From contig NZ_BCSI01000002.1 in the NCBI RefSeq assembly GCF_001570785.1, positions 124,001 to 188,000 of the forward strand: a stretch of DNA of 64,000 bases. Reading direction: 5' to 3'. This document shows, in pieces, positions 1-64,000 of this stretch. Every line of letters starts with the position of its first letter. Within the stretch, counting starts at the first letter, position 1. Origin of the DNA: Dermabacter hominis NBRC 106157 (GTDB lineage: Bacteria; Actinomycetota; Actinomycetes; Actinomycetales; Dermabacteraceae). Below the pieces are notes generated by a model. That model worked only from the letters and a program-made list of their open reading frames with translations. It was not told the DNA's origin and did not search any database. A program made the position numbers and the translations under genes.

Positions 1-11
1 TTGAGCGGTGA

Positions 12-1022
12 TCAGACGAATTCGCGAAGGTGAGGGGGAAGATTGGCGAGGAGCTTCGCCGCGTACGGCGCGTAGTAGGTGAGTACGTGGGCTGCGCCCG
101 CTCGCTTGAACGCGAGGAGAGACTCGAGCACTGCGCGATCGCGGTCAAGCCAGCCGTTCTCGCACGCCGCCTCGATCATCGCGTACTCGCCAGAGACCTG
201 GTACGTGCCAACGGGAACGGGGCTCGCGGCCGCAACGTCGGCAAGCACATCGAGATAGGGCAGCCCGGGCTTGACCATGATCATGTCGGCGCCCTCGCCC
301 AGGTCGAGCTCGAGCTCGCGAAGCGCCTCGCGCCCGTTCGCCGGATCCTGCTGGTAGGTCTTGCGATCGCCCGTCAGCGACGAATCGACGGCTTCGCGGA
401 ACGGCCCGTAGAACGCGGAGGCATACTTCGCGGTGTAGGCGTAAATCGCGACGTTCGTGAAGCCTTCCGAATCGAGCGCGTCGCGGATAGCGGCGATCTG
501 GCCGTCCATCATGCCCGAGGGGGCAACAACGTGGGCACCCGCGCGCGCCTGAGCGAGGGCCATCTCGCGATAGACCTCGAGCGTCGCGTCATTGTCCACG
601 CCGCCATCCTGGTCGAGGACCCCGCAGTGGCCGTGATCCGTGAATTCATCGAGGCACAGATCGGCCATCACCAGAAGCGAATCGCCGAGCTCGTCACGCA
701 GGCGCGAGATAGCGACGTTCAGGATCCCGTTCGGGTCGGTTGCGCCGGATCCGACGGCATCCTTCTTCTCGGGGATGCCAAACAGCATGATGCCGCCAAG
801 ACCGAGGTCGGCGGCTTCGCGGGCGGCCGTGACGAGGGAGTCGAGCGAGTGCTGCACGACGCCGGGCATCGACGCGATGGGGCGAGCCTCGCTCGCGCCC
901 TCGCGCACGAATGCCGGAAGAATGAAATCGGCGCTGCGCAGGGTCGTCTCGCGATTAAGGCGGCGCATCGCGTCGCTCGCGCGAAGGCGGCGGGGGCGAT
1001 GGAAGGGGCGCTTCACGGTCAT
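12..1022 (-). CDS. hemB: Porphobilinogen synthase (ALA dehydratase)
   Basis: Condenses two 5-aminolevulinate molecules to porphobilinogen in the cytoplasm. The 336-aa length is usual for the family. Schiff-base lysines are visible at K199 (AYTAKYASAFYGP) and K251 (MVKPGLPYLD). The metal loop reads DLCLDEFTDHGHCG, with C123 and C133 present but Asp at 125, where the classical three-Cys zinc site has its middle Cys. I recall this two-Cys form from other actinobacteria. The ATG overlaps the hemD stop by one base (TAATG), so the two are probably translationally coupled. It is the last gene of the heme operon inside the window; what lies downstream is off the left edge. Confidence 0.97.
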   Translation of the reverse strand: MTVKRPFHRPRRLRASDAMRRLNRETTLRSADFILPAFVREGASEARPIASMPGVVQHSLDSLVTAAREAADLGLGGIMLFGIPEKKDAVGSGATDPNGILNVAISRLRDELGDSLLVMADLCLDEFTDHGHCGVLDQDGGVDNDATLEVYREMALAQARAGAHVVAPSGMMDGQIAAIRDALDSEGFTNVAIYAYTAKYASAFYGPFREAVDSSLTGDRKTYQQDPANGREALRELELDLGEGADMIMVKPGLPYLDVLADVAAASPVPVGTYQVSGEYAMIEAACENGWLDRDRAVLESLLAFKRAGAAHVLTYYAPYAAKLLANLPPHLREFV

Positions 1023-1777
1023 TACTCGGGGTCCTTTCCCAGTACTTCGGCAACGGCTTCAGCGAGCGCGCGATCGCTTGGATCTTTCGCGACCGCTGCA
1101 ACCGGGAGATTCACACTGATCGCCGCCTCCTCGCTCGGCTTGCCGATCACGACGAGTTTCGTACTCTCGTGGATCGCGAGCTGTGAGAGAGCACGAACGA
1201 TCATGGGGCTCGTCGCGACGACGGCGCTGAAGCCGCCTGCGGCGAGATTGTCGACGACGTCGCGCGGTTGCGGGATAGTTTTCGGGCGGTACGCGGTCTC
1301 TCGCTGAACCTCGTAGCCCGCCATGCGGAGGGCGAGCTCGAGCTGTGGCGCGGCCGCCGAACTGACCGGGTAGAAAATCCGCTGCGCGAGCCCGTCGCCA
1401 CCTTGCTGATTGACGGGGAAGACGTCGATAAGAGAAGCCGCGCTTCCCTGCGCAATCGTTTCGACAGTGAGGCCGGCTTCGCGGGCGGCCGCGGCGGTCG
1501 CTTCACCTACCGCGGCGGCTTTGAACTCCTGGATCGCGGGCAGTTCCGACCACTCGGGCAGAGCCCGCAGGGCCGTCACCGTCGTGACCGACGTGAGAAG
1601 AAGCCAATCGAATTCGCCGTGGGCAAGGTCTCTGAGGGCATCGCGCAGATCGGCGTCCGTTTCGAACGAGAACTCCGTGAACGGAGAATGCACGGCCTCA
1701 AAACCGCGAGCGTTGAGCTCCGCGACGAGGCCATCGCCGCGCCCCTCGGGGCGCGTCACGAGAACGGGTGCTGTCAT
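1022..1777 (-). CDS. hemD: Uroporphyrinogen-III synthase
   Basis: Cyclises and inverts ring D of hydroxymethylbilane to give uroporphyrinogen III. The sequence is poorly conserved, as is normal for HemD. The call rests on the N-terminal VLVTRPEGRGDGLVAEL stretch, on the middle and late segments typical of the two-lobed fold, and on its position between hemC and hemB. I place the start at the ATG at 1777: it makes an ATGA overlap with the hemC stop and has GAGGAG about 8 nt upstream. An in-frame GTG at 1786 has no comparable ribosome site. About 251 aa. Confidence 0.9.
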   Translation of the reverse strand: MTAPVLVTRPEGRGDGLVAELNARGFEAVHSPFTEFSFETDADLRDALRDLAHGEFDWLLLTSVTTVTALRALPEWSELPAIQEFKAAAVGEATAAAAREAGLTVETIAQGSAASLIDVFPVNQQGGDGLAQRIFYPVSSAAAPQLELALRMAGYEVQRETAYRPKTIPQPRDVVDNLAAGGFSAVVATSPMIVRALSQLAIHESTKLVVIGKPSEEAAISVNLPVAAVAKDPSDRALAEAVAEVLGKDPE

Positions 1778-2718
1778 GCTAGCCACTCCTCAGCAAGTAG
1801 ATCTCGGGCGCCAGCGGCGAGCATGTCCTCCGCAAGCGCCCTGCCCGCGGCCTCGGCCGAGGCCGCCGTCACCGGTGTATTCGTGCGGCTTTCGCGAACA
1901 AGATGCGTGTTTCGACCGTATACCCCGGCCTTGAGAACGAGTCGATTATTGTCCGTGACCTCGGCGAATGCGGCGACCGGCGCCGAGCACCCCGCCTCGA
2001 GCGCACGCAAGAGAGTGCGCTCGGCGATCGTCGCGAACCGGGTCGGACGGTGATCGAGCGCGTCGAGCGCGCGAGCGAGGTCGCTTTCGCGGTCGAGATC
2101 CTCGCGAACCTCAACCGCGAGCGCCCCCTGCGCGGGCGCGGGCAGAAACTGCCACGGATCAAACGATTCGGCGATGCGGTCCTCAAACCCGAGCCTATGC
2201 AGGCCCGCCGCGGCGAGAACAACCGCATCGAGCTCTCCCCGCTCGGCATACGCCATACGTGTCTCGATGTTGCCGCGGATCGGAACCACCTCGAGATCGG
2301 GCCGCGCGAGCATGAGCTGCGCTGCGCGTCGTGGGCTCCCGGTGCCCACGCGGCCGCCCCGAGGAATCGCGTCGAGGCTCGCAACCTCAGCGCGAGTGAG
2401 GAGAGCATCGGCGGGGTTTTCTCGCACGGGAACCGCCGCGAGGCGAATCCCGTCGGCTGGCAGCGTGGGAAGGTCCTTGAGCGAATGGACGACGACGTCG
2501 ACCTCGCCGGCCAGAAGAGCCTCGCGGACGGCGGAGACGAACACCCCGGTGCCGCCGATACGCGTGAGCGGGCTCGTGCGGTCGCGATCCCCGTGAGTGG
2601 ACACGTTGACGAGCTGGAAACCGTCGGAATCTCCCTCGCCCCCTGCCACCAACTGACGCGCAACCCACGCGGACTGCGTGCGAGCGAGCGCGGAGGCGCG
2701 AGTGCCGAGCCGCATCAT
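1774..2718 (-). CDS. hemC: Hydroxymethylbilane synthase (porphobilinogen deaminase)
   Basis: Polymerises four porphobilinogens into hydroxymethylbilane using a covalently bound dipyrromethane cofactor. Recognisable motifs are RLGTRASALARTQS at the N-terminus, the DVVVHSLKDLPT active-site segment, the arginine-rich RGNIETRM, and LEAGCSAPVAA, which holds the cofactor-binding Cys. The start at 2718 (ATGATG) overlaps the hemH stop as ATGA and has GGAAGG about 10 nt upstream; a longer frame to 2754 would run into hemH and adds nothing conserved. 314 aa, normal for the family. Confidence 0.97.
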   Translation of the reverse strand: MMRLGTRASALARTQSAWVARQLVAGGEGDSDGFQLVNVSTHGDRDRTSPLTRIGGTGVFVSAVREALLAGEVDVVVHSLKDLPTLPADGIRLAAVPVRENPADALLTRAEVASLDAIPRGGRVGTGSPRRAAQLMLARPDLEVVPIRGNIETRMAYAERGELDAVVLAAAGLHRLGFEDRIAESFDPWQFLPAPAQGALAVEVREDLDRESDLARALDALDHRPTRFATIAERTLLRALEAGCSAPVAAFAEVTDNNRLVLKAGVYGRNTHLVRESRTNTPVTAASAEAAGRALAEDMLAAGARDLLAEEWLA

Positions 2719-3845
2719 GCGAACGTGCCTTCCGGGGTGCGCACGAGGCAGCACTCGAGTCCGCAGTCACCGGTGCGCTTCTCGTTCTCGAGCGCTCCGG
2801 GGAGGTCGATCACTGCTCGGCGTTCAAAGCCGGGCGTGACAGCTTCCTGAACGAGGTCGGCAAGGGCACCGATAAAACGGTCGTCGCTGCCCGAGGTTGC
2901 CACTCGCACAAAGGCGAGGCCCTTGTTTTCGGCGGTTTCCTTCGCCTCGGTGTCGAGGTCCCACACGACTTCGACGTGATCGGTTACGAACCCGATCGGC
3001 ACGACAACGACAGCGGAGCGAGCTTCGAGCTCGTCGATGACGTCGTTGATGTCCGGCTCGAGCCACGGCACGTGCGGCGCACCCGAACGCGATTGGTAGA
3101 CGAGCCGGTAGTTCTCGGGAGTGTGCGCAGCGCCCAGCTCTTCGCGCACGCGGGCCATGACGTACTCGATCGCCGCTTCGTGCTGAGCGACGTACCAGCC
3201 GCCCGAGCCCTTCTCCCACGTGTGTCGTGGCCCCGAGACATCCGCCATGCTCGTGGGAATCGAGTGCGTCGAGAAGAGGATCTCGATCGTTTCGGGCTCG
3301 TGCCCGTTTGCGCGGTGCGCCTCCAGGGCGCTCTTCACGCCGTCGACGACGGGCTCGAGGAATCCCGGATGGTTGTAGTACACGCGGGCCTTATCGATCG
3401 CGAGCGTCCCCTTCAGCCCGGTCTCGTCGAGGGCTTTGCGGAAATCCTCGTGGTACTGGTGGCAACTCGAGTAGCTCGAGTACGCGCTCGTCACGAGACC
3501 CACGACTTTCGAGTGGCCGTCGCCCAGCATGTCGCGGACGGTATCGGCAACGTAGGGCTCCCAGTTGCGGTTGCCCCAGTACACGGGAAGGTCGATGCCG
3601 CGGCGCTTCAACTCCGCTTCGAGACGCGCGATGAGGGCGCGATTTTGCTCGTTGATCGGGCTCTTCCCGCCGAGCGCGCGGTAGTGGGTCGCGACCTCTT
3701 CGAGGCGCTCATCGGGGATGCCGCGCCCGCGCGTGACATTGCGCAGGAACGGGATCACGTCTTCGTGTTTTTCGGGCCCGCCGAACGAGGAGAAGAGCAC
3801 TGCTGTGTAGGCGCCGCCGTTCTCGGTCACTGCCGCCTCGGTCAC
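2715..3845 (-). CDS. hemH: Ferrochelatase, probably coproporphyrin III-specific
   Basis: Inserts Fe2+ into the porphyrin. Since hemQ and hemY lie in the same operon, the substrate is most likely coproporphyrin III (CpfC type), as in other actinobacteria. Visible features are the N-terminal LFSSFGGPE, the central FSTHSIP with the metal-binding His, and the PIGFVTDHVEVVWDLD segment. Cysteines in SSYSSCHQYHEDF and in the C-terminal CGLECC resemble the [2Fe-2S] ligands of actinobacterial ferrochelatases; this is an inference. The start is a GTG overlapping the hemQ stop (GTGA) with GGAGGT just upstream. Confidence 0.95.
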   Translation of the reverse strand: MTEAAVTENGGAYTAVLFSSFGGPEKHEDVIPFLRNVTRGRGIPDERLEEVATHYRALGGKSPINEQNRALIARLEAELKRRGIDLPVYWGNRNWEPYVADTVRDMLGDGHSKVVGLVTSAYSSYSSCHQYHEDFRKALDETGLKGTLAIDKARVYYNHPGFLEPVVDGVKSALEAHRANGHEPETIEILFSTHSIPTSMADVSGPRHTWEKGSGGWYVAQHEAAIEYVMARVREELGAAHTPENYRLVYQSRSGAPHVPWLEPDINDVIDELEARSAVVVVPIGFVTDHVEVVWDLDTEAKETAENKGLAFVRVATSGSDDRFIGALADLVQEAVTPGFERRAVIDLPGALENEKRTGDCGLECCLVRTPEGTFA

Positions 3846-4537
3846 AGAAGCACCTCCACGACCTCGTCGAGCTCGGCGATGCGGTGGCCCGTGTGGAAGG
3901 GAAGCTCTTCGCGCACGTGCAGGCGTGCCTTCGTGTAGCGCAGGTGGCGCATCATGTCGACGAGCTCCGGGAGGGTGTCGGCCTCAAAGCCCAGGAGCCA
4001 CTCGTAGTCGCCGAGCGCAAAGGCTGCGGTGGTGTTGCCCCACACGTTCGGGTATTCGCGGCCGTACATGCCGTGCTCTTTCATCATCTCGCGGCGCTCA
4101 TCTTCCTCAAGGAGGTACCAGTCGTAGCTGCGCACGAACGGGTATACCGTGATCCAGTCCTTGCGCTCCTTATCGGTCTCCATGAATGCGGGCTTGTGGC
4201 TGCGCGAGAATTCGTGGCCGCGGTGCACGCCCATCGCCTGCCATTCCTTCTCGAGGTAGGTGCCGGCGATCGAGTTCTCGAACAGGCGCAGGGCTTCCTG
4301 GAGTGCCTCGGGGCGCTCGGAGGCGAGCCACACCATGAGGTCGGCCTCCGCCCGGAAACCGGAAACATCGTAGAAGCCGAGCACCTCGACGTCTGCACCG
4401 GCGAGTGAGGCGACGGTACGCTCGAGATCCTCGAGCACCTGTTCGGGGCTCACGATGCCCTCATCGTTCAGCCCGCCGATCTTGCGGTAGACGGAATAGG
4501 CGGTGAAACGGATTTCTTCTGTGACGTCCTCGCTCAT
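3842..4537 (-). CDS. hemQ: Coproheme decarboxylase HemQ (ChdC)
   Basis: Oxidatively decarboxylates coproheme to heme b, the last step of the coproporphyrin-dependent pathway. The 231-aa protein belongs to the chlorite dismutase-like superfamily. The family signature is in the second half: YPFVRSYDWYLL followed by EDERREMMKEHG, then FALGDYEWLLGFEAD and MRHLRYTKARLHVREELPF. Location between hemH and hemY argues for heme synthesis rather than chlorite detoxification. 32 bp separate its start from the upstream hemY stop. Confidence 0.95.
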   Translation of the reverse strand: MSEDVTEEIRFTAYSVYRKIGGLNDEGIVSPEQVLEDLERTVASLAGADVEVLGFYDVSGFRAEADLMVWLASERPEALQEALRLFENSIAGTYLEKEWQAMGVHRGHEFSRSHKPAFMETDKERKDWITVYPFVRSYDWYLLEEDERREMMKEHGMYGREYPNVWGNTTAAFALGDYEWLLGFEADTLPELVDMMRHLRYTKARLHVREELPFHTGHRIAELDEVVEVLL

Positions 4538-4569
4538 GAGTGAGTCCTTTCTTCGTGTGGTGTTGGGCG

Positions 4570-6006
4570 TTAGCGCGAGGCGAGCTCGCGTGTGAAACGG
4601 GTGATGGCCTCAAGTCCGTTGCCGGCGCGCCACGCGCCGGTCAGCTCGAGGTGGGGGAGGGCAGCGCCCGCTCCCGTATCGCGCTCGAGAGCGTGTGCGA
4701 GTGTCTCGAGGGCGGCTGTGTGGCCCGGGCCGGATTGGCGCATCGTGCCGGTCCAGTCGGTGAGGGCCCAGTTCGCGACGGAAAGGTCCGACGGCTCCAT
4801 CCCGAATATCGCGGCCGCATCGTCGATCGCGAGCCACGGGAACTGTTCGGGCCCCGGCAGCTCTCCATCCTCGCCGGGGCTGTAGGAGAGCCGAACGACG
4901 GCGCGTCCTGGCTTCGACGCGTTGGCGGCCCGGTGGATGTGCTCCCACTTGGCGCTCGCGTGAGTCATGGCCTTAGCGCGGATCGAGGTGGCGGCGGGAG
5001 CGACGAGGACGCCGTTGCCGCGCGGCTTCGCATTCAATTCTGGGTTATCGAGCACGAGCGTGGCGAGGCGAACCGGGGTTGCGGGCGCGAGGGGGATGAG
5101 GCTTGCGATGTGTGGCGCGGGGGCACTGAGGAGGTGTCGCGCGAGTTCGGGTCCCGTTGCGATGACGATGCTGCGAGTCTTGAATTCGCGCGTGAAAGCT
5201 GCCGCTCGGGTCCCGGCAGTCACGGTCCAGGTGCCGTCGGTGCTCGACGCACGCAGTCCAAGCGCGGGGGTCTGGGTGAAGATCTGGCCCCCGTGCTCTT
5301 CGATGTCGCGCGCGAGTGCTTTCGGCAGCTCCGCCATCGACGGCGCGAGCGAATGCACCGCGGAACCTGAGCTTGAGCGCACCCCTCGCTTCTCGAGGAT
5401 CTCCTCGATCGCTTTGCGCGCGCTCCCGAGCGCCTGCACCCTTTCGGGAAGTTTCGGCATGACGGCGCGCAGCTCGAGTTTTTCCGGGTCCGCGGAGTGC
5501 ACGCCACGAATGATGGGAGCGACGAGGCGCTCGAGAACTTTTCTGCCGTAGCGCGCGGTGACGAATTCTGCGACCGTCACGGACTCTTCCGAGGCGCGGG
5601 AGGCGGGAACGAAACGCTCACACCACGCGCGCAGCGCTCCCCAGAACCCGAGGGCCTCACGCACATCCGCGGCAAGTGGGCGGGCGGGCATGCCCAAAAC
5701 GGCATTGCGCGGGGAGGCGTACGCGTGCGTGTCTCCAACGATGAAGCTCGATCCCGTCGCCGGGGACACGACCTGCTTTTCGAGCCCGAGGTCTTTCACG
5801 AGCGAAAGCATGTTCCCGCCGCCGACAGCGAAGGCCTCCGCCCCCGTGTTCGCCTCGATTCCCTCGAGCGTGTGCGACCACACGGCTCCACCAACGTGGT
5901 CGCTGGCCTCGAGAAGAACAACAGTGTCGCCGCGCATCGCGCGTTCGCGCGCGTAGATAAGCCCAGAAACTCCACCACCGACGACAACGGTGTCAAGCGT
6001 GCGCAT
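4570..6006 (-). CDS. hemY: Coproporphyrinogen III / protoporphyrinogen oxidase, FAD-dependent
   Basis: Six-electron oxidation of the porphyrinogen, in this pathway most likely coproporphyrinogen III to coproporphyrin III (CgoX). The N-terminal Rossmann motif VVVGGGVSGLIYARER and the following VVLLEASDHVGG bind FAD. The C-terminal segment with LTGAWRAGNGLEAITRFTREL is the usual end of the family. 478 aa, full length. It lies 11 bp downstream of hemE and immediately before hemQ, matching the reaction order of the coproporphyrin branch. Confidence 0.93.
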   Translation of the reverse strand: MRTLDTVVVGGGVSGLIYARERAMRGDTVVLLEASDHVGGAVWSHTLEGIEANTGAEAFAVGGGNMLSLVKDLGLEKQVVSPATGSSFIVGDTHAYASPRNAVLGMPARPLAADVREALGFWGALRAWCERFVPASRASEESVTVAEFVTARYGRKVLERLVAPIIRGVHSADPEKLELRAVMPKLPERVQALGSARKAIEEILEKRGVRSSSGSAVHSLAPSMAELPKALARDIEEHGGQIFTQTPALGLRASSTDGTWTVTAGTRAAAFTREFKTRSIVIATGPELARHLLSAPAPHIASLIPLAPATPVRLATLVLDNPELNAKPRGNGVLVAPAATSIRAKAMTHASAKWEHIHRAANASKPGRAVVRLSYSPGEDGELPGPEQFPWLAIDDAAAIFGMEPSDLSVANWALTDWTGTMRQSGPGHTAALETLAHALERDTGAGAALPHLELTGAWRAGNGLEAITRFTRELASR

Positions 6007-6017
6007 TGCAGGTACTC

Positions 6018-7073
6018 CTACTGCTCGTGGATGAAGGCCACGAGATCGGTGAGGACATGCGGGTCCGTCTGAGGGGGTACCCCGTGGCCGAGGTTGACGA
6101 CGTGCCCGGCAGCGGCGCGGCCCTCGCGCACGATGCGCTCGGCCTCGGTGAAGCGGGCTTTTTCCGAGGAGAACAGGAGGGCCGGGTCGAGGTTTCCCTG
6201 CAGGCCCGTGCCCGCCGGGAGGGTTTCAACGGCGGTGGGAATGGGGGTGCGGTGGTCGAGCCCGACGGTCGTCGCGCCCGCCTCGAGGATGGCGGTAAGC
6301 ATGTGCCCCGCGCCAACGCCAAAGTGGGTCCGGGGAACATCGAGGTCCTCGACGTAGGTGAAGGTACGTGTGGAAAAAGGCAGGACGTGGGTGCGGTAGG
6401 TGGCTTCGGAGAGGGAACCCGCCCACGAGTCGAAAAGCTGGACGGCGCTCGCACCCGCTTCAACCTGGGCACGTAGAAACTCGCCCGAAATATCAGCGAC
6501 CCACTGCGCGAGGCGGCCCCACAACTCGGGATCGGCGCTCATCAATGCGCGGGTGCGAAGGTGGTCGCGGCTCGGGCGCCCCTCAACCATGTAGCTCGCG
6601 ACCGTAAATGGAGCACCGCAGAAACCGATCAGAGGGGTGGAGCCGAGTTCCGCGACGGTAAGACGCACGGCCTCCCGAATCGGCTCGAGAGCGGTGCGGT
6701 AGACGTCGTCGACCGAGGGGAGCTTGTCGATATCAGCTTTAGAACGCACGGGGTGGGCGAGCACCGGTCCAACACCGGGTTCGATGCTCACGTCGATGCC
6801 CGCAAGCTTGAGCGGGACCATGATGTCGGAAAAGAAAATGCCGGCATCGACACCGTGCCTGCGCACCGGTTGAAGTGTGATTTCCGCGGCAAGCTCGGGC
6901 ATGAGGCAGCTCTCGAGCATGCCGATGCCTTCTCGAACCTTGCGGTATTCGGGCAGGGAGCGCCCCGCCTGGCGCATGAACCACACACTTGGAGGCGCGT
7001 CAGCAACGGCCGCCCCTCGCCCGGCTAGGCGTTGCACAAGAGCGCTCTCGCGCGGCGAAATCGAAGCTGTCAT
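6018..7073 (-). CDS. hemE: Uroporphyrinogen decarboxylase
   Basis: Decarboxylates the four acetate side chains of uroporphyrinogen III to give coproporphyrinogen III. The N-terminal FMRQAGRSLPEYRKVR is the family signature with the catalytic arginines, and GFCGAPFTVASYMVEG and FDSWAGSLSEATY are conserved further on. About 351 aa from the ATG at 7073. No Shine-Dalgarno sequence precedes this ATG; instead its first bases overlap the stop codon of a 15-codon leader ORF (ATGA), suggesting translation by coupling. First structural gene of the heme operon, divergent from hemA. Confidence 0.96.
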   Translation of the reverse strand: MTASISPRESALVQRLAGRGAAVADAPPSVWFMRQAGRSLPEYRKVREGIGMLESCLMPELAAEITLQPVRRHGVDAGIFFSDIMVPLKLAGIDVSIEPGVGPVLAHPVRSKADIDKLPSVDDVYRTALEPIREAVRLTVAELGSTPLIGFCGAPFTVASYMVEGRPSRDHLRTRALMSADPELWGRLAQWVADISGEFLRAQVEAGASAVQLFDSWAGSLSEATYRTHVLPFSTRTFTYVEDLDVPRTHFGVGAGHMLTAILEAGATTVGLDHRTPIPTAVETLPAGTGLQGNLDPALLFSSEKARFTEAERIVREGRAAAGHVVNLGHGVPPQTDPHVLTDLVAFIHEQ

Positions 7074-7117
7074 GGCATCACGTGAACGGTGAGAGAGAAG
7101 CAAAGTAGCGTGGTCAT
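7070..7117 (-). CDS. Putative 15-aa leader peptide ahead of hemE
   Basis: A tiny frame MTTLLCFSLTVHVMP whose TGA overlaps the hemE ATG (ATGA). Its own ATG lies 7 nt after a -10-like CACAAT, so the transcript could be leaderless and start with this peptide. hemE has no ribosome-binding site of its own, which makes coupled translation plausible. It may be coincidental: 15-codon frames are common and there is no comparative evidence here. Confidence 0.4.
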   Translation of the reverse strand: MTTLLCFSLTVHVMP

Positions 7118-7124
7118 CGCCTCT

Positions 7125-7130
7125 ATTGTG
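7125..7130 (-). promoter_or_regulatory. Putative -10 box of the heme operon
   Basis: CACAAT on the minus strand, 7 nt before the ATG of the leader ORF. The same spacing recurs before other starts in this window. No convincing -35 was found. Confidence 0.4.
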
Positions 7131-7164
7131 CCCGATGTCGATGAGAAAGACGTCCCAGCTGACT

Positions 7165-7170
7165 TAGGCT
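7165..7170 (+). promoter_or_regulatory. Putative -10 box of hemA (leaderless)
   Basis: TAGGCT (TANNNT) exactly 6 nt before the hemA ATG, with no Shine-Dalgarno sequence between. This is the classic layout of an actinobacterial leaderless transcript. It lies back to back with the heme operon promoter in a gap of about 60 bp. Confidence 0.5.
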
Positions 7171-7176
7171 AGGTGC

Positions 7177-8610
7177 ATGCTGATTGCCCTGAGAGCGACC
7201 CACGACAATCTCGGGCTCGATGGACTCGAGCGCGTCACCCGCGGATCGGCGCAGCTCGATGAACAGCTTGCCGCCCTTAACGAGGGCCACCCCGAACAGC
7301 CCCTCACCGGCTGGGTGTGCCTCGCGACGTGCAACAGGCTTGAAATCTACGCGGATGTTGACCTCTTCCACGACGCCATCGATCTCGTCACCCGCGCCGT
7401 TCACCACACGAGCGGCCTGCCGCGCAAGGAGGTCGCTCGCATGCTCGTTGTCGATGCCGGCATCATCTCGGCTCGGCACATGTACGAGGTTGCCGCAGGC
7501 ATGAACTCTCAGGTGCTCGGTGAGGCCGAGATCACCGGCCAAGTGCGGGCAAGCTTCACGAACGCCCTCGCCGCCGGGCACACCACCACGCTCCTCAACG
7601 ACCTTTTTCAGGGGGCGCTGCGCACCGCAAAGCAAGTCACCTCGAAAACCAAGGTCGGAGCCGCCGGGCGAAGCTCCGTCGCGGTCGCCCTCGACTCCGC
7701 GCACCTCTTCCGGACCGAGCTTGAGGGGCGCGACGCTCTCCTGATCGGCACCGGTGCCATGGCCCGCGTGGCAAGCGCCGAGCTCCACCTCAGGGGAGTC
7801 GGCAGCCTTCACGTGTTTTCCCCCAGCGGCCGCGCAGAACAGTTTGCCGATTCGCACGGTGCGCTGCCGGTAGCGCCCGAGGATCTCGAAGCGACACTCG
7901 CAAAGGCCACCGTCGTCATTGCCGCCTCCGGCGGCGGCACGCACGCGATCGGCGCCCCCATGCTCGCCCGCGCCCTTGAACAGCGGGCGACGAGCGAAGA
8001 CCTCGTGATGTTGGACCTCGCGCTTCACAGCGACATCGAGCCCACAGCGGCAACACTCCCGGGCGTGCGCGTCATCCCGCTCGAATCGATCAGAGCCGGT
8101 GAAAGCGGCCACGGCGAGATCACGCGCGCACGCGAACTGATCGACACCGGCGTCGTGCGATTCGAAGAACGCCAGCAGATCCGCGCCGTCGACCCCGCCG
8201 TGAGTGCCCTGCGTCGAAGCGTCAAGGAGATGATCGTTCTCGAAGTGGACGAGGTGCGCCGAACCGCCGGCGAAGCCGCAGCTGAACAGGTGCAGCGCTC
8301 GCTGGGGCGCGTCTACAACAAGTTCCTCCATTCCCCGATGGTGCGCGCGCAAGAGCTCGCCAAGACCGGCCAGGCTCATCAGTTCCTCGAAGCCGTCCAT
8401 ACAATTTTCGGGGTGGACGTTTCGGGAACACTGAGCGTCGATGGGACCGGGGCGCCGTCGGAACCCACCGCGCCCACGACCGACGGTCTCGAACGCCCGC
8501 CGATGACCGTCGCCACGATGGAGAACATGCGCCGCGAACTGGACGCGACGCAAGCCGCCGAGGCGCGGCAGGCCGCTCAGTCCACGACGCAGGGAGGCCA
8601 GTATGTTTGA
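7177..8610 (+). CDS. hemA: Glutamyl-tRNA reductase
   Basis: Reduces glutamyl-tRNA(Glu) to glutamate-1-semialdehyde with NADPH, the first committed and usually regulated step of tetrapyrrole synthesis. The catalytic Cys is in LATCNRLEIYADV near residue 50. GEAEITGQVR and the NADPH-binding GTGAMARVASAELHLRG follow, then the C-terminal dimerisation helices. The last about 60 residues are a low-complexity tail (TGAPSEPTAPTT) beyond the usual end, giving 477 aa. Divergent from the heme operon. The glutamate-semialdehyde aminomutase gene is not in the window. Confidence 0.96.
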   Translation: MLIALRATHDNLGLDGLERVTRGSAQLDEQLAALNEGHPEQPLTGWVCLATCNRLEIYADVDLFHDAIDLVTRAVHHTSGLPRKEVARMLVVDAGIISARHMYEVAAGMNSQVLGEAEITGQVRASFTNALAAGHTTTLLNDLFQGALRTAKQVTSKTKVGAAGRSSVAVALDSAHLFRTELEGRDALLIGTGAMARVASAELHLRGVGSLHVFSPSGRAEQFADSHGALPVAPEDLEATLAKATVVIAASGGGTHAIGAPMLARALEQRATSEDLVMLDLALHSDIEPTAATLPGVRVIPLESIRAGESGHGEITRARELIDTGVVRFEERQQIRAVDPAVSALRRSVKEMIVLEVDEVRRTAGEAAAEQVQRSLGRVYNKFLHSPMVRAQELAKTGQAHQFLEAVHTIFGVDVSGTLSVDGTGAPSEPTAPTTDGLERPPMTVATMENMRRELDATQAAEARQAAQSTTQGGQYV

Positions 8611-8923
8611 CGATCGCGTTGAGATGAGCGAGGGTGCGAGCGAGCGCCTGCGCGCACTCCTGAGCGAGACGGCCCCCGCTTCAAGCGCGAGCGCCTTCGC
8701 GTCGCTTCCCGCGCTCCTCGTCGACGGGGACGACACCCCCGAGGTGATCCATGCGCGCATCGACCTGGCGCTCCTGTGCGCCGCCGAGGGACTGCTCGAC
8801 AGCGCCCTCTACCAGGTCGACGAGCTCACCAAGGATGCCCGCCGCGTGCGGGACCTCTCCGGTGATGAGTCGATAGTCGGGCGCGCGGATGCGGCGCGCG
8901 ATGCGATCGAAAACGCGGCGTAG
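8603..8923 (+). CDS. Hypothetical protein coupled to hemA
   Basis: I do not recognise this 106-aa protein. It starts inside the last codons of hemA (8-bp overlap) behind a good GGAGG site, so it is probably co-translated with hemA. It is acidic and predicted helical, with no signal peptide, membrane segment or metal motif. Leucine/alanine-rich stretches such as ARIDLALLCAAEGLLDSAL look like short helical-repeat packing. Its stop codon directly abuts the stop of the convergent acyltransferase gene (TAG next to CTA). A role linked to heme or to HemA stability is only a guess from position. Confidence 0.7.
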   Translation: MFDDRVEMSEGASERLRALLSETAPASSASAFASLPALLVDGDDTPEVIHARIDLALLCAAEGLLDSALYQVDELTKDARRVRDLSGDESIVGRADAARDAIENAA

Positions 8924-11023
8924 CTACCAGGCGAATCCTTCGTTCGACAGCTGGTCATCCACGATGCCGGCCATTGTCGCTGCATAGGTGGCGGTCACGT
9001 GGCGCTCGTCAAGGAACACGTATGTGTTCCCGATGATCGGTTTGCACTGTGCGTCGGGGCAGATGCTCTGGTTCAGGTCGAGAGCGAAGAACCCACCGTT
9101 TGCGATAGCTTCTCCGTCAGGTCGGTCCGAGATTATCGAGGGATCGATCTCCTCAACGCAGTTTTCGCTCGGGGCTTCCGCGTGCTCGATTGCGCACGAC
9201 GAGAGATTGGTCTTGAGTCGCGGAATGTCTCGCGTGGCGATAACCGCGATCCCCGCGTCCCGCAATTTCGCCGCGATGTCGAGAGCGCCCTGATTGACGA
9301 CTTCATCGCCGTTTTCATCAACGTAAGTCGTTTGAAGGGCAACCGCCGACGGGTGAAGTGCGAGCAGGTAAGCCGTTGCCTGCGTCGTGAAAGGCTCACA
9401 CCGGTCGTGGTTATTCATTCCAACTGCGCAGCCAGGCGCGGTAAGTTCCATGACGTCCCAGCCGTGTTTGTGTGCGGTGGGGAGAATTGCGGCGGAAGTT
9501 TGCTCCATGCGCGAATTTCCCATGACTACGAGCATGCTGTTGCCCGTGATTCGACCTTGACGCGAAGTGTTGCACGAGGCGCCCTTCCATTCTTTGGTAT
9601 CGGGTGCCCCCTCTTTTTGACAGGGCGGTCCCGCATCAAACCAGTCATTGGGAAGGTCCGCTTCGGTTGGCAAAATCGTGACATTAGGGTCGTTTGTAGG
9701 GTCGTAGAGATTTTCGTCGCTGAGTACCTCTGCACCGGGGTTGTTGATCTCGGCGGCAAGTTCAAGCTTCTTTGCCTTTGCATCGAGAACACTTTGCGCG
9801 ATGACTACGGGGGCCAGACCAATAGCTACAGTCACGAGTGCAACCGCAACGGAACGGTGGGTCTTGGCACCTGCCCATTTCCAGCGACGGAATGGGGTGT
9901 CGACGAACTTAGTGATGAGCCACGCGAGCGCGAGGCTCGCGATCACGAGGACCACACCTAGCCAGAACGGCGCCTTGGGGATCTCGAGAACTTGTAGCGT
10001 CAGCACGAGCAGCGGCCAGTGGGCGAGGTAGAGCCCGTACGAAATGCCGCCAAGCTTCTGGAGGGGCTTCGAGCTAAGAATAGGGTTGTAGCCCATCACC
10101 ATGATGAATGCTGCTGCCGAGAGTGGCCAGATCGCGAGCCACCCGGGGAACTTCCCGGCGACGTCCACGAGCATTCCCATCGAGACGAGTGCGAGAACGC
10201 CCAGCATCGACAAGGCGAACCGCCACGGTCGGCCCTTTGGGCTGTTGGGGTGAAGCGTGTCGGTGCGTTCGGCGATCAGGGGGAGAGCGATTGCCACGAG
10301 CCCGCCGAGGCCGAATTCCCAGAAGCGTGCGAACGTGTCAAAGTAGGCGGTTTGCTGGTCCGCGGAAGTTTCAATTACCGACCAAATGAAGCTTGCGATA
10401 GTGACGGCGCCAATCGCGATGCCACTTGTGCCCCACACGCGAATGTTGTGCTGGTGCTGGCTCTTTGGCGGGAAACGCCTCTCCCACGCCTTGAGGGCGA
10501 GTGCCAAAAGAGCGAACAGCAGCGGCCAGGCAAGGAACACCTGCCCCTGGATAGAGAGCGACCAGAAGTGTTGGAACGGGCTAGCGGCAGTGCGGTCGGC
10601 AGCGTAATAGTCGGTTGCCTGGTTGATCAGCCACCAGTTCTCACCCTGAATGAGAGTGAAGAACGCATCCTTGAGCATCGGTACGTACGAACTTGGCGGC
10701 AAGAAGATGTAGGTTGCCGCCAAGACTGCGAAGGTCACGACGACCGTTGGTGGAAGTAGCCGCTTAAACGTCCTGCCCCAATACCCAACGGCAGCGATGG
10801 GCTTTCCGGTCTCCATACGGCGCACGAATGTTCCGGTGAGGAAGTAGGCCGAGATGAAGAGGAAGACGTCGACGCCGCCGGAAACGCGCCCCACGAAAAC
10901 GTGGTAGATCACAACGAGGAAGACTGCGAGCCCTCTTAGCCCGTGGACGTCGGTTCGAAAGACTCGCTGTTCCTTCGGGAGGTCAGCTCGATGCGTGGGA
11001 GATGACGTTGCGGTATTAGACAT
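8924..11023 (-). CDS. Acyltransferase-3 / SGNH fusion, OafA-like O-acetyltransferase
   Basis: Probable O-acylation of a cell-surface glycan. The N-terminal about 390 residues form a multi-pass acyltransferase-3 domain: DVHGLRGLAVFLVVIYHVF with the family His, GGVDVFLFISAYFLTG, and further hydrophobic helices. After a last membrane segment (VALVTVAIGLAPVVIA) comes a presumably extracytoplasmic SGNH-like domain. There the usual GDS block reads VVMGNSRM and the late Asp-His block is DERHVT. About 699 aa. ATG at 11023 chosen; a GTG two codons earlier is possible, and neither has a clear ribosome site. It is a paralogue of the gene at 17840-20191. Confidence 0.88.
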   Translation of the reverse strand: MSNTATSSPTHRADLPKEQRVFRTDVHGLRGLAVFLVVIYHVFVGRVSGGVDVFLFISAYFLTGTFVRRMETGKPIAAVGYWGRTFKRLLPPTVVVTFAVLAATYIFLPPSSYVPMLKDAFFTLIQGENWWLINQATDYYAADRTAASPFQHFWSLSIQGQVFLAWPLLFALLALALKAWERRFPPKSQHQHNIRVWGTSGIAIGAVTIASFIWSVIETSADQQTAYFDTFARFWEFGLGGLVAIALPLIAERTDTLHPNSPKGRPWRFALSMLGVLALVSMGMLVDVAGKFPGWLAIWPLSAAAFIMVMGYNPILSSKPLQKLGGISYGLYLAHWPLLVLTLQVLEIPKAPFWLGVVLVIASLALAWLITKFVDTPFRRWKWAGAKTHRSVAVALVTVAIGLAPVVIAQSVLDAKAKKLELAAEINNPGAEVLSDENLYDPTNDPNVTILPTEADLPNDWFDAGPPCQKEGAPDTKEWKGASCNTSRQGRITGNSMLVVMGNSRMEQTSAAILPTAHKHGWDVMELTAPGCAVGMNNHDRCEPFTTQATAYLLALHPSAVALQTTYVDENGDEVVNQGALDIAAKLRDAGIAVIATRDIPRLKTNLSSCAIEHAEAPSENCVEEIDPSIISDRPDGEAIANGGFFALDLNQSICPDAQCKPIIGNTYVFLDERHVTATYAATMAGIVDDQLSNEGFAW

Positions 11024-11062
11024 GAACACGTTTCGGTAGGGAGTGGGGCTGCCCGCTTGAGA

Positions 11063-12376
11063 TCACGGGGTGAAGAGGACCTCGGGGGAGAGGACTGCCT
11101 TTGCGGCCAGGCACAGATCATACGGGTCTGAGACCGCTGTGAGTTCGCGGCACGAGTGCATTGAGAGGATCGGAACACCGACATCGACCGTCGTCATGCC
11201 GAGACGCGTCGCGGTGATGGGGCCGATCGTCGAGCCGCACGGCATGGAATTGTTCGACACAAATTCCTGGTATTGGATGCCGGCATGGGCGCATGCACGA
11301 GCCCAAAATGCGGCGCCGTGAGCGTCGGTCGCGTAACGCTGGTCGGCGTTTATTTTCAGGATTGGGCCGCGTCCAGAAACGGGCTGGTTGGCCGGGTCGT
11401 GACGTTCGGGGTAATTCGGGTGGATCGAGTGGCCGACGTCTGACGAGACCACGATCGAGCGGTTAAATGCGCGTCGCCGTTCTTCATCACTTGCGCCGAG
11501 TGCGGAGTAAAGCCGGGCAAGAACGTCCTCGAGGAACGGGCCGGCAGCTCCGGATCGACTCGCTGAGCCGACCTCCTCGTGATCGTTGGCAACGAAAAGC
11601 GCAATCGGCGCGTCGTCGCGGCTTTTATGCTCAGCCATTGCGCGCATGCCGGCGAAGGTCGAAAGGAGATTGTCGAGCCGTGCGCTCGCGAGGAACTCGT
11701 CTCGAGCGCCGATGAGTTGCGGCACCTGGGCATCGACAGTCACGATGTCGTATCCAGCGATGTCCTGTGGGTTTACGCCTGCAGTGGCGGCGAGATCGGC
11801 CAGCACGTCGTGCTCAGCGCCCTCCGCAAGCCCCGTGATGGGTTGAAGGTGTTTTTGAGGATCGAGCTTGAGCCCTTCGCGATTCACCGCCCGATCTAGA
11901 TGGACGGCAAGTTGCGGAACTCGAAGGTATGGTCCCGTGTGGACGAGGACTTCTTCACCGTTCGTGAGAACGACGCGGCCGGCCAGTTTGAGGTCGCGAT
12001 CAAGGAATGAATTGAACAGCGCCCCGCCGTACACCTCGACACCAACTTGAGTGAAACCGTGCGCGGCGATCGAGCTTTTGGGTTTGAGTTTAAGTGCCGG
12101 GGAATCGGTGTGGGCGCCAAAAATCCGCAGAGGCGTCGTCCCGGTTGCGCCCGAGGGAATATCGAAAGCGATCACCGAACCGTCGCGACGCACGAGGTAT
12201 CGGTTACCACGAGCGATGCCGGCCCAATCCTCGCCTTCACGAAGTTCGGTGTACCCCGCGTCAACCAGGGTTTCGCTTACGGTCGCCACAGCGTGAAACG
12301 AGCTCGGAGACTGGGTCACGAACTTTCCGAGGTCGGTGGCAAAAACAGTTGCGGCTTCAATGTTGTGGGCGGTCAA
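11063..12376 (-). CDS. M18 family aminopeptidase
   Basis: Cytosolic di-zinc aminopeptidase of the M18 (aspartyl aminopeptidase/ApeB) family, removing N-terminal, often acidic, residues. Metal and catalytic motifs are present: GAHTDSPALKLKP, FVANDHEEVGS, SSDVGHSIHPNYPERHDP and the C-terminal HSCRELTAVSDPYDL. I start it at TTG 12376 because AAGGAG lies 7 nt upstream and the family usually begins just before the DLGKFVTQSPSSFHAV segment; a longer frame to 12433 has no conservation. 437 aa. It separates the first acyltransferase gene from the glycan genes but has no obvious role in them. Confidence 0.92.
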   Translation of the reverse strand: MTAHNIEAATVFATDLGKFVTQSPSSFHAVATVSETLVDAGYTELREGEDWAGIARGNRYLVRRDGSVIAFDIPSGATGTTPLRIFGAHTDSPALKLKPKSSIAAHGFTQVGVEVYGGALFNSFLDRDLKLAGRVVLTNGEEVLVHTGPYLRVPQLAVHLDRAVNREGLKLDPQKHLQPITGLAEGAEHDVLADLAATAGVNPQDIAGYDIVTVDAQVPQLIGARDEFLASARLDNLLSTFAGMRAMAEHKSRDDAPIALFVANDHEEVGSASRSGAAGPFLEDVLARLYSALGASDEERRRAFNRSIVVSSDVGHSIHPNYPERHDPANQPVSGRGPILKINADQRYATDAHGAAFWARACAHAGIQYQEFVSNNSMPCGSTIGPITATRLGMTTVDVGVPILSMHSCRELTAVSDPYDLCLAAKAVLSPEVLFTP

Positions 12377-12459
12377 GGTTGAACTCCTTGGAGATGGTAG
12401 GCGTACCGGCACGGCCGAGGGTGCACAAGGCACATCGCGTCACGCATGCGGCTCTCCGG

Positions 12460-12465
12460 TAGACT
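12460..12465 (+). promoter_or_regulatory. Putative -10 box for the glycosyltransferase at 12473
   Basis: TAGACT 7 nt before a GTG start with no Shine-Dalgarno sequence, consistent with a leaderless transcript. This box decides the start chosen for the gene. Confidence 0.4.
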
Positions 12466-12472
12466 CGCCGTC

Positions 12473-13492
12473 GTGCAAAAGAGTCAGCAGAATCCAGCCC
12501 CGCGCACCTCTATTATCATGCCAGTTTACGGCACCGAGGCTACGGTGGTGCGTGCGATTGAGTCTGTGCAAGCCCAGACGGACAGTGACTGGGAGCTTTT
12601 AGTTGTTATTGACGCATCGCCTGACGGTGCTGAAGGTGCAATCAGAGAGCACCTCGCGGAGTATCCAGATGCGCGTATCAACGTCATCGTATTTCCCGAA
12701 AATCGCGGCGTATCTGCTGCTCGGAATGCTGCTCTTGATGCGGCCAAGGGTGAGTGGACTGCCTTTCTTGACTCGGATGACTCCTACGAGCCTGATTTTC
12801 TCGACATGCTTCATACGGCGGTCATGCAGTCGAATTCCGACCTTGCCGTTTGCGCGCATAAAGTCATCGCTGCTGATGGAGAGGAACGCGTTCGCCTGCG
12901 TGGAAATCCTGGTTGCGGTTCGGGGCAAGAGGCTCTAATTGCGCTGCTGCATGATGCTTTCACCCCGTATTTGTGGGACAAGCTGTTTAGCTCTCGCATT
13001 ATTGAGGGGCTTCGGTTTTCGGAAGAGATTCATCGCGCTGAGGACGCGCTCTTTGTGCTTCAAGCGCTTATGAACGCGCGGCGAGTAAGCGTCATCGAAA
13101 ACCCGCTTTATCGCTACTCGATTGATGCGGGAGGGCTCACGTGGGGGAGAGTAACCCCGGTAGCCGAAAGTGACCGTCTGACCGCGCTCATGGCGGATGC
13201 TACACGCACACGTGTAGATGCTCCGCAGCTACGCGATGCGCTGACTGTCTCGAAGGTCCTGACTTACCTCAACAATGCTCAACAGGTACTCGTAGCTGCG
13301 CCGGACACTTCCGCTACCGCACTCAAGGAAATCCGCCAGCGAATCTCGTTTCGCGAAGCGCTGACCTGCCTTAAAGTGCGCCCAGTGTTCGGTGCCGCAG
13401 CGCTACTACTCAAAGTTTCGCCGCGTCTCTACAGAATTCTCTACGGGGCCTATATCAAACGCCGCTATGGCGTACACATGCGTTCGGTCTAA
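12473..13492 (+). CDS. Family 2 glycosyltransferase
   Basis: GT-A fold enzyme that transfers a sugar from a nucleotide donor, probably for the surface glycan encoded here. It starts SIIMPVYGTEATVVRAIESVQAQ, the usual nucleotide-binding beginning. ENRGVSAARNAALDAAKGEW and the DSDD metal motif follow, then a candidate catalytic EDALFV. The C-terminal about 100 residues are helical with no membrane segment. The start is GTG at 12473 (339 aa) rather than ATG at 12446. The stop overlaps the stop of the convergent flippase-like gene by 4 bp. Confidence 0.88.
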   Translation: MQKSQQNPAPRTSIIMPVYGTEATVVRAIESVQAQTDSDWELLVVIDASPDGAEGAIREHLAEYPDARINVIVFPENRGVSAARNAALDAAKGEWTAFLDSDDSYEPDFLDMLHTAVMQSNSDLAVCAHKVIAADGEERVRLRGNPGCGSGQEALIALLHDAFTPYLWDKLFSSRIIEGLRFSEEIHRAEDALFVLQALMNARRVSVIENPLYRYSIDAGGLTWGRVTPVAESDRLTALMADATRTRVDAPQLRDALTVSKVLTYLNNAQQVLVAAPDTSATALKEIRQRISFREALTCLKVRPVFGAAALLLKVSPRLYRILYGAYIKRRYGVHMRSV

Positions 13493-14796
13493 CTCGCTGC
13501 TAGATCCAAGCTCTGGGCGTTGCCGGACGCCCTCTTCATCGCTGCCAGATGCGTCAAAAACCCTGCCGCAGGCCCGCAATACAAGGCGACAAGAACCTTC
13601 GGGATAATGCCGACCGGCACCGCAAAAAGCAGGACCGTCGTCACGAGAGCAGCAATAACCCAGCCAGCGAGATAGATCCGGTGAAGATCGAGGGCGAGCA
13701 CAGCGGTCCCAGACAGTACCAAGAGGGCCATGATCGCAGAACCGAACGTAAGCGCCGCGAGCACAGGACCGTTGGCGACCGAAAGATAAGCGGCTTCTGC
13801 CCCTGCTTTCGGTGGATAGATCAGAAGGAAAAGCCAAGGGCCCAAAAAGAACGCGGCAAGCGCCCCGGCAGCACCAACACCAAGCAGCGCGCCAGCCGGA
13901 CGAGCGAACGCCGCAAGCGGGCGGTGGCGCTGGCGCAAAAACGCCGCGATAGCGACACCCTGAAATGCCTGGAGCGGAATCATGATCGGAGACCGGCAAA
14001 TCGACACGGCCAGGATCAGTGCCCCCATGACGAGGAACGTATGCGAACCCGTAGGTGCATCTTCGCTCGCGTTGAGAATGACCGGGAACCCAGTCATCAA
14101 GACAGCCGAAGCCGTGGACGACCCCATAGCGATGAAGACATTTCGCATAAGCCTGCCATAAGGGACATCAGCACGCGCACGAATGATCTTTCGCGTGCCC
14201 GGATGCACCGCTGCCAGCACGATCCACAACAGAATTGGCGAGATCGCCGCAGCCTCCATCCCAAGCAGCGAAGCAGCGAGAAGGGAAACAGCCGCGAGCG
14301 CGGCGAGGCGCCAAAGCGCTTCCCCGCCACCGAAAACAGAAAAAAGGAGCCACTTCTGAGAACCCGCAGCCGCCCCACTAAACGCAGCATGAAACGCATA
14401 CAGTGCGACTCCTAGCGCCAAGAGCGCGACCGATGCGGCGGTGTTTGTTGGCAGTGTGGACTTTCCCCACAACGGGGAAGTAGCTATCGTCGCGATCGCG
14501 CATAGACCGCCGACCGTTGCCGCTCCCAAAACGACAGGAGCTCCATCGGTTGATCGTGAAAGGCGCGCGGCTCCCACTGCACGAGTGACTTCCTGCTGAA
14601 TTCCGGCAACGACACCAAAAATCCCAAACTGCACCGACCAAAACAGGAGGAACTCGGTGACTTCGGCCGGTTCGAGATACCGGTTCGCGAGCCATGTGGC
14701 CAGGAGAGCGGATACTGCTGCGCACGCTGACGCGACCAGAATTGCGGCAGAATCACGCTTCGTGACAGTGGGAGTGCCGCTCTTACTTGACGGCAT
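13489..14796 (-). CDS. Flippase-like polysaccharide export membrane protein
   Basis: About 435 aa with roughly 12 hydrophobic helices and few charged loops, resembling Wzx/MATE-type lipid-linked glycan flippases. No sequence signature is strong enough to name a family, so the call rests on topology and on the flanking glycosyltransferases. Start-proximal segment AAILVASACAAVSALLATWL is the first helix and IIPKVLVALYCGPAAGFLTHL the last. It overlaps the upstream glycosyltransferase by 14 bp on the same strand, so they are likely co-transcribed. It could also be another kind of transporter. Confidence 0.7.
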   Translation of the reverse strand: MPSSKSGTPTVTKRDSAAILVASACAAVSALLATWLANRYLEPAEVTEFLLFWSVQFGIFGVVAGIQQEVTRAVGAARLSRSTDGAPVVLGAATVGGLCAIATIATSPLWGKSTLPTNTAASVALLALGVALYAFHAAFSGAAAGSQKWLLFSVFGGGEALWRLAALAAVSLLAASLLGMEAAAISPILLWIVLAAVHPGTRKIIRARADVPYGRLMRNVFIAMGSSTASAVLMTGFPVILNASEDAPTGSHTFLVMGALILAVSICRSPIMIPLQAFQGVAIAAFLRQRHRPLAAFARPAGALLGVGAAGALAAFFLGPWLFLLIYPPKAGAEAAYLSVANGPVLAALTFGSAIMALLVLSGTAVLALDLHRIYLAGWVIAALVTTVLLFAVPVGIIPKVLVALYCGPAAGFLTHLAAMKRASGNAQSLDLAAS

Positions 14797-15658
14797 GCGT
14801 GGCGAGGTTCTTGACGCCCTGCCACTTCTTAGCCAAAGCGGCCTTCGGCAAGAGCCTAAGAGCGTGAAGTCGCGACGAAAAGTGCACTCGCGCTGCTCGT
14901 GCAGCCTTAGGCCAGCCCTTCGCGGTCATCTCATCGGCCATCTGGTTAAAGAACGCTCGCTCCTCGTCGAAGCGGGTACCTTCGAGGGCGCGCCACGACG
15001 AATCCGAACCGCCATGACGGCGATACATGAAAGCAACCGTCGGATCGTAGAACAGGCCACCGTTATGCATAGCGACATCAAGCACGAGAGCTGCATCCTG
15101 AACAACGTTCAGGCCCTTACGGAAGCCGATCTTGGTGATCGTACTTGCCTTCCACCCAAGCGAGGGGAAGTAAAGCCAGTTGCCACGCAGAATTGATGTG
15201 GCGAGCTCCTCGCCGCGTAGCACCACAGCCGTCGACGGGCGGTAATGGTCTTTTACTCGCTCCACGAGAGTGTTCGAGAGAGCATTGTGCTCATCGATCA
15301 CCACGCAGCCGGGCTGGAAAATTTCGGCGTCGGGGTTCGCAGACGCAGCTTCAACGAGCCAGTCAATATAGTTCGGGAGCATCACGTCATCGGCACCCAT
15401 GACCGTCACCAGGTCATTTTCCACGAAGCTCAAGGCCTTTGTGTAGTTCCCGTTTGCACCGAGGTTCTTCTCGTTGCGCATGTACGTAATGCGGGAATCG
15501 TCGAGGGACTCGAACCAGCCGGGGATCGAGTCATCAGGGTAGCCATCGTCAACGACAACCAGTCGCCAGTCGGGGTTGGTCTGCCCAATGATCGAGCGGA
15601 CTGCCTGCTTCATCAGCGCGACATCACCGTAGAAAGGGAACAGAATGTCAACTGTCAT
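14783..15658 (-). CDS. Family 2 glycosyltransferase
   Basis: Second GT-A glycosyltransferase of the cluster, 291 aa. It begins VDILFPFYGDVALMKQAVRSI, then VVVDDGYPDD, KNLGANGNYTKAL and MGADDVMLPNYIDWL, whose ADD is the metal-binding DxD equivalent. The ATG at 15658 has TTGGAG 6 nt upstream, so I discard the 16 extra residues of the longer frame. It sits between the large membrane protein and the flippase-like gene in one minus-strand unit. The sugar transferred cannot be inferred. Confidence 0.88.
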   Translation of the reverse strand: MTVDILFPFYGDVALMKQAVRSIIGQTNPDWRLVVVDDGYPDDSIPGWFESLDDSRITYMRNEKNLGANGNYTKALSFVENDLVTVMGADDVMLPNYIDWLVEAASANPDAEIFQPGCVVIDEHNALSNTLVERVKDHYRPSTAVVLRGEELATSILRGNWLYFPSLGWKASTITKIGFRKGLNVVQDAALVLDVAMHNGGLFYDPTVAFMYRRHGGSDSSWRALEGTRFDEERAFFNQMADEMTAKGWPKAARAARVHFSSRLHALRLLPKAALAKKWQGVKNLATHAVK

Positions 15659-15705
15659 GTTCGACTCCAAAATGTTGTGTGCGGGAGAGCATTGATGGTG
15701 AGCCA

Positions 15706-17682
15706 TTAAGCATCACAGCCAGCGACCTTATAGAGGTAGGCATTGCCCCGTTGATGAACCAGCTCGAGTTTTTGTGTCTTATCCAAGTCCGTCATACCAG
15801 GATAGACGGAATAGGCGAAGTCCACCTCGGGGCCGGAGAAGTACATGACGTGAGTGTAGCCGCCTACTTTAAGAGCCTCGCACACAACCGGGTCGGTATC
15901 GATCGCGTTGAGGTGTTTGATGAGATAGAGGTCGGAGGAGGACTCGTACGAAAGCAAGTGATGCGTGGAAATATTGACGCCGGAGAACGCGTACGAAAGA
16001 GCCTCGCCTCGCCACGGGTTCGCGAAGATCTTGTCGCCCGGGCCCACGAACTCCGGAAGCTCGGTCATAAAAGTGAGCTCTTGGCGGTTCACCGAGTTAG
16101 TTTGCGGCCCGAGGGCATAGGTCTTTTCGACTCGATCAATGAACGAGTCCATCATCGGGTTTGCCTGCGATGTAGCGACGAGAACGACGGCAACGATCGC
16201 CGCGAGACCAGTGCGTCGTAGGGGAGTACGAGCGAAGACCCGCGAAGTTCTCGCGAGCCATTTGCATGCATACCCCACACCGATAGCCGCCGCGGGGATG
16301 AGGAAAAGCCCCATCTGTGCGTAGAGGCGCGGAACATCCGAGTACCACACGCCAACGAGGGCCCGTCGCCCCGGACCCATAGGCCAGGAAGAGGCAACAA
16401 CCCAAAGGAAGGCCGTGAAGATCCACAGGCCAAGAGGGAGGTAGAAGCGGGTGCGGAGCGCACCGACGACTGCCACCAGGGTAAGGAAAAGAACGATGTA
16501 TTGAGGGATGCCGTGGATCGGCGTGTGGATAAAAATCGTGCCAATGGCTCCGACAGTGTCGGTGACGGGACCCCAAATCTCAGCCGACTTACCCGATGGG
16601 CGGATCTTCATCCATGCGGTCACGGTGATCGCCCCCAAGATTAGGGTGATACCCGCAAGCGTTATGATCTCGCGCATCGAGCGTCGGTTGAGAATAAAAC
16701 GAACGCCGGTGTAGAAGGTCATGAAGGCCGAGCCGGCAAGCATCATGAGTGCTGCCGTCGGGTGGGCGAACGCAGTTCCGACTGATCCCAGAGCTCCAAT
16801 GACGAAGATCTGGACGTGCGACATAGTGAGACGTTTGGCCTGCCTCAAGAGAGCGAGGTAGGGAACATAGAGGGAGGGCAGGAGGCAGTACCCCAGAAGG
16901 TTCGGGTATAGAACACCATGTTCGACGAACGTCAGGGGGAAGGCCGGAAGCGCAGCGAGAATAACTCCGGTGGGAAAGAGCGTGTAACGCAGCAAATTCC
17001 CGGGAGTGAGGACGTACACCAGGGCCAACATCGACACGGGCCAAATAATGCACACGGTGGCGATGATCGATGCGTTCGTGAGGAGGGAGACGTGGTGGAC
17101 GCCGGTGGTAAGACCGGTGAGCGAGGCGATGTCGTGCCAAGCTGCGGGGTAAAACTTCGAGTGCCAAGGAGCCGCAGTCATCGTGAGCGTATCGAGACTC
17201 GAACCGTTGCGATGCTCGATCATCCACCGCACCTCATTGAGGTGGAACGTCGCGTCGAAGGCCTGCGAAAAGGCGAAAGGAGTACCAAGAATGTTCCGCA
17301 CATGGCGAAGCATGAGTACGAACGACCCCACGATCGTCATGAGCACCAGAGCAGCCGGGGACAACATGCGGGTGCGCCAAGAGGCCCGATCCCTATGACG
17401 GTTCCACACGGGCGTACCGAACGCCTTTTGTAGAAGAAAACGCAGGCCAACACTGCCGGCGGCACACGCGACGGTGACGATGGCAACGGGAAGGGGGCCC
17501 CAGCCTATGCCGGTGAACGGCGCAAGAATTGCGGCGGCAACAATGAGTCCTACGGATGAAAGCGGGCTCAGCAACAAGGCGGTGATACGGCGGCATCCGA
17601 GTGCGATGTTCACGAGAAAACCTGGCATGGTCACCCACAGGCACGCGACGATCGCGGGGAGGAGGAGTGGTTGCCAGGTCAT
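15706..17682 (-). CDS. Large multi-pass membrane protein, DUF6541-like
   Basis: 658 aa with about 12-14 membrane helices and a C-terminal soluble domain of roughly 130 residues. The layout resembles GT-C type glycosyltransferases: a conserved-looking AFDATFHLNEVRWM just after an early helix could hold the catalytic Asp of the first extracytoplasmic loop. The C-terminal domain after the last helix would face outside. It looks like the actinobacterial DUF6541 family, from memory. Start at ATG 17682 with GAGG upstream. Probably uses lipid-linked sugars to extend the surface glycan, but this is an inference. Confidence 0.75.
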   Translation of the reverse strand: MTWQPLLLPAIVACLWVTMPGFLVNIALGCRRITALLLSPLSSVGLIVAAAILAPFTGIGWGPLPVAIVTVACAAGSVGLRFLLQKAFGTPVWNRHRDRASWRTRMLSPAALVLMTIVGSFVLMLRHVRNILGTPFAFSQAFDATFHLNEVRWMIEHRNGSSLDTLTMTAAPWHSKFYPAAWHDIASLTGLTTGVHHVSLLTNASIIATVCIIWPVSMLALVYVLTPGNLLRYTLFPTGVILAALPAFPLTFVEHGVLYPNLLGYCLLPSLYVPYLALLRQAKRLTMSHVQIFVIGALGSVGTAFAHPTAALMMLAGSAFMTFYTGVRFILNRRSMREIITLAGITLILGAITVTAWMKIRPSGKSAEIWGPVTDTVGAIGTIFIHTPIHGIPQYIVLFLTLVAVVGALRTRFYLPLGLWIFTAFLWVVASSWPMGPGRRALVGVWYSDVPRLYAQMGLFLIPAAAIGVGYACKWLARTSRVFARTPLRRTGLAAIVAVVLVATSQANPMMDSFIDRVEKTYALGPQTNSVNRQELTFMTELPEFVGPGDKIFANPWRGEALSYAFSGVNISTHHLLSYESSSDLYLIKHLNAIDTDPVVCEALKVGGYTHVMYFSGPEVDFAYSVYPGMTDLDKTQKLELVHQRGNAYLYKVAGCDA

Positions 17683-17839
17683 GAGCCGCCTCGGATAGTG
17701 AATGTTAACGAACTGCGGGGCAAAGCCCACGCACGAGCGTACATGCTACAGGCAGCATTAATCCGTCAGCTCGAGGGTGACGTGTGTTGCTTGGGCAGAA
17801 TCTATGGCCTGCTACCGTCGGCCCCTGTCCTCCCGTGTT
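17683..17839. other. Intergenic gap within the polysaccharide region
   Basis: Holds the upstream region of the large membrane protein and the 3' end of the second acyltransferase gene. No terminator hairpin or small ORF worth naming was seen. Confidence 0.4.
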
Positions 17840-20191
17840 TTATCCGAGCGGAATCTCGAGCTTTTCGAGGCGGGTTGCCACCTCCTTCGCGATCCCGCTT
17901 GTGAAGACGCGAGTGAGGTGGTTGTCGTCCATGTACACGTAGGCGTTGCCTTGAATGGGAGCGCAGCGGCCGTCGGGGCAAATAAGGTCGCTGATATCCA
18001 TACGGAAAACCCTGGCCCCGCCCGCGCCGCTCATGTTGTCGAGCACCTCGCTCGGGTCGGTCGATGCGAGCTTGGTGCTGAGGTCGGCGCCGCATGCTTG
18101 ATCGGCGAGCTCCGGGGTGCCGCCGGCGTCAATAACGGCTTCGGCGCACGTGTAGAGGCTCGTGGGCCAGCGCGGCGCATCGCGGACGGCGAGAACATTG
18201 ACCCCTTTATCGAGGACAGCCTGGACCCCTTCGCGTGTCCCCGCCAGGAGGGCTTCCTCCGTCCCGGTCGGCTTTGACGTGGTCGACGTCATGAGCACGA
18301 GATCGGGGTGGTGGGTATCGATGGCTTTCATAACCTGGTCGAAGTAGCCCTTGCAGTATTCGCCCTCGCCGAGCATGGAGTCTTCGCGGAATGGGCACGC
18401 GTTCTTGGTGAAGTTGATGATCTGCCAGTTCTTGGCCTTCGCTTCGTCGAGGATTGTGGGGATGAACTGGCGTGAGTGAGACGAGCCGACGACGAGTACG
18501 GTCGCGCTGGCTTTGGAGCCGAGCGGCCGGAGGGTTTCGCACGGAATATCCTTCGTGGCGACGAGCACTCCTGAGGGGTCATCGCACAGGTGTGGAAGGT
18601 TCGGCCACTGGCCGTCCAGCTCGAAGCCCTTCGGGCTGAGGGTATCCGGGTTGAAGGTCGCCGTGAGGGCGTTCGAGTTCTCGGTTGCACCGGCGGTGAT
18701 GGGGGCCGACGTTTGCTGGCTCGCGAGGTAGCCACGCAGCCCGAGAGCACCGCCAAGAACGAGCGCGAGGCACGTACCGATCACCGTGAGGGAGCGCCAC
18801 CACGGGGCGGTCTTCCACGCGGGTTTGCGGAAGCGTGAATCGACGATCGTCGAGAGAACCCACGCGAGGGCCATGCTTCCGAGGATGACGATGAGGCCGT
18901 CGAGGGCTCCTGCGCGTTTTTGCCCGGAGTGGGCGAGCCACAGGATGAGGATCGGCCAATGGACGAGGTAGAGGCTGTAGGAACTCGACGCGAGTGCCCG
19001 CGGGAGCTTCATCGTGAGAACGCGGTCGAATCCCCACGAGGTTCCGGAATAGCCGGCGACGATGATGAGGCCCGCGCCTGTCAGCGGCCACAGGGCGATC
19101 CAGCCGGGGAAGAGCCCCTGGACGTTGAGCACGATCCCAAGCGACACGAGCAGGGCGAAGCCGGCCCAACCGGCGAGTGCGCGCAGCGTGCGGTGGCGGG
19201 GTGCCTCGGGCGAACCTGGACGGGCGGACCCGAGCAGACGATCGAGGGTGGGAAGGGCGAGCGCGAGCAGTGTTCCGCACGCGACCTCCCACGCGCGCGC
19301 GGGCGTGGAGAAATAGGCTGCCGACTGGTGCGTTGCCGTGTAGTAGATCGAGAACACGAATGACGCGGCCGCGATCACGGAGAAGAATCCGAAGGCTACG
19401 CGGCGCGGATGCGCGCTCTTCCTCGCGGCAAACTTCGCCGCGATGAACAGGAGCGGCCACGTGAGGAACACCTGCCCCTGGAGCGAGAGCGACCAGAAAT
19501 GCTGCAGCGGCGAGGCGGCCGAGGCATCAAGCGCGTAGTAGTCAACGCTCGTGATCGACAACCAAACATTTTGGACGTAGGTCGCGGACGCAATCGCGTG
19601 CGAGATCACGGTTTGCCACGAGGATTCGGGCAGGATCAGGAAGCTGCCGAGGAGGGTGCCGAGGATTGCGATGGTTGCGGGCGGCATGAGCCTCGTGAAG
19701 GTCCGCAGCCAGTACCGCACCGGCCCGAAAGGCTTGCGTGCATCGAGACGCCGCGCAAACGAGGAACCGAGGAGAAACGCGGAGATGAAAAGAAAAACGT
19801 CGACCCCACCAGAGACGCGCCCGAGCCACACGTGGTAGATCACGATCATGAGCACGCTGACGGCGCGAAGGCCCTCGATTTCGGGGCGGAAGTGCGAGGG
19901 CTTGGATGCTTTCGCGGGAGTGGTCTGGGGGCGAGTGTCAGGGGCGGGGGAGTCCGACGCTTGCTCGGCAACCTGGGGTTCCTGGTACCACACGAACGGT
20001 TCGCCGGTGTCTTCGGCGGCGCCCCACGCGGCGATGTCTTCGCTTTCGCGCTCTTCGGCTTCCTGCACCCACGAGAAGTCGTCGACGTCGTCGAGCGCGG
20101 ATTCTTGCGCGTCTTGAACGAAATCCTCGAGCGAGAAGCTGGGGGCGTCTTCGCCTGGTGAATGGGCACGGTGCCCGCGTGCGTTCGCCAT
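17840..20191 (-). CDS. Acyltransferase-3 / SGNH fusion with acidic N-terminal extension
   Basis: Paralogue of the 8924-11023 protein, probably O-acylating a surface glycan. From ATG 20191 (GGAAGGGCAC upstream) it has about 110 extra N-terminal residues, rich in Asp/Glu and Trp (LEDFVQD, DDVDDFSWVQEAEE), predicted cytosolic and disordered. Then come the acyltransferase-3 membrane domain (IEGLRAVSVLMIVIYHVWLG, GGVDVFLFISAFLLG) and an extracytoplasmic SGNH-like domain with VVGSSHSRQF and DDNHLTRVF. The canonical GDSH is GSSH here; the late DxxH pair is kept. About 783 aa. Confidence 0.88.
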   Translation of the reverse strand: MANARGHRAHSPGEDAPSFSLEDFVQDAQESALDDVDDFSWVQEAEERESEDIAAWGAAEDTGEPFVWYQEPQVAEQASDSPAPDTRPQTTPAKASKPSHFRPEIEGLRAVSVLMIVIYHVWLGRVSGGVDVFLFISAFLLGSSFARRLDARKPFGPVRYWLRTFTRLMPPATIAILGTLLGSFLILPESSWQTVISHAIASATYVQNVWLSITSVDYYALDASAASPLQHFWSLSLQGQVFLTWPLLFIAAKFAARKSAHPRRVAFGFFSVIAAASFVFSIYYTATHQSAAYFSTPARAWEVACGTLLALALPTLDRLLGSARPGSPEAPRHRTLRALAGWAGFALLVSLGIVLNVQGLFPGWIALWPLTGAGLIIVAGYSGTSWGFDRVLTMKLPRALASSSYSLYLVHWPILILWLAHSGQKRAGALDGLIVILGSMALAWVLSTIVDSRFRKPAWKTAPWWRSLTVIGTCLALVLGGALGLRGYLASQQTSAPITAGATENSNALTATFNPDTLSPKGFELDGQWPNLPHLCDDPSGVLVATKDIPCETLRPLGSKASATVLVVGSSHSRQFIPTILDEAKAKNWQIINFTKNACPFREDSMLGEGEYCKGYFDQVMKAIDTHHPDLVLMTSTTSKPTGTEEALLAGTREGVQAVLDKGVNVLAVRDAPRWPTSLYTCAEAVIDAGGTPELADQACGADLSTKLASTDPSEVLDNMSGAGGARVFRMDISDLICPDGRCAPIQGNAYVYMDDNHLTRVFTSGIAKEVATRLEKLEIPLG

Positions 20192-20304
20192 GTGCCCTTC
20201 CAGAGGAGTGATTGTGGAACGGTACAGCACTTTACCGGGTGCGGGCGGCGTTGCCACCTCTCGCCGCGTCGACTGCGGGCGCGGAGTCGTGGGAAAATAG
20301 TGGA

Positions 20305-21564
20305 ATGAGCACGAGCGAAAAGGAAGGCGCGGGGTTTGATATTGCCGCGCGTCACGGAGAGAAGGCCCGCGCGGGCGTGATCCACACGCCGCATGGCGAC
20401 ATTCACACCCCTGCGTTTATCCCGGTCGGCACGAAGGCGACCGTTAAGTCGGTTCTTCCTGAGTCAATGGCACAGCTGGGCGCGCAGGCGATCCTCGCGA
20501 ATGCCTACCACCTGTATCTCCAACCGGGCCACGACCTCATTGATGAGGCAGGTGGGTTCGGCGCATTCATGAACTGGGATGGCCCCACGTACACCGACTC
20601 GGGCGGCTTCCAGGTCATGAGCCTCGGTGCCGGTTTTCAAAAGGTGCTCTCCGAATCCTTCGCGGGCAGTGACCGCGCGAGCACGCCCGACGGCACGGAC
20701 CACGCAACCAAGAAGGGCAAGGAGCGCCTCGCCCACGTGGACGACGATGGCGTGAATTTCCGCAGCTTCATCGATGGCTCCGAACACCGGTTCACCCCCG
20801 AGTTCTCGATGCAGATCCAGCATTCACTCGGCGCGGACATCATGTTTGCATTTGATGAGCTCACGACCCTCATGAACTCTCGCGGCTATCAGGAGAAGGC
20901 GCTTGAGCGCACGAGGCTCTGGGCTGAGCGGTGCATCGCCGAGCACAAGCGGCTTACCGAAGAGCGCGAGGGCAAGCCCTACCAGATGCTGTGGGGCGTC
21001 ATTCAGGGTGCGCAGTACGAGGATCTTCGACGCAAAGCCGCGCGCGACCTCGGCGCAATGACCGTCGATGAATGGCAGTTCGACGGCTTCGGCATCGGTG
21101 GTGCACTCGAGAAAGAGAACCTCTCCACGATCGTCGGCTGGGTCACCGATGAACTCCCCGAGGAGAAACCCCGCCACCTCCTTGGACTGTCGGAGATGGA
21201 CGACCTCTTCGCGGGCATCGCCGCGGGCGCCGACACGTTCGACTGCGTCTCTCCCTCGCGCGTCGCGCGCAACAGCGCCGTGTACACCGCTCGAGGGCGG
21301 GTGAACCTCACGGGCGCGAAGTACCGCACTCAATTCGCGCCGATCGACGACAACTGCGATTGCTATACGTGCACCCACTACACGGCCGCCTACATTCACC
21401 ACCTGTTCAAGGCGAAGGAGATGCTGTCCTCGACCCTGTGCACGATCCACAACGAGCGCTTTGTTGTGCGTCTCGTTGAGGAGATTCGCGCAGCTATTCT
21501 CAGCGGCGATTTTGAGGCGCTTCGTGAGGAGCGCACGGGCGCCTACTACGGCGAGTACCGCTAG
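20305..21564 (+). CDS. tgt: tRNA-guanine transglycosylase
   Basis: Exchanges guanine 34 in GUN-anticodon tRNAs for a queuine or preQ1 base. The catalytic core is clear: YTDSGGFQVMSLG with the first Asp, FDELTTLMNSRGYQEKALERT, DCVSPSRVARN, and the zinc site CDCYTCTHYTAAYIHHLF followed by CTIHN. 419 aa from ATG 20305. GAAAAT lies 6 nt before it as a weak -10, and there is no ribosome site. No queuosine synthesis genes are in the window, so a salvaged base may be used. jetA follows 29 bp downstream. Confidence 0.95.
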   Translation: MSTSEKEGAGFDIAARHGEKARAGVIHTPHGDIHTPAFIPVGTKATVKSVLPESMAQLGAQAILANAYHLYLQPGHDLIDEAGGFGAFMNWDGPTYTDSGGFQVMSLGAGFQKVLSESFAGSDRASTPDGTDHATKKGKERLAHVDDDGVNFRSFIDGSEHRFTPEFSMQIQHSLGADIMFAFDELTTLMNSRGYQEKALERTRLWAERCIAEHKRLTEEREGKPYQMLWGVIQGAQYEDLRRKAARDLGAMTVDEWQFDGFGIGGALEKENLSTIVGWVTDELPEEKPRHLLGLSEMDDLFAGIAAGADTFDCVSPSRVARNSAVYTARGRVNLTGAKYRTQFAPIDDNCDCYTCTHYTAAYIHHLFKAKEMLSSTLCTIHNERFVVRLVEEIRAAILSGDFEALREERTGAYYGEYR

Positions 21565-21581
21565 GCCGTACCCGGCTTCGA

Positions 21582-21587
21582 TAGTGT
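21582..21587 (+). promoter_or_regulatory. Putative -10 box of jetA (leaderless)
   Basis: TAGTGT 6 nt before the jetA GTG, with no ribosome-binding site. It suggests jetA can be transcribed on its own even though it follows tgt closely. Confidence 0.4.
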
Positions 21588-21593
21588 TGAGGC

Positions 21594-23093
21594 GTGAGTG
21601 TGAGCGATCTTCAAACCTTCGGCGGGCATAGCGCGAACGAGCGCGCCGAGGCTTACGAGCGGCTTCGCCGCATGTCCACGTGGCGGCTTCTATCCGCCAC
21701 GAAGGCGCCCGCGACCCTCGCGATTTTGCAGACGGTTTTCCCCGCGGGCGACCGTCGGCTCGACCGCTCCGAGCTCGTGGCCCGCGTGGCGAGCCACCTC
21801 GACCTCCTGCGCGGCGACGAGGATGTTCAGCGCGGCGCTTCGGAGTACGTCGACTCGTGGGTGCGCGAAGGCTATCTCACGAGGCGCGACGATCCCACGA
21901 CGGTCGAAACGACCTTCGAATTGTCGGTGTCCACCGTGGAGGCGATCGGCTTCATTTCGTCCCTCGAAGAGCATCGCCCTACGACGACGGAATCCCGCCT
22001 CACGCTCGTCATGCAGCAGTTTGAGCGGCTTGCCGAGGACACCGAAGGCGATCGAGATGTGCGCCTTCGCGGCCTCCAGCTTCGCCGCGCGCAGATCGAA
22101 AGGGAGATCCAGGCGCTGAGCGAGGGCGAACTCATGCTCCCGCCGGCCGAGCATTCCGCGGAGCGCCTTCGCGATATCCTCCAGGTCGCCGACGAACTGA
22201 GCGGAGACTTCCTTCAGTACCGCGAGGACCTTCGTGCCGTTGACCTGCATCTTCGTGAGCAGATCCTTTCGCCCGAAGGCTCGCGCGGCGAAATCCTCGA
22301 GCAGCTCCTCGCGGGCGATGACCTCCTCGGTCAATCCAAGGTGGGCAAGACCTTCACGGCGTTCTTCAGGATGCTCAACGACCCCAAACAAAACGAGCGA
22401 GCCCAGGACCTCGTGGATCGCCTCCTTTCGCGCGACTTTACGCGCACTCTTACGCGCCGCGAACGCGACCGCCTCGCGAACGTCTTCAGCGACCTGTACG
22501 AGCCCGCGCAAGAGGTCCTCGACGTCAAGACCGAGCTGTATCGCTCGCTTGCGCGTTTTGTGCGCAGCCAGGACTTCCGCCAGCACCGCGTGCTCATGGA
22601 CCTGCTCCAGAGCGCGCAGGGCCTCGCCTTGGCACAGAAGGACGAGGTGAGCCACCGCAAGGCGGAGGCTCTCGACCTCGGGCTTTCGCGTGTCCTGCTC
22701 TCGTCAGTGGCGCAGCACGTGCTCAAAGACCCGACGGACCCCGGCCTCCCGCCGGAGGCTGAGGTCCACGACGCGACAACGCTGAGTGTCGAGGTGCTCG
22801 ACGAGCTGGTGCGCACGAATGACATCGATCTCGTGGGGCTCACATCGTCCGTGAACGAGGTCGTTCACGCGAAAGGTCAGGCGAGTATCGGGCAGGTCGT
22901 TCGCGAACAAGGTGCACCGCAGGGGCTCGCGAGCGTCATTGGCCTCATGTTCCTCGCAACGGCACACGCGAACGCTCGTGAGGGGGACGCGGAGATCGTG
23001 CGCTGGCGCGAAGATTCCCCCGAGGCAGGTGGCACGGACTACGCAGCGCGCGTGCCCACGTTCTTCTTCCTCAGCGAGGTACCGGAGCCATAG
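21594..23093 (+). CDS. jetA: JetA / MksF kleisin-like subunit (DUF3375)
   Basis: 499-aa DUF3375 protein, the MukF-like kleisin of Wadjet (JetABCD) and MksBEF condensin complexes. It would bridge JetC heads and bind JetB on DNA. Recognised from the N-terminal winged-helix region (ERLRRMSTWRLLSATKAPATL), the central helical part (GQSKVGKTFTAFFRMLND) and the C-terminal FLATAHANARE and VPTFFFLSE segment. The jetA-jetB junction is normally tight, but here jetB lies 3.9 kb away with minus-strand genes between. Its 3' end overlaps the convergent membrane-protein gene by 23 bp. The reading frame looks intact. Confidence 0.88.
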   Translation: MSVSDLQTFGGHSANERAEAYERLRRMSTWRLLSATKAPATLAILQTVFPAGDRRLDRSELVARVASHLDLLRGDEDVQRGASEYVDSWVREGYLTRRDDPTTVETTFELSVSTVEAIGFISSLEEHRPTTTESRLTLVMQQFERLAEDTEGDRDVRLRGLQLRRAQIEREIQALSEGELMLPPAEHSAERLRDILQVADELSGDFLQYREDLRAVDLHLREQILSPEGSRGEILEQLLAGDDLLGQSKVGKTFTAFFRMLNDPKQNERAQDLVDRLLSRDFTRTLTRRERDRLANVFSDLYEPAQEVLDVKTELYRSLARFVRSQDFRQHRVLMDLLQSAQGLALAQKDEVSHRKAEALDLGLSRVLLSSVAQHVLKDPTDPGLPPEAEVHDATTLSVEVLDELVRTNDIDLVGLTSSVNEVVHAKGQASIGQVVREQGAPQGLASVIGLMFLATAHANAREGDAEIVRWREDSPEAGGTDYAARVPTFFFLSEVPEP

Positions 23094-23670
23094 TGGGCTC
23101 GACGGGAGGCGCGGCGCTTCGTTGCCGCGCTCCCGCGACGGCGATACCCGCGAGCGGCATCACGAGGAATCGCACCGAATCGATCACGAATGGCACGAAA
23201 ATCAACAGCAGGTTGAACCGGGGAAGTTGGTCGCGAAGGGACTCAGGGTCCGGTGAAAAAGCGACAACCACCGGGGCGAGGACCAGGGCCCAGATTGCCG
23301 CGCTCACGAGTGCGCCTGCGAGAAAAAGGAGCGCCGCGATCGCCCCGAATCGGGTGGCTCCCTTTGAGGGGCAGCGTTTAAGGGCGCGAACGATGGCGGG
23401 GGTGGCCGCGAAGACGAGCACATTCGCCGTCAGCGCCGCCACGACGCACACGAGGACCGAGCGGAAAACGGTATACGTGAGGGTGTTCACGCCTCGGAAG
23501 GCCGGCATCGTGTTCGGCGGGTCCTCGATGAAGATGGGAAACGCCAAGAGGGCGAGTGCCACGCCGGGCGCGAGAACGAGAAGGGCGGCCGCGATAGACG
23601 TCATCAGAACCCACACGCGAGCGGGAGCGCGATGAGTGTCGCCTGTAGACGCGTGAACCGGAGCGATCAT
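23071..23670 (-). CDS. Four-helix membrane protein, family A, copy 1
   Basis: I do not recognise a named family. 199 aa with about four membrane helices. N-terminal RAPARVWVLMTSIAAALLVLAPG is the first helix, and the last is in LLLIFVPFVIDSVRFLVMPLAGIAV, followed by a Pro-rich tail. The pattern of a short N-terminus, a helix, an outside loop of about 35 residues, then three helices with RALKRCPSKGATRFG between, recurs in the genes at 23667 and 26255 and in two broken copies. The stop codon lies inside the jetA 3' end. It is coupled to the upstream copy by an ATGA overlap. Confidence 0.75.
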   Translation of the reverse strand: MIAPVHASTGDTHRAPARVWVLMTSIAAALLVLAPGVALALLAFPIFIEDPPNTMPAFRGVNTLTYTVFRSVLVCVVAALTANVLVFAATPAIVRALKRCPSKGATRFGAIAALLFLAGALVSAAIWALVLAPVVVAFSPDPESLRDQLPRFNLLLIFVPFVIDSVRFLVMPLAGIAVAGARQRSAAPPVEPTMAPVPR

Positions 23671-24248
23671 GGCGCCTCCTCGAGCGCGGAGGGTTTGACG
23701 AGGTACACACGAATGCTCGCGAAGAAGAGATACACGAACCTGGCGATGTCGAGGAGCGGAGGGATGGCGAAGGCGGCGGTCACGAAAGGCACAGCGACGT
23801 TCCGTGCGTTCTCGTTGTTTGAAGTTGCCGCGTCGAGCACATTTATCATCACGAGGTAGAGGACGAGGAGCACGACGAAACTGAGAAACGCGATGACGGG
23901 GCCCACCACGAAGTAGATGAGCGAGCGAATGTTAGTCCGGAAAACCTTGCGTGTGCACCGCTTGAGAGCGGTGAACGCAAAGGGGAACGAGAACAGAGCG
24001 AGAAGGTTCGTGCCGACTAGCCAGCAGACGATGAGGACAGCGAGCGATTTCAGGCTCTCCACGAGCGAGTCGAACTGCTTCGCGTAGGTGCCCACATCAT
24101 TTGGACCCTGAGGCGATGGTGAAGGGGACCCGCTTAACAGGAGAAGAATGATAACCGGCAGTACGGGGATCATGGCCAGTGCGAGACCGCTGAACAGCAT
24201 CCATAGCGCAGCGGGGCGTCGGTGTGAGGGGGGTGCAGGCACCGTCAC
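23667..24248 (-). CDS. Four-helix membrane protein, family A, copy 2
   Basis: 193 aa, same layout as its neighbour: ALWMLFSGLALAMIPVLPVI as first helix, a 40-residue outside loop, a second helix ending FTALKRCTRKVFRTN, then two more helices ending in VPFVTAAFAIPPLLDIARF. The FxxPLLDIxRF-type ending matches copies 1 and 3. Start ATG 24248. Function unknown; divergence from the other copies is high at protein level, so the duplication giving copies 1 and 2 is old. Confidence 0.72.
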   Translation of the reverse strand: MTVPAPPSHRRPAALWMLFSGLALAMIPVLPVIILLLLSGSPSPSPQGPNDVGTYAKQFDSLVESLKSLAVLIVCWLVGTNLLALFSFPFAFTALKRCTRKVFRTNIRSLIYFVVGPVIAFLSFVVLLVLYLVMINVLDAATSNNENARNVAVPFVTAAFAIPPLLDIARFVYLFFASIRVYLVKPSALEEAP

Positions 24249-24307
24249 GCTACCTCCCTGGGCTCATTGAAGGTGACGCACACAACCTTACGGCACGCGC
24301 GCCGGGT

Positions 24308-24448
24308 GGGGGAGGCAGACGGTTACCGCGCTAAAGCAGAGCCGGTGGGGTCAGAGCGGGGTTCAGCGAAGTAAACGATGACCCCCGCAAACGACAGGAC
24401 GGCGAATCGCACAAGATCGATGGCGAGCGGGACAGCGAATGTTCCAAA
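24308..24448. repeat. 141-bp direct repeat, left copy
   Basis: Matches 26240-26380 with three mismatches in 141 bp and no gaps (offset 1932). It contains the last about 42 codons plus roughly 15 bp downstream of the family A gene at 26255-26860. Its end does not coincide with any obvious inverted repeat. Confidence 0.92.
24323..24448 (-). pseudogene. 3' fragment of a family A membrane protein gene
   Basis: Encodes only FGTFAVPLAIDLVRFAVLSF and the following about 20 residues to the stop, nearly identical to the end of the gene at 26255-26860 (two residue changes, YFAEPRSD against YSADPRSD). The 5' end is abruptly lost at 24448, 15 bp from the stop of the gene at 24463. A recent partial duplication, or the scar of a deletion between tandem copies. 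Confidence 0.85.
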
Positions 24449-24462
24449 CTGGAATCCCGCCC

Positions 24463-24987
24463 TTAGGCGATCTGGTTCTTCGCCGCCTTGGTCCCGCGCA
24501 TTCCGGCAACGGTGAGCACGATGCACAGAATCAGAATGACGATGCTGGTGAGGATCGCGAAGACTGCGCTCCCACCGTTTCCTGCTATGACTCTTTGAAC
24601 CACGACGTTGATGAGGCCCGTGGCGCCAGTCAGCAGCGTGGTGATCGTGGCAATGATGCCCATCGTGCGCGCCTTCTTGCGCCCCACGATGGCGAGCACC
24701 ACCGATGAGATGAAGGCGAGGAAAGAGACGCCGATGAACAGCAGGACAAGAAGTCCCGTGATCATGATGGCGACCTCGAAAGCGTCGCGGTTGTCTCCCG
24801 CGAGGGCTGCGCCGCCGTAGCCGATGGCCTGGCCGAGAAGCCACAGGAGCGTCATGATGCCGCCGAGGATGGCGGTGGCGAGGCCCGCGAACTTGGCAGG
24901 CTTATTTTCCGTGGGGAACCCCTGGCCGGGGTGGGCGGGGGCGCCGAAGTTTTGGGGGCCCTGTGCTGCGTGCGGGGGAATGGACAT
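24463..24987 (-). CDS. Four-helix membrane protein, family B, copy 1
   Basis: 174 aa. A Pro/Gly/Gln-rich cytosolic N-terminus of about 30 residues precedes four hydrophobic helices: FAGLATAILGGIMTLLWLLG, ITGLLVLLFIGVSFLAFISS, IATITTLLTGATGLINVVV and AILTSIVILILCIVLTVAGM. The basic loop VGRKKARTMG lies between helices 2 and 3. It resembles small actinobacterial DUF4190/DUF4064-like membrane proteins in layout, but I cannot name it. ATG 24987 with AGGA upstream. Confidence 0.75.
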   Translation of the reverse strand: MSIPPHAAQGPQNFGAPAHPGQGFPTENKPAKFAGLATAILGGIMTLLWLLGQAIGYGGAALAGDNRDAFEVAIMITGLLVLLFIGVSFLAFISSVVLAIVGRKKARTMGIIATITTLLTGATGLINVVVQRVIAGNGGSAVFAILTSIVILILCIVLTVAGMRGTKAAKNQIA

Positions 24988-25037
24988 GGAATGGGTCCTA
25001 TCTAGGCTCAGTGGATTGTGTGGGTATGGGATCGAGG

Positions 25038-25568
25038 TCAGATGGAGTGGCGGATGGCCATGCGGCCGCAGAAGATTGCGGTGATGCCAAAGAGAAGGGG
25101 GAACAATGCTGCCCCGATCAGCATGGGCTTGATCTCCAATCCGATGGCCATGGACATGCAGGCGATGAAGCCGGCTGCCGCAATCACCATGGCGATGAGG
25201 GTGATGATTCCAGCCGTGCGCGAGCGGCCGCGGCCAACGAACAGGAGGATGAGCGCGGGCCAGAAGGCGAGGGGGCCGGTACCCATCGCGGCGAGGAGAC
25301 CGATGATCCCCGGGATGACGTATGCGGGCAGTTCGTCAGCGCCCCCTTTGGGCAGCATGTTCGACGCATCAAGTGCTCCGGCGGCCGTAGTGGTGAGGGT
25401 GTAGAGGAGCCAGCCGAGGGTGAAAATCGAGGCGAGAACGATGAGGATCCAGCCGAGGACTCGGGCGGCCTTTCCGGTGGGTGCTGCAGTGGGTGTGGGA
25501 TACGGGGCGGGGCCGGGGTAATGGCCGGGGTACCCGTAACCATTGGGGGCCGAAGAGTGCTGCGTCAT
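25038..25568 (-). CDS. Four-helix membrane protein, family B, copy 2
   Basis: 176 aa from ATG 25568, which has AAAGGA 6 nt upstream; a frame reaching 25673 is not needed. Tyr/Pro/Gly-rich N-terminus (GYGYPGHYPGPAPYPTPT) then four helices, with the basic loop VGRGRSRTAG after helix 2 exactly where its neighbour has VGRKKARTMG. This shared motif makes the two genes paralogues. Role unknown. Confidence 0.75.
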   Translation of the reverse strand: MTQHSSAPNGYGYPGHYPGPAPYPTPTAAPTGKAARVLGWILIVLASIFTLGWLLYTLTTTAAGALDASNMLPKGGADELPAYVIPGIIGLLAAMGTGPLAFWPALILLFVGRGRSRTAGIITLIAMVIAAAGFIACMSMAIGLEIKPMLIGAALFPLLFGITAIFCGRMAIRHSI

Positions 25569-25679
25569 CGTGTTCCTTTTGCAGGGAAGAAGGCGTGTCG
25601 GGAAAAGCGTTATGTATGCAACTGCAAAAAGCGTGTCAGGGGTGTGACCGGGCGCGCAAGCTCGTTCACTCAAATATCA
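25569..25679. other. Gap between family B gene and family A remnant
   Basis: Contains the upstream region of the gene ending at 25038. No RNA or terminator seen. Confidence 0.3.
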
Positions 25680-26215
25680 TTTTGGGCAGGCTCGGTGGCA
25701 TCGGGCCGCGGGGCTCAGGGGAGACGGTGTGACTCTAGCATGAACGCCCGCCATGACGGCGAAGGCGATGCTAGAGAGTGGGAATAGTGAATAGATGGGG
25801 AGCACGAGGGGTAGGGCCAAGAACGGCAAGAGGACGAATGCCCAAGTGAACTCGGCGACGACGAATATCAGGAACGGGGTCAATCCCACGCTGAGAGCGC
25901 GAGGAATGATGTGCATAGAAAAGGCAAAGGTGGCGTGCTTTCGAGCCTGCCCCTTGGGGGCAATGATGACGAGGACGATCAGGGGGCGATAGTGGCGGCA
26001 ACGAGCACCGCGAGCGTTGCTGCATTGACCGCTAACGCGATGTTACTTGCTTGGATCCGCTCCGCTGCGTGCTCCGCCGTTTCGGGGGCGAGTGGGTCAC
26101 CCAGCAAGCGAAATATAGTGAATATCCGCGACCAACGCGACGAAGTACGTGAACGTGAGTAGCCCGGGAAGCAGTGCCGCTGCGCGGGTGCCGCGGCTTC
26201 TCCTCGCGGTCACCG
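25680..26215 (-). pseudogene. Frameshifted remnant of a family A membrane protein
   Basis: Reading the minus strand, membrane-protein-like coding switches frame several times. LLPGLLTFTYFVALVADIHY runs into a stop, DPLAPETAEHAAERIQASNI continues to LAVLVAATIAP in another frame, and a third carries LSVGLTPFLIFVVAEFTWAF and PLSSIAFAVMAGVHA. Together they give the helix-loop-helix order of the intact family A genes. No single frame covers it and no start is convincing. Alternatively this is noncoding DNA with chance hydrophobic frames. Confidence 0.55.
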
Positions 26216-26239
26216 GCGGATTCAGGGGCGGCAGCGCAG

Positions 26240-26380
26240 GGGGGAGGCAGACGGTTACCGCGCTAAAGCAGAGCCGGTGGGGTCAGAGCGTGGATCAGCG
26301 GAGTAAACGATGACCCCCGCAAACGACAGGACGGCGAATCGCACAAGATCGATGGCGAGCGGGACAGCGAATGTTCCAAA
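26240..26380. repeat. 141-bp direct repeat, right copy
   Basis: Partner of 24308-24448. This copy lies within an intact gene and its downstream flank, so it is the likely parent. Confidence 0.92.
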
Positions 26381-26860
26381 GACGAGCAAAGCTCTGAGCC
26401 CTTCCCACTCGGCCCTCACCGCGCCTGTGGCGGGATTGCTGGAGGCCTCGGTCGGGAGGCTCAAGGAGAGGGCGATCATGGCGGCCGCGCTCAGAACGGC
26501 GAGGAGCGGTCCGAGGATGAAGACGATAATCGCCGTGAGAGCAAAACCGATGCGCCCCGCACCGTCGCACCGCGTGAGTGCCGCGATCGCAAACGGGACC
26601 GCAGTAAGCCCGACGAAGTTCCCAGCTCCGAAGAACACGCCGAACACGAAGAAAAACGCGAAGGCGCGCGAGACGAGTTCGTCGAGCCCGGCCAGCGGGC
26701 TGCTGTCCCCAGGAGACTCGGAGGCGACAGGCACGAGCCACATCGCGCCAGGGGCGAGGAGCGGCCCCAAAACGACACAGACGAGCGCGACCGTCGCAAG
26801 AATGACCCAAACCCTCGCGGGGCTGCGATGGTTGTTGGCTAAAAGCGAGGGCAGGGACAC
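26255..26860 (-). CDS. Four-helix membrane protein, family A, copy 3
   Basis: 201 aa from GTG 26860, with AAGGAG 5 nt upstream. RSPARVWVILATVALVCVVLGPL closely matches the first helix of copy 1 (RAPARVWVLMTSIAAALLVL). A loop of about 30 residues and helices including FGVFFGAGNFVGLTAVPFAI and FGTFAVPLAIDLVRFAVLSF follow. Its 3' end is duplicated at 24323. It is divergent from jetB, leaving 117 bp for both promoters. Function unknown. Confidence 0.75.
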   Translation of the reverse strand: MSLPSLLANNHRSPARVWVILATVALVCVVLGPLLAPGAMWLVPVASESPGDSSPLAGLDELVSRAFAFFFVFGVFFGAGNFVGLTAVPFAIAALTRCDGAGRIGFALTAIIVFILGPLLAVLSAAAMIALSLSLPTEASSNPATGAVRAEWEGLRALLVFGTFAVPLAIDLVRFAVLSFAGVIVYSADPRSDPTGSALAR

Positions 26861-26940
26861 GGCGGCTCCTTACAGTGAGGTGAGCGGACGTAGTCAACCT
26901 ATGAACTCAAACGCAGGTCAGATAGAGGGCGGGTGAAAAT

Positions 26941-26949
26941 TGTGGATAA
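26941..26949 (-). promoter_or_regulatory. Perfect DnaA-box-like 9-mer upstream of jetB
   Basis: The minus strand reads TTATCCACA, the consensus DnaA box, 29 bp before the jetB start and overlapping the position of a possible -35 (TTGTGG at 26940). Only one box is seen here, so it is not an origin; chance occurrence cannot be excluded. Confidence 0.4.
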
Positions 26950-26964
26950 CTCTTGTGCGGCCGG

Positions 26965-26970
26965 TAGGCT
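26965..26970 (+). promoter_or_regulatory. Putative -10 box of jetB (leaderless)
   Basis: TAGGCT 7 nt before GTG 26978 with no ribosome site. TTGTGG at 26940 is a possible -35 at a long 19-nt spacing. It supports separate transcription of jetBC from jetA. Confidence 0.45.
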
Positions 26971-26977
26971 TGAGGGC

Positions 26978-27787
26978 GTGGAAAACGAGAAGGGTCCGCG
27001 CATGCGTGAACACGAGGAAACCGCCGCCGACGGTCGCACTGCTCCGGCGGCAACGCCGAGCACTGACCGCGACGAATGGGCGCTCGCAAGCGACGACGAA
27101 GACCTCACCTACGCCGGCTCCACCGGGGGAGCGCTCGTCGAGGACTCCCGCCGCGTTCTCGTTGCCCTGCTTCAAGGGCCCTACCTGGACGGTCGACGCG
27201 ACCCCCAGCGCTACGGCCAGCTCCTTCGCGATCGCGCGCAGATCGAGAACCGCCTCGCCGACATGTTCCTGGAACTTGTTCTCGACGATGACGCGCAGGT
27301 CGCATTCGTGCGCCAGAGCGAGGACGACCCCGATGCCCCAAAGCTTCTGCGCCGTCTCACAGGCCTCAACCGGCTCGACACCGTGCTCCTCCTCGTCCTG
27401 CGCCAGCACTTGCTCACGCAGTCCTCGCGCGGGCAGCGCGCGGTGGTGAGTGAGATGGAGCTCGTCTCGACCCTTTCGACATACCGCCGCACCGATTCCA
27501 CGGACGAGGCCGGCTTTACGAAAGACATCCGTAGCTCGATCGCGAAGCTTCAACGCGCCGGCCTGCTCGAGGAACAGGGAGACAGCTACGAAGTCTCGCC
27601 CGTCCTCAAGCTCATGATTACTCCGGACACCGCGCGCGAGTTCACCGACCTCTATATGCGCGCTGGTGACGACGTGGGCGGCGCCGCCGATGCCCTTGAT
27701 CGCGAGGCAAAAGACGACACCTTGGGGGAGGCCGACGCCCGCCCCGATGACACGAGCGTCGCATCCGAAAGCGAGGCCACCGCATGA
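26978..27787 (+). CDS. jetB: JetB / MksE subunit (DUF4194)
   Basis: DUF4194 protein, the MukE-like tandem winged-helix partner that binds the kleisin JetA and DNA in Wadjet/Mks complexes. 269 aa from GTG 26978. The conserved core runs from SRRVLVALLQGPYLDGRRDP through LNRLDTVLLLVLRQHLLTQS to KLQRAGLLEEQGDSYEVSPV. Low-complexity, acidic tails of about 40-50 residues lie on both ends. The jetC ATG overlaps its stop (ATGA), so the two subunits are translationally coupled. Confidence 0.85.
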   Translation: MENEKGPRMREHEETAADGRTAPAATPSTDRDEWALASDDEDLTYAGSTGGALVEDSRRVLVALLQGPYLDGRRDPQRYGQLLRDRAQIENRLADMFLELVLDDDAQVAFVRQSEDDPDAPKLLRRLTGLNRLDTVLLLVLRQHLLTQSSRGQRAVVSEMELVSTLSTYRRTDSTDEAGFTKDIRSSIAKLQRAGLLEEQGDSYEVSPVLKLMITPDTAREFTDLYMRAGDDVGGAADALDREAKDDTLGEADARPDDTSVASESEATA

Positions 27788-30700
27788 AAGCCCAGGACGT
27801 CTTCGACGGGATGGATGACCCCTCGCTTGAGCCGGCAGGCGTCGGCCCCGGTGCCGCGCACAAGCCCGCTACCGACCCCGAGCACCCGCATCCGGGCCAG
27901 TGGCGTCTCAATCACGTGCAGCTCAGCAACTGGGGCACGTTCCACGGGACACACGACCTCGCGATCAGCTCGAAGGGCTTCTTCCTGACGGGCGGTCCCG
28001 GTACGGGCAAGTCCACGCTCCTGGACGCCGTGAGCGCGCTCCTCACGCCACCGCGTGCGCTGCACTTCAACGCGGCGGCGTCCGACGCCGGGCCCCGCCA
28101 AACAAAGAACCGACGGACTGTCGCAAGCTACGTTCGCGGCGCGTGGGCCATGCATTACGACGCCGCCACCGGTGAGTTCAGCCAGGAAGTGCTGCGCGAC
28201 AAGACCACCCTCAGTGTGGTGACGCTCCGTTACGGCAACGGTCAAGGGGACACCCTCCAGCTCAGCCGCATGTTCCTCCTCCAGGCAGGCCACACGTCGG
28301 ACTCGGACGTCAAGAGCCTCTACGTGATTTCGTCGAAGCCGTACGACGTTTCTGACCTGCGCCCGTTCGTGGGCACCACGATCGAGGGCCGCGAGCTCGA
28401 GAAGACCCTCGAGGGCACCGAGACTTTCCGCCAGTTCCGCGAGTACCGCGCGCGCTTCTCGCAGATCCTCGGCATTCCCGACGAGAAAGCGCTGGGGCTC
28501 CTGCACAAGATCCAGTCCGCGAAGGAACTTGGCGACGTCAACGCCCTGCTGCGTGACTACATGCTCGACGAGCCACGCACATTCGACCTCGCCGATCAGG
28601 CCCTCGCGAACTTCCAGAACCTCTCCGAGGTGTACGACGCCCTCGTGACGGCCCGCAAGCAGCGTGACACCCTGCTGGTGTTGAGGGAGGCCGACGCCAC
28701 CTGGCGCGAGGCTCGTTCCCGCGGCAGCGAGTTGGTGGACCGCCGCAATGACATCGACACCTTCTCCGCGCGTCACCTCGTATCCCTGCTCGCCGCAGAG
28801 AAGGAACGCCTCGTGCGAGACCAGGATCGCCTGCGCGCGCAACGAAACCGCCTCTCCCAGGACGTATCCGAGGCTCGCGAGGACCTCGCGCAGCTCAAGG
28901 AACAGCGCAAGAACGCCGGTGGCGGCGAGATTGACGACTGGAAGAAGCAGATCGCGGGCCTCGAGGTGGAGCGCGAGCGCCGGCGCGAGCGCGCTACGGA
29001 GTTCTCGGGCCAGCTGGCCCTCCTCGATCTCGGCACGCCCTCCAACGAAGAGACATTCCTGAGCATCCAGCGCGACGTCCAGGGCCTGCGGAGCGCGCTC
29101 GAGGAGGCGGAGAAGAACGAAGCGCAGGTGCAATGGGAGGCCGAGGCGAAGGTTCGCGAGTGGGCCCGCACCCTTGAGGACACCCGCCAGGAGGTCGCCT
29201 CGCTCACCTCGCGCGCCTCGAACCTTCATTCCGATGACGTGGCGCTGCGCGACCTTCTCGCCGAGCGCACGGGAGTGTCTCCGAGCGATCTCCCCTTCGC
29301 CGCTGAGCTCCTCCAGGTGCGTCAGGGTGATCAAGAGTGGACGGCCGCCGCGGAGCAGGCGCTGCGAGGCCTCGCGCGCTCGATCCTCGTCCCGGATCGC
29401 ATCTACCGCACCTTTGCTCGTGAGATCGACGGTATGAAGCTCCGCCGCCGCGTGAGCTACAACCGCATCAACACGAACATCAAGACCGCCCCCAAGAAGC
29501 TCGACCCCCGCGCCCTCGGCACGAAGATCGAGATCAAGGACGGCGAGTTCCACGCCTGGCTCTCCGCCGAGATCTCGAGCCGCATGGACTACCTGTGCGC
29601 CGAGAGCCTCGAGGAGTTCACGAAGTACCCCCGCGCGGTTCTGCGAAGCGGCCAGATCAAGCACTCGGCTACGCGGCACGAGAAGAACGCCGACAGGCAG
29701 ATCAACGACCGCTCCAACTGGGTGCTCGGTTTCGATAACCGCGCGAAGCGCGCCGTCTTCGAGCAGGAGCGCACCCGCGCGGAGCAGGCCCTCTTTGAGG
29801 CCCAGGCGCGCCGCCGCGACCTCGAGAAGGAAGCGACCCAGCGCCGCCACAAGCTCTTCGCGCTCCAGGCGATCCAGGCCGTGACGTGGGATGACGTGGA
29901 CGCCGCGAGCGTGGCGAGGCGCATCGCGAACCTGCAGGACATGGTGCGCGCCGCCGAGGACGGTTCGAGCGCCCTCACCCAGATTGCCCGCCAGATCGAC
30001 CAGGTGGAGATGTCGATCAACGAGAGCGACGAGGAACTGCTCGAGGTAGTGGGTCAGCTCGGCCGCGTCAACGAGCAGCTCGATCAGATCAGTGAACGCC
30101 ACCTCCAGGCCGAGGCGCAAATCGAGAACCGCACCCTCTCGGAAGAGACGGTGGCCGACCTCGGGGCACGCTTCCGTGCGATCGCCCCGAACCTCCTCCT
30201 GAGCAACATCGACCAGGTCACGAAGGACGCCTCCGCGACCCTCGATGCGGAGCTCATGACGCTCCAGAAGCAGACCTCGCGCGCCGAAGAGGACATGCGC
30301 ACCGCCATGCGCGAGTTCTCCCGCCAGTGGCCCGCCGACGGCGCGGACGTGGACACCTCTCTCGAGGCAGCTCCCGAATACCTCGCCATCCTCACGCGGA
30401 TCGAGCAGGAGAAGCTCCCGGATGTTGAGGATCGCTTCTTCGACTTCTTCACGGGCAACACCCTCGGTGACGTGCAGGCCCTCGCCACGGCGATCGCTCG
30501 CGAGCCCGCCCAGATCAAGAAGCGTCTTGCGAAGATCAACGAGCTCCTCGCCCAGGTGGAGTTCCACCAGGGCCGCTTCCTCCAGCTCTCCATGCGGCCC
30601 GTGCACCTCGCCGCGCTCGACGAGTTCAAGCAGGCCCTGGGCCAGGCCGTGAACTCGACGCTCGAAAACGACCTCACGCTAGACCGTGACATGGCAGAGG

Positions 30701-31182
30701 AGCGCTTCCTCGCCCTGCAGTACCTCATGGGCATCATCACGAAGGCCCGCACGAACGACGACCTCGCCTCGCGCGCGATCCTCGACGTGCGCCGCCACGT
30801 TCGCTTCCACGCGGAAGAGGTCAATACCGAGGGCGAGGTTGTGCACGCCCACCAGTCCGGCGGCCCCCTGTCGGGTGGCCAGAACGAACGCCTGACGACG
30901 TTCTGTCTCGCCGCGGCACTGCGCTACCAGCTCGCCGGGACCGGCGTGGATGTGCCCAGGTACGCGCCCATCATCATCGACGAGGCGTTCAGCAAGGGTG
31001 CGGGCAAGTTCATTACCGCCGCTATGGAATCCTTCCGCCACTTCGGTTTCCAGGTGGTCCTCGCGAATCCTGGAAAGAATCCGCAGGCGCTCGCGCCGTT
31101 CATCGGCGGCGTAGGCGTCGTCTCGATCCGCGAGGACCGCTATTCCTCCGTGAGCCTGATCGATTTCATTCCGGCTGCGTAG
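27784..31182 (+). CDS. jetC: JetC / MksB SMC-like ATPase
   Basis: 1132-aa SMC-family motor of a Wadjet/MksBEF complex; it would extrude DNA loops. Walker A is GGPGTGKS at residues 70-77. Long coiled-coil arms occupy about 300-460 and 660-900. A hinge-like domain lies in between (about 490-640, containing [12 protein letters not shown]). The ABC signature [11 protein letters not shown] is near 1028 and Walker [12 protein letters not shown] near 1062. SbcC/RecN are excluded by the DUF4194 and DUF3375 partners. No jetD follows: the next gene is convergent and overlaps the 3' end by 17 bp. Confidence 0.9.
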
Positions 31183-32569
31183 CGCTTGCGGTGAGCTCCT
31201 CGAGGGCACCGAGGGGGATCGTGAGCCACTCCGGTCGGTTTTGCGATTCGTACACGGCCTCGTAGGCGGCCTTGTCGAGCTCGAACACGCGCAAGAGAAC
31301 GCGCAGATCCTCCGGGTCGCCCTCACCCCCGCGCGCGGAACGCTCGGCGAGATACGCCTCGAGGAAGGCCTCCCGCGCCTCGCGTGCCCATGCGCGTGCA
31401 TCGATGCCCTCATTCAGTTCAACGTAGGCCGCTGCGTAGTCGATGCTGCGCAGGATCCCCGCGACGTCCCGGCAGGGAGAATCGACCTTCACGCGCTCCG
31501 CCATGGGGCGCAGCGGTTCGCCCTCGAAGTCGAGAAACACCCAACCCTCGCTCGGTGAATTGAGGACTTGCCCGAGATGGAGATCGCCGTGGATTCGTTG
31601 GAACGGCGGCCACGAGATCCTCAAGGCCCGCATGTAGAGAGCGTTTGCGGCGTCGGTGAATTCCTCGAGTGCCGGGAGCGTCTCGGCGTGGTGTGCGAAA
31701 CGACGCTTCATCGACTCGAGGGTGAGCGCGAGCGTATTGGTGCTCACGCGATCGGTGGGCAGGACGCGCGCGAGATCCGTGTGGATCTGTGCGAGGGCGG
31801 TGCCTAGGTCCGACGCCTGCTCGGAAAAATCGATGCCTTGGGCGGCAGCGATGAGGGCTTCGCGCCAGGCATCTTGCACATCCGGAAGGAATCGGTTGAG
31901 CAAGGCGACGTCGGAGCTGCCCAGAGCGTCGACACCGCGCACGTACCCGAAGAACTGCGGGATCTGCGTGCTGCCCTCGGATTGGAGTGCCTCTTGAAGT
32001 TCGGCGTCGGGGTTTGTGCCGTCATGGAGATGGCGGAAAAGCTTGAGGATGTACTCGCGGCCGCTTTCGGTATGAATGATGAGGGACGTGTTCGACTGCT
32101 CGCCCACGAACCTCTCGGTTGCCGTGATCGCCTTGAGATCATCCTGTACACGCTGGGCGGTTTCAGCGATCAGCATGGGTTCAAGCGAAAGCCCCTCGCC
32201 CGATGCTCCCTCGAAGAGGGCGCGCGCGAGAAGCGCGCGAGCGCGGTCAATCCCGGTGGCGTCATACACGTTGTACTGCCCCGCTGGAGTGTCGACCTGC
32301 GTGATGAGACTGTCGAGTTCACCATCGTCGACCCGGCCGTCCTTGTTCCAGGCCACGGGCAAAGCAAAGCGCACGCCATCACCGGCACCGAGAGCGACAA
32401 ACGACACCACGAGGTGATCATCCTCGGCAAGACGAGTCCAGCCGGCAATCTGCAGCTTGGGAGCGGCACCGTACGCACCGCTGTACCAGCGCTGTCCCAT
32501 GATGAAACGCGAGGCGTCCTCGAGGAACTTTTCGCGGCGAAAGTGATCGGAAAACACGATGCTGAGCAT
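31166..32569 (-). CDS. Maltokinase-like aminoglycoside-phosphotransferase-fold kinase
   Basis: Similar to Mak1/Pep2 maltokinases, which phosphorylate maltose to maltose-1-phosphate with ATP for GlgE glycogen/glucan synthesis. 467 aa, the usual size. The N-terminal cap includes [10 protein letters not shown]. The kinase core has [11 protein letters not shown] near residue 327, with the catalytic Asp, and then [20 protein letters not shown] with the metal-binding Asp. [17 protein letters not shown] follows, typical of the family. treS or glgE is not adjacent, so the substrate is assumed from similarity only. Confidence 0.85.
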
Positions 32570-32602
32570 GGGACTCCCTACGCTGGGATACTTGGGCCCT
32601 CT

Positions 32603-32608
32603 TAGACT
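32603..32608 (+). promoter_or_regulatory. Candidate -10 box of the surface protein gene
   Basis: TAGACT on the plus strand, 54 nt before the start at 32663, which has its own AAGGAG. A second TANNNT, TAGTGT at 32620, is an alternative. No clear -35. Confidence 0.3.
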
Positions 32609-32662
32609 AACGCCGCTGGTAGTGTGGCGGGTGAATTCGAGGCATTCGTGGGAAGGAGAATC

Positions 32663-34645
32663 GTGCGAAAGGAGTCGATTCTCCGCCGCACCCTGGCGCG
32701 CACCGCAGCGTGCGCGCTCGTGCTTGCGGCAACCGTCGGACCAGCCCTAGCTCCCGTGCCCCACGCCCCTGGCGCCGCATCCCTCATTCCCGCGGCGCAC
32801 GCAGTCGGCGAAGACGGCCCCTTTACGCTCCCCACGAATCCGAACGCGCTTACGCAAGAAGCGACGCTCGGCGATGAAGGAATTTTCGACCTTTTCCTGA
32901 TGGTGTCCTCGGACGACCTCGCGACTCTCGACAGCGACTCGATGAGGCTCCTTGGGACGGCCGACTCTCGTGAAGCAAAGCCCACGCGCGGAGGTAAGAA
33001 GCTCTCCGTCGAAGGGGTAGGGGACTGGACGATTCAGGACACGCGAGTGAGGTTTACGCCGGCGAACCCCAAAGCAGGTGGGTCCCATAGCGTGCAGTTC
33101 TCGGTGCGCTCGAAGGCAGGTTATGAATCCGCTCCCGTGACTCTCACCGTCACCTACCCGGGAATTTCAAACGTGAGCACACGAGCCTCTGAGGGAAAGA
33201 AAGTCACGATCCCTCTTTCGCTTGAAGGCACGCAAGTCAAACCCTCCTCTCTCGGGTTCTCGCTCGAAGGGCTCCCCGCGGGGAGCACGCTCGTGGACGG
33301 TGGCGCGCGGCTCATCGTCCCCGACGAGGGAACGTGGCTCCTCACAACCGACGGCCAGCCGAGTGTCACCTTTACTCCTCGACGCGAAAGGCTCGGCGCA
33401 CAACCGCGGCCCGTCACCGTCGAGGGGACAGACATGAAGGGCAACTCGATCGCCCCGGGCACGGTGACCGTGAATACGCCTTCGATCAGGGACATCACGC
33501 GCGCAGCGGGCTACGGCCAACCGGTCGTTTTCGAACTCGCGAGCGCCACGTCACACGTGGATCCTGCGACGCTTCAATTAGCCCCCTTCGGTGGCGAAAC
33601 CTCCTACTACACTTCCGGTGACGGTCTTTCGGTGACCGTTGCCGACCAGGGCACGTGGGTTCTGAACCGAGCAGCACAAACGCTCACCTTCACGCCCTTG
33701 AGTGACCGGGTGCGAGACGTGACGCCAATGGGAGTGACGGCAGCTGACAGCGAAGGCAACACATCCTCGGTTGCCCCCATGAACGTGGGCTACCCCCAAG
33801 TGGGTGCGCGCTACACGGCCGTGAAGTGGGGGCAGGCTGCAATGTTCACCCCGCTCGACGGTTCCCTCAACGTCCAGCCCTCAACATTCGCCTTCAGCGA
33901 CCACGACATGCCCGCGGGAACGAGCTTTTCCGGTGATCGGAAGACCATGCGAGTACCGAACGAGGGAGTGTGGGCATTCGATGCAAACGCGCGCACAGTG
34001 ACGTTCACCCCCGACAGCTCGCTACGCGACTCGCCGCATGTCGCCACCTTTACGATCGACAGCGCTCTCGCTTCCAACACGACGAGCGGAACTCTCCACG
34101 CGCAATACGCGAGCGCGGTTTCCACGGCACGCGACGACGAAGCCCTCTCCAACAGCCGAGTCAACTCAGTGACCATCGACGTCCTCGGGAACGACACCCC
34201 CGCGAGCCCCGGCCAAGGGTTCGATTCCGAGACGCTCGTGCTCCACAGCGCGAGCGCGACCAACATCCAAGAACTCGTCGCAGGCTCAGGGCGCCGCCTT
34301 GAAATCCCCGAAGAAGGCGTATTCGAGGTGACGAGCGCGGGCGGTGTGCGCTTTACGCCCGCCGCCACATTCGTGGGGCGAACAACCCCCATCGAGTACA
34401 CGGTCGAGGACGCTTCCGGGCTGCGCACGAGCGCTCACATCGTGGTCGACGTTGAACCTCTCGTCCCCGGGTCCAGCTCCGACCGGCGCGAAGCCGGACT
34501 CAGCGCGATCTTCGGGCGCCTCATGCCCTCCTCGAGTGCGACCTTTGCAGTCTTCGCGACGAGCACGGCGCTCCTGATCTTCACGGGAATCGTGTCCCTG
34601 TGGGTCGGCGCGCAGATGCGCCACGACCGTAAAGGCGACCGCTAG
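32663..34645 (+). CDS. Secreted CshA-type repeat surface protein with C-terminal membrane anchor
   Basis: 660 aa from GTG 32663 (AAGGAG 4 nt upstream). An N-terminal signal peptide ([20 protein letters not shown], likely cut after AHA) leads to a purely extracellular chain. At least five CshA-fibril-like repeats of about 100 residues follow, each with a core such as [12 protein letters not shown] then VTFTP. A single C-terminal helix ([20 protein letters not shown]) with a basic tail anchors it. There is no LPXTG motif. CshA repeats form adhesive fibrils in streptococci and actinobacteria; adhesion is inferred. Confidence 0.82.
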
Positions 34646-34651
34646 AACCCC

Positions 34652-36142
34652 TCAGTCGAGGATCTTGCGGGACTCGACGCCGAGATGCGCAAGCAGAGGC
34701 TCGTGCGCGCGAATCCGCTCGCGGAGCTCCTCCACCTCGATCGACGATCCCCACGCGTGCTGTGCGATCGCCACGAGACGAGGAAAGAGCATGTACTCGA
34801 GGTGGCGAGCAGTCGGAATGTACTGGCCGAATGCCGTTGCCTCGATGCCGAGCACGAGTGCTTCGTGCTCCTTTTTCAGTCGCTTGGGGAGGGGCTCTGC
34901 TTTGAGGACGTCCTCGAGGCTCAACTCGGGACGCGCGCCCACGGGCTCGTTCCGGCCCTGCACGCGGTCAAGGCCGAGAATCGATTCGGGCGCTGCAACC
35001 GTCTGAAAGCCGCGCGAAGCCGCAGATTTGACGCCCTTCGAGTCGCCTCCTGCAAGCACAATCGCGTCGTCGGGAATTCGTACGAGCCTCGACGAATCCC
35101 ATACCGCGAGGCGCTTGCCCTTATCGCGTAGTACCTCGCCCGCGAACGTCATAAAGCGGCCAAGGATCTCGCTTTCGCGCGAATAGCCCCACTCCTCCCG
35201 GCGCGTGCGCGCCTCGGCAGAGTGCTCCCACTCCGTCAGCGGGGCATCCTCGCCACCGACGTGTACGAATGGGGAATCAAAAATATCGGCGACCTGCTCG
35301 AGTACGTCACGCACAAACTGGAAGGCCGCTTCCGATGTGCCAAGCACGTGGTCGCTCACGCCCCACGTCTCGCGCACGAGCAGCTGGCGTTCAGGGTAGT
35401 TCCCGAGAGATGGGTACGCGGCGATCGCCGCTTGGGCGTGACCCGGAAGATTCACGCCCGGCACGACGGTCACGCCTCGCGAACGCGCGTACTGCACAAG
35501 CTCACGCAGTTCCTCCTGCGTGTAGAAACCGCCGTGGCGATCCTCCGCGAATGTGTCCTCACCCTCGAACGTCGGGGTTCCCTCGACAGTGCGCTCGCGC
35601 CATGCGCCAACTTCGGTGAGCCGCGGGTATCCACTCACCTCGAAGCGCCAGCCCTGATCGTCGGTGAGATTCATATGCAGGATGTTGAACCGGTACACGG
35701 CCATCACCGTGATGAGCCGCTTGAGATCCTCAACGGGCAGGAAGTGCCGGGCTGGATCAACGAGCAGGCCGCGCCATGCGAACGCAGGAGAATCACTCAG
35801 GGTAAGCGCGGGGATGCGGTAGGTCGCTTCCGACGGTTGCTCGTGACCCACCGTTGCCGCTGCGGCGAGTTGGGACCGCACTGCCGAAAGGTGGACGATC
35901 TGCGCGAACGCATTGCGACCATCGGCGAGCGCCGCCTCGCTACCGGCAGTAATCGATGCGCCGTTCTTGTGGATCGCGATCGAGAAATCGGTGCGCGGCA
36001 GGTCCTTATTTACGCCGACCGTGACCTCGCCGAAGGGGTCTGACGTCAGCCAGTCCCCGGCTGGAGAATCCCCCCAGCGCACCGACACCGGCTCGGGGAT
36101 GAGGGGGAGGGGAGCGGTATTGAGCTCAGATTGCGTGGACAT
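34652..36142 (-). CDS. GH20-family protein with altered active site
   Basis: 496 aa from ATG 36142 (CAGGAG upstream). It has the beta-N-acetylhexosaminidase layout: an N-terminal GH20b-like domain and a TIM barrel with FAWRGLLVDPARHFLPVED and MNLTDDQGWRFEVSGYP. The key catalytic places differ. HVGGED stands where GH20 enzymes have HxGGDE, VPGVNLPGH where PEIDxPGH is usual, and EATAFGQY where LWTE-type Trp-Glu is expected. The end FPRLVAIAQHAW lacks the usual AE. No signal peptide, so cytoplasmic. Either a different specificity or a non-catalytic relative. Confidence 0.85.
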   Translation of the reverse strand: MSTQSELNTAPLPLIPEPVSVRWGDSPAGDWLTSDPFGEVTVGVNKDLPRTDFSIAIHKNGASITAGSEAALADGRNAFAQIVHLSAVRSQLAAAATVGHEQPSEATYRIPALTLSDSPAFAWRGLLVDPARHFLPVEDLKRLITVMAVYRFNILHMNLTDDQGWRFEVSGYPRLTEVGAWRERTVEGTPTFEGEDTFAEDRHGGFYTQEELRELVQYARSRGVTVVPGVNLPGHAQAAIAAYPSLGNYPERQLLVRETWGVSDHVLGTSEAAFQFVRDVLEQVADIFDSPFVHVGGEDAPLTEWEHSAEARTRREEWGYSRESEILGRFMTFAGEVLRDKGKRLAVWDSSRLVRIPDDAIVLAGGDSKGVKSAASRGFQTVAAPESILGLDRVQGRNEPVGARPELSLEDVLKAEPLPKRLKKEHEALVLGIEATAFGQYIPTARHLEYMLFPRLVAIAQHAWGSSIEVEELRERIRAHEPLLAHLGVESRKILD

Positions 36143-36368
36143 GGCACTCCTGGGGTAAATCGGCGGCCTTGCGCGATGTTGCACAAAGATACAGTTCAAC
36201 CCTGTCACGCGGGGATAGGTGCACGCTGGAAAAGGGATGGCCGATGCCTACCGGGAGGTGTCGGACAGAAAAACGGGCAGCCCCGAGGGGCTGCCCGCAT
36301 GAACTGATCGGTGTGGCCTCGATCCTCTTCCCACGACGCAGAGCGTCAGGATCGAACCCCTCTCCCGA
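36143..36368. other. Intergenic region between GH20 and NlpC genes
   Basis: Contains the GH20 upstream region and a strong terminator hairpin for the NlpC gene. No ORF. Confidence 0.5.
36264..36297 (-). terminator. Rho-independent terminator of the NlpC/P60 gene
   Basis: An 11-bp perfect stem (CGGGCAGCCCC paired with GGGGCTGCCCG, two-base loop, 36274-36297), followed on the minus strand by TTTTTCTGT. It lies about 70 bp after the NlpC stop. Confidence 0.85.
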
Positions 36369-37697
36369 TCAGCGGTAGGTGACGAAGATGACCTTCGATG
36401 TCCAGATATCGCGGTGGACGACCTGCTGGCGCGAACGGCTCGCGTCGACAACCTTGCCGTCACCCGCGTAGATGCCCACGTGACCGTAGTTGTTCTGCGT
36501 GAACACGACGAGATCGCCGGGGCGAGCCTCGCTTTCCGAAATGATCGTGCCGGCGAAGGCCTGCTTGCGTGCCGTGCGAGGAATCGAGATGCCGTGTTCG
36601 CGGTACACCTTCGAGGTGAGGCCCGAGCAGTCGAAGCCGGCGGGCGACGAGCCGCCCCACACGTACGGCGTGCCGAGATAATCCTTGGCACTTTCCACGA
36701 TCGCTTGGCCCGAGACATCAGACTGAGCCGAGGTCTTCGGAGCGGGAGCAGGCGCCGCGGTGCTCGCGGCGCGCGATGTCGAGATCTCGACCTTGCCCGC
36801 GTTGAGTTTGTCCCAGGTGCGGGGGCCTACGACGCCGTCGACGCCGATGCCGGCCGACGCCTGGAAGTTGCGTACGGCGTTGCGGGTGGCGCGGCCGAAG
36901 GAGCCGTCGACCTTGATGTCTGCGCCCGCGTTGTTGAGCAGTTTCTGGAGGTCCTTGACGGCGTTGCCGCGGTTGCCTCGGCGGAGTTTCGGCGTGGAGT
37001 TGACCGAGGTGGTGTTCTTGGAGGTTGCGGCCGAGCCGGCGCCCGAGTTGAGCTTGTTCCAGGTGCGGGGGCCTACGACGCCGTCGACGCCGATACCAGC
37101 CGACGACTGGAAGTTACGCACCGCGGTATTCGTATTACGGCCGAAAACGCCGTCTGCCTTGATGTTCGCGCCCGCAGCCTTGAGCATGTTCTGGAGGTTC
37201 ACCACTGCGTTACCGCGAGAACCGGGGCGAAGCTTTGGAGTGTTGTTCACCGCGGTGGGGTTGTTCGCCACGAGGGCCGAACGGGTGCGGGCGCCGACAA
37301 CACCGTCCACACCGATACCAGCCGACGACTGGAACGTGACAACCGCGTTGCGGGTCTTTCGGCCGAAGGAGCCGTCAACGTTAATGCTTGCACCGTGGTG
37401 GTTGAGAAGAGACTGAAGCGCCTGGACGCGCTTGCCGCCGCTTCCGGTACGCAGCGGGCTCGTGCCGAGCGCGGAGATGGACGGAAGCTTGGTGCCTGCC
37501 TGCGACACGGGGCCGCGATGCATGGAAGGTGCTGCATCGGCGGGAGCGAGCCCGAGGCCGGTAGCGGCGGTGGCGGCAACGGCGGTGAGGGCGGCAGCGC
37601 CAACAGCACCCTTGGAAACAGGGGCGAGGAGGCTGCTGTAGTCGATGACGGCGGGGCCTTCGGCACGGTGTGTGCCGCGCTGTGCAGTACGAAGCAT
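36369..37697 (-). CDS. NlpC/P60 peptidoglycan endopeptidase with three PG-binding domains
   Basis: Secreted cell-wall hydrolase of 442 aa. A signal-like segment (GAVGAAALTAVAATAATGLG, cut near ADA) is followed by three PG_binding_1 repeats of about 70-80 residues, each with GxxGxAVxxLQ and FGRxTxxAVxxFQ cores. A Pro/Ala linker leads to the NlpC/P60 domain with the catalytic Cys in FDCSGLTSKVY and His in YGHVGIYAG. It cleaves stem-peptide bonds, typically D-Glu-to-diamino acid. The start at 37697 lies 5 nt after a probable c-di-AMP riboswitch, and a strong terminator follows. Confidence 0.92.
   Translation of the reverse strand: MLRTAQRGTHRAEGPAVIDYSSLLAPVSKGAVGAAALTAVAATAATGLGLAPADAAPSMHRGPVSQAGTKLPSISALGTSPLRTGSGGKRVQALQSLLNHHGASINVDGSFGRKTRNAVVTFQSSAGIGVDGVVGARTRSALVANNPTAVNNTPKLRPGSRGNAVVNLQNMLKAAGANIKADGVFGRNTNTAVRNFQSSAGIGVDGVVGPRTWNKLNSGAGSAATSKNTTSVNSTPKLRRGNRGNAVKDLQKLLNNAGADIKVDGSFGRATRNAVRNFQASAGIGVDGVVGPRTWDKLNAGKVEISTSRAASTAAPAPAPKTSAQSDVSGQAIVESAKDYLGTPYVWGGSSPAGFDCSGLTSKVYREHGISIPRTARKQAFAGTIISESEARPGDLVVFTQNNYGHVGIYAGDGKVVDASRSRQQVVHRDIWTSKVIFVTYR
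36801..37118. repeat. Near-identical DNA repeats inside the PG-binding domains
   Basis: About 70 bp encoding the end of a PG-binding domain (from GTTGAGTTTGTCCCAGGTGC) recurs at roughly 37049-37118 with few changes. A more diverged copy lies near 37290. The high DNA identity suggests recent domain duplication or conversion. Confidence 0.6.
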
Positions 37698-37702
37698 AGA
37701 GA

Positions 37703-37811
37703 GCAACTTTCCTACCCTCGCGATTGGTGTCCGCACCAATTCCCGCCACAGGGTGCACATCGAGGAAGCTCCCCCCGAAGTGACGGGATGCGATTGCGGG
37801 GGGCAAGTCAC
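37703..37811 (-). promoter_or_regulatory. Probable c-di-AMP (ydaO/yuaA) riboswitch
   Basis: Minus-strand leader of the NlpC gene. I see the AATCGCATCC... and TTCGGGGGGAGC boxes at the 5' side, GGCGGGAATT leading into a 7-bp hairpin (ATTGGTG/CACCAAT) and then GAGGGTAGGAA. These resemble the conserved ydaO blocks (TCGCAGCC, CGGGGGAACC, GGTGAATC, GGTAGG). The ends GUGACUU (37805-37811) and AAGUUGC (37703-37709) can pair as P1. The family is known to control wall hydrolases in actinobacteria. The only ribosome site (AGGAAAG) is inside the 3' strand, suggesting translational control. Confidence 0.6.
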
Positions 37812-38035
37812 GTGCATGACTCGCGCTCCACATTAGGTGAGGGGTAGGGGTCTTGGGGACTCTCAGGAATCAATCAGGAGCCCAAATTTGCCAAACTTTT
37901 ACTGATATTTGCCCATAGTAATGCCGTGGCGGCTTTTCAAAAAAACTCCAGCGTGGTAGTTACATCGATGTAATTTCATGGTGTGTATTCATGCTAAAGG
38001 TGCTCGAATAAGGGCATTAGGAAACTGGAAATGGG
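37812..38035. other. Intergenic region with a palindrome
   Basis: AT-richer gap between the riboswitch and the tRNA terminator, presumably holding the NlpC promoter on the minus strand. TTGAAA followed 17 nt later by TATGGG is a weak candidate. It contains the 14-bp palindrome described separately. No ORF. Confidence 0.4.
37960..37973. promoter_or_regulatory. 14-bp perfect palindrome, possible operator
   Basis: TTACATCGATGTAA, in AT-rich DNA upstream of the NlpC gene. Dyad symmetry and length fit a dimeric repressor site, but the regulator is unknown. Confidence 0.4.
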
Positions 38036-38070
38036 GAAAGAAAAAGCCCCCGCCGAAGCGGAGGCTTTTG
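38036..38070 (-). terminator. Terminator of the tRNA-Pro gene
   Basis: On the minus strand AAAAGCCTCCGC-TTCG-GCGGGGGCTTTTT: a GC-rich stem extended by A/T pairs with a UUCG loop and a T-run, directly after the tRNA 3' end. Confidence 0.85.
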
Positions 38071-38074
38071 CTGG

Positions 38075-38151
<77 letters not shown>

Positions 38152-38265
38152 AAAACGCCGCGGAAACCGTGAAAGGCCCGCGAACCTCATCAACTATAGC
38201 GCCTCTGCGCGTCATGAAGCGAATCGATGTGGCGTGATCGCCACCACCGTGCCGAGCGCCGAGCT

Positions 38266-39201
38266 CTAGGTCAGGCGAGGCTTGAGAGTGAGGAGCGTGA
38301 CCTCCGGCCGGTTTGCAAAACGCATGTTGTAGAAGGGGCTCGCTCCAATACCGCCACTGACGTGCAGCGGAACGCCTCGATGGACACTGAGTCCTTTTGC
38401 CTGTGAACGGTGAAGATCGCAATTCGTCACGATCGCGCCAAAATACGGAAGCGCAAGCTGGCCACCGTGAGTGTGCCCCGCGAAAATGAGGTCGCACCCA
38501 TCGTCGACAAACTGGTCAAGCACGCGCTTATAGGGCGCATGGGTGACGCCAATCTTGACGGAAGGCCGAGTGCCCCTGGCAGCACACGCCGGATCGACCG
38601 GGGGAAACTCGTCGTGCTCAAGGTGAGGGTCATCGACCCCGACAACCTCCACGTCGCAGCCCGGAAGCTCGAGGAGGGCTCGAGCGTTCGAAACATTCGT
38701 CCATCCGCCAGCGGTCAATTTCGCCACCAGCCGTTCGACCTCGAGCGGCTCATTCTGAACGCCATCACGGAAGTTCTTTGGCCTGGGATCGCGAAGGAGG
38801 TAGCGGAAAATGTTTCGCTTCCCCGCTGCGTATTTGTCGTTGGAGCCGAGGGCCAAAAGCCCCGGGCGTTCGAGGAGAGGCGCGATATCGCGTGCGATGG
38901 CATCGATAGCATCTTCGCTGGCCACGTTGTCGCCGGTATTGACGACGAGATCGGGCTCAAGCGAAGCGAGGCTTCGCAAAAATTCACGCTTCTTCGTTTG
39001 CTCTGGAAGCAAGTGTGCATCCGACATATGGAGCACGCGGATTGGCTGAGCCCCGGAAGGGAGAACGTGCAGGTCGAGTGCACGGATTTCGAAAAGGTTA
39101 ATCTCGATGTGGCGGGCCCACACGTGGGCTGCCGCAGCGGTTCCGACGGCTGCAAGCGCGCCGGCGCCGCCAATGAGAGCGAGTGGCTTCGCGCTAGTCA
39201 C
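38266..39201 (-). CDS. Membrane-anchored metallophosphoesterase
   Basis: Calcineurin-type phosphoesterase with a dinuclear metal site: MSDAHL (D, H), VVNTGDNVAS (D), GSNDKY (N, D variant of GNH), GVDDPHL and FAGHTHGGQL (last His pair). A hydrophobic N-terminal segment (LALIGGAGALAAVGTAAAA) should tether it to the membrane facing out. I prefer GTG 39201, which has GAGGAG 10 nt upstream and only 8 bp overlap with ponA; ATG 39237 is the alternative. In mycobacteria an orthologous gene also follows ponA2. Substrate unknown. Confidence 0.88.
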   Translation of the reverse strand: MTSAKPLALIGGAGALAAVGTAAAAHVWARHIEINLFEIRALDLHVLPSGAQPIRVLHMSDAHLLPEQTKKREFLRSLASLEPDLVVNTGDNVASEDAIDAIARDIAPLLERPGLLALGSNDKYAAGKRNIFRYLLRDPRPKNFRDGVQNEPLEVERLVAKLTAGGWTNVSNARALLELPGCDVEVVGVDDPHLEHDEFPPVDPACAARGTRPSVKIGVTHAPYKRVLDQFVDDGCDLIFAGHTHGGQLALPYFGAIVTNCDLHRSQAKGLSVHRGVPLHVSGGIGASPFYNMRFANRPEVTLLTLKPRLT

Positions 39202-41653
39202 CGGGGTAGAACTCCTCGTACTCGGTGTAGTCGTCATAATCAGGATCGCCAGGGTAGACGTAAATATAGCCGTCGCTATCGGGGACGCGCTCTTTCACCG
39301 GCGCCGTTTCCGCACGCGCAGCATTGGTGTCACTGTTTCCCTGGTTGGTGTCATTCCCGTTTCCCTGGTTGGTGTCATTCCTGTCGGGCTGCGCGGGAGC
39401 TGGAGTTTTCGGGGCCTGCGGCTGATCCGTTGGACCCTCTTCGCTTGAGCCTCCGGAATCCCGCGTTGGCGGGGCGGATTGGACGCCCTGGGGCTTCGGC
39501 GGGAACGGAAGCGAGGGAAGCCCCTCGTGGGCTTTGATCATGAACTCTTGCCACGTGGGAAGCGAGACCGTACTGCCCCACACGTTGCCTACGAGGCGCT
39601 GCCCATCGACCTTCACGCCGGTGGGCCGACGGTTGGAGGTGGGGTTGCCGAACCACACCGCGGTGGAGAGGTTCTTCGTGAAGCCTACGTACCACGTGTG
39701 ATACTGCCGCCCCGAGGTTCCGGTCTTACCGCCGGCATCGTGGCCGGGGATCGTCTTGCCCTTGCCCGTACCCTTCGGGTCCGAAAGCCCCTGCATGAGG
39801 GTCCATGCCACGGCGTTCGCAACCTCGGGCTTGATGGCTTGAGTGCATTCCGAGCTCGTGAACGGAAGCTCCTTGCCGTTGCGGTCAATCACTGCTTCAA
39901 TCGGCTGCGGCTTGCAGTACTTACCTTCGGCCGCAAACGCGGCGTATGCAGCGGCCATGCTCACGGCGGGGATGTTAATCTCGCCGATGACCTGCGATGC
40001 CGGGGAGAGGTTCGTTCCGAACATATCGTTAACGGACTTTTCCTTGAGCTTCGGGTCCGCGTCGTCCCAGTTACCCGGGACCGCGCCGAGGGTACGCGCG
40101 GTATCAGCGATGTTGCACAGATCGGTGCGCAGCGCGATGTTGGCGTACGCCGTATTGATCGAGAACTTGGTGGCGTCGAGAACGCTCATGGAGCCGTGGA
40201 TGTCTCGACCGGCGTCCTTAAGACGCCACCCCGTGCCCGAGCGCCAGCGGCCTTTCTTGAGGCAGTGCGCAGGGAAGTTGTTGAACGTGTTCGAGCCACG
40301 CGGCACGGAGTTCCAGATCGAGCCGCCGTCGCTCAAGAATGTCGTGAGAACGAATGGCTTGAAGGTCGAGCCCACAGGGAAGCCGTTTCCGCCGCCAAGA
40401 TAGCTGGGGGCCGTGTAGTTGAGTGAGGTCTCGCCGGGCTTTGCGTCCTTATAGGGATTGAAGGTGCGGTTTTGTGCCATGACCCGCACCTTGCCCGAGC
40501 CGGGCTCGACGCTCACGATCGCGTGACCGAACCCAGACTCGGAATCCGCGGGAACTTTGCGGTTCACGATGTCTTGGGCGATCTTCTGGCGGGCGGGATC
40601 GAGGGTCGTTTTGATCGTGAGACCGCCGCCATAGAGGAGCCTGCGGCGTTCCTCTTTAGTTTTGCCGAATTTCGGGTCACGCATAAGCGTGCGCGTGACG
40701 TAATCGCAGAAGAAGCCGTTGCCTCCGGCGGTCGAGCAACCCGCGCGTGCGTCGGTAATCTTGAGCATGTCCTCGATCGGCTGCTCTTTGGAGGTTTCGT
40801 ATTCCTCCTTGTTGATGTAGCCAAGCTGGTACATGTCGTAGAGCACTTGGTTGCGCCGTTTGAGGGCGTTTTTCGGATGCTTGACCGGGTCGTTTCCGTT
40901 CGGGGAGTTGGTGATACCGGCAAGCAAGGCTGCTTCGCCCGGCGTCAAATCTTCCGCGCTCTTGGAGAAGTAGTGCTGGGCTGCGGTCTCGACCCCATAC
41001 TGAGAAGGCCCGAACTGCGCTACGTTGAGATAGCCGTTGAGGATTTCGTCCTTGCTCCACTTTTTCTCAAGGGAGATGGCGATCTTGGCCTCGCGGAGTT
41101 TCCTAATGAGCGAGGATTCGGTCGCTGCCTTAATCGCCTCGTCATCGCCGCGCTGGAAAGCGTCCATGAGCAGAGCGTTCTTCACGTACTGCTGGGTGAG
41201 GGTCGATCCGCCCTGAAGGCTCTTTCCGGAGAGGTTGGAGACGAGGGCGCGGAACGTTCCCTGCGGGTCGAACCCGTTGTGCTGGTAGAAGCGGCGGTCC
41301 TCGACCGCCACTACGGCGTGCTGAAGATCTTCGTCGATCTTGTCGAGCGGCACCATGACGCGGTTCTCGGAGTAGAAGGTCGCGAGCAGGCTGCCATCGG
41401 CCGCCTCGATGCGTGAGGCCTCGTTGAGGGGCGCGACGTCGAGCTCACTCGGGAGGGAGTTAAAGAGGTTCGCGCCATCTTTCGCGGCGGCCGACATCGC
41501 GGTCACGACAGGAAGGAAGAAGGCGGCAAGCAGCACGCCGGCGAGAAGACACACGGCGAGCAAGCCGCCCACGCCCGTGACGGCTTGGGTGAGAGTGGTG
41601 GTCGGTTCGTTCGAATTCGACCGAACCATTGGCTCCTGCTGAGACTGAGGCAT
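39194..41653 (-). CDS. Bifunctional class A penicillin-binding protein
   Basis: Peptidoglycan glycosyltransferase and transpeptidase, about 819 aa, PonA2-like by synteny. A short cytosolic tail and one helix (AVTGVGGLLAVCLLAGVLLA) lead to the GT51 domain with AVEDRRFYQHNGFDPQGTFR and GGSTLTQQYVKN. The transpeptidase follows, with GSTFKPF (SxxK), FSINTAYAN (SxN) and KTGTSG. The C-terminus is a long disordered Pro/Asn-rich tail ending in an acidic, Tyr-rich stretch, with no PASTA domain visible. ATG 41653 is 6 nt after TAGGGT with no ribosome site. Divergent from whiB. Confidence 0.93.
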   Translation of the reverse strand: MPQSQQEPMVRSNSNEPTTTLTQAVTGVGGLLAVCLLAGVLLAAFFLPVVTAMSAAAKDGANLFNSLPSELDVAPLNEASRIEAADGSLLATFYSENRVMVPLDKIDEDLQHAVVAVEDRRFYQHNGFDPQGTFRALVSNLSGKSLQGGSTLTQQYVKNALLMDAFQRGDDEAIKAATESSLIRKLREAKIAISLEKKWSKDEILNGYLNVAQFGPSQYGVETAAQHYFSKSAEDLTPGEAALLAGITNSPNGNDPVKHPKNALKRRNQVLYDMYQLGYINKEEYETSKEQPIEDMLKITDARAGCSTAGGNGFFCDYVTRTLMRDPKFGKTKEERRRLLYGGGLTIKTTLDPARQKIAQDIVNRKVPADSESGFGHAIVSVEPGSGKVRVMAQNRTFNPYKDAKPGETSLNYTAPSYLGGGNGFPVGSTFKPFVLTTFLSDGGSIWNSVPRGSNTFNNFPAHCLKKGRWRSGTGWRLKDAGRDIHGSMSVLDATKFSINTAYANIALRTDLCNIADTARTLGAVPGNWDDADPKLKEKSVNDMFGTNLSPASQVIGEINIPAVSMAAAYAAFAAEGKYCKPQPIEAVIDRNGKELPFTSSECTQAIKPEVANAVAWTLMQGLSDPKGTGKGKTIPGHDAGGKTGTSGRQYHTWYVGFTKNLSTAVWFGNPTSNRRPTGVKVDGQRLVGNVWGSTVSLPTWQEFMIKAHEGLPSLPFPPKPQGVQSAPPTRDSGGSSEEGPTDQPQAPKTPAPAQPDRNDTNQGNGNDTNQGNSDTNAARAETAPVKERVPDSDGYIYVYPGDPDYDDYTEYEEFYPGD
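39335..39382. repeat. Two tandem 24-bp units in the ponA tail
   Basis: GTTTCCCTGGTTGGTGTCAT units at 39335 and 39359 encode a DTNQGNGN octapeptide repeat in the disordered tail. A partial third unit precedes them. Confidence 0.75.
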
Positions 41654-41659
41654 GTCCAC

Positions 41660-41665
41660 ACCCTA
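41660..41665 (-). promoter_or_regulatory. Putative -10 box of ponA (leaderless)
   Basis: TAGGGT on the minus strand 6 nt before ATG 41653. Confidence 0.4.
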
Positions 41666-41724
41666 CTAAGGCGGGCGCCCAAAGGGCAGTATCGCGTGTG
41701 TGAAAGTTGTGGGGAGACCTCGAA

Positions 41725-41754
41725 TTGGGGGTCGCGTCACACTTTTATTAGTAT
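41725..41754 (+). promoter_or_regulatory. Putative promoter of whiB
   Basis: TTGGGG, 18-nt spacer, TAGTAT (41749-41754), followed by about 45 nt of leader and a GGGAGG ribosome site before the GTG at 41801. Confidence 0.5.
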
Positions 41755-41800
41755 GGAGTCACGCCAAAATTCGAAGTGAGTCAATCCGGGAGGTGCGGCA

Positions 41801-42106
41801 GTGAGCGTGGGCAGCGTTGACACGATTCACGACACGCGGCATTGGGCGGCCCAAGGGGCGTGTGCGAGCCTCAATCCCGAAGAATTTTTCGTGCAGGGTG
41901 CCGATCAACACAAGGCCAAAGTGGTGTGCCGTTCATGCCCCGTGCTCAACCAGTGCCTTGCCGACGCGCTCGACAACCGCATTGAATTCGGTGTGTGGGG
42001 CGGCATGACGGAACGCGAACGGCGCCGCCTCCTTCGCGAACACCCGGGGGTCACATCGTGGCTGCCCGTGCTCGAGAACCGGAAAGGTTCAAGCGCCCCC
42101 CGCTAA
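41801..42106 (+). CDS. WhiB-family iron-sulfur regulator
   Basis: 101-aa WhiB-like protein. Four cysteines (GACASL, then VCRSCPVLNQC) bind a 4Fe-4S cluster, and the GVWGGMTERERRRL turn and basic helix contact sigma factor and DNA. By position next to ponA and the metallophosphoesterase it corresponds to the mycobacterial WhiB4 neighbourhood, though the protein alone does not settle the subtype. GTG start with GGGAGG 7 nt upstream. It probably senses redox state or NO. Confidence 0.92.
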   Translation: MSVGSVDTIHDTRHWAAQGACASLNPEEFFVQGADQHKAKVVCRSCPVLNQCLADALDNRIEFGVWGGMTERERRRLLREHPGVTSWLPVLENRKGSSAPR

Positions 42107-42109
42107 GCT
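42104..42109 (+). promoter_or_regulatory. Putative -10 box of the DUF4177 gene (leaderless)
   Basis: TAAGCT overlapping the whiB stop codon, 6 nt before ATG 42116. No ribosome site. Confidence 0.45.
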
Positions 42110-42115
42110 GGGTGC

Positions 42116-42292
42116 ATGGCTACGATTCACAAGTGGGAATACCTCACGACACCGCTGCTGATCCACAACACCAAGGCGATCCTGGACAATTTCGGCTCCG
42201 ATGGTTGGGAGCTTGTCCAAATCATCCAGGGGCCGCAAGGGCCCGAATCTCTCGTTGCTTATTTCAAACGACCCATCACTGAAGGAGCCTGA
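42116..42292 (+). CDS. DUF4177-type small protein
   Basis: 58 aa, MATIHKWEYLTTPLLIHNTK to a TGA at 42290. The WEY...NxFGxDGWELV core is that of DUF4177 proteins. It lies directly ahead of ridA, as in mycobacteria. No membrane segment. It is short enough to be missed by length cut-offs, but the motif, the leaderless -10 and the synteny make it a solid gene. Function unknown. Confidence 0.85.
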   Translation: MATIHKWEYLTTPLLIHNTKAILDNFGSDGWELVQIIQGPQGPESLVAYFKRPITEGA

Positions 42293-42298
42293 TTTCCT

Positions 42299-42760
42299 AT
42301 GAGTACCGTCGAACAAAAGCTCAGCGAGCGCGGTCTTTCCCTCCCGGAGGTGGCAAAGCCCGTGGCCGCCTACGTTCCCGCCGTTGTGACCGGGAATTTC
42401 GTGCAGACCTCCGGTCAGCTGCCGCTCGTGGGCGGCAAGCTCGAGGTGACCGGCAAGGTAGGTGCCGAGGTTGAGGCTGAGGAAGCGAAGAAGGAAGCTG
42501 AGAAGGCCACCCTCAACGCCCTGGCCGCGATCAAGGCTGAGATCGGGGATCTCGACCGCATCACGCGCGTCATCAAGGTGACGGGTTATGTCGCGTCGGC
42601 TCCCGGATTCACGGCGCAGCCCGGCGTTATCAATGGCGCGAGCGAGCTGCTCGGTGACGTCCTCGGTGAGGCTGGTTCGCATTCGCGCGCGGCCGTCGGC
42701 GTTGCGGCTCTTCCGCTCGATGCATCCGTTGAGGTGGATCTTCTCGTGGAGTTCCGCTAG
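42299..42760 (+). CDS. RidA-family protein (YjgF/L-PSP)
   Basis: 153 aa. RidA proteins hydrolyse reactive enamine/imine intermediates of PLP enzymes; some actinobacterial members have other roles. TGNFVQTSGQLPLVGGKL is the N-terminal hallmark, and GSHSRAAVGVAALPLDASVEVD holds the conserved Arg near the C-terminus. A GGAG site lies in the DUF4177 3' end, 6 bp away, and the MBL hydrolase follows after 2 nt, so these form one unit. Confidence 0.9.
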   Translation: MSTVEQKLSERGLSLPEVAKPVAAYVPAVVTGNFVQTSGQLPLVGGKLEVTGKVGAEVEAEEAKKEAEKATLNALAAIKAEIGDLDRITRVIKVTGYVASAPGFTAQPGVINGASELLGDVLGEAGSHSRAAVGVAALPLDASVEVDLLVEFR

Positions 42761-42762
42761 TC

Positions 42763-43608
42763 ATGCAGCGCGAGCCCGATTCTTCCGGCGTGCGCCTTTC
42801 GTGGGTGCTCGCCCCGAATGCAGGGCCGCGAACGCTTGATGGCACGCGCACATACATCTTTACTGCGGAGCGCACCGTGTGGATCGTCGATCCCGGTCCC
42901 GCAGCGCGTGCACATGCGCAAGCTGTCGTCGACGCGGTGGTCGCTACCGGCGCCCGCCGCGTTGGCGGCATCATTGTGACGCATCATCACGAGGGGCACA
43001 CTGGCGCGACGTCGATGGTGCGGCGAGCCCTTAGCTCCGCAACCGGCATCACTGTTCCCCTGTGGGCTGCGGAACCCGCCCTGGTACCCGGCGCGGCGCC
43101 GGTTCCGAGCGAGATTTCTATCGACGGGCGTGTCGTGGCCGATGTTCTCCATCTCCCGGGGCACACCGCCGATTCGATCGGCCTGCTCCTCGAGGGCGGG
43201 GAGTTCCTCACGGGAGACACACTCCTCGGTGGGGCGCCGAGTGTGGTGGGCGAGGACTGCACGCTCCACGAGTACCTCCAGTGCCTCAACATCATTCGCG
43301 TGATGTGCATGGACGGCCGCATTTCGGGTCTCTATCCCGGTCACGGTGACCCGATCGAGGCTCCTCACGAGGCGCTCGTTGCGTCGCAAGAAGCGCTCGC
43401 GTACTGGCGCGAACGGCTCGAGCGCGTAAGGCAGGTGCGTGAGCGCGGGGTTCTTACGGTGCGGCGAATATGCGACGAGATTGACGGGGGCGAGCTCGCT
43501 GCGTTGAAAGACGATGGCGCGAGCGCGGACGATGTCGCGCTTTACCGCGAAGGCGCTGAGCGCAACATTCGCGCGGCGCTCGAATACATCACGGGCACGG
43601 ATCGGTAG
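42763..43608 (+). CDS. MBL-fold hydrolase lacking one metal Asp
   Basis: 281-aa metallo-beta-lactamase-fold protein, RNase Z/LACTB2-like. The main motif reads VTHHHEGHTG: the HxHxDH Asp, a ligand of the second zinc, is Gly here. The later ligands look present: LPGHTADS, FLTGDTLLGG and LYPGHGDPIE. The C-terminal helical region (LTVRRICDEIDGGELAALKD) matches the LACTB2-like winged end. It belongs to the ridA unit. Likely a mono-zinc or altered enzyme; substrate unknown. Confidence 0.87.
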   Translation: MQREPDSSGVRLSWVLAPNAGPRTLDGTRTYIFTAERTVWIVDPGPAARAHAQAVVDAVVATGARRVGGIIVTHHHEGHTGATSMVRRALSSATGITVPLWAAEPALVPGAAPVPSEISIDGRVVADVLHLPGHTADSIGLLLEGGEFLTGDTLLGGAPSVVGEDCTLHEYLQCLNIIRVMCMDGRISGLYPGHGDPIEAPHEALVASQEALAYWRERLERVRQVRERGVLTVRRICDEIDGGELAALKDDGASADDVALYREGAERNIRAALEYITGTDR

Positions 43609-43659
43609 GAGCGAAAAGGCGAGCACCGAGCAGCCCAAGGGGGGGGCGAGAAATAGAGG

Positions 43660-43692
43660 AAGGGAGCGACCCGCAAGCGGGGCCGCTCCCTT
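43660..43692. terminator. Hairpin between convergent MBL and crp genes
   Basis: AAGGGAGCG...CGCTCCCTT forms a 9-bp outer stem with a GC-rich inner stem around GCAAGC. It could serve both genes; on the plus strand only a short TTCGTG follows, so strength is uncertain. Confidence 0.6.
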
Positions 43693-43724
43693 CGTGCTGT
43701 CTGTACCGTGTGACAGGTGAGCGC

Positions 43725-44402
43725 TTAGCGTGCGCGGCGGCGCAGACGCTCGATGTCGAGGAGCAGCACTGCGCGGGCCTCGAGGCGAATCCAGTTGCGG
43801 TGTGCGAAGTCGGCAAGTGCCTTGTTCACGGTTTCACGCGAAGCTCCAACGAGCTGCGCGAGCTCTTCCTGCGTGAGGCCGTGGGAGACCATGATGCCCT
43901 CGTCGCTCTGGCGGCCGAAGCGCTGAGCGAGGTCGAGCAGGTTCTTGGCGACGCGACCGGGGACGTCCGCGAACACGAGGTCCGCGAGTGAGTCGTTGGT
44001 CTTGCGCAGGCGGCGTGCAAGCGAAGCGAGGAGGTGGCGGGCCACCTCGGGGCGCTGCGCGAGAACGCGGTACAGATCCTGCTGGGAGAGGGAGTAGAGG
44101 GTCGTCTCAGCAACGGCGGTTGCCGTGGCGTTACGCGGTGCCGGGTCGAAAAGCGAAAGCTCGCCGAGGGTTTCGCCCGGGCCGAGCACGGCGAGGAGGT
44201 TTTCACGGCCATCGCCCGAAGCGTGGCCAACCTTGATCTTGCCGCTCGCGATGATGAACAGGCGGTCGCCCTGATCGCCTTCGCGGAACACGACGGAGCC
44301 TCGGTGGAAATCCTCCTGAGTCATCGAGTCAAGGACAGCCTGCTTGCCGTCGTCATCGAGCGCGGCAAAAAGCGGTGCTGAACGAACGATGTTCTCGTCC
44401 AC
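43725..44402 (-). CDS. Crp/Fnr-family regulator, GlxR/Crp type
   Basis: 225 aa from GTG 44402 (AGGAGG 4 nt upstream). The cyclic-nucleotide-binding domain has FREGDQGDRLFIIASGKIKV and GETLGELSLFDPAPRNATATA, whose GELS and R-N-A-T equivalents match the cAMP pocket of actinobacterial Crp. The C-terminal helix-turn-helix is LTQEELAQLVGASRETVNKAL. Probably a global cAMP-responsive regulator, as in mycobacteria and corynebacteria. It is divergent from nth, which is also its mycobacterial neighbour. Confidence 0.92.
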   Translation of the reverse strand: MDENIVRSAPLFAALDDDGKQAVLDSMTQEDFHRGSVVFREGDQGDRLFIIASGKIKVGHASGDGRENLLAVLGPGETLGELSLFDPAPRNATATAVAETTLYSLSQQDLYRVLAQRPEVARHLLASLARRLRKTNDSLADLVFADVPGRVAKNLLDLAQRFGRQSDEGIMVSHGLTQEELAQLVGASRETVNKALADFAHRNWIRLEARAVLLLDIERLRRRAR

Positions 44403-44553
44403 GGTTCCTCCTGGGGTTGCGCTGGTGTAGCGGAAAATTGTGGGGTGTGCGACGCGCACACGCGTCCTCCTTAACAGTAATACCTGATCTGTGACGGGGC
44501 CCAGGGAATTCCCGAAACTCCCCTTGCTATTTCTGCTTGGCTGGACACGCGTG

Positions 44554-44559
44554 CACAAT
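44554..44559 (+). promoter_or_regulatory. Putative -10 box of nth (leaderless)
   Basis: CACAAT 6 nt before ATG 44566, with TTTCTG 18 nt further upstream as a weak -35. Confidence 0.4.
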
Positions 44560-44565
44560 GGCAGC

Positions 44566-45243
44566 ATGAATTCGGGACTCAAGGACCACGCCGTGCCCGC
44601 GGTCGGGCGCGTTGATGAGGAACTCGCGAAGCTCTACCCCGACGCGCGTTGCGAGCTCAATTTTTCGAGCGCCTTCGAACTGCTAGTCGCGACGGTTCTC
44701 TCGGCGCAGACCACCGATGCTCGAGTGAACGCTGTGACTGCGGAATTGTTCAAGCGCTGGCCGAGCCCCGAGCTCATGGCTTGCGCCCCCGAAGCGGAGG
44801 TTGAGGCCGTTGTGCGTCCGCTCGGAATGGCTGGAAGGCGCACAGCCCACGTGCGGGAGCTTTCTGAGCGCCTAGCCTCGGACTTCGGAGGCGAAGTCCC
44901 CGATGACCAAAAGGCGCTCGAATCCCTTGCGGGTGTTGGTCGCAAAACCGCCCATGTGGTGCGCGGAACGTGGTTCGGCCACTCGCTACTCACGGTCGAT
45001 ACCCACGTGGGCCGGCTCGCGCGCAGGCTCGGCTGGAGCGAGAGTTCCGCTCCGCGGACGGTGGAGGAAGACGTGGTGGCGCGCGCTGGGGCCGACGGTT
45101 GCCAGGATCCCGTCGACCTCACGATGCTGTCGCACCGGTTGATCTTTCACGGGCGGAATCTATGTACGGCACGAAAACCCGCGTGTGGTGAGTGCCCACT
45201 CGTGGACCTCGAGGTTCCGTGCCCGAGCGCCTTTCGGGACTAG
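44566..45243 (+). CDS. nth: Endonuclease III (DNA glycosylase/AP lyase)
   Basis: Removes oxidised pyrimidines and cleaves the abasic site. 225 aa from ATG 44566. The helix-hairpin-helix ALESLAGVGRKTAHVV has the catalytic Lys and VDTHVGRLARRLG the catalytic Asp. The C-terminal 4Fe-4S ligands are CTARKPACGEC then PLVDLEVPC. The last spacing is eight residues, where Nth proteins usually have five. This gene's position beside crp matches mycobacteria. Confidence 0.95.
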   Translation: MNSGLKDHAVPAVGRVDEELAKLYPDARCELNFSSAFELLVATVLSAQTTDARVNAVTAELFKRWPSPELMACAPEAEVEAVVRPLGMAGRRTAHVRELSERLASDFGGEVPDDQKALESLAGVGRKTAHVVRGTWFGHSLLTVDTHVGRLARRLGWSESSAPRTVEEDVVARAGADGCQDPVDLTMLSHRLIFHGRNLCTARKPACGECPLVDLEVPCPSAFRD

Positions 45244-45353
45244 CCGGCAGGAGCAATAAAAAGCCAAGAGACGGCGGGGTGAAGCCGGCGTCGGACCCCG
45301 CGCCGCGGGTGCCCGCGTGAGCCGAGCGGGGAGGGTGACCCAGGCCGCGGATC

Positions 45354-45383
45354 TTTCGTCCAGCGAAGCTCGCACGATAGAAT
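45354..45383 (+). promoter_or_regulatory. Putative promoter of the cold-shock gene
   Basis: TTTCGT, 18-nt spacer, TAGAAT (45378-45383), leaving a leader of about 45 nt. The rest of the 190-bp gap after nth shows no RNA gene or clear terminator. Confidence 0.45.
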
Positions 45384-45433
45384 GGAGCCTGTTTCACGCG
45401 CGTGAGCGCTCGAGAGTAAAGGCAGGAATCACT

Positions 45434-45817
45434 GTGCCGAACGGCAAGGTCAAATTCTTTGACGCTGAAAAGGGCTTTGGCTTCCTCGTAAGCGAGGATG
45501 GTCAGAGCGTGTACGTGCACGCGTCGACCCTCCCCGAGGGGGTTCAGCAGCTCCGTAAAGGCCAGCGCGTCGAGTTCGACATGGTCGACGGCAGCCGCGG
45601 CCCCCAGGCGCTGACGGTACGCCTCCTTGATCCTGCACCCAGCATCGCCCGTGCGCGTCGGGTCAAGCCGGAAGACATGGCCGTTATGGTCGAGGACCTC
45701 ATCCAGCTTCTCGACGGCGCCTCGAACGGGCTTCGCCACGGTCGCTACCCCGACAAGGGCCACGCGCAGAAGGTTGCGGCCGTCTTGCGCGCCGTCGCCG
45801 ACAACTTTGAGGCATAG
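45434..45817 (+). CDS. Cold-shock-domain protein with C-terminal extension
   Basis: 127 aa from GTG 45434 (AGGA upstream). Residues 1-65 are a cold-shock domain with RNP1 KGFGFLVSED and RNP2 VYVHAS, binding single-stranded RNA/DNA. Residues 66-127 are an extra helical part (KPEDMAVMVEDLIQLLDG) typical of the longer actinobacterial CspB-like proteins. The DUF3027 gene starts 3 bp downstream, a pairing I recall from other actinobacteria. Confidence 0.9.
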   Translation: MPNGKVKFFDAEKGFGFLVSEDGQSVYVHASTLPEGVQQLRKGQRVEFDMVDGSRGPQALTVRLLDPAPSIARARRVKPEDMAVMVEDLIQLLDGASNGLRHGRYPDKGHAQKVAAVLRAVADNFEA

Positions 45818-45820
45818 TCG

Positions 45821-46693
45821 ATGACTTCTACCGCTCCCGCGAAGGCGCGCACGCGCGCCCCGAAACTCGATGCCGTATGTGCGGCGGCGATCGAACAGGC
45901 TGCCGCCGCCGTGATCGAGGTTGCCGAGCCCGATCAGGTCGGCGCGCACGTACGCGCCGAAGCGAGCGGCGAGCGCCTTGTCACGCACTTTTTTGAGGCC
46001 ACGATGCCCGGTTACGCGGGGTGGACCTGGATCGCGGTGCTTGCGCGCGCCCCGCGCGCGAAGGTCGCGACCGTCTGCGAGACCGCTCTCATTCCGGGCG
46101 AGGATTCCCTTCTCGCACCCGAGTGGGAGCCGTGGGCGGAGCGTCTTCGCCCCGGTGATGTCGGGGAAAACGACGTCCTTCCCTACAGCGCCGACGACTC
46201 TCGCCTGGAGCACGGCTACGAACAAACCGACGACGAAGAAGCCGATCGAGTGGCCATGTGGGAGCTCGGCCTCGGTCGCACACGAGTGCTGTCGCGCGAG
46301 GGCCGCGAGGACGCCGCAAAACGCTGGATGAGTGGCAATTTCGGCCCACGCGAGGTCAGCAAGCGCGGCCGCAAAGGCACCGTGAAGGCCCAGTGCCGCT
46401 CGTGTGGCTTCCTCTCCCTGCTCAACGGTTCGCTGCGCCAGGAATTCGGTATTTGCACGAATGAGTGGTCGCCTGCCGATGGACGCGTAGTGTCGCTACA
46501 GTACGGCTGCGGCGCGCATTCCGAGACCGACGCCGAGAAGCAGAACATCGCGGGGGACCTGCCCGAGAAGGTTCTCGACGAAGAAGCCGTCGACTACGAA
46601 GATCGCTTCGAGGAAAAGTCGATCATCGACGAGGCTCTTTTGAAGAAGGAGCAGGAGAAACTCGCGGCGAAAAAGGCGAGCGAAGAAAAGTAA
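45821..46693 (+). CDS. DUF3027 family protein
   Basis: 290 aa. The N-terminal half has the family core (FFEATMPGYAGWTWIAVLARA, then LLAPEWEPWAERLRPGD). It continues to a Cys cluster, CRSCGFLSLLNGSLRQEFGIC, and a further CGAHSE that may bind zinc. The C-terminus is a charged helix ending in KKEQEKLAAKK. Cytosolic; function unknown. Co-transcribed with the cold-shock gene. Confidence 0.85.
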   Translation: MTSTAPAKARTRAPKLDAVCAAAIEQAAAAVIEVAEPDQVGAHVRAEASGERLVTHFFEATMPGYAGWTWIAVLARAPRAKVATVCETALIPGEDSLLAPEWEPWAERLRPGDVGENDVLPYSADDSRLEHGYEQTDDEEADRVAMWELGLGRTRVLSREGREDAAKRWMSGNFGPREVSKRGRKGTVKAQCRSCGFLSLLNGSLRQEFGICTNEWSPADGRVVSLQYGCGAHSETDAEKQNIAGDLPEKVLDEEAVDYEDRFEEKSIIDEALLKKEQEKLAAKKASEEK

Positions 46694-46700
46694 GCTCTCG

Positions 46701-47849
46701 CTAGCGAGCCGCGACGATCGAGGCGAGCAGCGCCTCAAGCGCGAGCTGTGGTGGCACGTTCATGCCCACCCGTTTGCGGGCCGTCCCCACAGCGTCCAGC
46801 AGAGCGAGCGTGGTCTGCGCCGAGTGCACGCGCGTGCGCTCGGTCAGCTCCCGCTCGATGCTGGGATTGACGAGCGTTGCACCCGTGTCGAGTTGGAGTG
46901 CGAGAACGTCCCTGAACACCGAGTGAATGTCGAGCAGAAAACGGTCGATGACGTCGCGCACGAGGCGGGTCGCGCGTCGCTTCGCCTCGTCGTCGAGGGC
47001 CTTGACCTGGGCACGTAGTGCCGGAGGGATGCGCCCGCCGGGTTCGATGCCTGCTCCGCGCATGAATGCTTCGCGCTCGCGGGCGCTCGTCTCGTCCGCT
47101 TCGGCGTGCGCCTCACTTTCGGCGCGTTCAATCAGAGTTTTCGCGAAGGCGATCGCGTGCCCAACGCTCGTGAGGGCGAGAAGCCTTCGCGCAGACTCTT
47201 CCCGTTCCTCGAGGGTTTCGGGGTGCAGACCGTAGCGGCGGGCGATCCCGATATGCCCCTGCGCGCTCGCCGCGGCGCGATGCGCGAGTTCGGGTGCAAT
47301 GCCATCGCGGTTGACGAGGAGAGTCGCGACAGCGTCCGCTGGCGGCACCTGGAGGTTCACCACTCTGCAGCGTGAGCGAATCGTCTGTGCGAGATCCTGT
47401 GGCGAGGGGACGCACAGCATCCACACGGTTCGCGGCGGCGGTTCCTCGATGGCTTTAAGGAGCACGTTGAACGTGCCCGGGCTCATGCGGTCGGCATCCT
47501 CGATGATGAGAACGCGGTGGCGCCCCGATGCCGGTGCGCGCTGCGCAGTCGCCACGAGCTCACGAACTTCGTCCTTCGAGATCGTGAGCGTCTCGGTACG
47601 CACGGCGGTCACGTCCCCGTGGGTTCCCGCGAGAACGGTGCGGCACGGCTGGCACTGTCCGCAGCCAACACCCTCACGCGGGGCGTCACACAGGAGACTC
47701 GCCGCGAACGCACGCGCGATGCTCGAGCGGCCCGATCCAGGCGGGCCGGCGATGAGCCACGCCTGGGCGAGAGAGCCGCCAGGTGAGGCAGCGCGCGAGA
47801 GCTGTGCGACCGCGGCCGATTGGCCAACGACCGTGTCGTAGACGTTCAC
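46701..47849 (-). CDS. holB: DNA polymerase III delta' subunit
   Basis: Clamp-loader subunit, 382 aa. AAA+ layout with a degenerate Walker A, GPPGSGRSS (Lys replaced by Arg), as expected for a delta' that does not hydrolyse ATP. Zinc module CGQCQPCRTVLAGTHGD, then VLIIEDADRMSPGTFNVLLK and IEEPPPRTVW. A GTG start overlaps the tmk stop (GTGA), so the two are coupled. Confidence 0.92.
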   Translation of the reverse strand: MNVYDTVVGQSAAVAQLSRAASPGGSLAQAWLIAGPPGSGRSSIARAFAASLLCDAPREGVGCGQCQPCRTVLAGTHGDVTAVRTETLTISKDEVRELVATAQRAPASGRHRVLIIEDADRMSPGTFNVLLKAIEEPPPRTVWMLCVPSPQDLAQTIRSRCRVVNLQVPPADAVATLLVNRDGIAPELAHRAAASAQGHIGIARRYGLHPETLEEREESARRLLALTSVGHAIAFAKTLIERAESEAHAEADETSAREREAFMRGAGIEPGGRIPPALRAQVKALDDEAKRRATRLVRDVIDRFLLDIHSVFRDVLALQLDTGATLVNPSIERELTERTRVHSAQTTLALLDAVGTARKRVGMNVPPQLALEALLASIVAAR

Positions 47850-48607
47850 AGGAGCGAATCCGGGGTCGTTGTGCCCTCGACCGGGTGTTCAGCGGCGCCG
47901 GTGAGGGTGTGGGCATTGACGCGAACCCAATCGGCGAAACGTTGCGTGATCTCCGCGTGGACGTCCTCGACAGACCGTGAGGCGTCGATGACGATCCACC
48001 GCTCAGGCTCGCGCCGTGCGAGATCGAGGAAAGCCGCGCGCACGGCCTCGTGGAACTCGCGGCCCTCCCGTTCGAGGCGGTCCAGGGACGCGGCTTCGCG
48101 TCGCTGTGCGAGGGTCTCGGGCGAGACGTCGAGAAGGAACGTGAGGTGGGGAAGCAGCCCTTCGGTGGCCCACATCGACAGCTCGTACACGTCGTGTGGG
48201 TCCAGTGCGCGGCCTGCGCCCTGGTAGGCGACTGAGGAGTCGAGGTATCGATCGGCGATCACGATCCCGCCCGAGGCGAGCGCCGGGCGTACGACGCTCT
48301 CGACGTGGTGGGCGCGATCAGCGGCGTAGAGCAGTGCTTCAGCACGATCGGAAACGTGATCCGAATGGAGGATCAGCTCCCTGATCTGGGCACCGAGCGG
48401 GCTCCCGCCCGGTTCTTTCGTCACGGTGACGTCAGCACCCGCAAACGGGGAGCCCTCGCCACGGAGCCACTTTTCGAGCAGCGGGATCTGCGTGCTTTTG
48501 CCGCCGCCGTCGCCGCCCTCGAACGTGACGAAAAGGCCCGTTTCCGACGGTGAGGCTGAGGCTGTCGTCAGAGGCGTACGGGGTGCAGTGGAATCGATGC
48601 TCGACAT
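47846..48607 (-). CDS. tmk: Thymidylate kinase
   Basis: Phosphorylates dTMP to dTDP. P-loop TFEGGDGGGKSTQ near residue 30, preceded by a Ser/Thr-rich N-terminal extension of about 25 residues. IVIADRYLDSSVAYQGAGR is the DR(Y/H) motif, followed by the LID region QRREAASLDRLEREG. 253 aa. GACAAT lies 6 nt before the ATG, another leaderless layout. Coupled to holB. Confidence 0.94.
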   Translation of the reverse strand: MSSIDSTAPRTPLTTASASPSETGLFVTFEGGDGGGKSTQIPLLEKWLRGEGSPFAGADVTVTKEPGGSPLGAQIRELILHSDHVSDRAEALLYAADRAHHVESVVRPALASGGIVIADRYLDSSVAYQGAGRALDPHDVYELSMWATEGLLPHLTFLLDVSPETLAQRREAASLDRLEREGREFHEAVRAAFLDLARREPERWIVIDASRSVEDVHAEITQRFADWVRVNAHTLTGAAEHPVEGTTTPDSLL

Positions 48608-48641
48608 GGCGCCATTGTCTCAGGTGAGGATGAATGCGCCC

Positions 48642-49742
48642 CTATTTTGCTTCGCTCGGGTAGCGCACACCGACAATCTCACGTACTCGATCCATGACTT
48701 CGAGGACGGAGAGAGTGTCGCGCGCGCCCCACCGTGGTGATTCGAGAAGGCCGGCGCGAATGTTCCGCGCCGCCTCCGCGATTTCGAAGGCCATGCCGTA
48801 ATTGCCGCCATCGGGATGAGCAGGTAGGGAATAGGGCAGCGAGTCCTCGTACGTGAACCGTTCGCTTACATCCTCGCCGTTTTCCCCCGCTTCGAACTGG
48901 GTCACGGTGAAGGAATTCGGAACGAAGAACCACGAGTCCACGTCGATTTTGCCGCGCGTGCCGAGTACGTGCGCCTTGACTGAACTGCGCGCACCAAGCC
49001 CCGTTTGCACGGCGTACACGGTGCGGCCCGAGAGGCCCGAGATCGAGACCATCTCGTCGACCCCCGTTGCGGTGAGGGTTCCCGTCGCGTGCAGCTGCGT
49101 GGGCGATCCCGCGGCCCAGTGTGCAAACGCGAGCGGGTACACGCCGAGGTCAAGGAGTGCCCCGCCGCCAAGTTCGGGGGCGTACAGCCGGTGTTCGGGG
49201 TCGAAGGGGAAGTACTGGCAGTGATCGGCGATCACCGCGGTGACCTCGCCAATCACGCCGGATTCGATGACCTGGCGGATGACGTCGTAATGCGGCATGA
49301 AGCACGACCACATCGCTTCCTGCACGTATGCGCCCGTGCGTCGAGCAGTCTCGAAAAGCTCGCGCGCCTCGGCGGCGTTGAGCGTCATCGGTTTTTCGAT
49401 CACGACGGGAATGCCAGCCTCGACGACCCTGGTCGCAAGCGCGAAATGCTGGGCGTGAGGCGAGGCGACATACACAGCCTCGAGGCCTTCGTGGGCGAGG
49501 AACTCGTCAACACTCGCATAGGCGTGGGCGAGGCCGGCGTCGGATTCGAAATCCTCCGCGAAAGCCTGCGCGCGCTCGAGCGAGCGCGAGCACACGGCAA
49601 CGAGGCGCGAAGCGGTCGCCGCGTGCATCGTGCTGATGAAGTTCCTGGCGATCCCGCCGGGGGCGATCACACCCCAGCGGAGGCCCGGCGCCGTGGCGGG
49701 ATCGGGAACGGACGTCGTGGGCAGCGTCAACGGTGCAGTCAT
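48642..49742 (-). CDS. Gfo/Idh/MocA family oxidoreductase
   Basis: 366-aa NAD(P)-dependent dehydrogenase. Rossmann start WGVIAPGGIARNFISTM, the conserved EKPMTLNAAEARELFETA with the catalytic Lys, and a C-terminal alpha/beta domain beginning near VTAVIADHCQYFPFDP. Similar to dimeric dihydrodiol dehydrogenase-like members acting on sugars or cyclitols; substrate not inferable. TACGGT lies 6 nt before the ATG and a GGAG overlaps the spacer. Confidence 0.88.
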   Translation of the reverse strand: MTAPLTLPTTSVPDPATAPGLRWGVIAPGGIARNFISTMHAATASRLVAVCSRSLERAQAFAEDFESDAGLAHAYASVDEFLAHEGLEAVYVASPHAQHFALATRVVEAGIPVVIEKPMTLNAAEARELFETARRTGAYVQEAMWSCFMPHYDVIRQVIESGVIGEVTAVIADHCQYFPFDPEHRLYAPELGGGALLDLGVYPLAFAHWAAGSPTQLHATGTLTATGVDEMVSISGLSGRTVYAVQTGLGARSSVKAHVLGTRGKIDVDSWFFVPNSFTVTQFEAGENGEDVSERFTYEDSLPYSLPAHPDGGNYGMAFEIAEAARNIRAGLLESPRWGARDTLSVLEVMDRVREIVGVRYPSEAK

Positions 49743-49766
49743 GACTCCACCGTACGCGAGCCGCCG

Positions 49767-52463
<2,697 letters not shown>

Positions 52464-52541
52464 TCGATGTACTTCCTTACTGCGGTGTGTGCGTGGCGGG
52501 GGTGTGTCCCCGCGTGGTTTACCCTGCCCCGTACGGTAGCA

Positions 52542-54164
52542 CTAGGCAGGGTTTGGCTGCTCAACGATGTGGAGAAACCCCCATTCGACGAGGACGCGGA
52601 GAGTGCGGTTGATGCTCGCGCGTGCGCCCGCGATTTCAGCGCCTTGATCGGCGGCTTCGAGAAGTGAGGCGTAGGCCGTGAGGAAAATATCGAGCGGGTA
52701 TTCCCCGGTGAGGGGGCCGACGATGGCCGCGGTGTGGGTGTCGATCTGAATGGTGCGGCCGAAGCCGCCGCCCTGAACGAGGTCGATCACCATGGGGTCG
52801 TCGTCGCCGGGCGTGTAGTGGCGCCGCTCGATGACGTCATCGGCGCGTGCGAGTGTGAGCGAGGCGAAAGCCTCGTCGTCGAGCTGCGCGAGGCGCGTGC
52901 GCGCGCGAAGCATTTCGGCATAGCGGGGGCCGAGAGGGCCCGCTCCCGTCGTTTCGACGTGGGTGAAGTCGGCGAAGCGCTGTTCTCCCTCGCGCGGTTG
53001 CGCGAGGAGCACGTGTCCGAAACCGATGCCGCTGACGTCGCGCGAGGCGAAGTCGTCGAGCCACGCGTGGGTCATCGGTTCCCAACGCTCGTCGCGGTCG
53101 GTGACGCCTCCGTCGCGAAGCCAGGTCGAGGCGTAGGAGGCCGGGTCCTCGATGTCGCGCTGGACGACGAGCACGTTTGCACTCGAGTTCGCGAGCCACG
53201 TGCGTGGGCGCGCATCCCATTCGGTGCCGCGCGTGATCTCCCAGTTCGCCAGCATGGCAGCGACGCCGCCGGGGGCGAGATAGGCATCGATCTCGGCGAG
53301 GAGGTTCGCGACGAGTGCGTCGCCTTCTGCTCCGCCGTCACGGTACGTCCAGGTCTCCGCATCCTTCACGCGGGGTGTGATGACGAACGGAGGGTTGGAG
53401 ACGATGAGATCGAAAGTCTCGCCCGCGACCGGTTCGAGCATTGAACCCTGGCGCGTTTCGATCGTGTGCCCTTCGGGCAGTGTTTCGCGATTGAGGGCGA
53501 CGTTGAACTCGGTGATCGCGAGAGCACGTTCGGAGATATCGGTCGCGACAACGTGCTGGGCGTGACGCGCCGCGTGGAGCGCCTGAATGCCGCACCCCGT
53601 GCCGAGGTCGAGCGCGCGGGCGACCTTGTCGCGAGGCGTGATCGAGATGAGCGTTGAGGTCGCCCCGCCGATGCCAAGCACGTGTTCACCGTCGAGCGCG
53701 CGGCCCGTTGCGAGTTCCCCGAGGTCGGAAACGATCCACCAGAGGATCTCGCCGAAATCATCGGTGGCCTGATACGGGCGAAGATCGACGGTCGCGGCGA
53801 AGGCGGAGGTGGCGTCGGAACCCGTCCCTTCTGCCGGCGCCACGAGGCCGAGGGCGAGAAGCCCGTCCGTACCGAGGTTAGGGAGGGCGCGGTCGAGTTT
53901 GGTGCGCGTGGCGGTGCGGCCGAGCGTGAAGAGGCGCATGAGAGTCGCGGCCGCATTGCCCTGATCGGCGAGCGGATCGAGTTCGCGACGTGCGGGCAGC
54001 GGATTTTCGCGTTCGAGAGCTGTGCGAGCGGGAGCGCTCAGGAGGTCCTCGATTCCATCCGCCGTGTACTGCGCGTGAGCGAGATCCGCGCGCAGAACCG
54101 CGAGAAGATCGGTATCGGGTGTGGGCGTCGGGAAAAGCTCGGTGCTGTGGCCTTGCGTGCTCAT
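52542..54164 (-). CDS. Class I SAM-dependent methyltransferase (HemK/RsmC-like)
   Basis: 540 aa. An N-terminal helical domain of about 150 residues precedes the Rossmann core with ALDLGTGCGIQALHAARHA and the catalytic-type IVSNPPF motif, which marks methylation of a planar NH2 group (adenine, guanine or Gln). A long C-terminal winged-type domain ends it. Target unknown. It sits between topA and the helicase, a recurring actinobacterial arrangement. ATG 54164 lies 7 nt after AACAAT. It is divergent from the helicase. Confidence 0.87.
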   Translation of the reverse strand: MSTQGHSTELFPTPTPDTDLLAVLRADLAHAQYTADGIEDLLSAPARTALERENPLPARRELDPLADQGNAAATLMRLFTLGRTATRTKLDRALPNLGTDGLLALGLVAPAEGTGSDATSAFAATVDLRPYQATDDFGEILWWIVSDLGELATGRALDGEHVLGIGGATSTLISITPRDKVARALDLGTGCGIQALHAARHAQHVVATDISERALAITEFNVALNRETLPEGHTIETRQGSMLEPVAGETFDLIVSNPPFVITPRVKDAETWTYRDGGAEGDALVANLLAEIDAYLAPGGVAAMLANWEITRGTEWDARPRTWLANSSANVLVVQRDIEDPASYASTWLRDGGVTDRDERWEPMTHAWLDDFASRDVSGIGFGHVLLAQPREGEQRFADFTHVETTGAGPLGPRYAEMLRARTRLAQLDDEAFASLTLARADDVIERRHYTPGDDDPMVIDLVQGGGFGRTIQIDTHTAAIVGPLTGEYPLDIFLTAYASLLEAADQGAEIAGARASINRTLRVLVEWGFLHIVEQPNPA

Positions 54165-54218
54165 GCCTACCATTGTTGCCTACGACGCGAACAGATCGAA
54201 CATGAGTGGAGGCGGCAC

Positions 54219-56666
54219 GTGAGGAGCGAGGCTTTCGATTCCGAACGGGCGCTCGCGCGCCTCACTGCGCCCCCGCATCGCGCCGATTCCCTCCGGCATA
54301 TCGAGCGCCGGCCCGCTCACGAGGCACGCTTCGCTGAGTGGCCGAGATGGGCGAACCCCTCACTACGCGCCTACCTCGAGGACAGCGGGATCGAACGCCC
54401 GTGGTGGCACCAGGTCGAGGCCGCCGAATTCGCGCACGCAGGTCGCGACACGGTCATCGCTACCTCAACCGCTTCGGGAAAATCGCTCGGCTATCTCTTG
54501 CCCGCGTTGACCGATATTCAGGCGCGCCGTGAGGATCCGTCGGCCCGGCGCGCGAGCGCCCTCTACATTGCTCCCACAAAAGCGCTGGCCTACGACCAGT
54601 ACACGTCGATCTGCCGTCTTGTGGACGGGGCCGGTCTCGGGGAAGTTCGCGCCGCCGTATTCGACGGCGACACCCCGACCGAACAGCGTCGCTGGGTGCG
54701 CCGCCACGCGAATGTCGTGCTCACGAACCCCGACATGCTGCATTACGGGATCCTTCCCGGTCACGAGCACTGGATTCCGTTCTTTCGAACGCTGCGATAC
54801 ATCATCATCGACGAATGCCACGTCTACCGTGGCGTGTTCGGGGCACACGTTTCCATGCTCATGCGACGCCTCGCCCGCATCGCCGAGTACTACCGCGCTC
54901 GGCCCACGTTCGTGCTCGCGTCGGCAACCTCGGCGAGCCCGGAGGTGAGCGCTTCCCGGCTCGTGGGGAGGAACGTCACGGCTGTCACCGAGGATGGTTC
55001 GCCGAAAAACCCACTCACGATCGCGCTGTGGGAGCCGGGCATCGCCGATCTCGACGAGTGTGAGGACGCGCACGAGGCCGCGCGCAGGGCGAAAAAGGAG
55101 CGCGAGCAGGCGGAAAAGGCCGGGGTGAAAGCCCACGTGGAGGTCCGACGGCGGCCTGCCCCCACCGAGGCCGGCGCCCTTCTCGGCGATCTCGTATGCG
55201 AGGGGGCGCAGTCTCTCGTCTTTACCCGCTCGCGGCGTTCGAGCGAGCTCGTCGCGAAGGGGGCACAGCGCGCCGTCAACGCTGCCGCGGAAGCGACCGG
55301 ATCCGCCATGCTTGCCGATCGGGCCACGCGCATCGCCGCCTATCGCGGCGGCTATCTTCCCGAGGAGCGCCGCGCACTCGAGGCAGCGCTTCGTTCGGGA
55401 CAGCTTCTCGGCCTCGCCTCGACCAACGCCCTCGAGCTTGGCATCGACATCTCCGGCCTCGATGCCGTGCTCGTGACGGGGTGGCCGGGGACGCGCGCGT
55501 CCCTGTGGCAACAGTTCGGGCGCGCGGGCCGGGCCCACGGAACTCAGTCGCGCGAGGCGCTTGCAATGTTTATTGCGCGCGAGGATCCCCTCGACACGTA
55601 CGTTGTGCGTCACCCCGAGATGATCCTCGAAGCCGACGTCGAGGCCGCCGTGTTTGACCCCTCTAATCCGTATGTGATGACTCCTCATTTGTGCTCCGCC
55701 GCTGCGGAGATCCCCATTCGCGACGGCGAGGAAGAGCTTTTCGGGCCCACGAGCCGGGAGCTTCTCGAGAACCTTGCAGGAAGGGGCATCCTCAGGCGTC
55801 GCCCTCACGGGTGGTACTGGACCCTTGACGAACGCCCCCACGACCTCACCGATTTACGTGGAAGTGGGGGTGAGAGCGTGCGGATCGTCGATCAGGCGAG
55901 CGGGCAGCTGATCGGCACGGTCGATGCCGCGAGCGCCCACCAGCACGTCCACGACGGCGCCGTCTATCTCCACCAGGGAGTCTCGTACGTCGTGAACCAC
56001 CTCGATGTCGAGAACGCCGTCGCGATGGTGCGTCGGGAGAACCCGCAGCACACCACCCAACCGCAAGAGACCTCGTCGATCAGCGTGCGCCAGGTCGAGC
56101 GCAGCGAACGGTGGGGTGACATCGACGTGTGCTTCGGGCAGGTCGAGGTCACCGACCAGGTCACCGGTTACCAGGTGCGCGACATCTACACCTCCGCCGT
56201 GCTCGGCGAACACCCACTCGATCTGCCCGCGCGCACCCTCGTTACCAAGGCCGTGTGGTTCGAGATCCCCGCAGACCTTCTCCACGCATGGAGCCTCGAG
56301 GAAGCTGACTTCCCTGGCGCCCTGCATGCGGCCGAACACGCCCAGATCGCCATGCTTCCCCTCCTTGCCACGTGCGACCGGTGGGACATCGGCGGCGTGT
56401 CTACGGCCCTGCACGCCGATACCGAAAAGCCCACGATCTTCGTGTACGACGGCGCTCAGGGCGGCGCCGGCTTCGCGGAGCGCGCCTACGAGAGCGCCCC
56501 CGCATGGATCCGCGCGACCGCCGACATGATCGAGGCATGCGAATGTGAGGCGGGCTGCCCCGCATGCGTCGTCTCTCCGAAGTGCGGCAACGGCAACGAG
56601 CCCCTCAACAAGAAGGGCGCGCTCACGGTTCTGCGGGAGCTGGGCCGGCACGTGCCACCTCGGTGA
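54219..56666 (+). CDS. DEAD/DEAH helicase with DUF1998 domain (MrfA/YprA-like)
   Basis: 815 aa from GTG 54219 (GGAGG 6 nt upstream). Superfamily 2 helicase: ATSTASGKSLGYLLPAL (motif I), IIIDECHVYRG (II), LASATSASP (III), LGIDISGLDAVLVTGWPGT and WQQFGRAGR (V-VI). The C-terminal DUF1998 domain ends with a four-Cys site, CECEAGCPACVVSPKCG. The Bacillus relative MrfA acts in mitomycin-C repair, so DNA repair is likely. Its 3' end overlaps the convergent pilus gene by 44 bp. Confidence 0.92.
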   Translation: MRSEAFDSERALARLTAPPHRADSLRHIERRPAHEARFAEWPRWANPSLRAYLEDSGIERPWWHQVEAAEFAHAGRDTVIATSTASGKSLGYLLPALTDIQARREDPSARRASALYIAPTKALAYDQYTSICRLVDGAGLGEVRAAVFDGDTPTEQRRWVRRHANVVLTNPDMLHYGILPGHEHWIPFFRTLRYIIIDECHVYRGVFGAHVSMLMRRLARIAEYYRARPTFVLASATSASPEVSASRLVGRNVTAVTEDGSPKNPLTIALWEPGIADLDECEDAHEAARRAKKEREQAEKAGVKAHVEVRRRPAPTEAGALLGDLVCEGAQSLVFTRSRRSSELVAKGAQRAVNAAAEATGSAMLADRATRIAAYRGGYLPEERRALEAALRSGQLLGLASTNALELGIDISGLDAVLVTGWPGTRASLWQQFGRAGRAHGTQSREALAMFIAREDPLDTYVVRHPEMILEADVEAAVFDPSNPYVMTPHLCSAAAEIPIRDGEEELFGPTSRELLENLAGRGILRRRPHGWYWTLDERPHDLTDLRGSGGESVRIVDQASGQLIGTVDAASAHQHVHDGAVYLHQGVSYVVNHLDVENAVAMVRRENPQHTTQPQETSSISVRQVERSERWGDIDVCFGQVEVTDQVTGYQVRDIYTSAVLGEHPLDLPARTLVTKAVWFEIPADLLHAWSLEEADFPGALHAAEHAQIAMLPLLATCDRWDIGGVSTALHADTEKPTIFVYDGAQGGAGFAERAYESAPAWIRATADMIEACECEAGCPACVVSPKCGNGNEPLNKKGALTVLRELGRHVPPR

Positions 56667-56991
56667 GCAACTGGTTGCCGAGGAGCGGCACGTGCACTCT
56701 CACGGTGACCGTCACGTGCGCCTCAAGCCCGCTCACGTTGCAGCTCTGAAGAAGGGCGCCGTGCCGTTCGGCGACCTCCAAAGCGATCTCGCAGGCCCCG
56801 CTCGAGGCGCCGCCGGCCAGTGCATCCGCAGCCGAGAGTGCGGAGAGTTCAGCGGCTGAGGCGGCAAGGGAGCGACCGTGGTGGACGATCCCGAGCCCCA
56901 CGAGGACCGTGAGGATCGCCGAGATGATTGCGATCGCCCCGAGAGCGGTGGCCGTCGCGTTACCGCGCTCCTCGCAAAGGCCCGCCCTCAC
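56623..56991 (-). CDS. Tad-pilus TadE/TadG-like pseudopilin (Rv3654c-like)
   Basis: 122 aa from GTG 56991, overlapping the previous stop as GTGA. A short cytosolic start ERGNATATALGAIAIISAIL leads into one hydrophobic helix. An outside domain with two Cys (SSGACEIAL, LLQSCNVSG) that may form a disulfide follows. Layout and position match the last gene of the mycobacterial Rv3660c-Rv3654c operon. Probably a minor pilin or processed secreted protein. Confidence 0.8.
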   Translation of the reverse strand: MRAGLCEERGNATATALGAIAIISAILTVLVGLGIVHHGRSLAASAAELSALSAADALAGGASSGACEIALEVAERHGALLQSCNVSGLEAHVTVTVRVHVPLLGNQLLTEVARAGPAPAEP

Positions 56992-57395
56992 GGCCCGTTC
57001 CTTACGAGGTGTGGTTCGAGACGCGTGTGGGCACTCGCCTCGAGCGGAAATGTGGCCCCGAGGATCGGCCCGCCGACGTGCCACGTTGCGTGTGCTTCCA
57101 CGGTGACCCACTCACCGCTCGTGCTCACGGTGAACGTGGCCTCCTTGCCGCTTACGACTTCCGCTTTTGCGATCGCAGCATGGGGATCGGCCGAGATCAT
57201 CATTTCGCGTGCGGCGGTACGTGCCCCCTCCGCGAGACGCGCATGGCTGATGAACAGGCCGCCCAGTGACATGACCAGTGCGAGGAGGGCGAAGACGGCG
57301 ATGAGGACCACCGCCGTCTCCGCCGTGGCCGCACCGGAATCCGCACGAAGCGCCCGCCTCAAGGTGTGCGCAGGTGTCTCGGCTTCCGGTGTCAT
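56988..57395 (-). CDS. TadE-like minor pilin (Rv3655c-like)
   Basis: 135 aa. RADSGAATAETAVVLIAVFA is a TadE-type start: a small-residue stretch with Glu before the hydrophobic helix, then an outside domain with beta character. ATG 57395 lies 2 nt after the previous stop; the longer frame to 57497 overlaps that gene entirely and is unlikely. Confidence 0.82.
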   Translation of the reverse strand: MTPEAETPAHTLRRALRADSGAATAETAVVLIAVFALLALVMSLGGLFISHARLAEGARTAAREMMISADPHAAIAKAEVVSGKEATFTVSTSGEWVTVEAHATWHVGGPILGATFPLEASAHTRLEPHLVRNGP

Positions 57396-57397
57396 GC

Positions 57398-57604
57398 TCA
57401 GCCCGCCGAGTGGAGGGCGCCCTGAATGAGGCTCGTAAGGATGCCCTTGATCTCGCCGCTCGTGAGCACGCCGAACAAAAGCGCGGCAAAGGCGCACGCG
57501 GCAACGATCGTTACCGCATATTCCGCGGTTGTCGCGCCAGTGTCATCCGCGAGGATGTCGCGGGTTCGTAGTTCCGTCTTTTCTGTCGTGTGGTTGTCGA
57601 TCAT
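57398..57604 (-). CDS. Flp-like pilin, DUF4244
   Basis: 68 aa from ATG 57604 with a GGGGGA site. DDTGATTAEYAVTIVAACAF has the Gly/Glu/Tyr pattern of Flp pilins at the prepilin cleavage site, followed by a single helix. Probably the major pilus subunit. No prepilin peptidase (TadV) is in the window. Confidence 0.88.
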   Translation of the reverse strand: MIDNHTTEKTELRTRDILADDTGATTAEYAVTIVAACAFAALLFGVLTSGEIKGILTSLIQGALHSAG

Positions 57605-57660
57605 TGATGTATCCCCCTTCAAGGATGTGTGTGGTGCTGCACGCGGCGGATGCCGCGCGC

Positions 57661-58653
57661 CTACGGCCACAGTTGGCCGAAGTGTGTGGTGACGAGATCC
57701 GTGATGATCGGGACGATGCCGAGTAGCACGAACGCCGGCAGAATCGTGAGGCCGGTGGGGAGCACGAGGCGCACCGAGAGTCGCGCGGCGGCTTCATCGA
57801 CCTCGCGCAACCGCGCACGGCGACGGTCGCGAGTGACGGCCGTCAGGATCGGCGCGAGACGCGCTCCCGTCGAGTGAGAGAGGCTCGCCGCACTCGTGAG
57901 TGCTGAAAGGTCTCCCTCGAGCCTCGATAGTGCCTCGGCGGGGGCCATGCCCCGGGCGAGCGCATGGCCGGCCTCGAGAAGCGCGGGCCCCGGCTGCGTG
58001 TTCTCGAGGGCCTCGCCCACGCGCGTGCACGCCGATGCGAGTGGGATCCCAGAGTGCACAACACTCGCGATCAAATCGATCACGATCAACGGGTCGATGT
58101 CCGCGCTCTCTCCGCGCGCTGCAGCGAGCATGCGGTTCATCCACGCGAAACCGGCCGCGGTGAGGACGATTCCGGCCGCGAGCATGAGAAATCCATGGGG
58201 CGACGCCAGGAGTACGCGCAAAGGATTCGCCCCCATTGCATACCCGAGAGCGATAGCGAAAAGCGGCAGCGCCATGAGGACTCGGGCCGTCGTCTTTGCG
58301 CCCGCGAAGGCTGCCGCGCGGGCTCTGGTGGCGTCGGAAGAATCGCGAAGCCCGCCGGAGAGTGAGGTAAGTAGGCCGGAAAGCGGAGCGCCCGTGCTCT
58401 CGCACATGACGTGGCACAGAACGACCGCGCGCACCGCCTCCCGCGGCGCGTTGAGGACCCCGTTCATGCGCTGCACCAGTGCGGGAGGAATGCGCGCCAT
58501 CGCTTCGGCAAAATGCTTTTCCCGAGGAGTGGATGTGGCCTCGGCGACGGCGGCCCACGCCTGCGGTGCCGTCACCCCCGCGCCGAGAGCCATCGCCACG
58601 TGGTCGAGAAGACCGGCGAGCGCATCGTCCGAAAGTCGAACGTGACCTTTCAC
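57661..58653 (-). CDS. TadB-TadC fusion, type II secretion F-like membrane platform
   Basis: 330 aa with two T2SSF-like halves. Residues about 10-180 contain LLDHVAMALGAGVTAPQAWA and the helices LMALPLFAIALGYAMG and HGFLMLAAGIVLTAAGFAW. Residues about 185-330 contain IDLIASVVHSGIPLASACTR and the helices LVLPTGLTILPAFVLLGIVP. Tad systems, including the mycobacterial one, usually encode these as separate genes. Overlaps the TadA stop by 4 bp. Confidence 0.85.
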   Translation of the reverse strand: MKGHVRLSDDALAGLLDHVAMALGAGVTAPQAWAAVAEATSTPREKHFAEAMARIPPALVQRMNGVLNAPREAVRAVVLCHVMCESTGAPLSGLLTSLSGGLRDSSDATRARAAAFAGAKTTARVLMALPLFAIALGYAMGANPLRVLLASPHGFLMLAAGIVLTAAGFAWMNRMLAAARGESADIDPLIVIDLIASVVHSGIPLASACTRVGEALENTQPGPALLEAGHALARGMAPAEALSRLEGDLSALTSAASLSHSTGARLAPILTAVTRDRRRARLREVDEAAARLSVRLVLPTGLTILPAFVLLGIVPIITDLVTTHFGQLWP

Positions 58654-59798
58654 CTCGCACCCCCGTGCCCGAGGCGTGCCTCGAGCGCATCGAAAGCGGG
58701 AAAGCGCCGCTCACGGGTCCCAAAACTGACCGCCGGCACGCATTCGAGCCGCCCATCCCTCCCGCGCTGCAGGAGCGAAATGGTGGAGAGGGCACGTCCC
58801 TCGCGCGAGCGGTGCATGTGGAGAACGACCGTGATTGCCGAGAGCGCCTGTGATGCAAGCGCAAGTGGATCGAGGCCGGCGAGCGCCCCGAGAGCTTCGA
58901 GCCTCGCGGGGACATCCGCCGCCGTATTCGCGTGGAGCGTTCCGCACCCGCCTTCGTGCCCCGTATTGAGTGCCTGGAGGAGCTCGCGGATGTCTGTGCC
59001 TCGGCATTCGCCGACGATGATCCGATCGGGCCGCATGCGCAGGCACTGCCTGATGAGGGTCGCGAGGCTGATCTCTCCCATGCCCTCCGCATTAGCGTGG
59101 CGCGCCTGAAGGTGTACGACGTGAGGATGAGCGGGCCGAAGCTCGGTGGAATCTTCGACGATAATGATGCGCTCGCGGGGATCGACGGCGCCGAGCATCG
59201 CGCCGAGCAGGGTCGTCTTGCCGCTTCCGGTTCCGCCGCTCACGAGGAAGGATAGACGCGCGCGAATGATTGCATCGACGAGAGCGCGGCCCGTGGCCGT
59301 TAGGGTTCCCGAGTTCTCGAGATCATCGAGGCAATAGGGGAGGGTGGCGGCGCGCCTAAGGCTGATGCTCGCTCCGCCCACAGATAGTGGCGGCAGCATT
59401 CCGTGGAAGCGAAGGTTGCCGGGCAGCTGCGCGTCAGCCCACGGCATCGCATCATCGAGCCGGCGGTTGCCGAGTGAGGCGAGCCTGGTCGCGAGAGCCC
59501 GTGCATCGTGCGCCGAAAGAGTGAGGCTCGTGCGCTCGAGACCGTTGAGCGAATCGATCCACACGCTGCCGTCGGGGTTGACGAGGATGTCGCTGACACC
59601 GTCGGTCGCGAGATCATGGAGTGGGCCGAGGCCCTCGAGATGATGCCGCACCTGATCGGTGAGATCGAGGAGGCTCGCGCGGTCGAGGATGAGGCCGTGC
59701 GAGTGAGCGACGCGCGCGATGCGGCGCGCATCGATGTCCCCCGGTTCCTCGCGAAGCGATTCATGAATTCCGGTAAGGAGCTCGTCGGTGAGAATCAT
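58650..59798 (-). CDS. TadA/CpaF secretion ATPase
   Basis: Powers pilus assembly from the cytosolic side. 382 aa. N-terminal LGPLHDLATDGVSDILVNPDG, Walker A LVSGGTGSGKTTLLGAML, the Asp box IIIVEDSTELRPAHPH, Walker B-like MRPDRIIVGECRG and the His box GHEGGCGTLHANTAADVP are all intact. Overlaps the CpaE-like gene by 4 bp. Confidence 0.93.
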   Translation of the reverse strand: MILTDELLTGIHESLREEPGDIDARRIARVAHSHGLILDRASLLDLTDQVRHHLEGLGPLHDLATDGVSDILVNPDGSVWIDSLNGLERTSLTLSAHDARALATRLASLGNRRLDDAMPWADAQLPGNLRFHGMLPPLSVGGASISLRRAATLPYCLDDLENSGTLTATGRALVDAIIRARLSFLVSGGTGSGKTTLLGAMLGAVDPRERIIIVEDSTELRPAHPHVVHLQARHANAEGMGEISLATLIRQCLRMRPDRIIVGECRGTDIRELLQALNTGHEGGCGTLHANTAADVPARLEALGALAGLDPLALASQALSAITVVLHMHRSREGRALSTISLLQRGRDGRLECVPAVSFGTRERRFPAFDALEARLGHGGAR

Positions 59799-60910
59799 GC
59801 GCTACCCCCGCCCATTCCGGAATCGGCGAGCTTCGCGAGAAAACTTTTGCAGGCGGCTTCGATGCCCTTGCGGTCTCGATCTAGACCGGGGACGAAGCCT
59901 TCGCGGGCACTTCGGTACTCGAGCACGATGGGCGCGCCGAGCTGCTCGGCCACGTCGCGCGCCCGATAGCTCTCGCGGTGCCGGCGCGTGCGCAGAGCGA
60001 TGCCGATGCGGGTGCGCGGATACACCCCGCGAAGTACATCGAGGGTTCGCGCCGTCGCGGCGAGTGCGTGTTCGCTCGGATGGACCGAGACGAGAGTGAT
60101 GTCGGGACTCACGTGTGGTTCGATCCCCGTTCCGAGCGGCGCGTCGAGAACAAGAGTGCCGGGTGCATTCGCAAGACTCGCGATGACCTGGGGATTCACG
60201 GATTCCTCTCGCGCTCCCGAAAAGGTGAGCAGGCGGTAGCCGTCGATGAGAGGAAGAGCGTCGAGGAGCACCTCGGCATCCGTCGTACCACTTGCCGCTC
60301 CCAGATCACTCCACCGCGCGCCCGCCACATGCCGGGCCTGCACGAGCGTGTCGATTCCGCCGCCGAAGGGATCGGCATCGACGAGTGTCGCGGGCATGCT
60401 TCGGCTTGATGATGCGAGGGCGAGAGCGATCGCGAGAGACGTCGACCCTGCGCCTCCATGTCCCGAAAGGCACGCGAGCACGCGGCTTCGGCCGCTGCTC
60501 GTGGCGAGAGAGGAAAGGTCGCTAATAAGCTCCGAGGATTCCTCCGGAAGAAAACGAAGTGCGCGCGCTCCGTGGGCAAGCGCTTGCTGGTAATCACGCG
60601 GTTCGGGCTCGTTCTCGCACGCGGCGAAGAGGGGGAGTTCTGGGTATGCCTCTGCTGCGCTAGCGAGGAGCGACGCCTCGCACACGACTGCACGCACGTG
60701 CCCGCGAGGCGTTTTCGCCGTGGCAACGTCGAAGCCGGCCGCTTGAACGCGGTCGCGCACGAGGGTTTCAAGCTCGCCGCTGTTGCCGAGCCACGCGATC
60801 GTGGCGCTCGCATGTTCGTGCGGGGAGGGCGGCGCGTCAAGCGGAATTCGGCTCACGAAGGTCGAGGGATCGCGGCGGCCGTGCTCAACTCGGGGAAATA
60901 CGTGTGTCAT
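59795..60910 (-). CDS. CpaE/Ssd-like ParA-family protein
   Basis: 371 aa, first gene of the pilus operon, matching Rv3660c. The N-terminus is receiver-like, and the ParA/MinD-like part starts VLACLSGHGGAGSTSLAIAL. The deviant Walker A lacks both lysines (normally KGGxGKS), so ATP hydrolysis is doubtful. LVDADPFGGGIDTLVQ and LVLDAPLGTG are still recognisable. It probably localises the pilus machinery; the mycobacterial relative has been linked to septum placement. Confidence 0.88.
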   Translation of the reverse strand: MTHVFPRVEHGRRDPSTFVSRIPLDAPPSPHEHASATIAWLGNSGELETLVRDRVQAAGFDVATAKTPRGHVRAVVCEASLLASAAEAYPELPLFAACENEPEPRDYQQALAHGARALRFLPEESSELISDLSSLATSSGRSRVLACLSGHGGAGSTSLAIALALASSSRSMPATLVDADPFGGGIDTLVQARHVAGARWSDLGAASGTTDAEVLLDALPLIDGYRLLTFSGAREESVNPQVIASLANAPGTLVLDAPLGTGIEPHVSPDITLVSVHPSEHALAATARTLDVLRGVYPRTRIGIALRTRRHRESYRARDVAEQLGAPIVLEYRSAREGFVPGLDRDRKGIEAACKSFLAKLADSGMGGGSA

Positions 60911-61021
60911 GGCTCCATGTTTTGCCGCTCCCGGGGCTCATTCCAGTCCCTGGTCATTCTTGGGGGTAGAGGCGGATTGTGGGGGCAGACCGGAGGCCAC
61001 AACCACGAAGCGAAATGGGGG

Positions 61022-61050
61022 TTGCGTGGCTCACATCGAGCGTGTAAAGT
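61022..61050 (+). promoter_or_regulatory. Promoter of the candidate RNA
   Basis: TTGCGT, exactly 17-nt spacer, TAAAGT (61045-61050): the best sigma-A-like promoter seen in the window. Confidence 0.6.
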
Positions 61051-61056
61051 GGGGGA

Positions 61057-61207
61057 CATCACAAGCAAGGGAATGATTCGAAACCCACGTGCGAGTGGTC
61101 CTCGTTCGGACTGGTGCGGATTCGTCGAAAGCGGATACCACACCACCAGGTGCACGCTTGATCCCGGATCGGCCCCGGGGAGGCGCTCGAAAGGGCGCCT
61201 CCTTTTT
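61057..61207 (+). ncRNA. Candidate small RNA or attenuator leader, about 150 nt
   Basis: Bounded by a good promoter and a strong terminator, upstream of the TPR gene. I cannot match it to a known RNA family: the 4.5S, 6C and c-di-AMP motifs are absent. It also contains the beginning of a 64-codon frame, MIRNPRASGPRSDWCGFVES, starting at 61073 and running past the terminator to 61267, so a leader-peptide mechanism is possible. Confidence 0.5.
61179..61207 (+). terminator. Rho-independent terminator
   Basis: GGAGGCGC and GCGCCTCC with an 8-base loop, then TTTTT. It lies 79 bp before the TPR gene start, so it either ends a small RNA or attenuates the gene. Confidence 0.8.
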
Positions 61208-61285
61208 GGCCCGGATCCCATCCCCCGCACACGCCTCTTCTTTGCTGAACATCGCCGCGCCCATTAATGAAGGAGGAACGCGTCC

Positions 61286-61822
61286 ATGCTCGAAGCAACG
61301 CTCAAGCGCCCATCGCCACCCTCCGTTCCCTGCGCGGAAGCGGGCTGGCACATTGACCCCATGACACTGCGCCCCGTAATCGATGACGTCGAGGCGTTTG
61401 ATCGGGAATTTGCCCACGACGACGCGCACGACATTATTCGAGCGCTCTGGAGCGGCGATCCCGTGACGGCGCTCGAGAGGTGCGAGGACAGGCTCGCTAA
61501 GGAGCCTTCATCGGTGCGCTTACGCGCGATTTCGGCTGATTGCCACCGGGATCTTGGCGAAACCGATCGAGCGATCGCTGAGTACCGTGTGCTGCTCGAA
61601 GAGTGCCGCGGCACCTCGTGGGAGGCCGTACTCCACCAGCACCTCGGGAAGGCGCTATTCGCGGCTGGCCACTACGACCTTGCCCTGAACGCCTTCGCGC
61701 AGGCATATGAGATGCGCGTGTTCACGGGGGCTGATCCGAGCCTCATTGATTCGAGTATGGCGGCGATGTCACGCACGCAGCACATGCTCGAGATCCAGCA
61801 CCGCGCGCGGCGCCGCCGCTAG
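61286..61822 (+). CDS. TPR-repeat protein
   Basis: 178 aa from ATG 61286 with AAGGAGG 8 nt upstream; an internal ATG at 61361 (MTLRPVIDDVEAFD) is another possible start. Helical repeats of the tetratricopeptide type: ALERCEDRLAKEPSSVRLRA, ETDRAIAEYRVLLEE, and AAGHYDLALNAFAQAYEM. Basic C-terminus RARRRR. Partner unknown. Located behind the attenuator-like leader. Confidence 0.82.
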   Translation: MLEATLKRPSPPSVPCAEAGWHIDPMTLRPVIDDVEAFDREFAHDDAHDIIRALWSGDPVTALERCEDRLAKEPSSVRLRAISADCHRDLGETDRAIAEYRVLLEECRGTSWEAVLHQHLGKALFAAGHYDLALNAFAQAYEMRVFTGADPSLIDSSMAAMSRTQHMLEIQHRARRRR

Positions 61823-61870
61823 ACCCAGCCGTCTGGCTAATTCCGACGCCTGCTGGCGCCCAGGCGATCC

Positions 61871-62710
61871 CTAGAGCTCAACGTCGACGATCACGGGTGC
61901 GTGATCGCTCGTGGATTTCTGCGCCCGTTCGGCAAGGTCGATCATCGCCCCGGTTGTTGCCGCGCGCACTGCGGGCGAGCCGAACAAGAAGTCGATGCGC
62001 ATACCCTGCTTCTTCGCGAACTTGAGGCCCTTGTAGTCCCAATACGTGTAGGTCCCGGGGGCATCGAGCCAGTCGCGCGTGAGGTCGGCGTAGCCCGCGT
62101 TCTCGAGCGCCGCGATGGCGTCACGCTCGGGTGCGCTCACGTGGGTTTTCCCCTCGAAGGCCGCCATGTCCCAAACATCGGCGTCGGTGGGCGCGACGTT
62201 GAAGTCGCCCGTGAAGAGAGTCGCCGAGTTCTCGCCGGGCGCCTCGCCCGGCCCGCCGGCATCGAGGCGCGAGGCCGCGTAATCGCGCAGGGCCTCGAGC
62301 CACGCGAGTTTGTACGGATAGTGCGGATTGTCGAGTTCTCGCCCGTTCGGGACGTAAAGGCTCCACAGCTCAAGGGGCGCGCAGTCGCTCGAGGCGTCTC
62401 CCACGACGGCCCCAATGGCGCGGGCCTCGACGACCCCATCATCCCCTTCGCCCCAGGCGGGAATCGAGGGGATCTCGCGGCGCACCTCACGAAGGCCCAC
62501 GCGCGAGGCGATCGCGACGCCGTTCCACTGGTTAAAGCCGTGGGCGGCGACTTCGAATCCGCGCTCGGTGAGCCCGCTGAGGTCGAGCTGCTCGGGTTTG
62601 GCTTTGATCTCCTGAAGTGCGATGACGTCGATCTTGCGGGTATCGATCACCTCGAGGAGGCGGGGCATCCGTGCGCGAAGGGAATTGATGTTCCAGGTGG
62701 CAATTCGCAT
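61871..62710 (-). CDS. xthA: Exodeoxyribonuclease III
   Basis: AP endonuclease and 3'-5' exonuclease for base-excision repair. 279 aa. MRIATWNINSLRARMPR, ALQEIKAKPEQ (Glu), the catalytic LYVPNGRELDNPHYPYKL and LFTGDFNVAPTDADVWD, and the C-terminal TSDHAPVIVDVEL are all conserved. TAGGAT lies 6 nt before the ATG, another leaderless layout. 48 bp separate it from the divergent SDR gene. Confidence 0.95.
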   Translation of the reverse strand: MRIATWNINSLRARMPRLLEVIDTRKIDVIALQEIKAKPEQLDLSGLTERGFEVAAHGFNQWNGVAIASRVGLREVRREIPSIPAWGEGDDGVVEARAIGAVVGDASSDCAPLELWSLYVPNGRELDNPHYPYKLAWLEALRDYAASRLDAGGPGEAPGENSATLFTGDFNVAPTDADVWDMAAFEGKTHVSAPERDAIAALENAGYADLTRDWLDAPGTYTYWDYKGLKFAKKQGMRIDFLFGSPAVRAATTGAMIDLAERAQKSTSDHAPVIVDVEL

Positions 62711-62758
62711 GCGTCCATCCTATGGGTGCATGAAGGTTCGCGTGGATACGCTTAAGGC

Positions 62759-63604
62759 ATGACTCTCGCGCTCATCACCGGCTCAACCTCCGGCCTCGGC
62801 CTCGAATTTGCGTGGCAGCTCGCAGGCAGCGGCCACGACCTCGTGCTCGTGGCGCGAAACGAGGATCGCCTCGCGGCAGTGGCCGCGCAGATTAAGGCGG
62901 TGTCTGGCACTCGCGTCAGCATTCTCCCGGCGGATATTTCGGTCCAGGCCGATGTGGAGCGCGTGGCCCGTCGCCTGCTCGACCCCGTTGACCCCATTGG
63001 CCTGCTCGTCAATAACACTGGGCATTCGGTGCGCGCCTCGTTTCTTGAAGGAGAGATCGAGGAGTTTCTCGAAGAGGTCGATTTCGACGTGCGCGCGACC
63101 CTGATCCTTGCACACGCAGCGGCGACGGCGATGACACGTAAGGGCGCCGGGGCGATCCTCAACGTCTCGTCGATGGCGGGGTTCACCGCGACAAACCTCT
63201 CGGCGGCGGCGAAGAGCTGGGTCGTTATTTTTACGGAGTACCTCGCGCAGGAACTCGAAGGAACGGGCGTGAGCGCGACCGTGCTGATTCCGGGTTTCGT
63301 GCACACCGAGAGCCACCACAACGCCGCCGTCAACATGGAGGGCGCGCCGCGCGTGACGTGGCTGAAGGCCCCGTTCGTCGTGCAGCATGCCCTCAAAGAC
63401 GTGGCGGCGGGACAGGTCGTCTCGGTGCCATCGCTGGCCTACAACCCCGAAGCGCTCGGGCGGGCGACGCCCGGGGTGCTCAGGCGTGCATTCCAAAGCG
63501 AGGCGATCGCGCATGCCATGAGTAAGGCTCGTATGCGTAAGGTCGAGCGGGCCGCGGCGCGCAGATCGATGTTCGATCGATTGCTGCGCAAACCTCGGGA
63601 CTGA
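62759..63604 (+). CDS. SDR-family protein without the catalytic Tyr
   Basis: 281 aa, NAD(P)-binding TGSTSGLGLEFAWQLAGSGH and NNTGHSV. The SSMAGFTATNLSAAAKSW segment keeps Ser and Lys, but the position four before the Lys is Ser, not the Tyr of YxxxK. TACGCT lies 6 nt before the ATG. The C-terminus is longer than minimal SDRs, with a basic end. Possibly a non-catalytic or altered SDR; substrate unknown. Confidence 0.85.
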   Translation: MTLALITGSTSGLGLEFAWQLAGSGHDLVLVARNEDRLAAVAAQIKAVSGTRVSILPADISVQADVERVARRLLDPVDPIGLLVNNTGHSVRASFLEGEIEEFLEEVDFDVRATLILAHAAATAMTRKGAGAILNVSSMAGFTATNLSAAAKSWVVIFTEYLAQELEGTGVSATVLIPGFVHTESHHNAAVNMEGAPRVTWLKAPFVVQHALKDVAAGQVVSVPSLAYNPEALGRATPGVLRRAFQSEAIAHAMSKARMRKVERAAARRSMFDRLLRKPRD

Positions 63605-63648
63605 CCCCACGCCTGAAGGCGGAGAAAAGACGCGACGGCGCCGGATCG

Positions 63649-64000
63649 TTACGGCTGATCAACCGCGAACGTGTCGCACGCCTTGTAGGTGCCCTCGTTG
63701 TAGCCCTTCACGAACCAGTTGCGGCGTTGCGCTGAGGAGCCGTGCGTCCACGTGTCAGGCATGACCTGCCCGCCCGTAACTTCGCCCTGAATGTGGTCGT
63801 CGCCCACGGCGCTCGCGGCGCTGAGCGCATCGTCGACGTCCTTGTCGCTGAGGGGTTCGAGCATCGTCGTGCCGTTATCGTCGACCGTTGTCGCGGCGTG
63901 GTGAGCCCACATGCCGGCGTAGCAGTCCGCCTGAAGCTCAAGTCGCACCTGATCCGAATCGGGGCCCGTTCCCGAACGATCGATCGAATTCATCGTGCCG
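63649..64000 (-). CDS. Neutral zinc metallopeptidase, C-terminal part (cut by window edge)
   Basis: Minus-strand frame open through the right edge. RLELQADCYAGMWAHHA is the second conserved block of YpfJ-type putative neutral zinc metallopeptidases (PF04228). MPDTWTHGSSAQRRNWFVKG and the Cys in YKACDTF finish the family. The HExxH zinc helix and N-terminal membrane anchor would lie beyond base 64000, so the true start is unknown. Confidence 0.88.
   Translation of the reverse strand, partial: GTMNSIDRSGTGPDSDQVRLELQADCYAGMWAHHAATTVDDNGTTMLEPLSDKDVDDALSAASAVGDDHIQGEVTGGQVMPDTWTHGSSAQRRNWFVKGYNEGTYKACDTFAVDQP

Follow-up and report, generated by a model that had tools for sequence, protein, structure and literature searches.

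The window, a 64,000-nucleotide stretch of the Dermabacter hominis NBRC 106157 genome, encodes the JetA, JetB and JetC proteins of a type I Wadjet but no JetD, and we consider it quite probable that these proteins form a complete Wadjet-derived motor that lost its nuclease long ago and is the only condensin of the Dermabacteraceae. Wadjet JetABC, an SMC motor built as a dimer of dimers, is believed to extrude loops of DNA, and JetD has been proposed to cut when a small circle has been fully extruded (PMC10586767, PMC10512200). An initial annotation of the locus had left three explanations standing: a nuclease encoded elsewhere, a nuclease-free MksBEF-like condensin, or a recently broken defence system. 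The second is the best supported of the three, as JetABC is intact and conserved and JetD is absent, and sequence comparisons add something that the annotation did not contain, namely that the complex appears to have replaced SMC-ScpAB across the whole family.

The jetABC locus and the absence of JetD

The host genome, a member of the Dermabacteraceae, is assembled into 28 contigs totalling 2.16 Mb and is 99.97% complete. PADLOC, Pfam and PDB comparisons identify JetA, JetB and JetC as type I Wadjet proteins (Table 1): JetA has the DUF3375 domain, JetB is a MukE-like KITE protein, and JetC is a MukB-like ATPase with intact ABC motifs. A predicted structure of JetB (mean pLDDT 71, with both ends low) gave JetB of the Pseudomonas aeruginosa PA14 and Escherichia coli Wadjet complexes as the top Foldseek matches, followed by MukE. 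JetC scored 13.3 bits against the Pfam model for the MukB N-terminal domain, under the cut-off of 23, and its nearest named record is Dermabacter indicis JetC (86% identity). The composition is also that of an MksBEF-type system, with a MukBEF-like SMC protein, a kleisin and a KITE protein but no nuclease.

Table 1. Features of the jet locus, in window coordinates
Feature	Position	Strand	Basis
tgt, conserved upstream neighbour of jetA	20305..21564	+	PF01702/TIGR00430; synteny
jetA (kleisin; DUF3375), MksF-like	21594..23093	+	PF11855 409 bits (cut-off 28.6); PADLOC JetA1 507 bits; PDB JetA 79 bits
Small membrane-protein ORFs inserted between jetA and jetB	23071..26860	-	ORFs; no Pfam family above cut-off
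ORFs of the insertion	23071-23670, 23667-24248, 24463-24987, 25038-25568, 26255-26860	-	
jetB (KITE; DUF4194/MksE)	27002..27787	+	PF13835 141 bits; MksE PF21980; JetB1 197 bits
jetC (SMC-like ATPase, 1132 aa)	27784..31182	+	JetC1 1165 bits; PDB JetC 258 bits
JetC Walker A, GGPGTGKS, aa 70-77	27991..28014	+	Motif inspection
JetC ABC signature, SGGQ, aa 1030-1033	30871..30882	+	Motif inspection
JetC Walker B, APIIIDE, aa 1061-1067	30964..30984	+	Motif inspection
Maltokinase-like kinase gene, convergent, at the place expected for jetD	31166..32569	-	PF01636, PF18085, TIGR02457

jetA begins 30 bp downstream of tgt, and the two are possibly co-transcribed. The jetB reading frame reaches back to a GTG at 26933 (ORF 26933-27787, plus strand), but conservation favours the ATG at 27002 as the likely start, and jetB and jetC share 4 bp at their junction. 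Profile searches and motif inspection bear out the initial annotation in placing all three jet genes on the plus strand, in finding the JetC nucleotide-binding motifs intact, in describing minus-strand membrane-protein genes that part jetA from jetBC by 3.9 kb (we measure 3.8-3.9 kb), and in naming a convergent kinase gene as the next gene after jetC. The window therefore has no contiguous jetABCD operon. The kinase gene overlaps the 3' end of jetC and is a neighbour, not a part of the machine; neither are the ORFs of the insertion, the gene content of which varies from species to species. Two membrane-protein genes of the insertion (24463-25568) differ from their counterparts in another Dermabacter species (genome G003, L045 10345-11552) by a Ks of only ~0.01, compared with ~0.8-0.9 for the jet genes of the same two genomes, suggesting that this segment was recently exchanged horizontally.

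The nuclease of type I Wadjets (DUF3322 plus the Toprim domain JetD_C) was not found. In the whole genome that contains the window, neither JetD_C (PF09983; threshold E<=1) nor the N-terminal domain of JetD (PF11795; threshold E<=0.1) gave a match, and both searches detected the Corynebacterium glutamicum positive control. The genome search with JetD profiles that had been proposed thus returned no JetD domain, extending the reported lack of JetD/MksG after jetC to the entire genome and disposing of the suggestion that the nuclease is encoded elsewhere. Nor did the window show a JetD remnant, and neither did the jet loci of relatives that carry orthologues of this JetABC (hereafter core JetABC), where the genuine matches were paralogous Wadjets. 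One apparent remnant, in the Brachybacterium genome G020 (L061), was rejected because Pfam shows an IS21 transposase whose sequence had entered the JetD profile.

JetD_C occurs in 8 of 47 Dermabacteraceae genomes. In five of the eight, all Brachybacterium, JetD lies beside a second, contiguous jetABC whose JetC is ~31% identical to that of the window; in G005 and G027 the JetD matches are partial or isolated only; and in G044 the sole jetABC, with a JetC 26% identical, has jetD alongside. Judged by sequence, the JetD-bearing Wadjets of a few Brachybacterium are sporadic, separate copies.

In characterised systems, the N-terminal region of JetB contains a motif that JetD contacts (PMC10586767). 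Close to its N-terminus, JetB carries an LWxxDxGxL box, which may be that motif, in 17 of 23 JetD-linked proteins and in none of 22 core proteins, that of the window included. Because seven of ten other nuclease-free JetB proteins keep the box in an LF form, its loss is supportive but does not cleanly mark the loss of JetD, and we rejected it as a marker.

Conservation of JetABC across the Dermabacteraceae

The family was sampled with 47 genomes (Dermabacter, Brachybacterium, Helcobacillus and others), placed in family and genus by their taxonomy labels. JetA was found in all 47 and JetC orthologues, 66-100% identical, in 46, the exception being G044; the best JetC match in the order outside the family is 34% identical. 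The JetC tree joins the core copies in one clade (support 100), which has a long stem and short internal branches and broadly tracks the genera. The clade falls with JetD-linked type I JetC, and nuclease-free JetABC of other families are placed elsewhere. Ka/Ks values between the window and its relatives in Dermabacter and Helcobacillus (0.05-0.19 for jetA, 0.11-0.17 for jetB and 0.11-0.22 for jetC) indicate that the jet genes are under purifying selection; over greater divergences, conservation of JetA and JetC exceeds that of the kinase, the hexosaminidase and the Ig-like protein encoded nearby.

Gene order in relatives, a comparison that the initial annotation had recommended, is constant in one respect: in all 35 genomes with both genes on one contig, jetA precedes jetC on the same strand. 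The gap between them has a median of 20.7 kb and extremes of 0.74 and 76.8 kb. In the two genomes of genus g6, jetA, jetB and jetC are contiguous between tgt and an Ig-like gene, without jetD. A tree of FtsY and Ffh makes g6 the first branch within the core genomes (support 99 for all of them together and 91 for those other than g6), and therefore a contiguous jetABC without jetD likely came first and the insertions later. No other nuclease or conserved partner gene adjoins jetABC in the compact g6 locus, and the genes inserted in the other core loci that we inspected are unrelated (siderophore uptake, transporters, regulators and membrane proteins). In Brachybacterium sp. SGAir0954, for example, core jetB and jetC are separated by a siderophore uptake cluster (Peripla_BP_2, two FecCD and an ABC-SIP fusion; L137 9525-15546). 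By the annotation's own account, a nuclease-free, split arrangement shared by all relatives with a different partner would speak against it; the arrangement is essentially what we find, but the partner is not.

One genome departs from this pattern. In G020, an IS21-family element interrupts core jetA (L061 11801-14383), and an identical 2,583 bp copy lies between jetC and jetD of that genome's Wadjet (L062 6064-8646). The interruption suggests that the kleisin may be dispensable, at least in G020, where jetABC of the Wadjet might compensate. Gene splits in G031, a single-contig assembly that is 85% complete, look like sequencing errors.

Loss of SMC-ScpAB in the same lineage

In the window genome, all 31 candidates were scored against the canonical SMC model, and none exceeded 26 bits (cut-off 567). 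Across the order, with two candidates per genome scored, SMC_prok_B was found in 341 of 396 genomes. The sample included 33 core-JetABC genomes, and all of these were without it; G044, the family member without core JetABC, scored 900 bits. We also searched with a fused SMC/ScpA/ScpB/FtsY query, in which the SMC heads and FtsY came from G044 and ScpA and ScpB were approximate actinobacterial-type sequences validated by controls. All four proteins were found in seven of seven SMC-bearing controls, G044 among them (weakest control match 1e-37). In 36 core genomes, the same query found FtsY, as well as Ffh, and no SMC, ScpA or ScpB was among the matches listed (to ~1e-5). By these searches, the core genomes have no canonical SMC with ScpA and ScpB. 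In G044, the closest relative that bears SMC, the gene order is ileS-folC-DUF4233-ndk-smc-ftsY-amtB-glnB-glnD-ffh. The core genomes keep this order with smc missing, such that ndk (or DUF4233) is followed directly by ftsY, with no detectable smc remnant at the ndk/ftsY site and with some losses of amtB, glnB or glnD. The scpB and scpA matches of G044 (C2, 113216-113785 and 145288-146055) are ~31 kb apart; in the other controls they lie within ~2 kb of each other.

Since G044 has SMC and lacks core JetABC, the family-wide core JetABC and the loss of SMC-ScpAB can be placed on one branch, following the divergence from G044, and since the core copies form one clade, the replacement is one evolutionary event and not many independent ones. 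Six genomes of family f4, possibly Bifidobacteriaceae (G081, G096, G136, G149, G162 and G370), have no SMC, ScpA, ScpB or core JetABC, indicating that SMC can be lost without this replacement. Some of the six carry a JetD-linked Wadjet, and ~10 further f4 genomes had no SMC match in the order-wide search of two candidates per genome. Contiguous nuclease-free jetABC is also present in several other families, in SMC-keeping genomes, where it forms two clades (L210, L211, L212, L217 and L219-L224).

A 2013 survey of ~100 actinobacteria, including one Brachybacterium, recorded Smc, ScpA and ScpB in nearly all (PMC4255298). In the literature available to us, we found no report of SMC loss in the Dermabacteraceae; the original MksBEF survey (Petrushenko 2011) may have mentioned these genomes. 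ParA and ParB are retained near the origin in the sister Dermabacter genome G003. Five parS-like sites are clustered beside parAB in this SMC-less genome, near the origin (L225 11312-12062). With ParA, ParB and parS retained, loading of JetABC by ParB is possible.

Proposed role, alternatives and relation to known systems

JetABC most likely carries out chromosome folding in the Dermabacteraceae, as judged from gene content and conservation. An ancestral type I Wadjet motor would have lost the JetD nuclease and the JetB N-terminal box, leaving what may be a plain loop extruder, and this nuclease-less JetABC would have become the sole chromosomal condensin as SMC-ScpAB disappeared. It would extrude chromosomal loops by the dimer-of-dimers mechanism of Wadjets, minus the cutting step, and take over the folding and segregation performed by SMC-ScpAB in other actinobacteria. 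We think it likely that a plasmid-cutting Wadjet was domesticated at the family root, its nuclease lost and SMC-ScpAB fully replaced, with ParB perhaps rewired to load a Jet-type motor.

The absence of jetD, the interrupted operon and the IS21 element in jetA of G020 could instead mark a decaying or recently broken Wadjet that lost jetD and took up genes between its parts. We regard this as very unlikely, because the proteins are full-length with their catalytic motifs, the same JetABC without a linked jetD is held under purifying selection in 46 of 47 genomes with a tree that broadly follows genus, and the earliest-branching g6 has a contiguous jetABC that likewise lacks jetD; this option of the initial annotation consequently falls. 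That the complex is still a defence system, with a nuclease supplied in trans or with plasmids restrained by extrusion without cutting, is an unlikely reading for other reasons. The motor is closely related to plasmid-restricting JetABC, its P-loop and signature are intact, and the C. glutamicum homologue acts on plasmids only (PMC10123090). Its universality and slow evolution nevertheless contrast with the patchy Wadjets found in this family, the compact g6 locus offers no nuclease gene, and the missing SMC-ScpAB would be left unexplained.

Equally improbable, in our estimation, is that the Dermabacteraceae live without any chromosomal condensin and that JetABC has an unrelated, accessory role. 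The six f4 genomes show that SMC, ScpA, ScpB and core JetABC can all be absent, and in C. glutamicum deletion of smc is reported to cause no growth phenotype (PMC11898615); yet every Dermabacteraceae genome that we examined and that lacks SMC carries JetABC, the core form of which is absent from G044, the member that has SMC. We give almost no weight to the idea that SMC-ScpAB is present but was missed by the searches or fell in assembly gaps. The order-wide search did score only two candidates per genome, but every candidate was scored in the window genome without yielding an SMC, the independent fused query was negative in 36 genomes, single-contig genomes among them, and smc is gone from its syntenic place.

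The reading that we favour, a domesticated Wadjet motor serving as sole condensin, bears on the origin of MukBEF and MksBEF, for which reviews have only speculated about descent from a defence system (PMC10586767). If correct, it would be a second, independent case of what is speculated for MukBEF, and one in which ParB-parS was kept. How a defence system turns to housekeeping could be studied directly, because G044, a close outgroup, keeps the starting state (SMC-ScpAB and a JetD-armed Wadjet) and five genera are fixed for the derived one. These skin and environmental bacteria, which have lost the standard chromosome-folding machine family-wide in the sampled core members, offer a natural test of a Wadjet motor acting on the chromosome without its nuclease and of ParB-parS acting without SMC.

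Among known systems, type I Wadjets (JetABCD, also MksBEFG or EptABCD) are the closest, with JetA, JetB and JetC recognised by profile and PDB matches and JetC also by its tree. The Dermabacteraceae JetABC differs from them in lacking JetD, in being noncontiguous except in g6, in its family-wide distribution and in the loss of the JetB box. C. glutamicum MksBEFG is likewise an actinobacterial type I JetABC homologue; unlike the Dermabacteraceae, C. glutamicum has the MksG nuclease as well as SMC-ScpAB, and its MksB affects plasmids and not chromosome organisation (PMC10123090, PMC7083940). The nuclease-free MksBEF of P. aeruginosa is a three-subunit motor of the same kind, but this species still has SMC-ScpAB (PMC7485682), whereas the Dermabacteraceae have lost SMC-ScpAB and retain JetABC as their only apparent condensin. 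The parallel is with MukBEF of enterobacteria, a condensin of the Muk/Mks/Jet superfamily that replaced SMC-ScpAB in a clade (PMC10586767), although JetC falls below the threshold of the MukB Pfam model, ParABS is retained in Dermabacter, and the replacement occurred in another clade as an independent event.

Follow-up and report, generated by a model that had tools for sequence, protein, structure and literature searches.

A GH20 protein of Dermabacter that probably now binds a sugar or catalyses a different reaction

Results and discussion

The locus

The window is the whole stretch of DNA analysed here, 64,000 nucleotides from the genome of Dermabacter hominis NBRC 106157 (genome G000, 2.16 Mb), and its features are collected in Table 1. 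The gene considered here is an intact open reading frame on the reverse strand, which starts with an ATG at 36142, shortly after an AGGAG stretch, and encodes a protein of 496 residues. Between it and the upstream NlpC/P60 gene there is a terminator-like hairpin (a pattern match only), which suggests separate transcription of the gene.

The surroundings of the gene are shared widely. In all 11 of the other genomes checked, the orthologue is accompanied by a JetC-like gene, a CshA-repeat protein and a phosphodiesterase; an NlpC/P60 gene was found in 10 of them and a maltokinase-like gene in nine. The CshA-type repeat protein, which by eye has a C-terminal hydrophobic stretch, lies next to GH20 at the 11 loci examined. 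Since the Wadjet-like genes, the CshA-repeat, NlpC/P60 and phosphodiesterase genes and a PBP gene flank intact orthologues too, they give no clue to a new role, ligand or partner. A link to a neighbouring glucosamine kinase was considered and dropped: that gene matches the models for branching enzyme (E 4.7e-57) and maltokinase (2.8e-56) better than that for glucosamine kinase (3.8e-29), all of these scores being below the curated cut-offs, and the gene also adjoins intact orthologues.

The Wadjet-like genes are of type I. No match to JetD_C (PF09983) was found anywhere in the genome, which is 99.97% complete, and the set may be a nuclease-free JetABC/MksBEF-type complex, or JetD may be too divergent. 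Between jetA and jetB there are about 3.9 kb of short open reading frames of about 200 residues, some of them mutually similar and with no clear Pfam family; the matches to jetA and jetB in G045 are about 110 bases apart.

Table 1. Features of the window. Residue numbers are those of the GH20 protein; equivalent residues of SpHEX and VhGlcNAcase are given where available.
Feature	Position	Strand	Basis
Degenerate GH20 protein, 496 aa	34652..36142	-	Pfam, AlphaFold2 model, structure search
E298-D299, replacing catalytic Asp-Glu (SpHEX D313-E314, VhGlcNAcase D437-E438)	35246..35251	-	alignments to 3rcn and relatives
G229, V230, N231 (PGVN), replacing E-I-D of PEID; in G002 the E is retained and D is S	35450..35458	-	alignment
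S350, replacing invariant Glu of WDE	35093..35095	-	alignment
G365-G366, replacing W-R; W365 is the pocket Trp (SpHEX W361, VhGlcNAcase W505)	35045..35050	-	alignment
G390, replacing pocket Tyr (SpHEX Y393, VhGlcNAcase Y530)	34973..34975	-	alignment
F438, G439, Q440, replacing W-(T/S)-E (SpHEX W442, E444; VhGlcNAcase W582, E584)	34823..34831	-	alignment
R132, kept (SpHEX R162, VhGlcNAcase R274, binder of O3 and O4)	35747..35749	-	alignment; contacts from available part of PMC8098473
H235 of PGH, kept (VhGlcNAcase H373)	35438..35440	-	alignment
W348, kept pocket Trp (SpHEX W344, VhGlcNAcase W487)	35099..35101	-	alignment
D392, kept (SpHEX D395, VhGlcNAcase D532, binder of O6)	34967..34969	-	alignment; contacts from available part of PMC8098473
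Terminator-like hairpin	36273..36298	-	pattern match
CshA-type repeat protein	32624..34645		
Maltokinase-like gene	31166..32569		model scores
Type I Wadjet-like genes	21594..31182		PADLOC models
JetA	21594..23093		PADLOC models
JetB	26933..27787		PADLOC models
JetC	27784..31182		PADLOC models
Short open reading frames between jetA and jetB	23071..26936		

Family and fold

The only Pfam family identified in the protein is Glyco_hydro_20 (PF00728, E 2.6e-83), which covers residues 121–465. AlphaFold2, run with a 35-row alignment, gives a confident model with a TIM-barrel fold (mean pLDDT 91.1, pTM 0.92). The solved structures that VIA places closest to this model are GH20 proteins, and Foldseek agrees: 6q63 (Bacteroides BT0459) has a Z score of 53.2 and an rmsd of 2.4 over 463 aligned residues, and 3rcn (Arthrobacter aurescens) a Z score of 51.9 and an rmsd of 2.5 over 462. 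With these and with Akkermansia Am0868 (7cbn), all β-N-acetylhexosaminidases, the likeness extends over the whole fold (Z 52–53, rmsd 2.4–3.0). In fold and in sequence, the protein belongs to CAZy family GH20. No hydrophobic N-terminal stretch or obvious signal peptide was seen by eye, and it is therefore expected to be cytosolic.

The active site

The original prediction held that the catalytic motifs of this protein are altered while the motifs of the fold remain. Alignment with 3rcn and with relatives bears this out: HVGGED stands where HxGGDE is expected, PEID has become PGVN, and LWTE lacks its Trp-Glu and reads AFGQ, while DDQGWR and PGH are still present, as in the hexosaminidases of solved structure. 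There are no gaps through HxGG against either 3rcn or the relatives, GGED falls directly under GGDE, and the idea that some other nearby Asp-Glu pair fills the catalytic position is rejected. Three losses had gone unremarked, namely W365 and Y390, both now Gly, and the Glu of WDE, which reads WDS. A change from AE to AQ at residue 461 is present as described, but is not diagnostic, because an intact paralogue of the same genome also has AQ.

Residues were paired with those of SpHEX and VhGlcNAcase using the contacts given in the available part of PMC8098473, together with alignment by motif and spacing. According to that part of the paper, the sugar in subsite −1 of VhGlcNAcase is contacted by R274 (O3 and O4), D532 (O6) and E584 (O4), and D437 contacts the acetamido group. 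The Dermabacter protein has both the Arg of DxxRH and the Asp of Y-x-D that recognise the O3/O4/O6 edge, and the relay between D161/D162 (D303/D304 in VhGlcNAcase) and H235 is intact. The aromatic pocket of subsite −1, formed in GH20 enzymes by a Tyr and three Trp, is by contrast largely gone: the Tyr is replaced by Gly, one Trp by Gly or Thr and a second by Phe, and only W348 is retained. On this pairing, the protein would retain the O3/O4/O6 side of the site, except for E440, but neither the side that faces the acetamido group nor the Glu acid.

Published GH20 structures supply 12 pocket positions, and the protein departs from the canonical residue at six of them. Among the 119 positions that are invariant in 37 intact rows of the family, the window protein is changed at six of 11 pocket positions and at 14 of the 108 others (Fisher p 0.003); the pocket enrichment for L004 under the 44-row set has a p of 0.083. 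This enrichment (p 0.003), together with the recurrence in four species described below, excludes chance as the source of the changes.

The likely effect on activity can be judged from mutants. In VhGlcNAcase, kcat/Km falls 5159-fold in D437N, 848-fold in D437A, 281-fold in E438Q and 354-fold in E438A (Table 4 of PMC8098473, available in part), and E584A costs only about threefold; the available part of PMC4752478 reports a matching loss on mutating the catalytic pair. Kinetics of Glu-to-Asp mutants of GH20 enzymes were not found in open-licence PMC papers, and such a change may keep some activity. It is nevertheless predicted that the window protein has lost N-acetylhexosaminidase activity.

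Distribution and ancestry

Four species of Dermabacter were sampled (G000 to G003). All four have the degenerate gene, with an open frame, and the G001 orthologue is 89% identical to the window protein. The original prediction had proposed a search for orthologues with the same changes; the losses are indeed shared by all four species, but the exact Glu-Asp pair is found in three (G000, G001 and G003), the fourth (G002) having Gln-Asp. The adjacent Asp-Glu of GH20 enzymes is thus missing after HxGG in every one. In all four, moreover, residue 390 is Gly, residue 438 Phe, residue 299 Asp and residue 365 either Gly or Thr; residue 440 varies (Q, E, Q, D), and R132, H235, W348 and D392 are retained throughout. 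The inverted pair of the original prediction is therefore real in the window, but it is not the functional unit: what is consistent across Dermabacter, as read from the aligned residues, is the absence of both the acetamido clamp and the proton-donating Glu acid, and not an exact swap.

These comparisons make it very improbable that the protein is an ordinary N-acetylhexosaminidase which tolerates a swapped acidic pair. Its fold is standard, and both residues of the pair are acidic in three of the four species, but Y390, W365 and W438 are lost as well, G002 has Q-D, and the published Ala, Asn and Gln mutants of the pair drop 281- to 5159-fold (PMC8098473, available part).

Elsewhere the site is well conserved. 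A GH20 match is found in 45 of the 47 genomes of the family, and the family alignment has 54 rows: four from Dermabacter, 44 usable intact rows, one from G026 and five fragments. The counts of invariance leave out the fragments (three L113, one L110 and one L114) and the G026 row (L016), which is reported separately below. D298, E299, W365, Y390, W438 and E440 are kept in all 44 usable intact rows. One of the fragmented loci, L113 (G031:C1:2907007-2908602), is a GH20 gene split over frames, by sequencing error or by true disruption. In the order, GH20 was found in 45 of the 99 genomes drawn. One locus was checked from each of 29 further genomes, six of them family members already counted; the 23 proteins from other families all keep D298, E299, W365 and Y390, with Phe at 438 in one and Glu at 161 in two. 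The degenerate pattern H[V/I/M]GGED.P, applied to two draws of 396 genomes from the order and the phylum (11 genomes in common), gave 41 distinct matching loci. Of these, only two, one in the window and one in G003, lie within GH20 frames; variants that lack Pro at +2 escape the pattern, G001 was outside the draw, and the Q-D species cannot match.

The Dermabacter gene occupies the chromosomal position at which an intact gene lies elsewhere in the family. The positional orthologues of other genera are about 50% identical to it, and their canonical site is complete in all usable rows except G026, whereas that of Dermabacter is degenerate. In the tree, the four degenerate rows group together (starred, 100/99) and the intact L034 adjoins them (98/95); L007 and L008 are long-branched, and their join may be false. 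From the tree grouping and the shared position, it would appear that an intact ancestral gene was altered on the Dermabacter stem.

Every Dermabacter genome carries, elsewhere, one or more intact GH20 genes. The paralogue loci in G002 (C6) and G003 (C1) contain none of the window's neighbour genes. In G000, the locus L056 (C17, 483-8594) brings together an intact GH20, a GH38 alpha-mannosidase, a phosphodiesterase-like gene and a solute-binding protein. This is a possible glycan-use locus and would suit glycan catabolism.

A further change is seen in G026 (L016 and L125), where the catalytic pair is N-E and the pocket Tyr is replaced by Ser. Only these two of the 119 invariant positions are changed, with the codons AAC (acetamido Asp to Asn) and TCC (Tyr to Ser). 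The protein is about 72% identical to its intact kin and 54% to the window protein and, being closer to the intact kin, would represent a loss separate from that in Dermabacter, as far as the tree shows. No second GH20-like match was found in G026, where this GH20 stands alone. With no more than these two residues gone, G026 suggests that reading of the acetamido group can be lost first.

Selection

In the three pairwise comparisons of G000, G001 and G003 (496 codons), the degenerate gene has dN/dS values of 0.065, 0.070 and 0.072, with dS of 0.71–1.01; those of the intact paralogue, over whole open frames, are similar, at 0.068–0.099. The test of selection on the altered site rests on the six changed pocket positions that come from published contacts. 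At these, G000 differs from G001 at one (residue 440) and from G003 at none, where a neutral simulation leads one to expect about five differences; the corresponding shares of simulations are 0.0001 and 0.0 with dS as measured, and 0.0031 and 0.0001 with a dS of 0.7. The same six codons do carry synonymous changes. A larger set of 18 positions was chosen after the changes were known, and is thus biased to positions uniform in the three species; it is not unusual when compared with random sets of 18 positions of the same protein (shares 0.37 and 0.13). Constraint on the altered site is thus similar to that on the remainder of the protein, and is not shown to be stronger.

This constraint is strong evidence against decay and against a freely drifting pocket. 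A decaying pseudogene is scarcely credible: the intact GH20 beside a GH38 mannosidase in the same genome could have relieved selection, but the dN/dS values and the open frames in four species contradict it. The original prediction had favoured a new activity or a binding role over random decay, and this is supported in so far as the gene is present in all four Dermabacter species, has a low dN/dS and is under purifying selection at the altered positions. It might alternatively be the fold or the surface that is selected, in a moonlighting or structural role, the pocket being functionless. Such a role would suit a gene that is nearly universal in the family, and whose active site has been lost twice, apparently independently, with the frame still open. 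We consider it unlikely, given that the altered pocket residues are conserved in three species despite near-saturated synonymous sites, and that R132, H235, W348 and D392 are lost in none of the four.

A possible function

On the basis of these observations, we hypothesise that selection maintains the product as a cytosolic pseudo-hexosaminidase, which would bind a glycan but not hydrolyse it; we would give this reading about an even chance. A vertically inherited GH20 of the Dermabacteraceae would have lost the residues for substrate-assisted hydrolysis on the Dermabacter stem, and selection would then have kept the protein for a different cytosolic task. The half of the pocket that remains (R132, D161/D162, H235, W348 and D392) looks able to grip a terminal sugar by its O3/O4/O6 edge. 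The rebuilt half (E298, D299, G365, G390 and F438) corresponds to what would formerly have been the clamp on the 2-acetamido group and the site of leaving-group protonation. The ligand may thus be a glycan or a sugar signal, probably one without an acetamido group or whose acetamido group is not used, and it would not be turned over. Two features expected of a pseudoenzyme are seen: the fold is retained with the catalytic residues gone (by alignment, model and structure search), and the protein is under selection across the species. Against this, the invariant D299 and the intact D161/D162-H235 relay would suit a surviving acid/base catalyst, and we also count the variation at residue 440 against it, although the equivalent E584A change has so modest an effect in VhGlcNAcase.

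The main rival, possible but rather doubtful, is a re-tooled glycosidase, in which D299, fed by the Asp-His relay, and E298 would cleave a glycoside lacking the 2-acetamido group, without an oxazoline. The conservation of D299 in all four orthologues, the retention of R132, H235, D161/D162, D392 and W348, and the purifying selection on the altered sites would all be consistent with this. On the other hand, the Gln at 298 in G002 leaves no conserved second carboxylate there, and the pocket residue W365 is gone. To our knowledge, moreover, every GH20 enzyme is a 2-acetamido glycosidase in which that group participates. We suggest, as a tentative generalisation, that the GH20 scaffold has on two separate occasions, in Dermabacter and in G026, stopped recognising the 2-acetamido group, and serves as a cytosolic sensor (a 'hex-lectin') or as a D299 glycosidase acting on non-acetamido sugars.

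Relation to known proteins

Pseudoenzymes are a known kind of protein, and the GH18 chi-lectins are examples with a glycosidase fold. The chi-lectins and heparanase 2 come from other families and are mostly eukaryotic proteins. They resemble the Dermabacter protein in keeping the fold of a glycosidase while catalysis is lost, this loss being predicted in Dermabacter; the Dermabacter protein differs in being a GH20 protein, bacterial and without an apparent signal peptide. For heparanase 2, the available text of PMC12406646 states that it 'lacks catalytic activity'. Within GH20, changes to the same catalytic pair have been engineered in Serratia chitobiase E540D (1c7t, with bound substrate according to its title), SpHEX D313N (1m04) and VhGlcNAcase D437A (6ezt). 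These are single laboratory changes, whereas in Dermabacter at least six pocket positions have been altered in nature.

Open-licence PMC papers were searched for precedents. No GH20 pseudoenzyme or GH20 equivalent of a chi-lectin was found there, the broader searches being judged by title, nor was any GH20 sugar sensor or non-acetamido GH20 glycosidase. The only match there for Dermabacter together with hexosaminidase concerns, by its title, a Cutibacterium mannosidase, and none of the Dermabacter genome papers in the same collection is, by title, on this gene.

Conclusions

The protein analysed here is a GH20 protein that, in Dermabacter, probably now serves to bind a sugar or to catalyse another reaction. 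For annotation, the active site of any PF00728 match in Dermabacter should be inspected before it is called a hexosaminidase. The family offers a natural series on a single tree, from the intact site of most members through the loss of two residues in G026 to the full loss in Dermabacter, in which a glycosidase can be followed as it becomes something else. If the Dermabacter protein does bind sugar, GH20 would have a bacterial equivalent of the chi-lectins.
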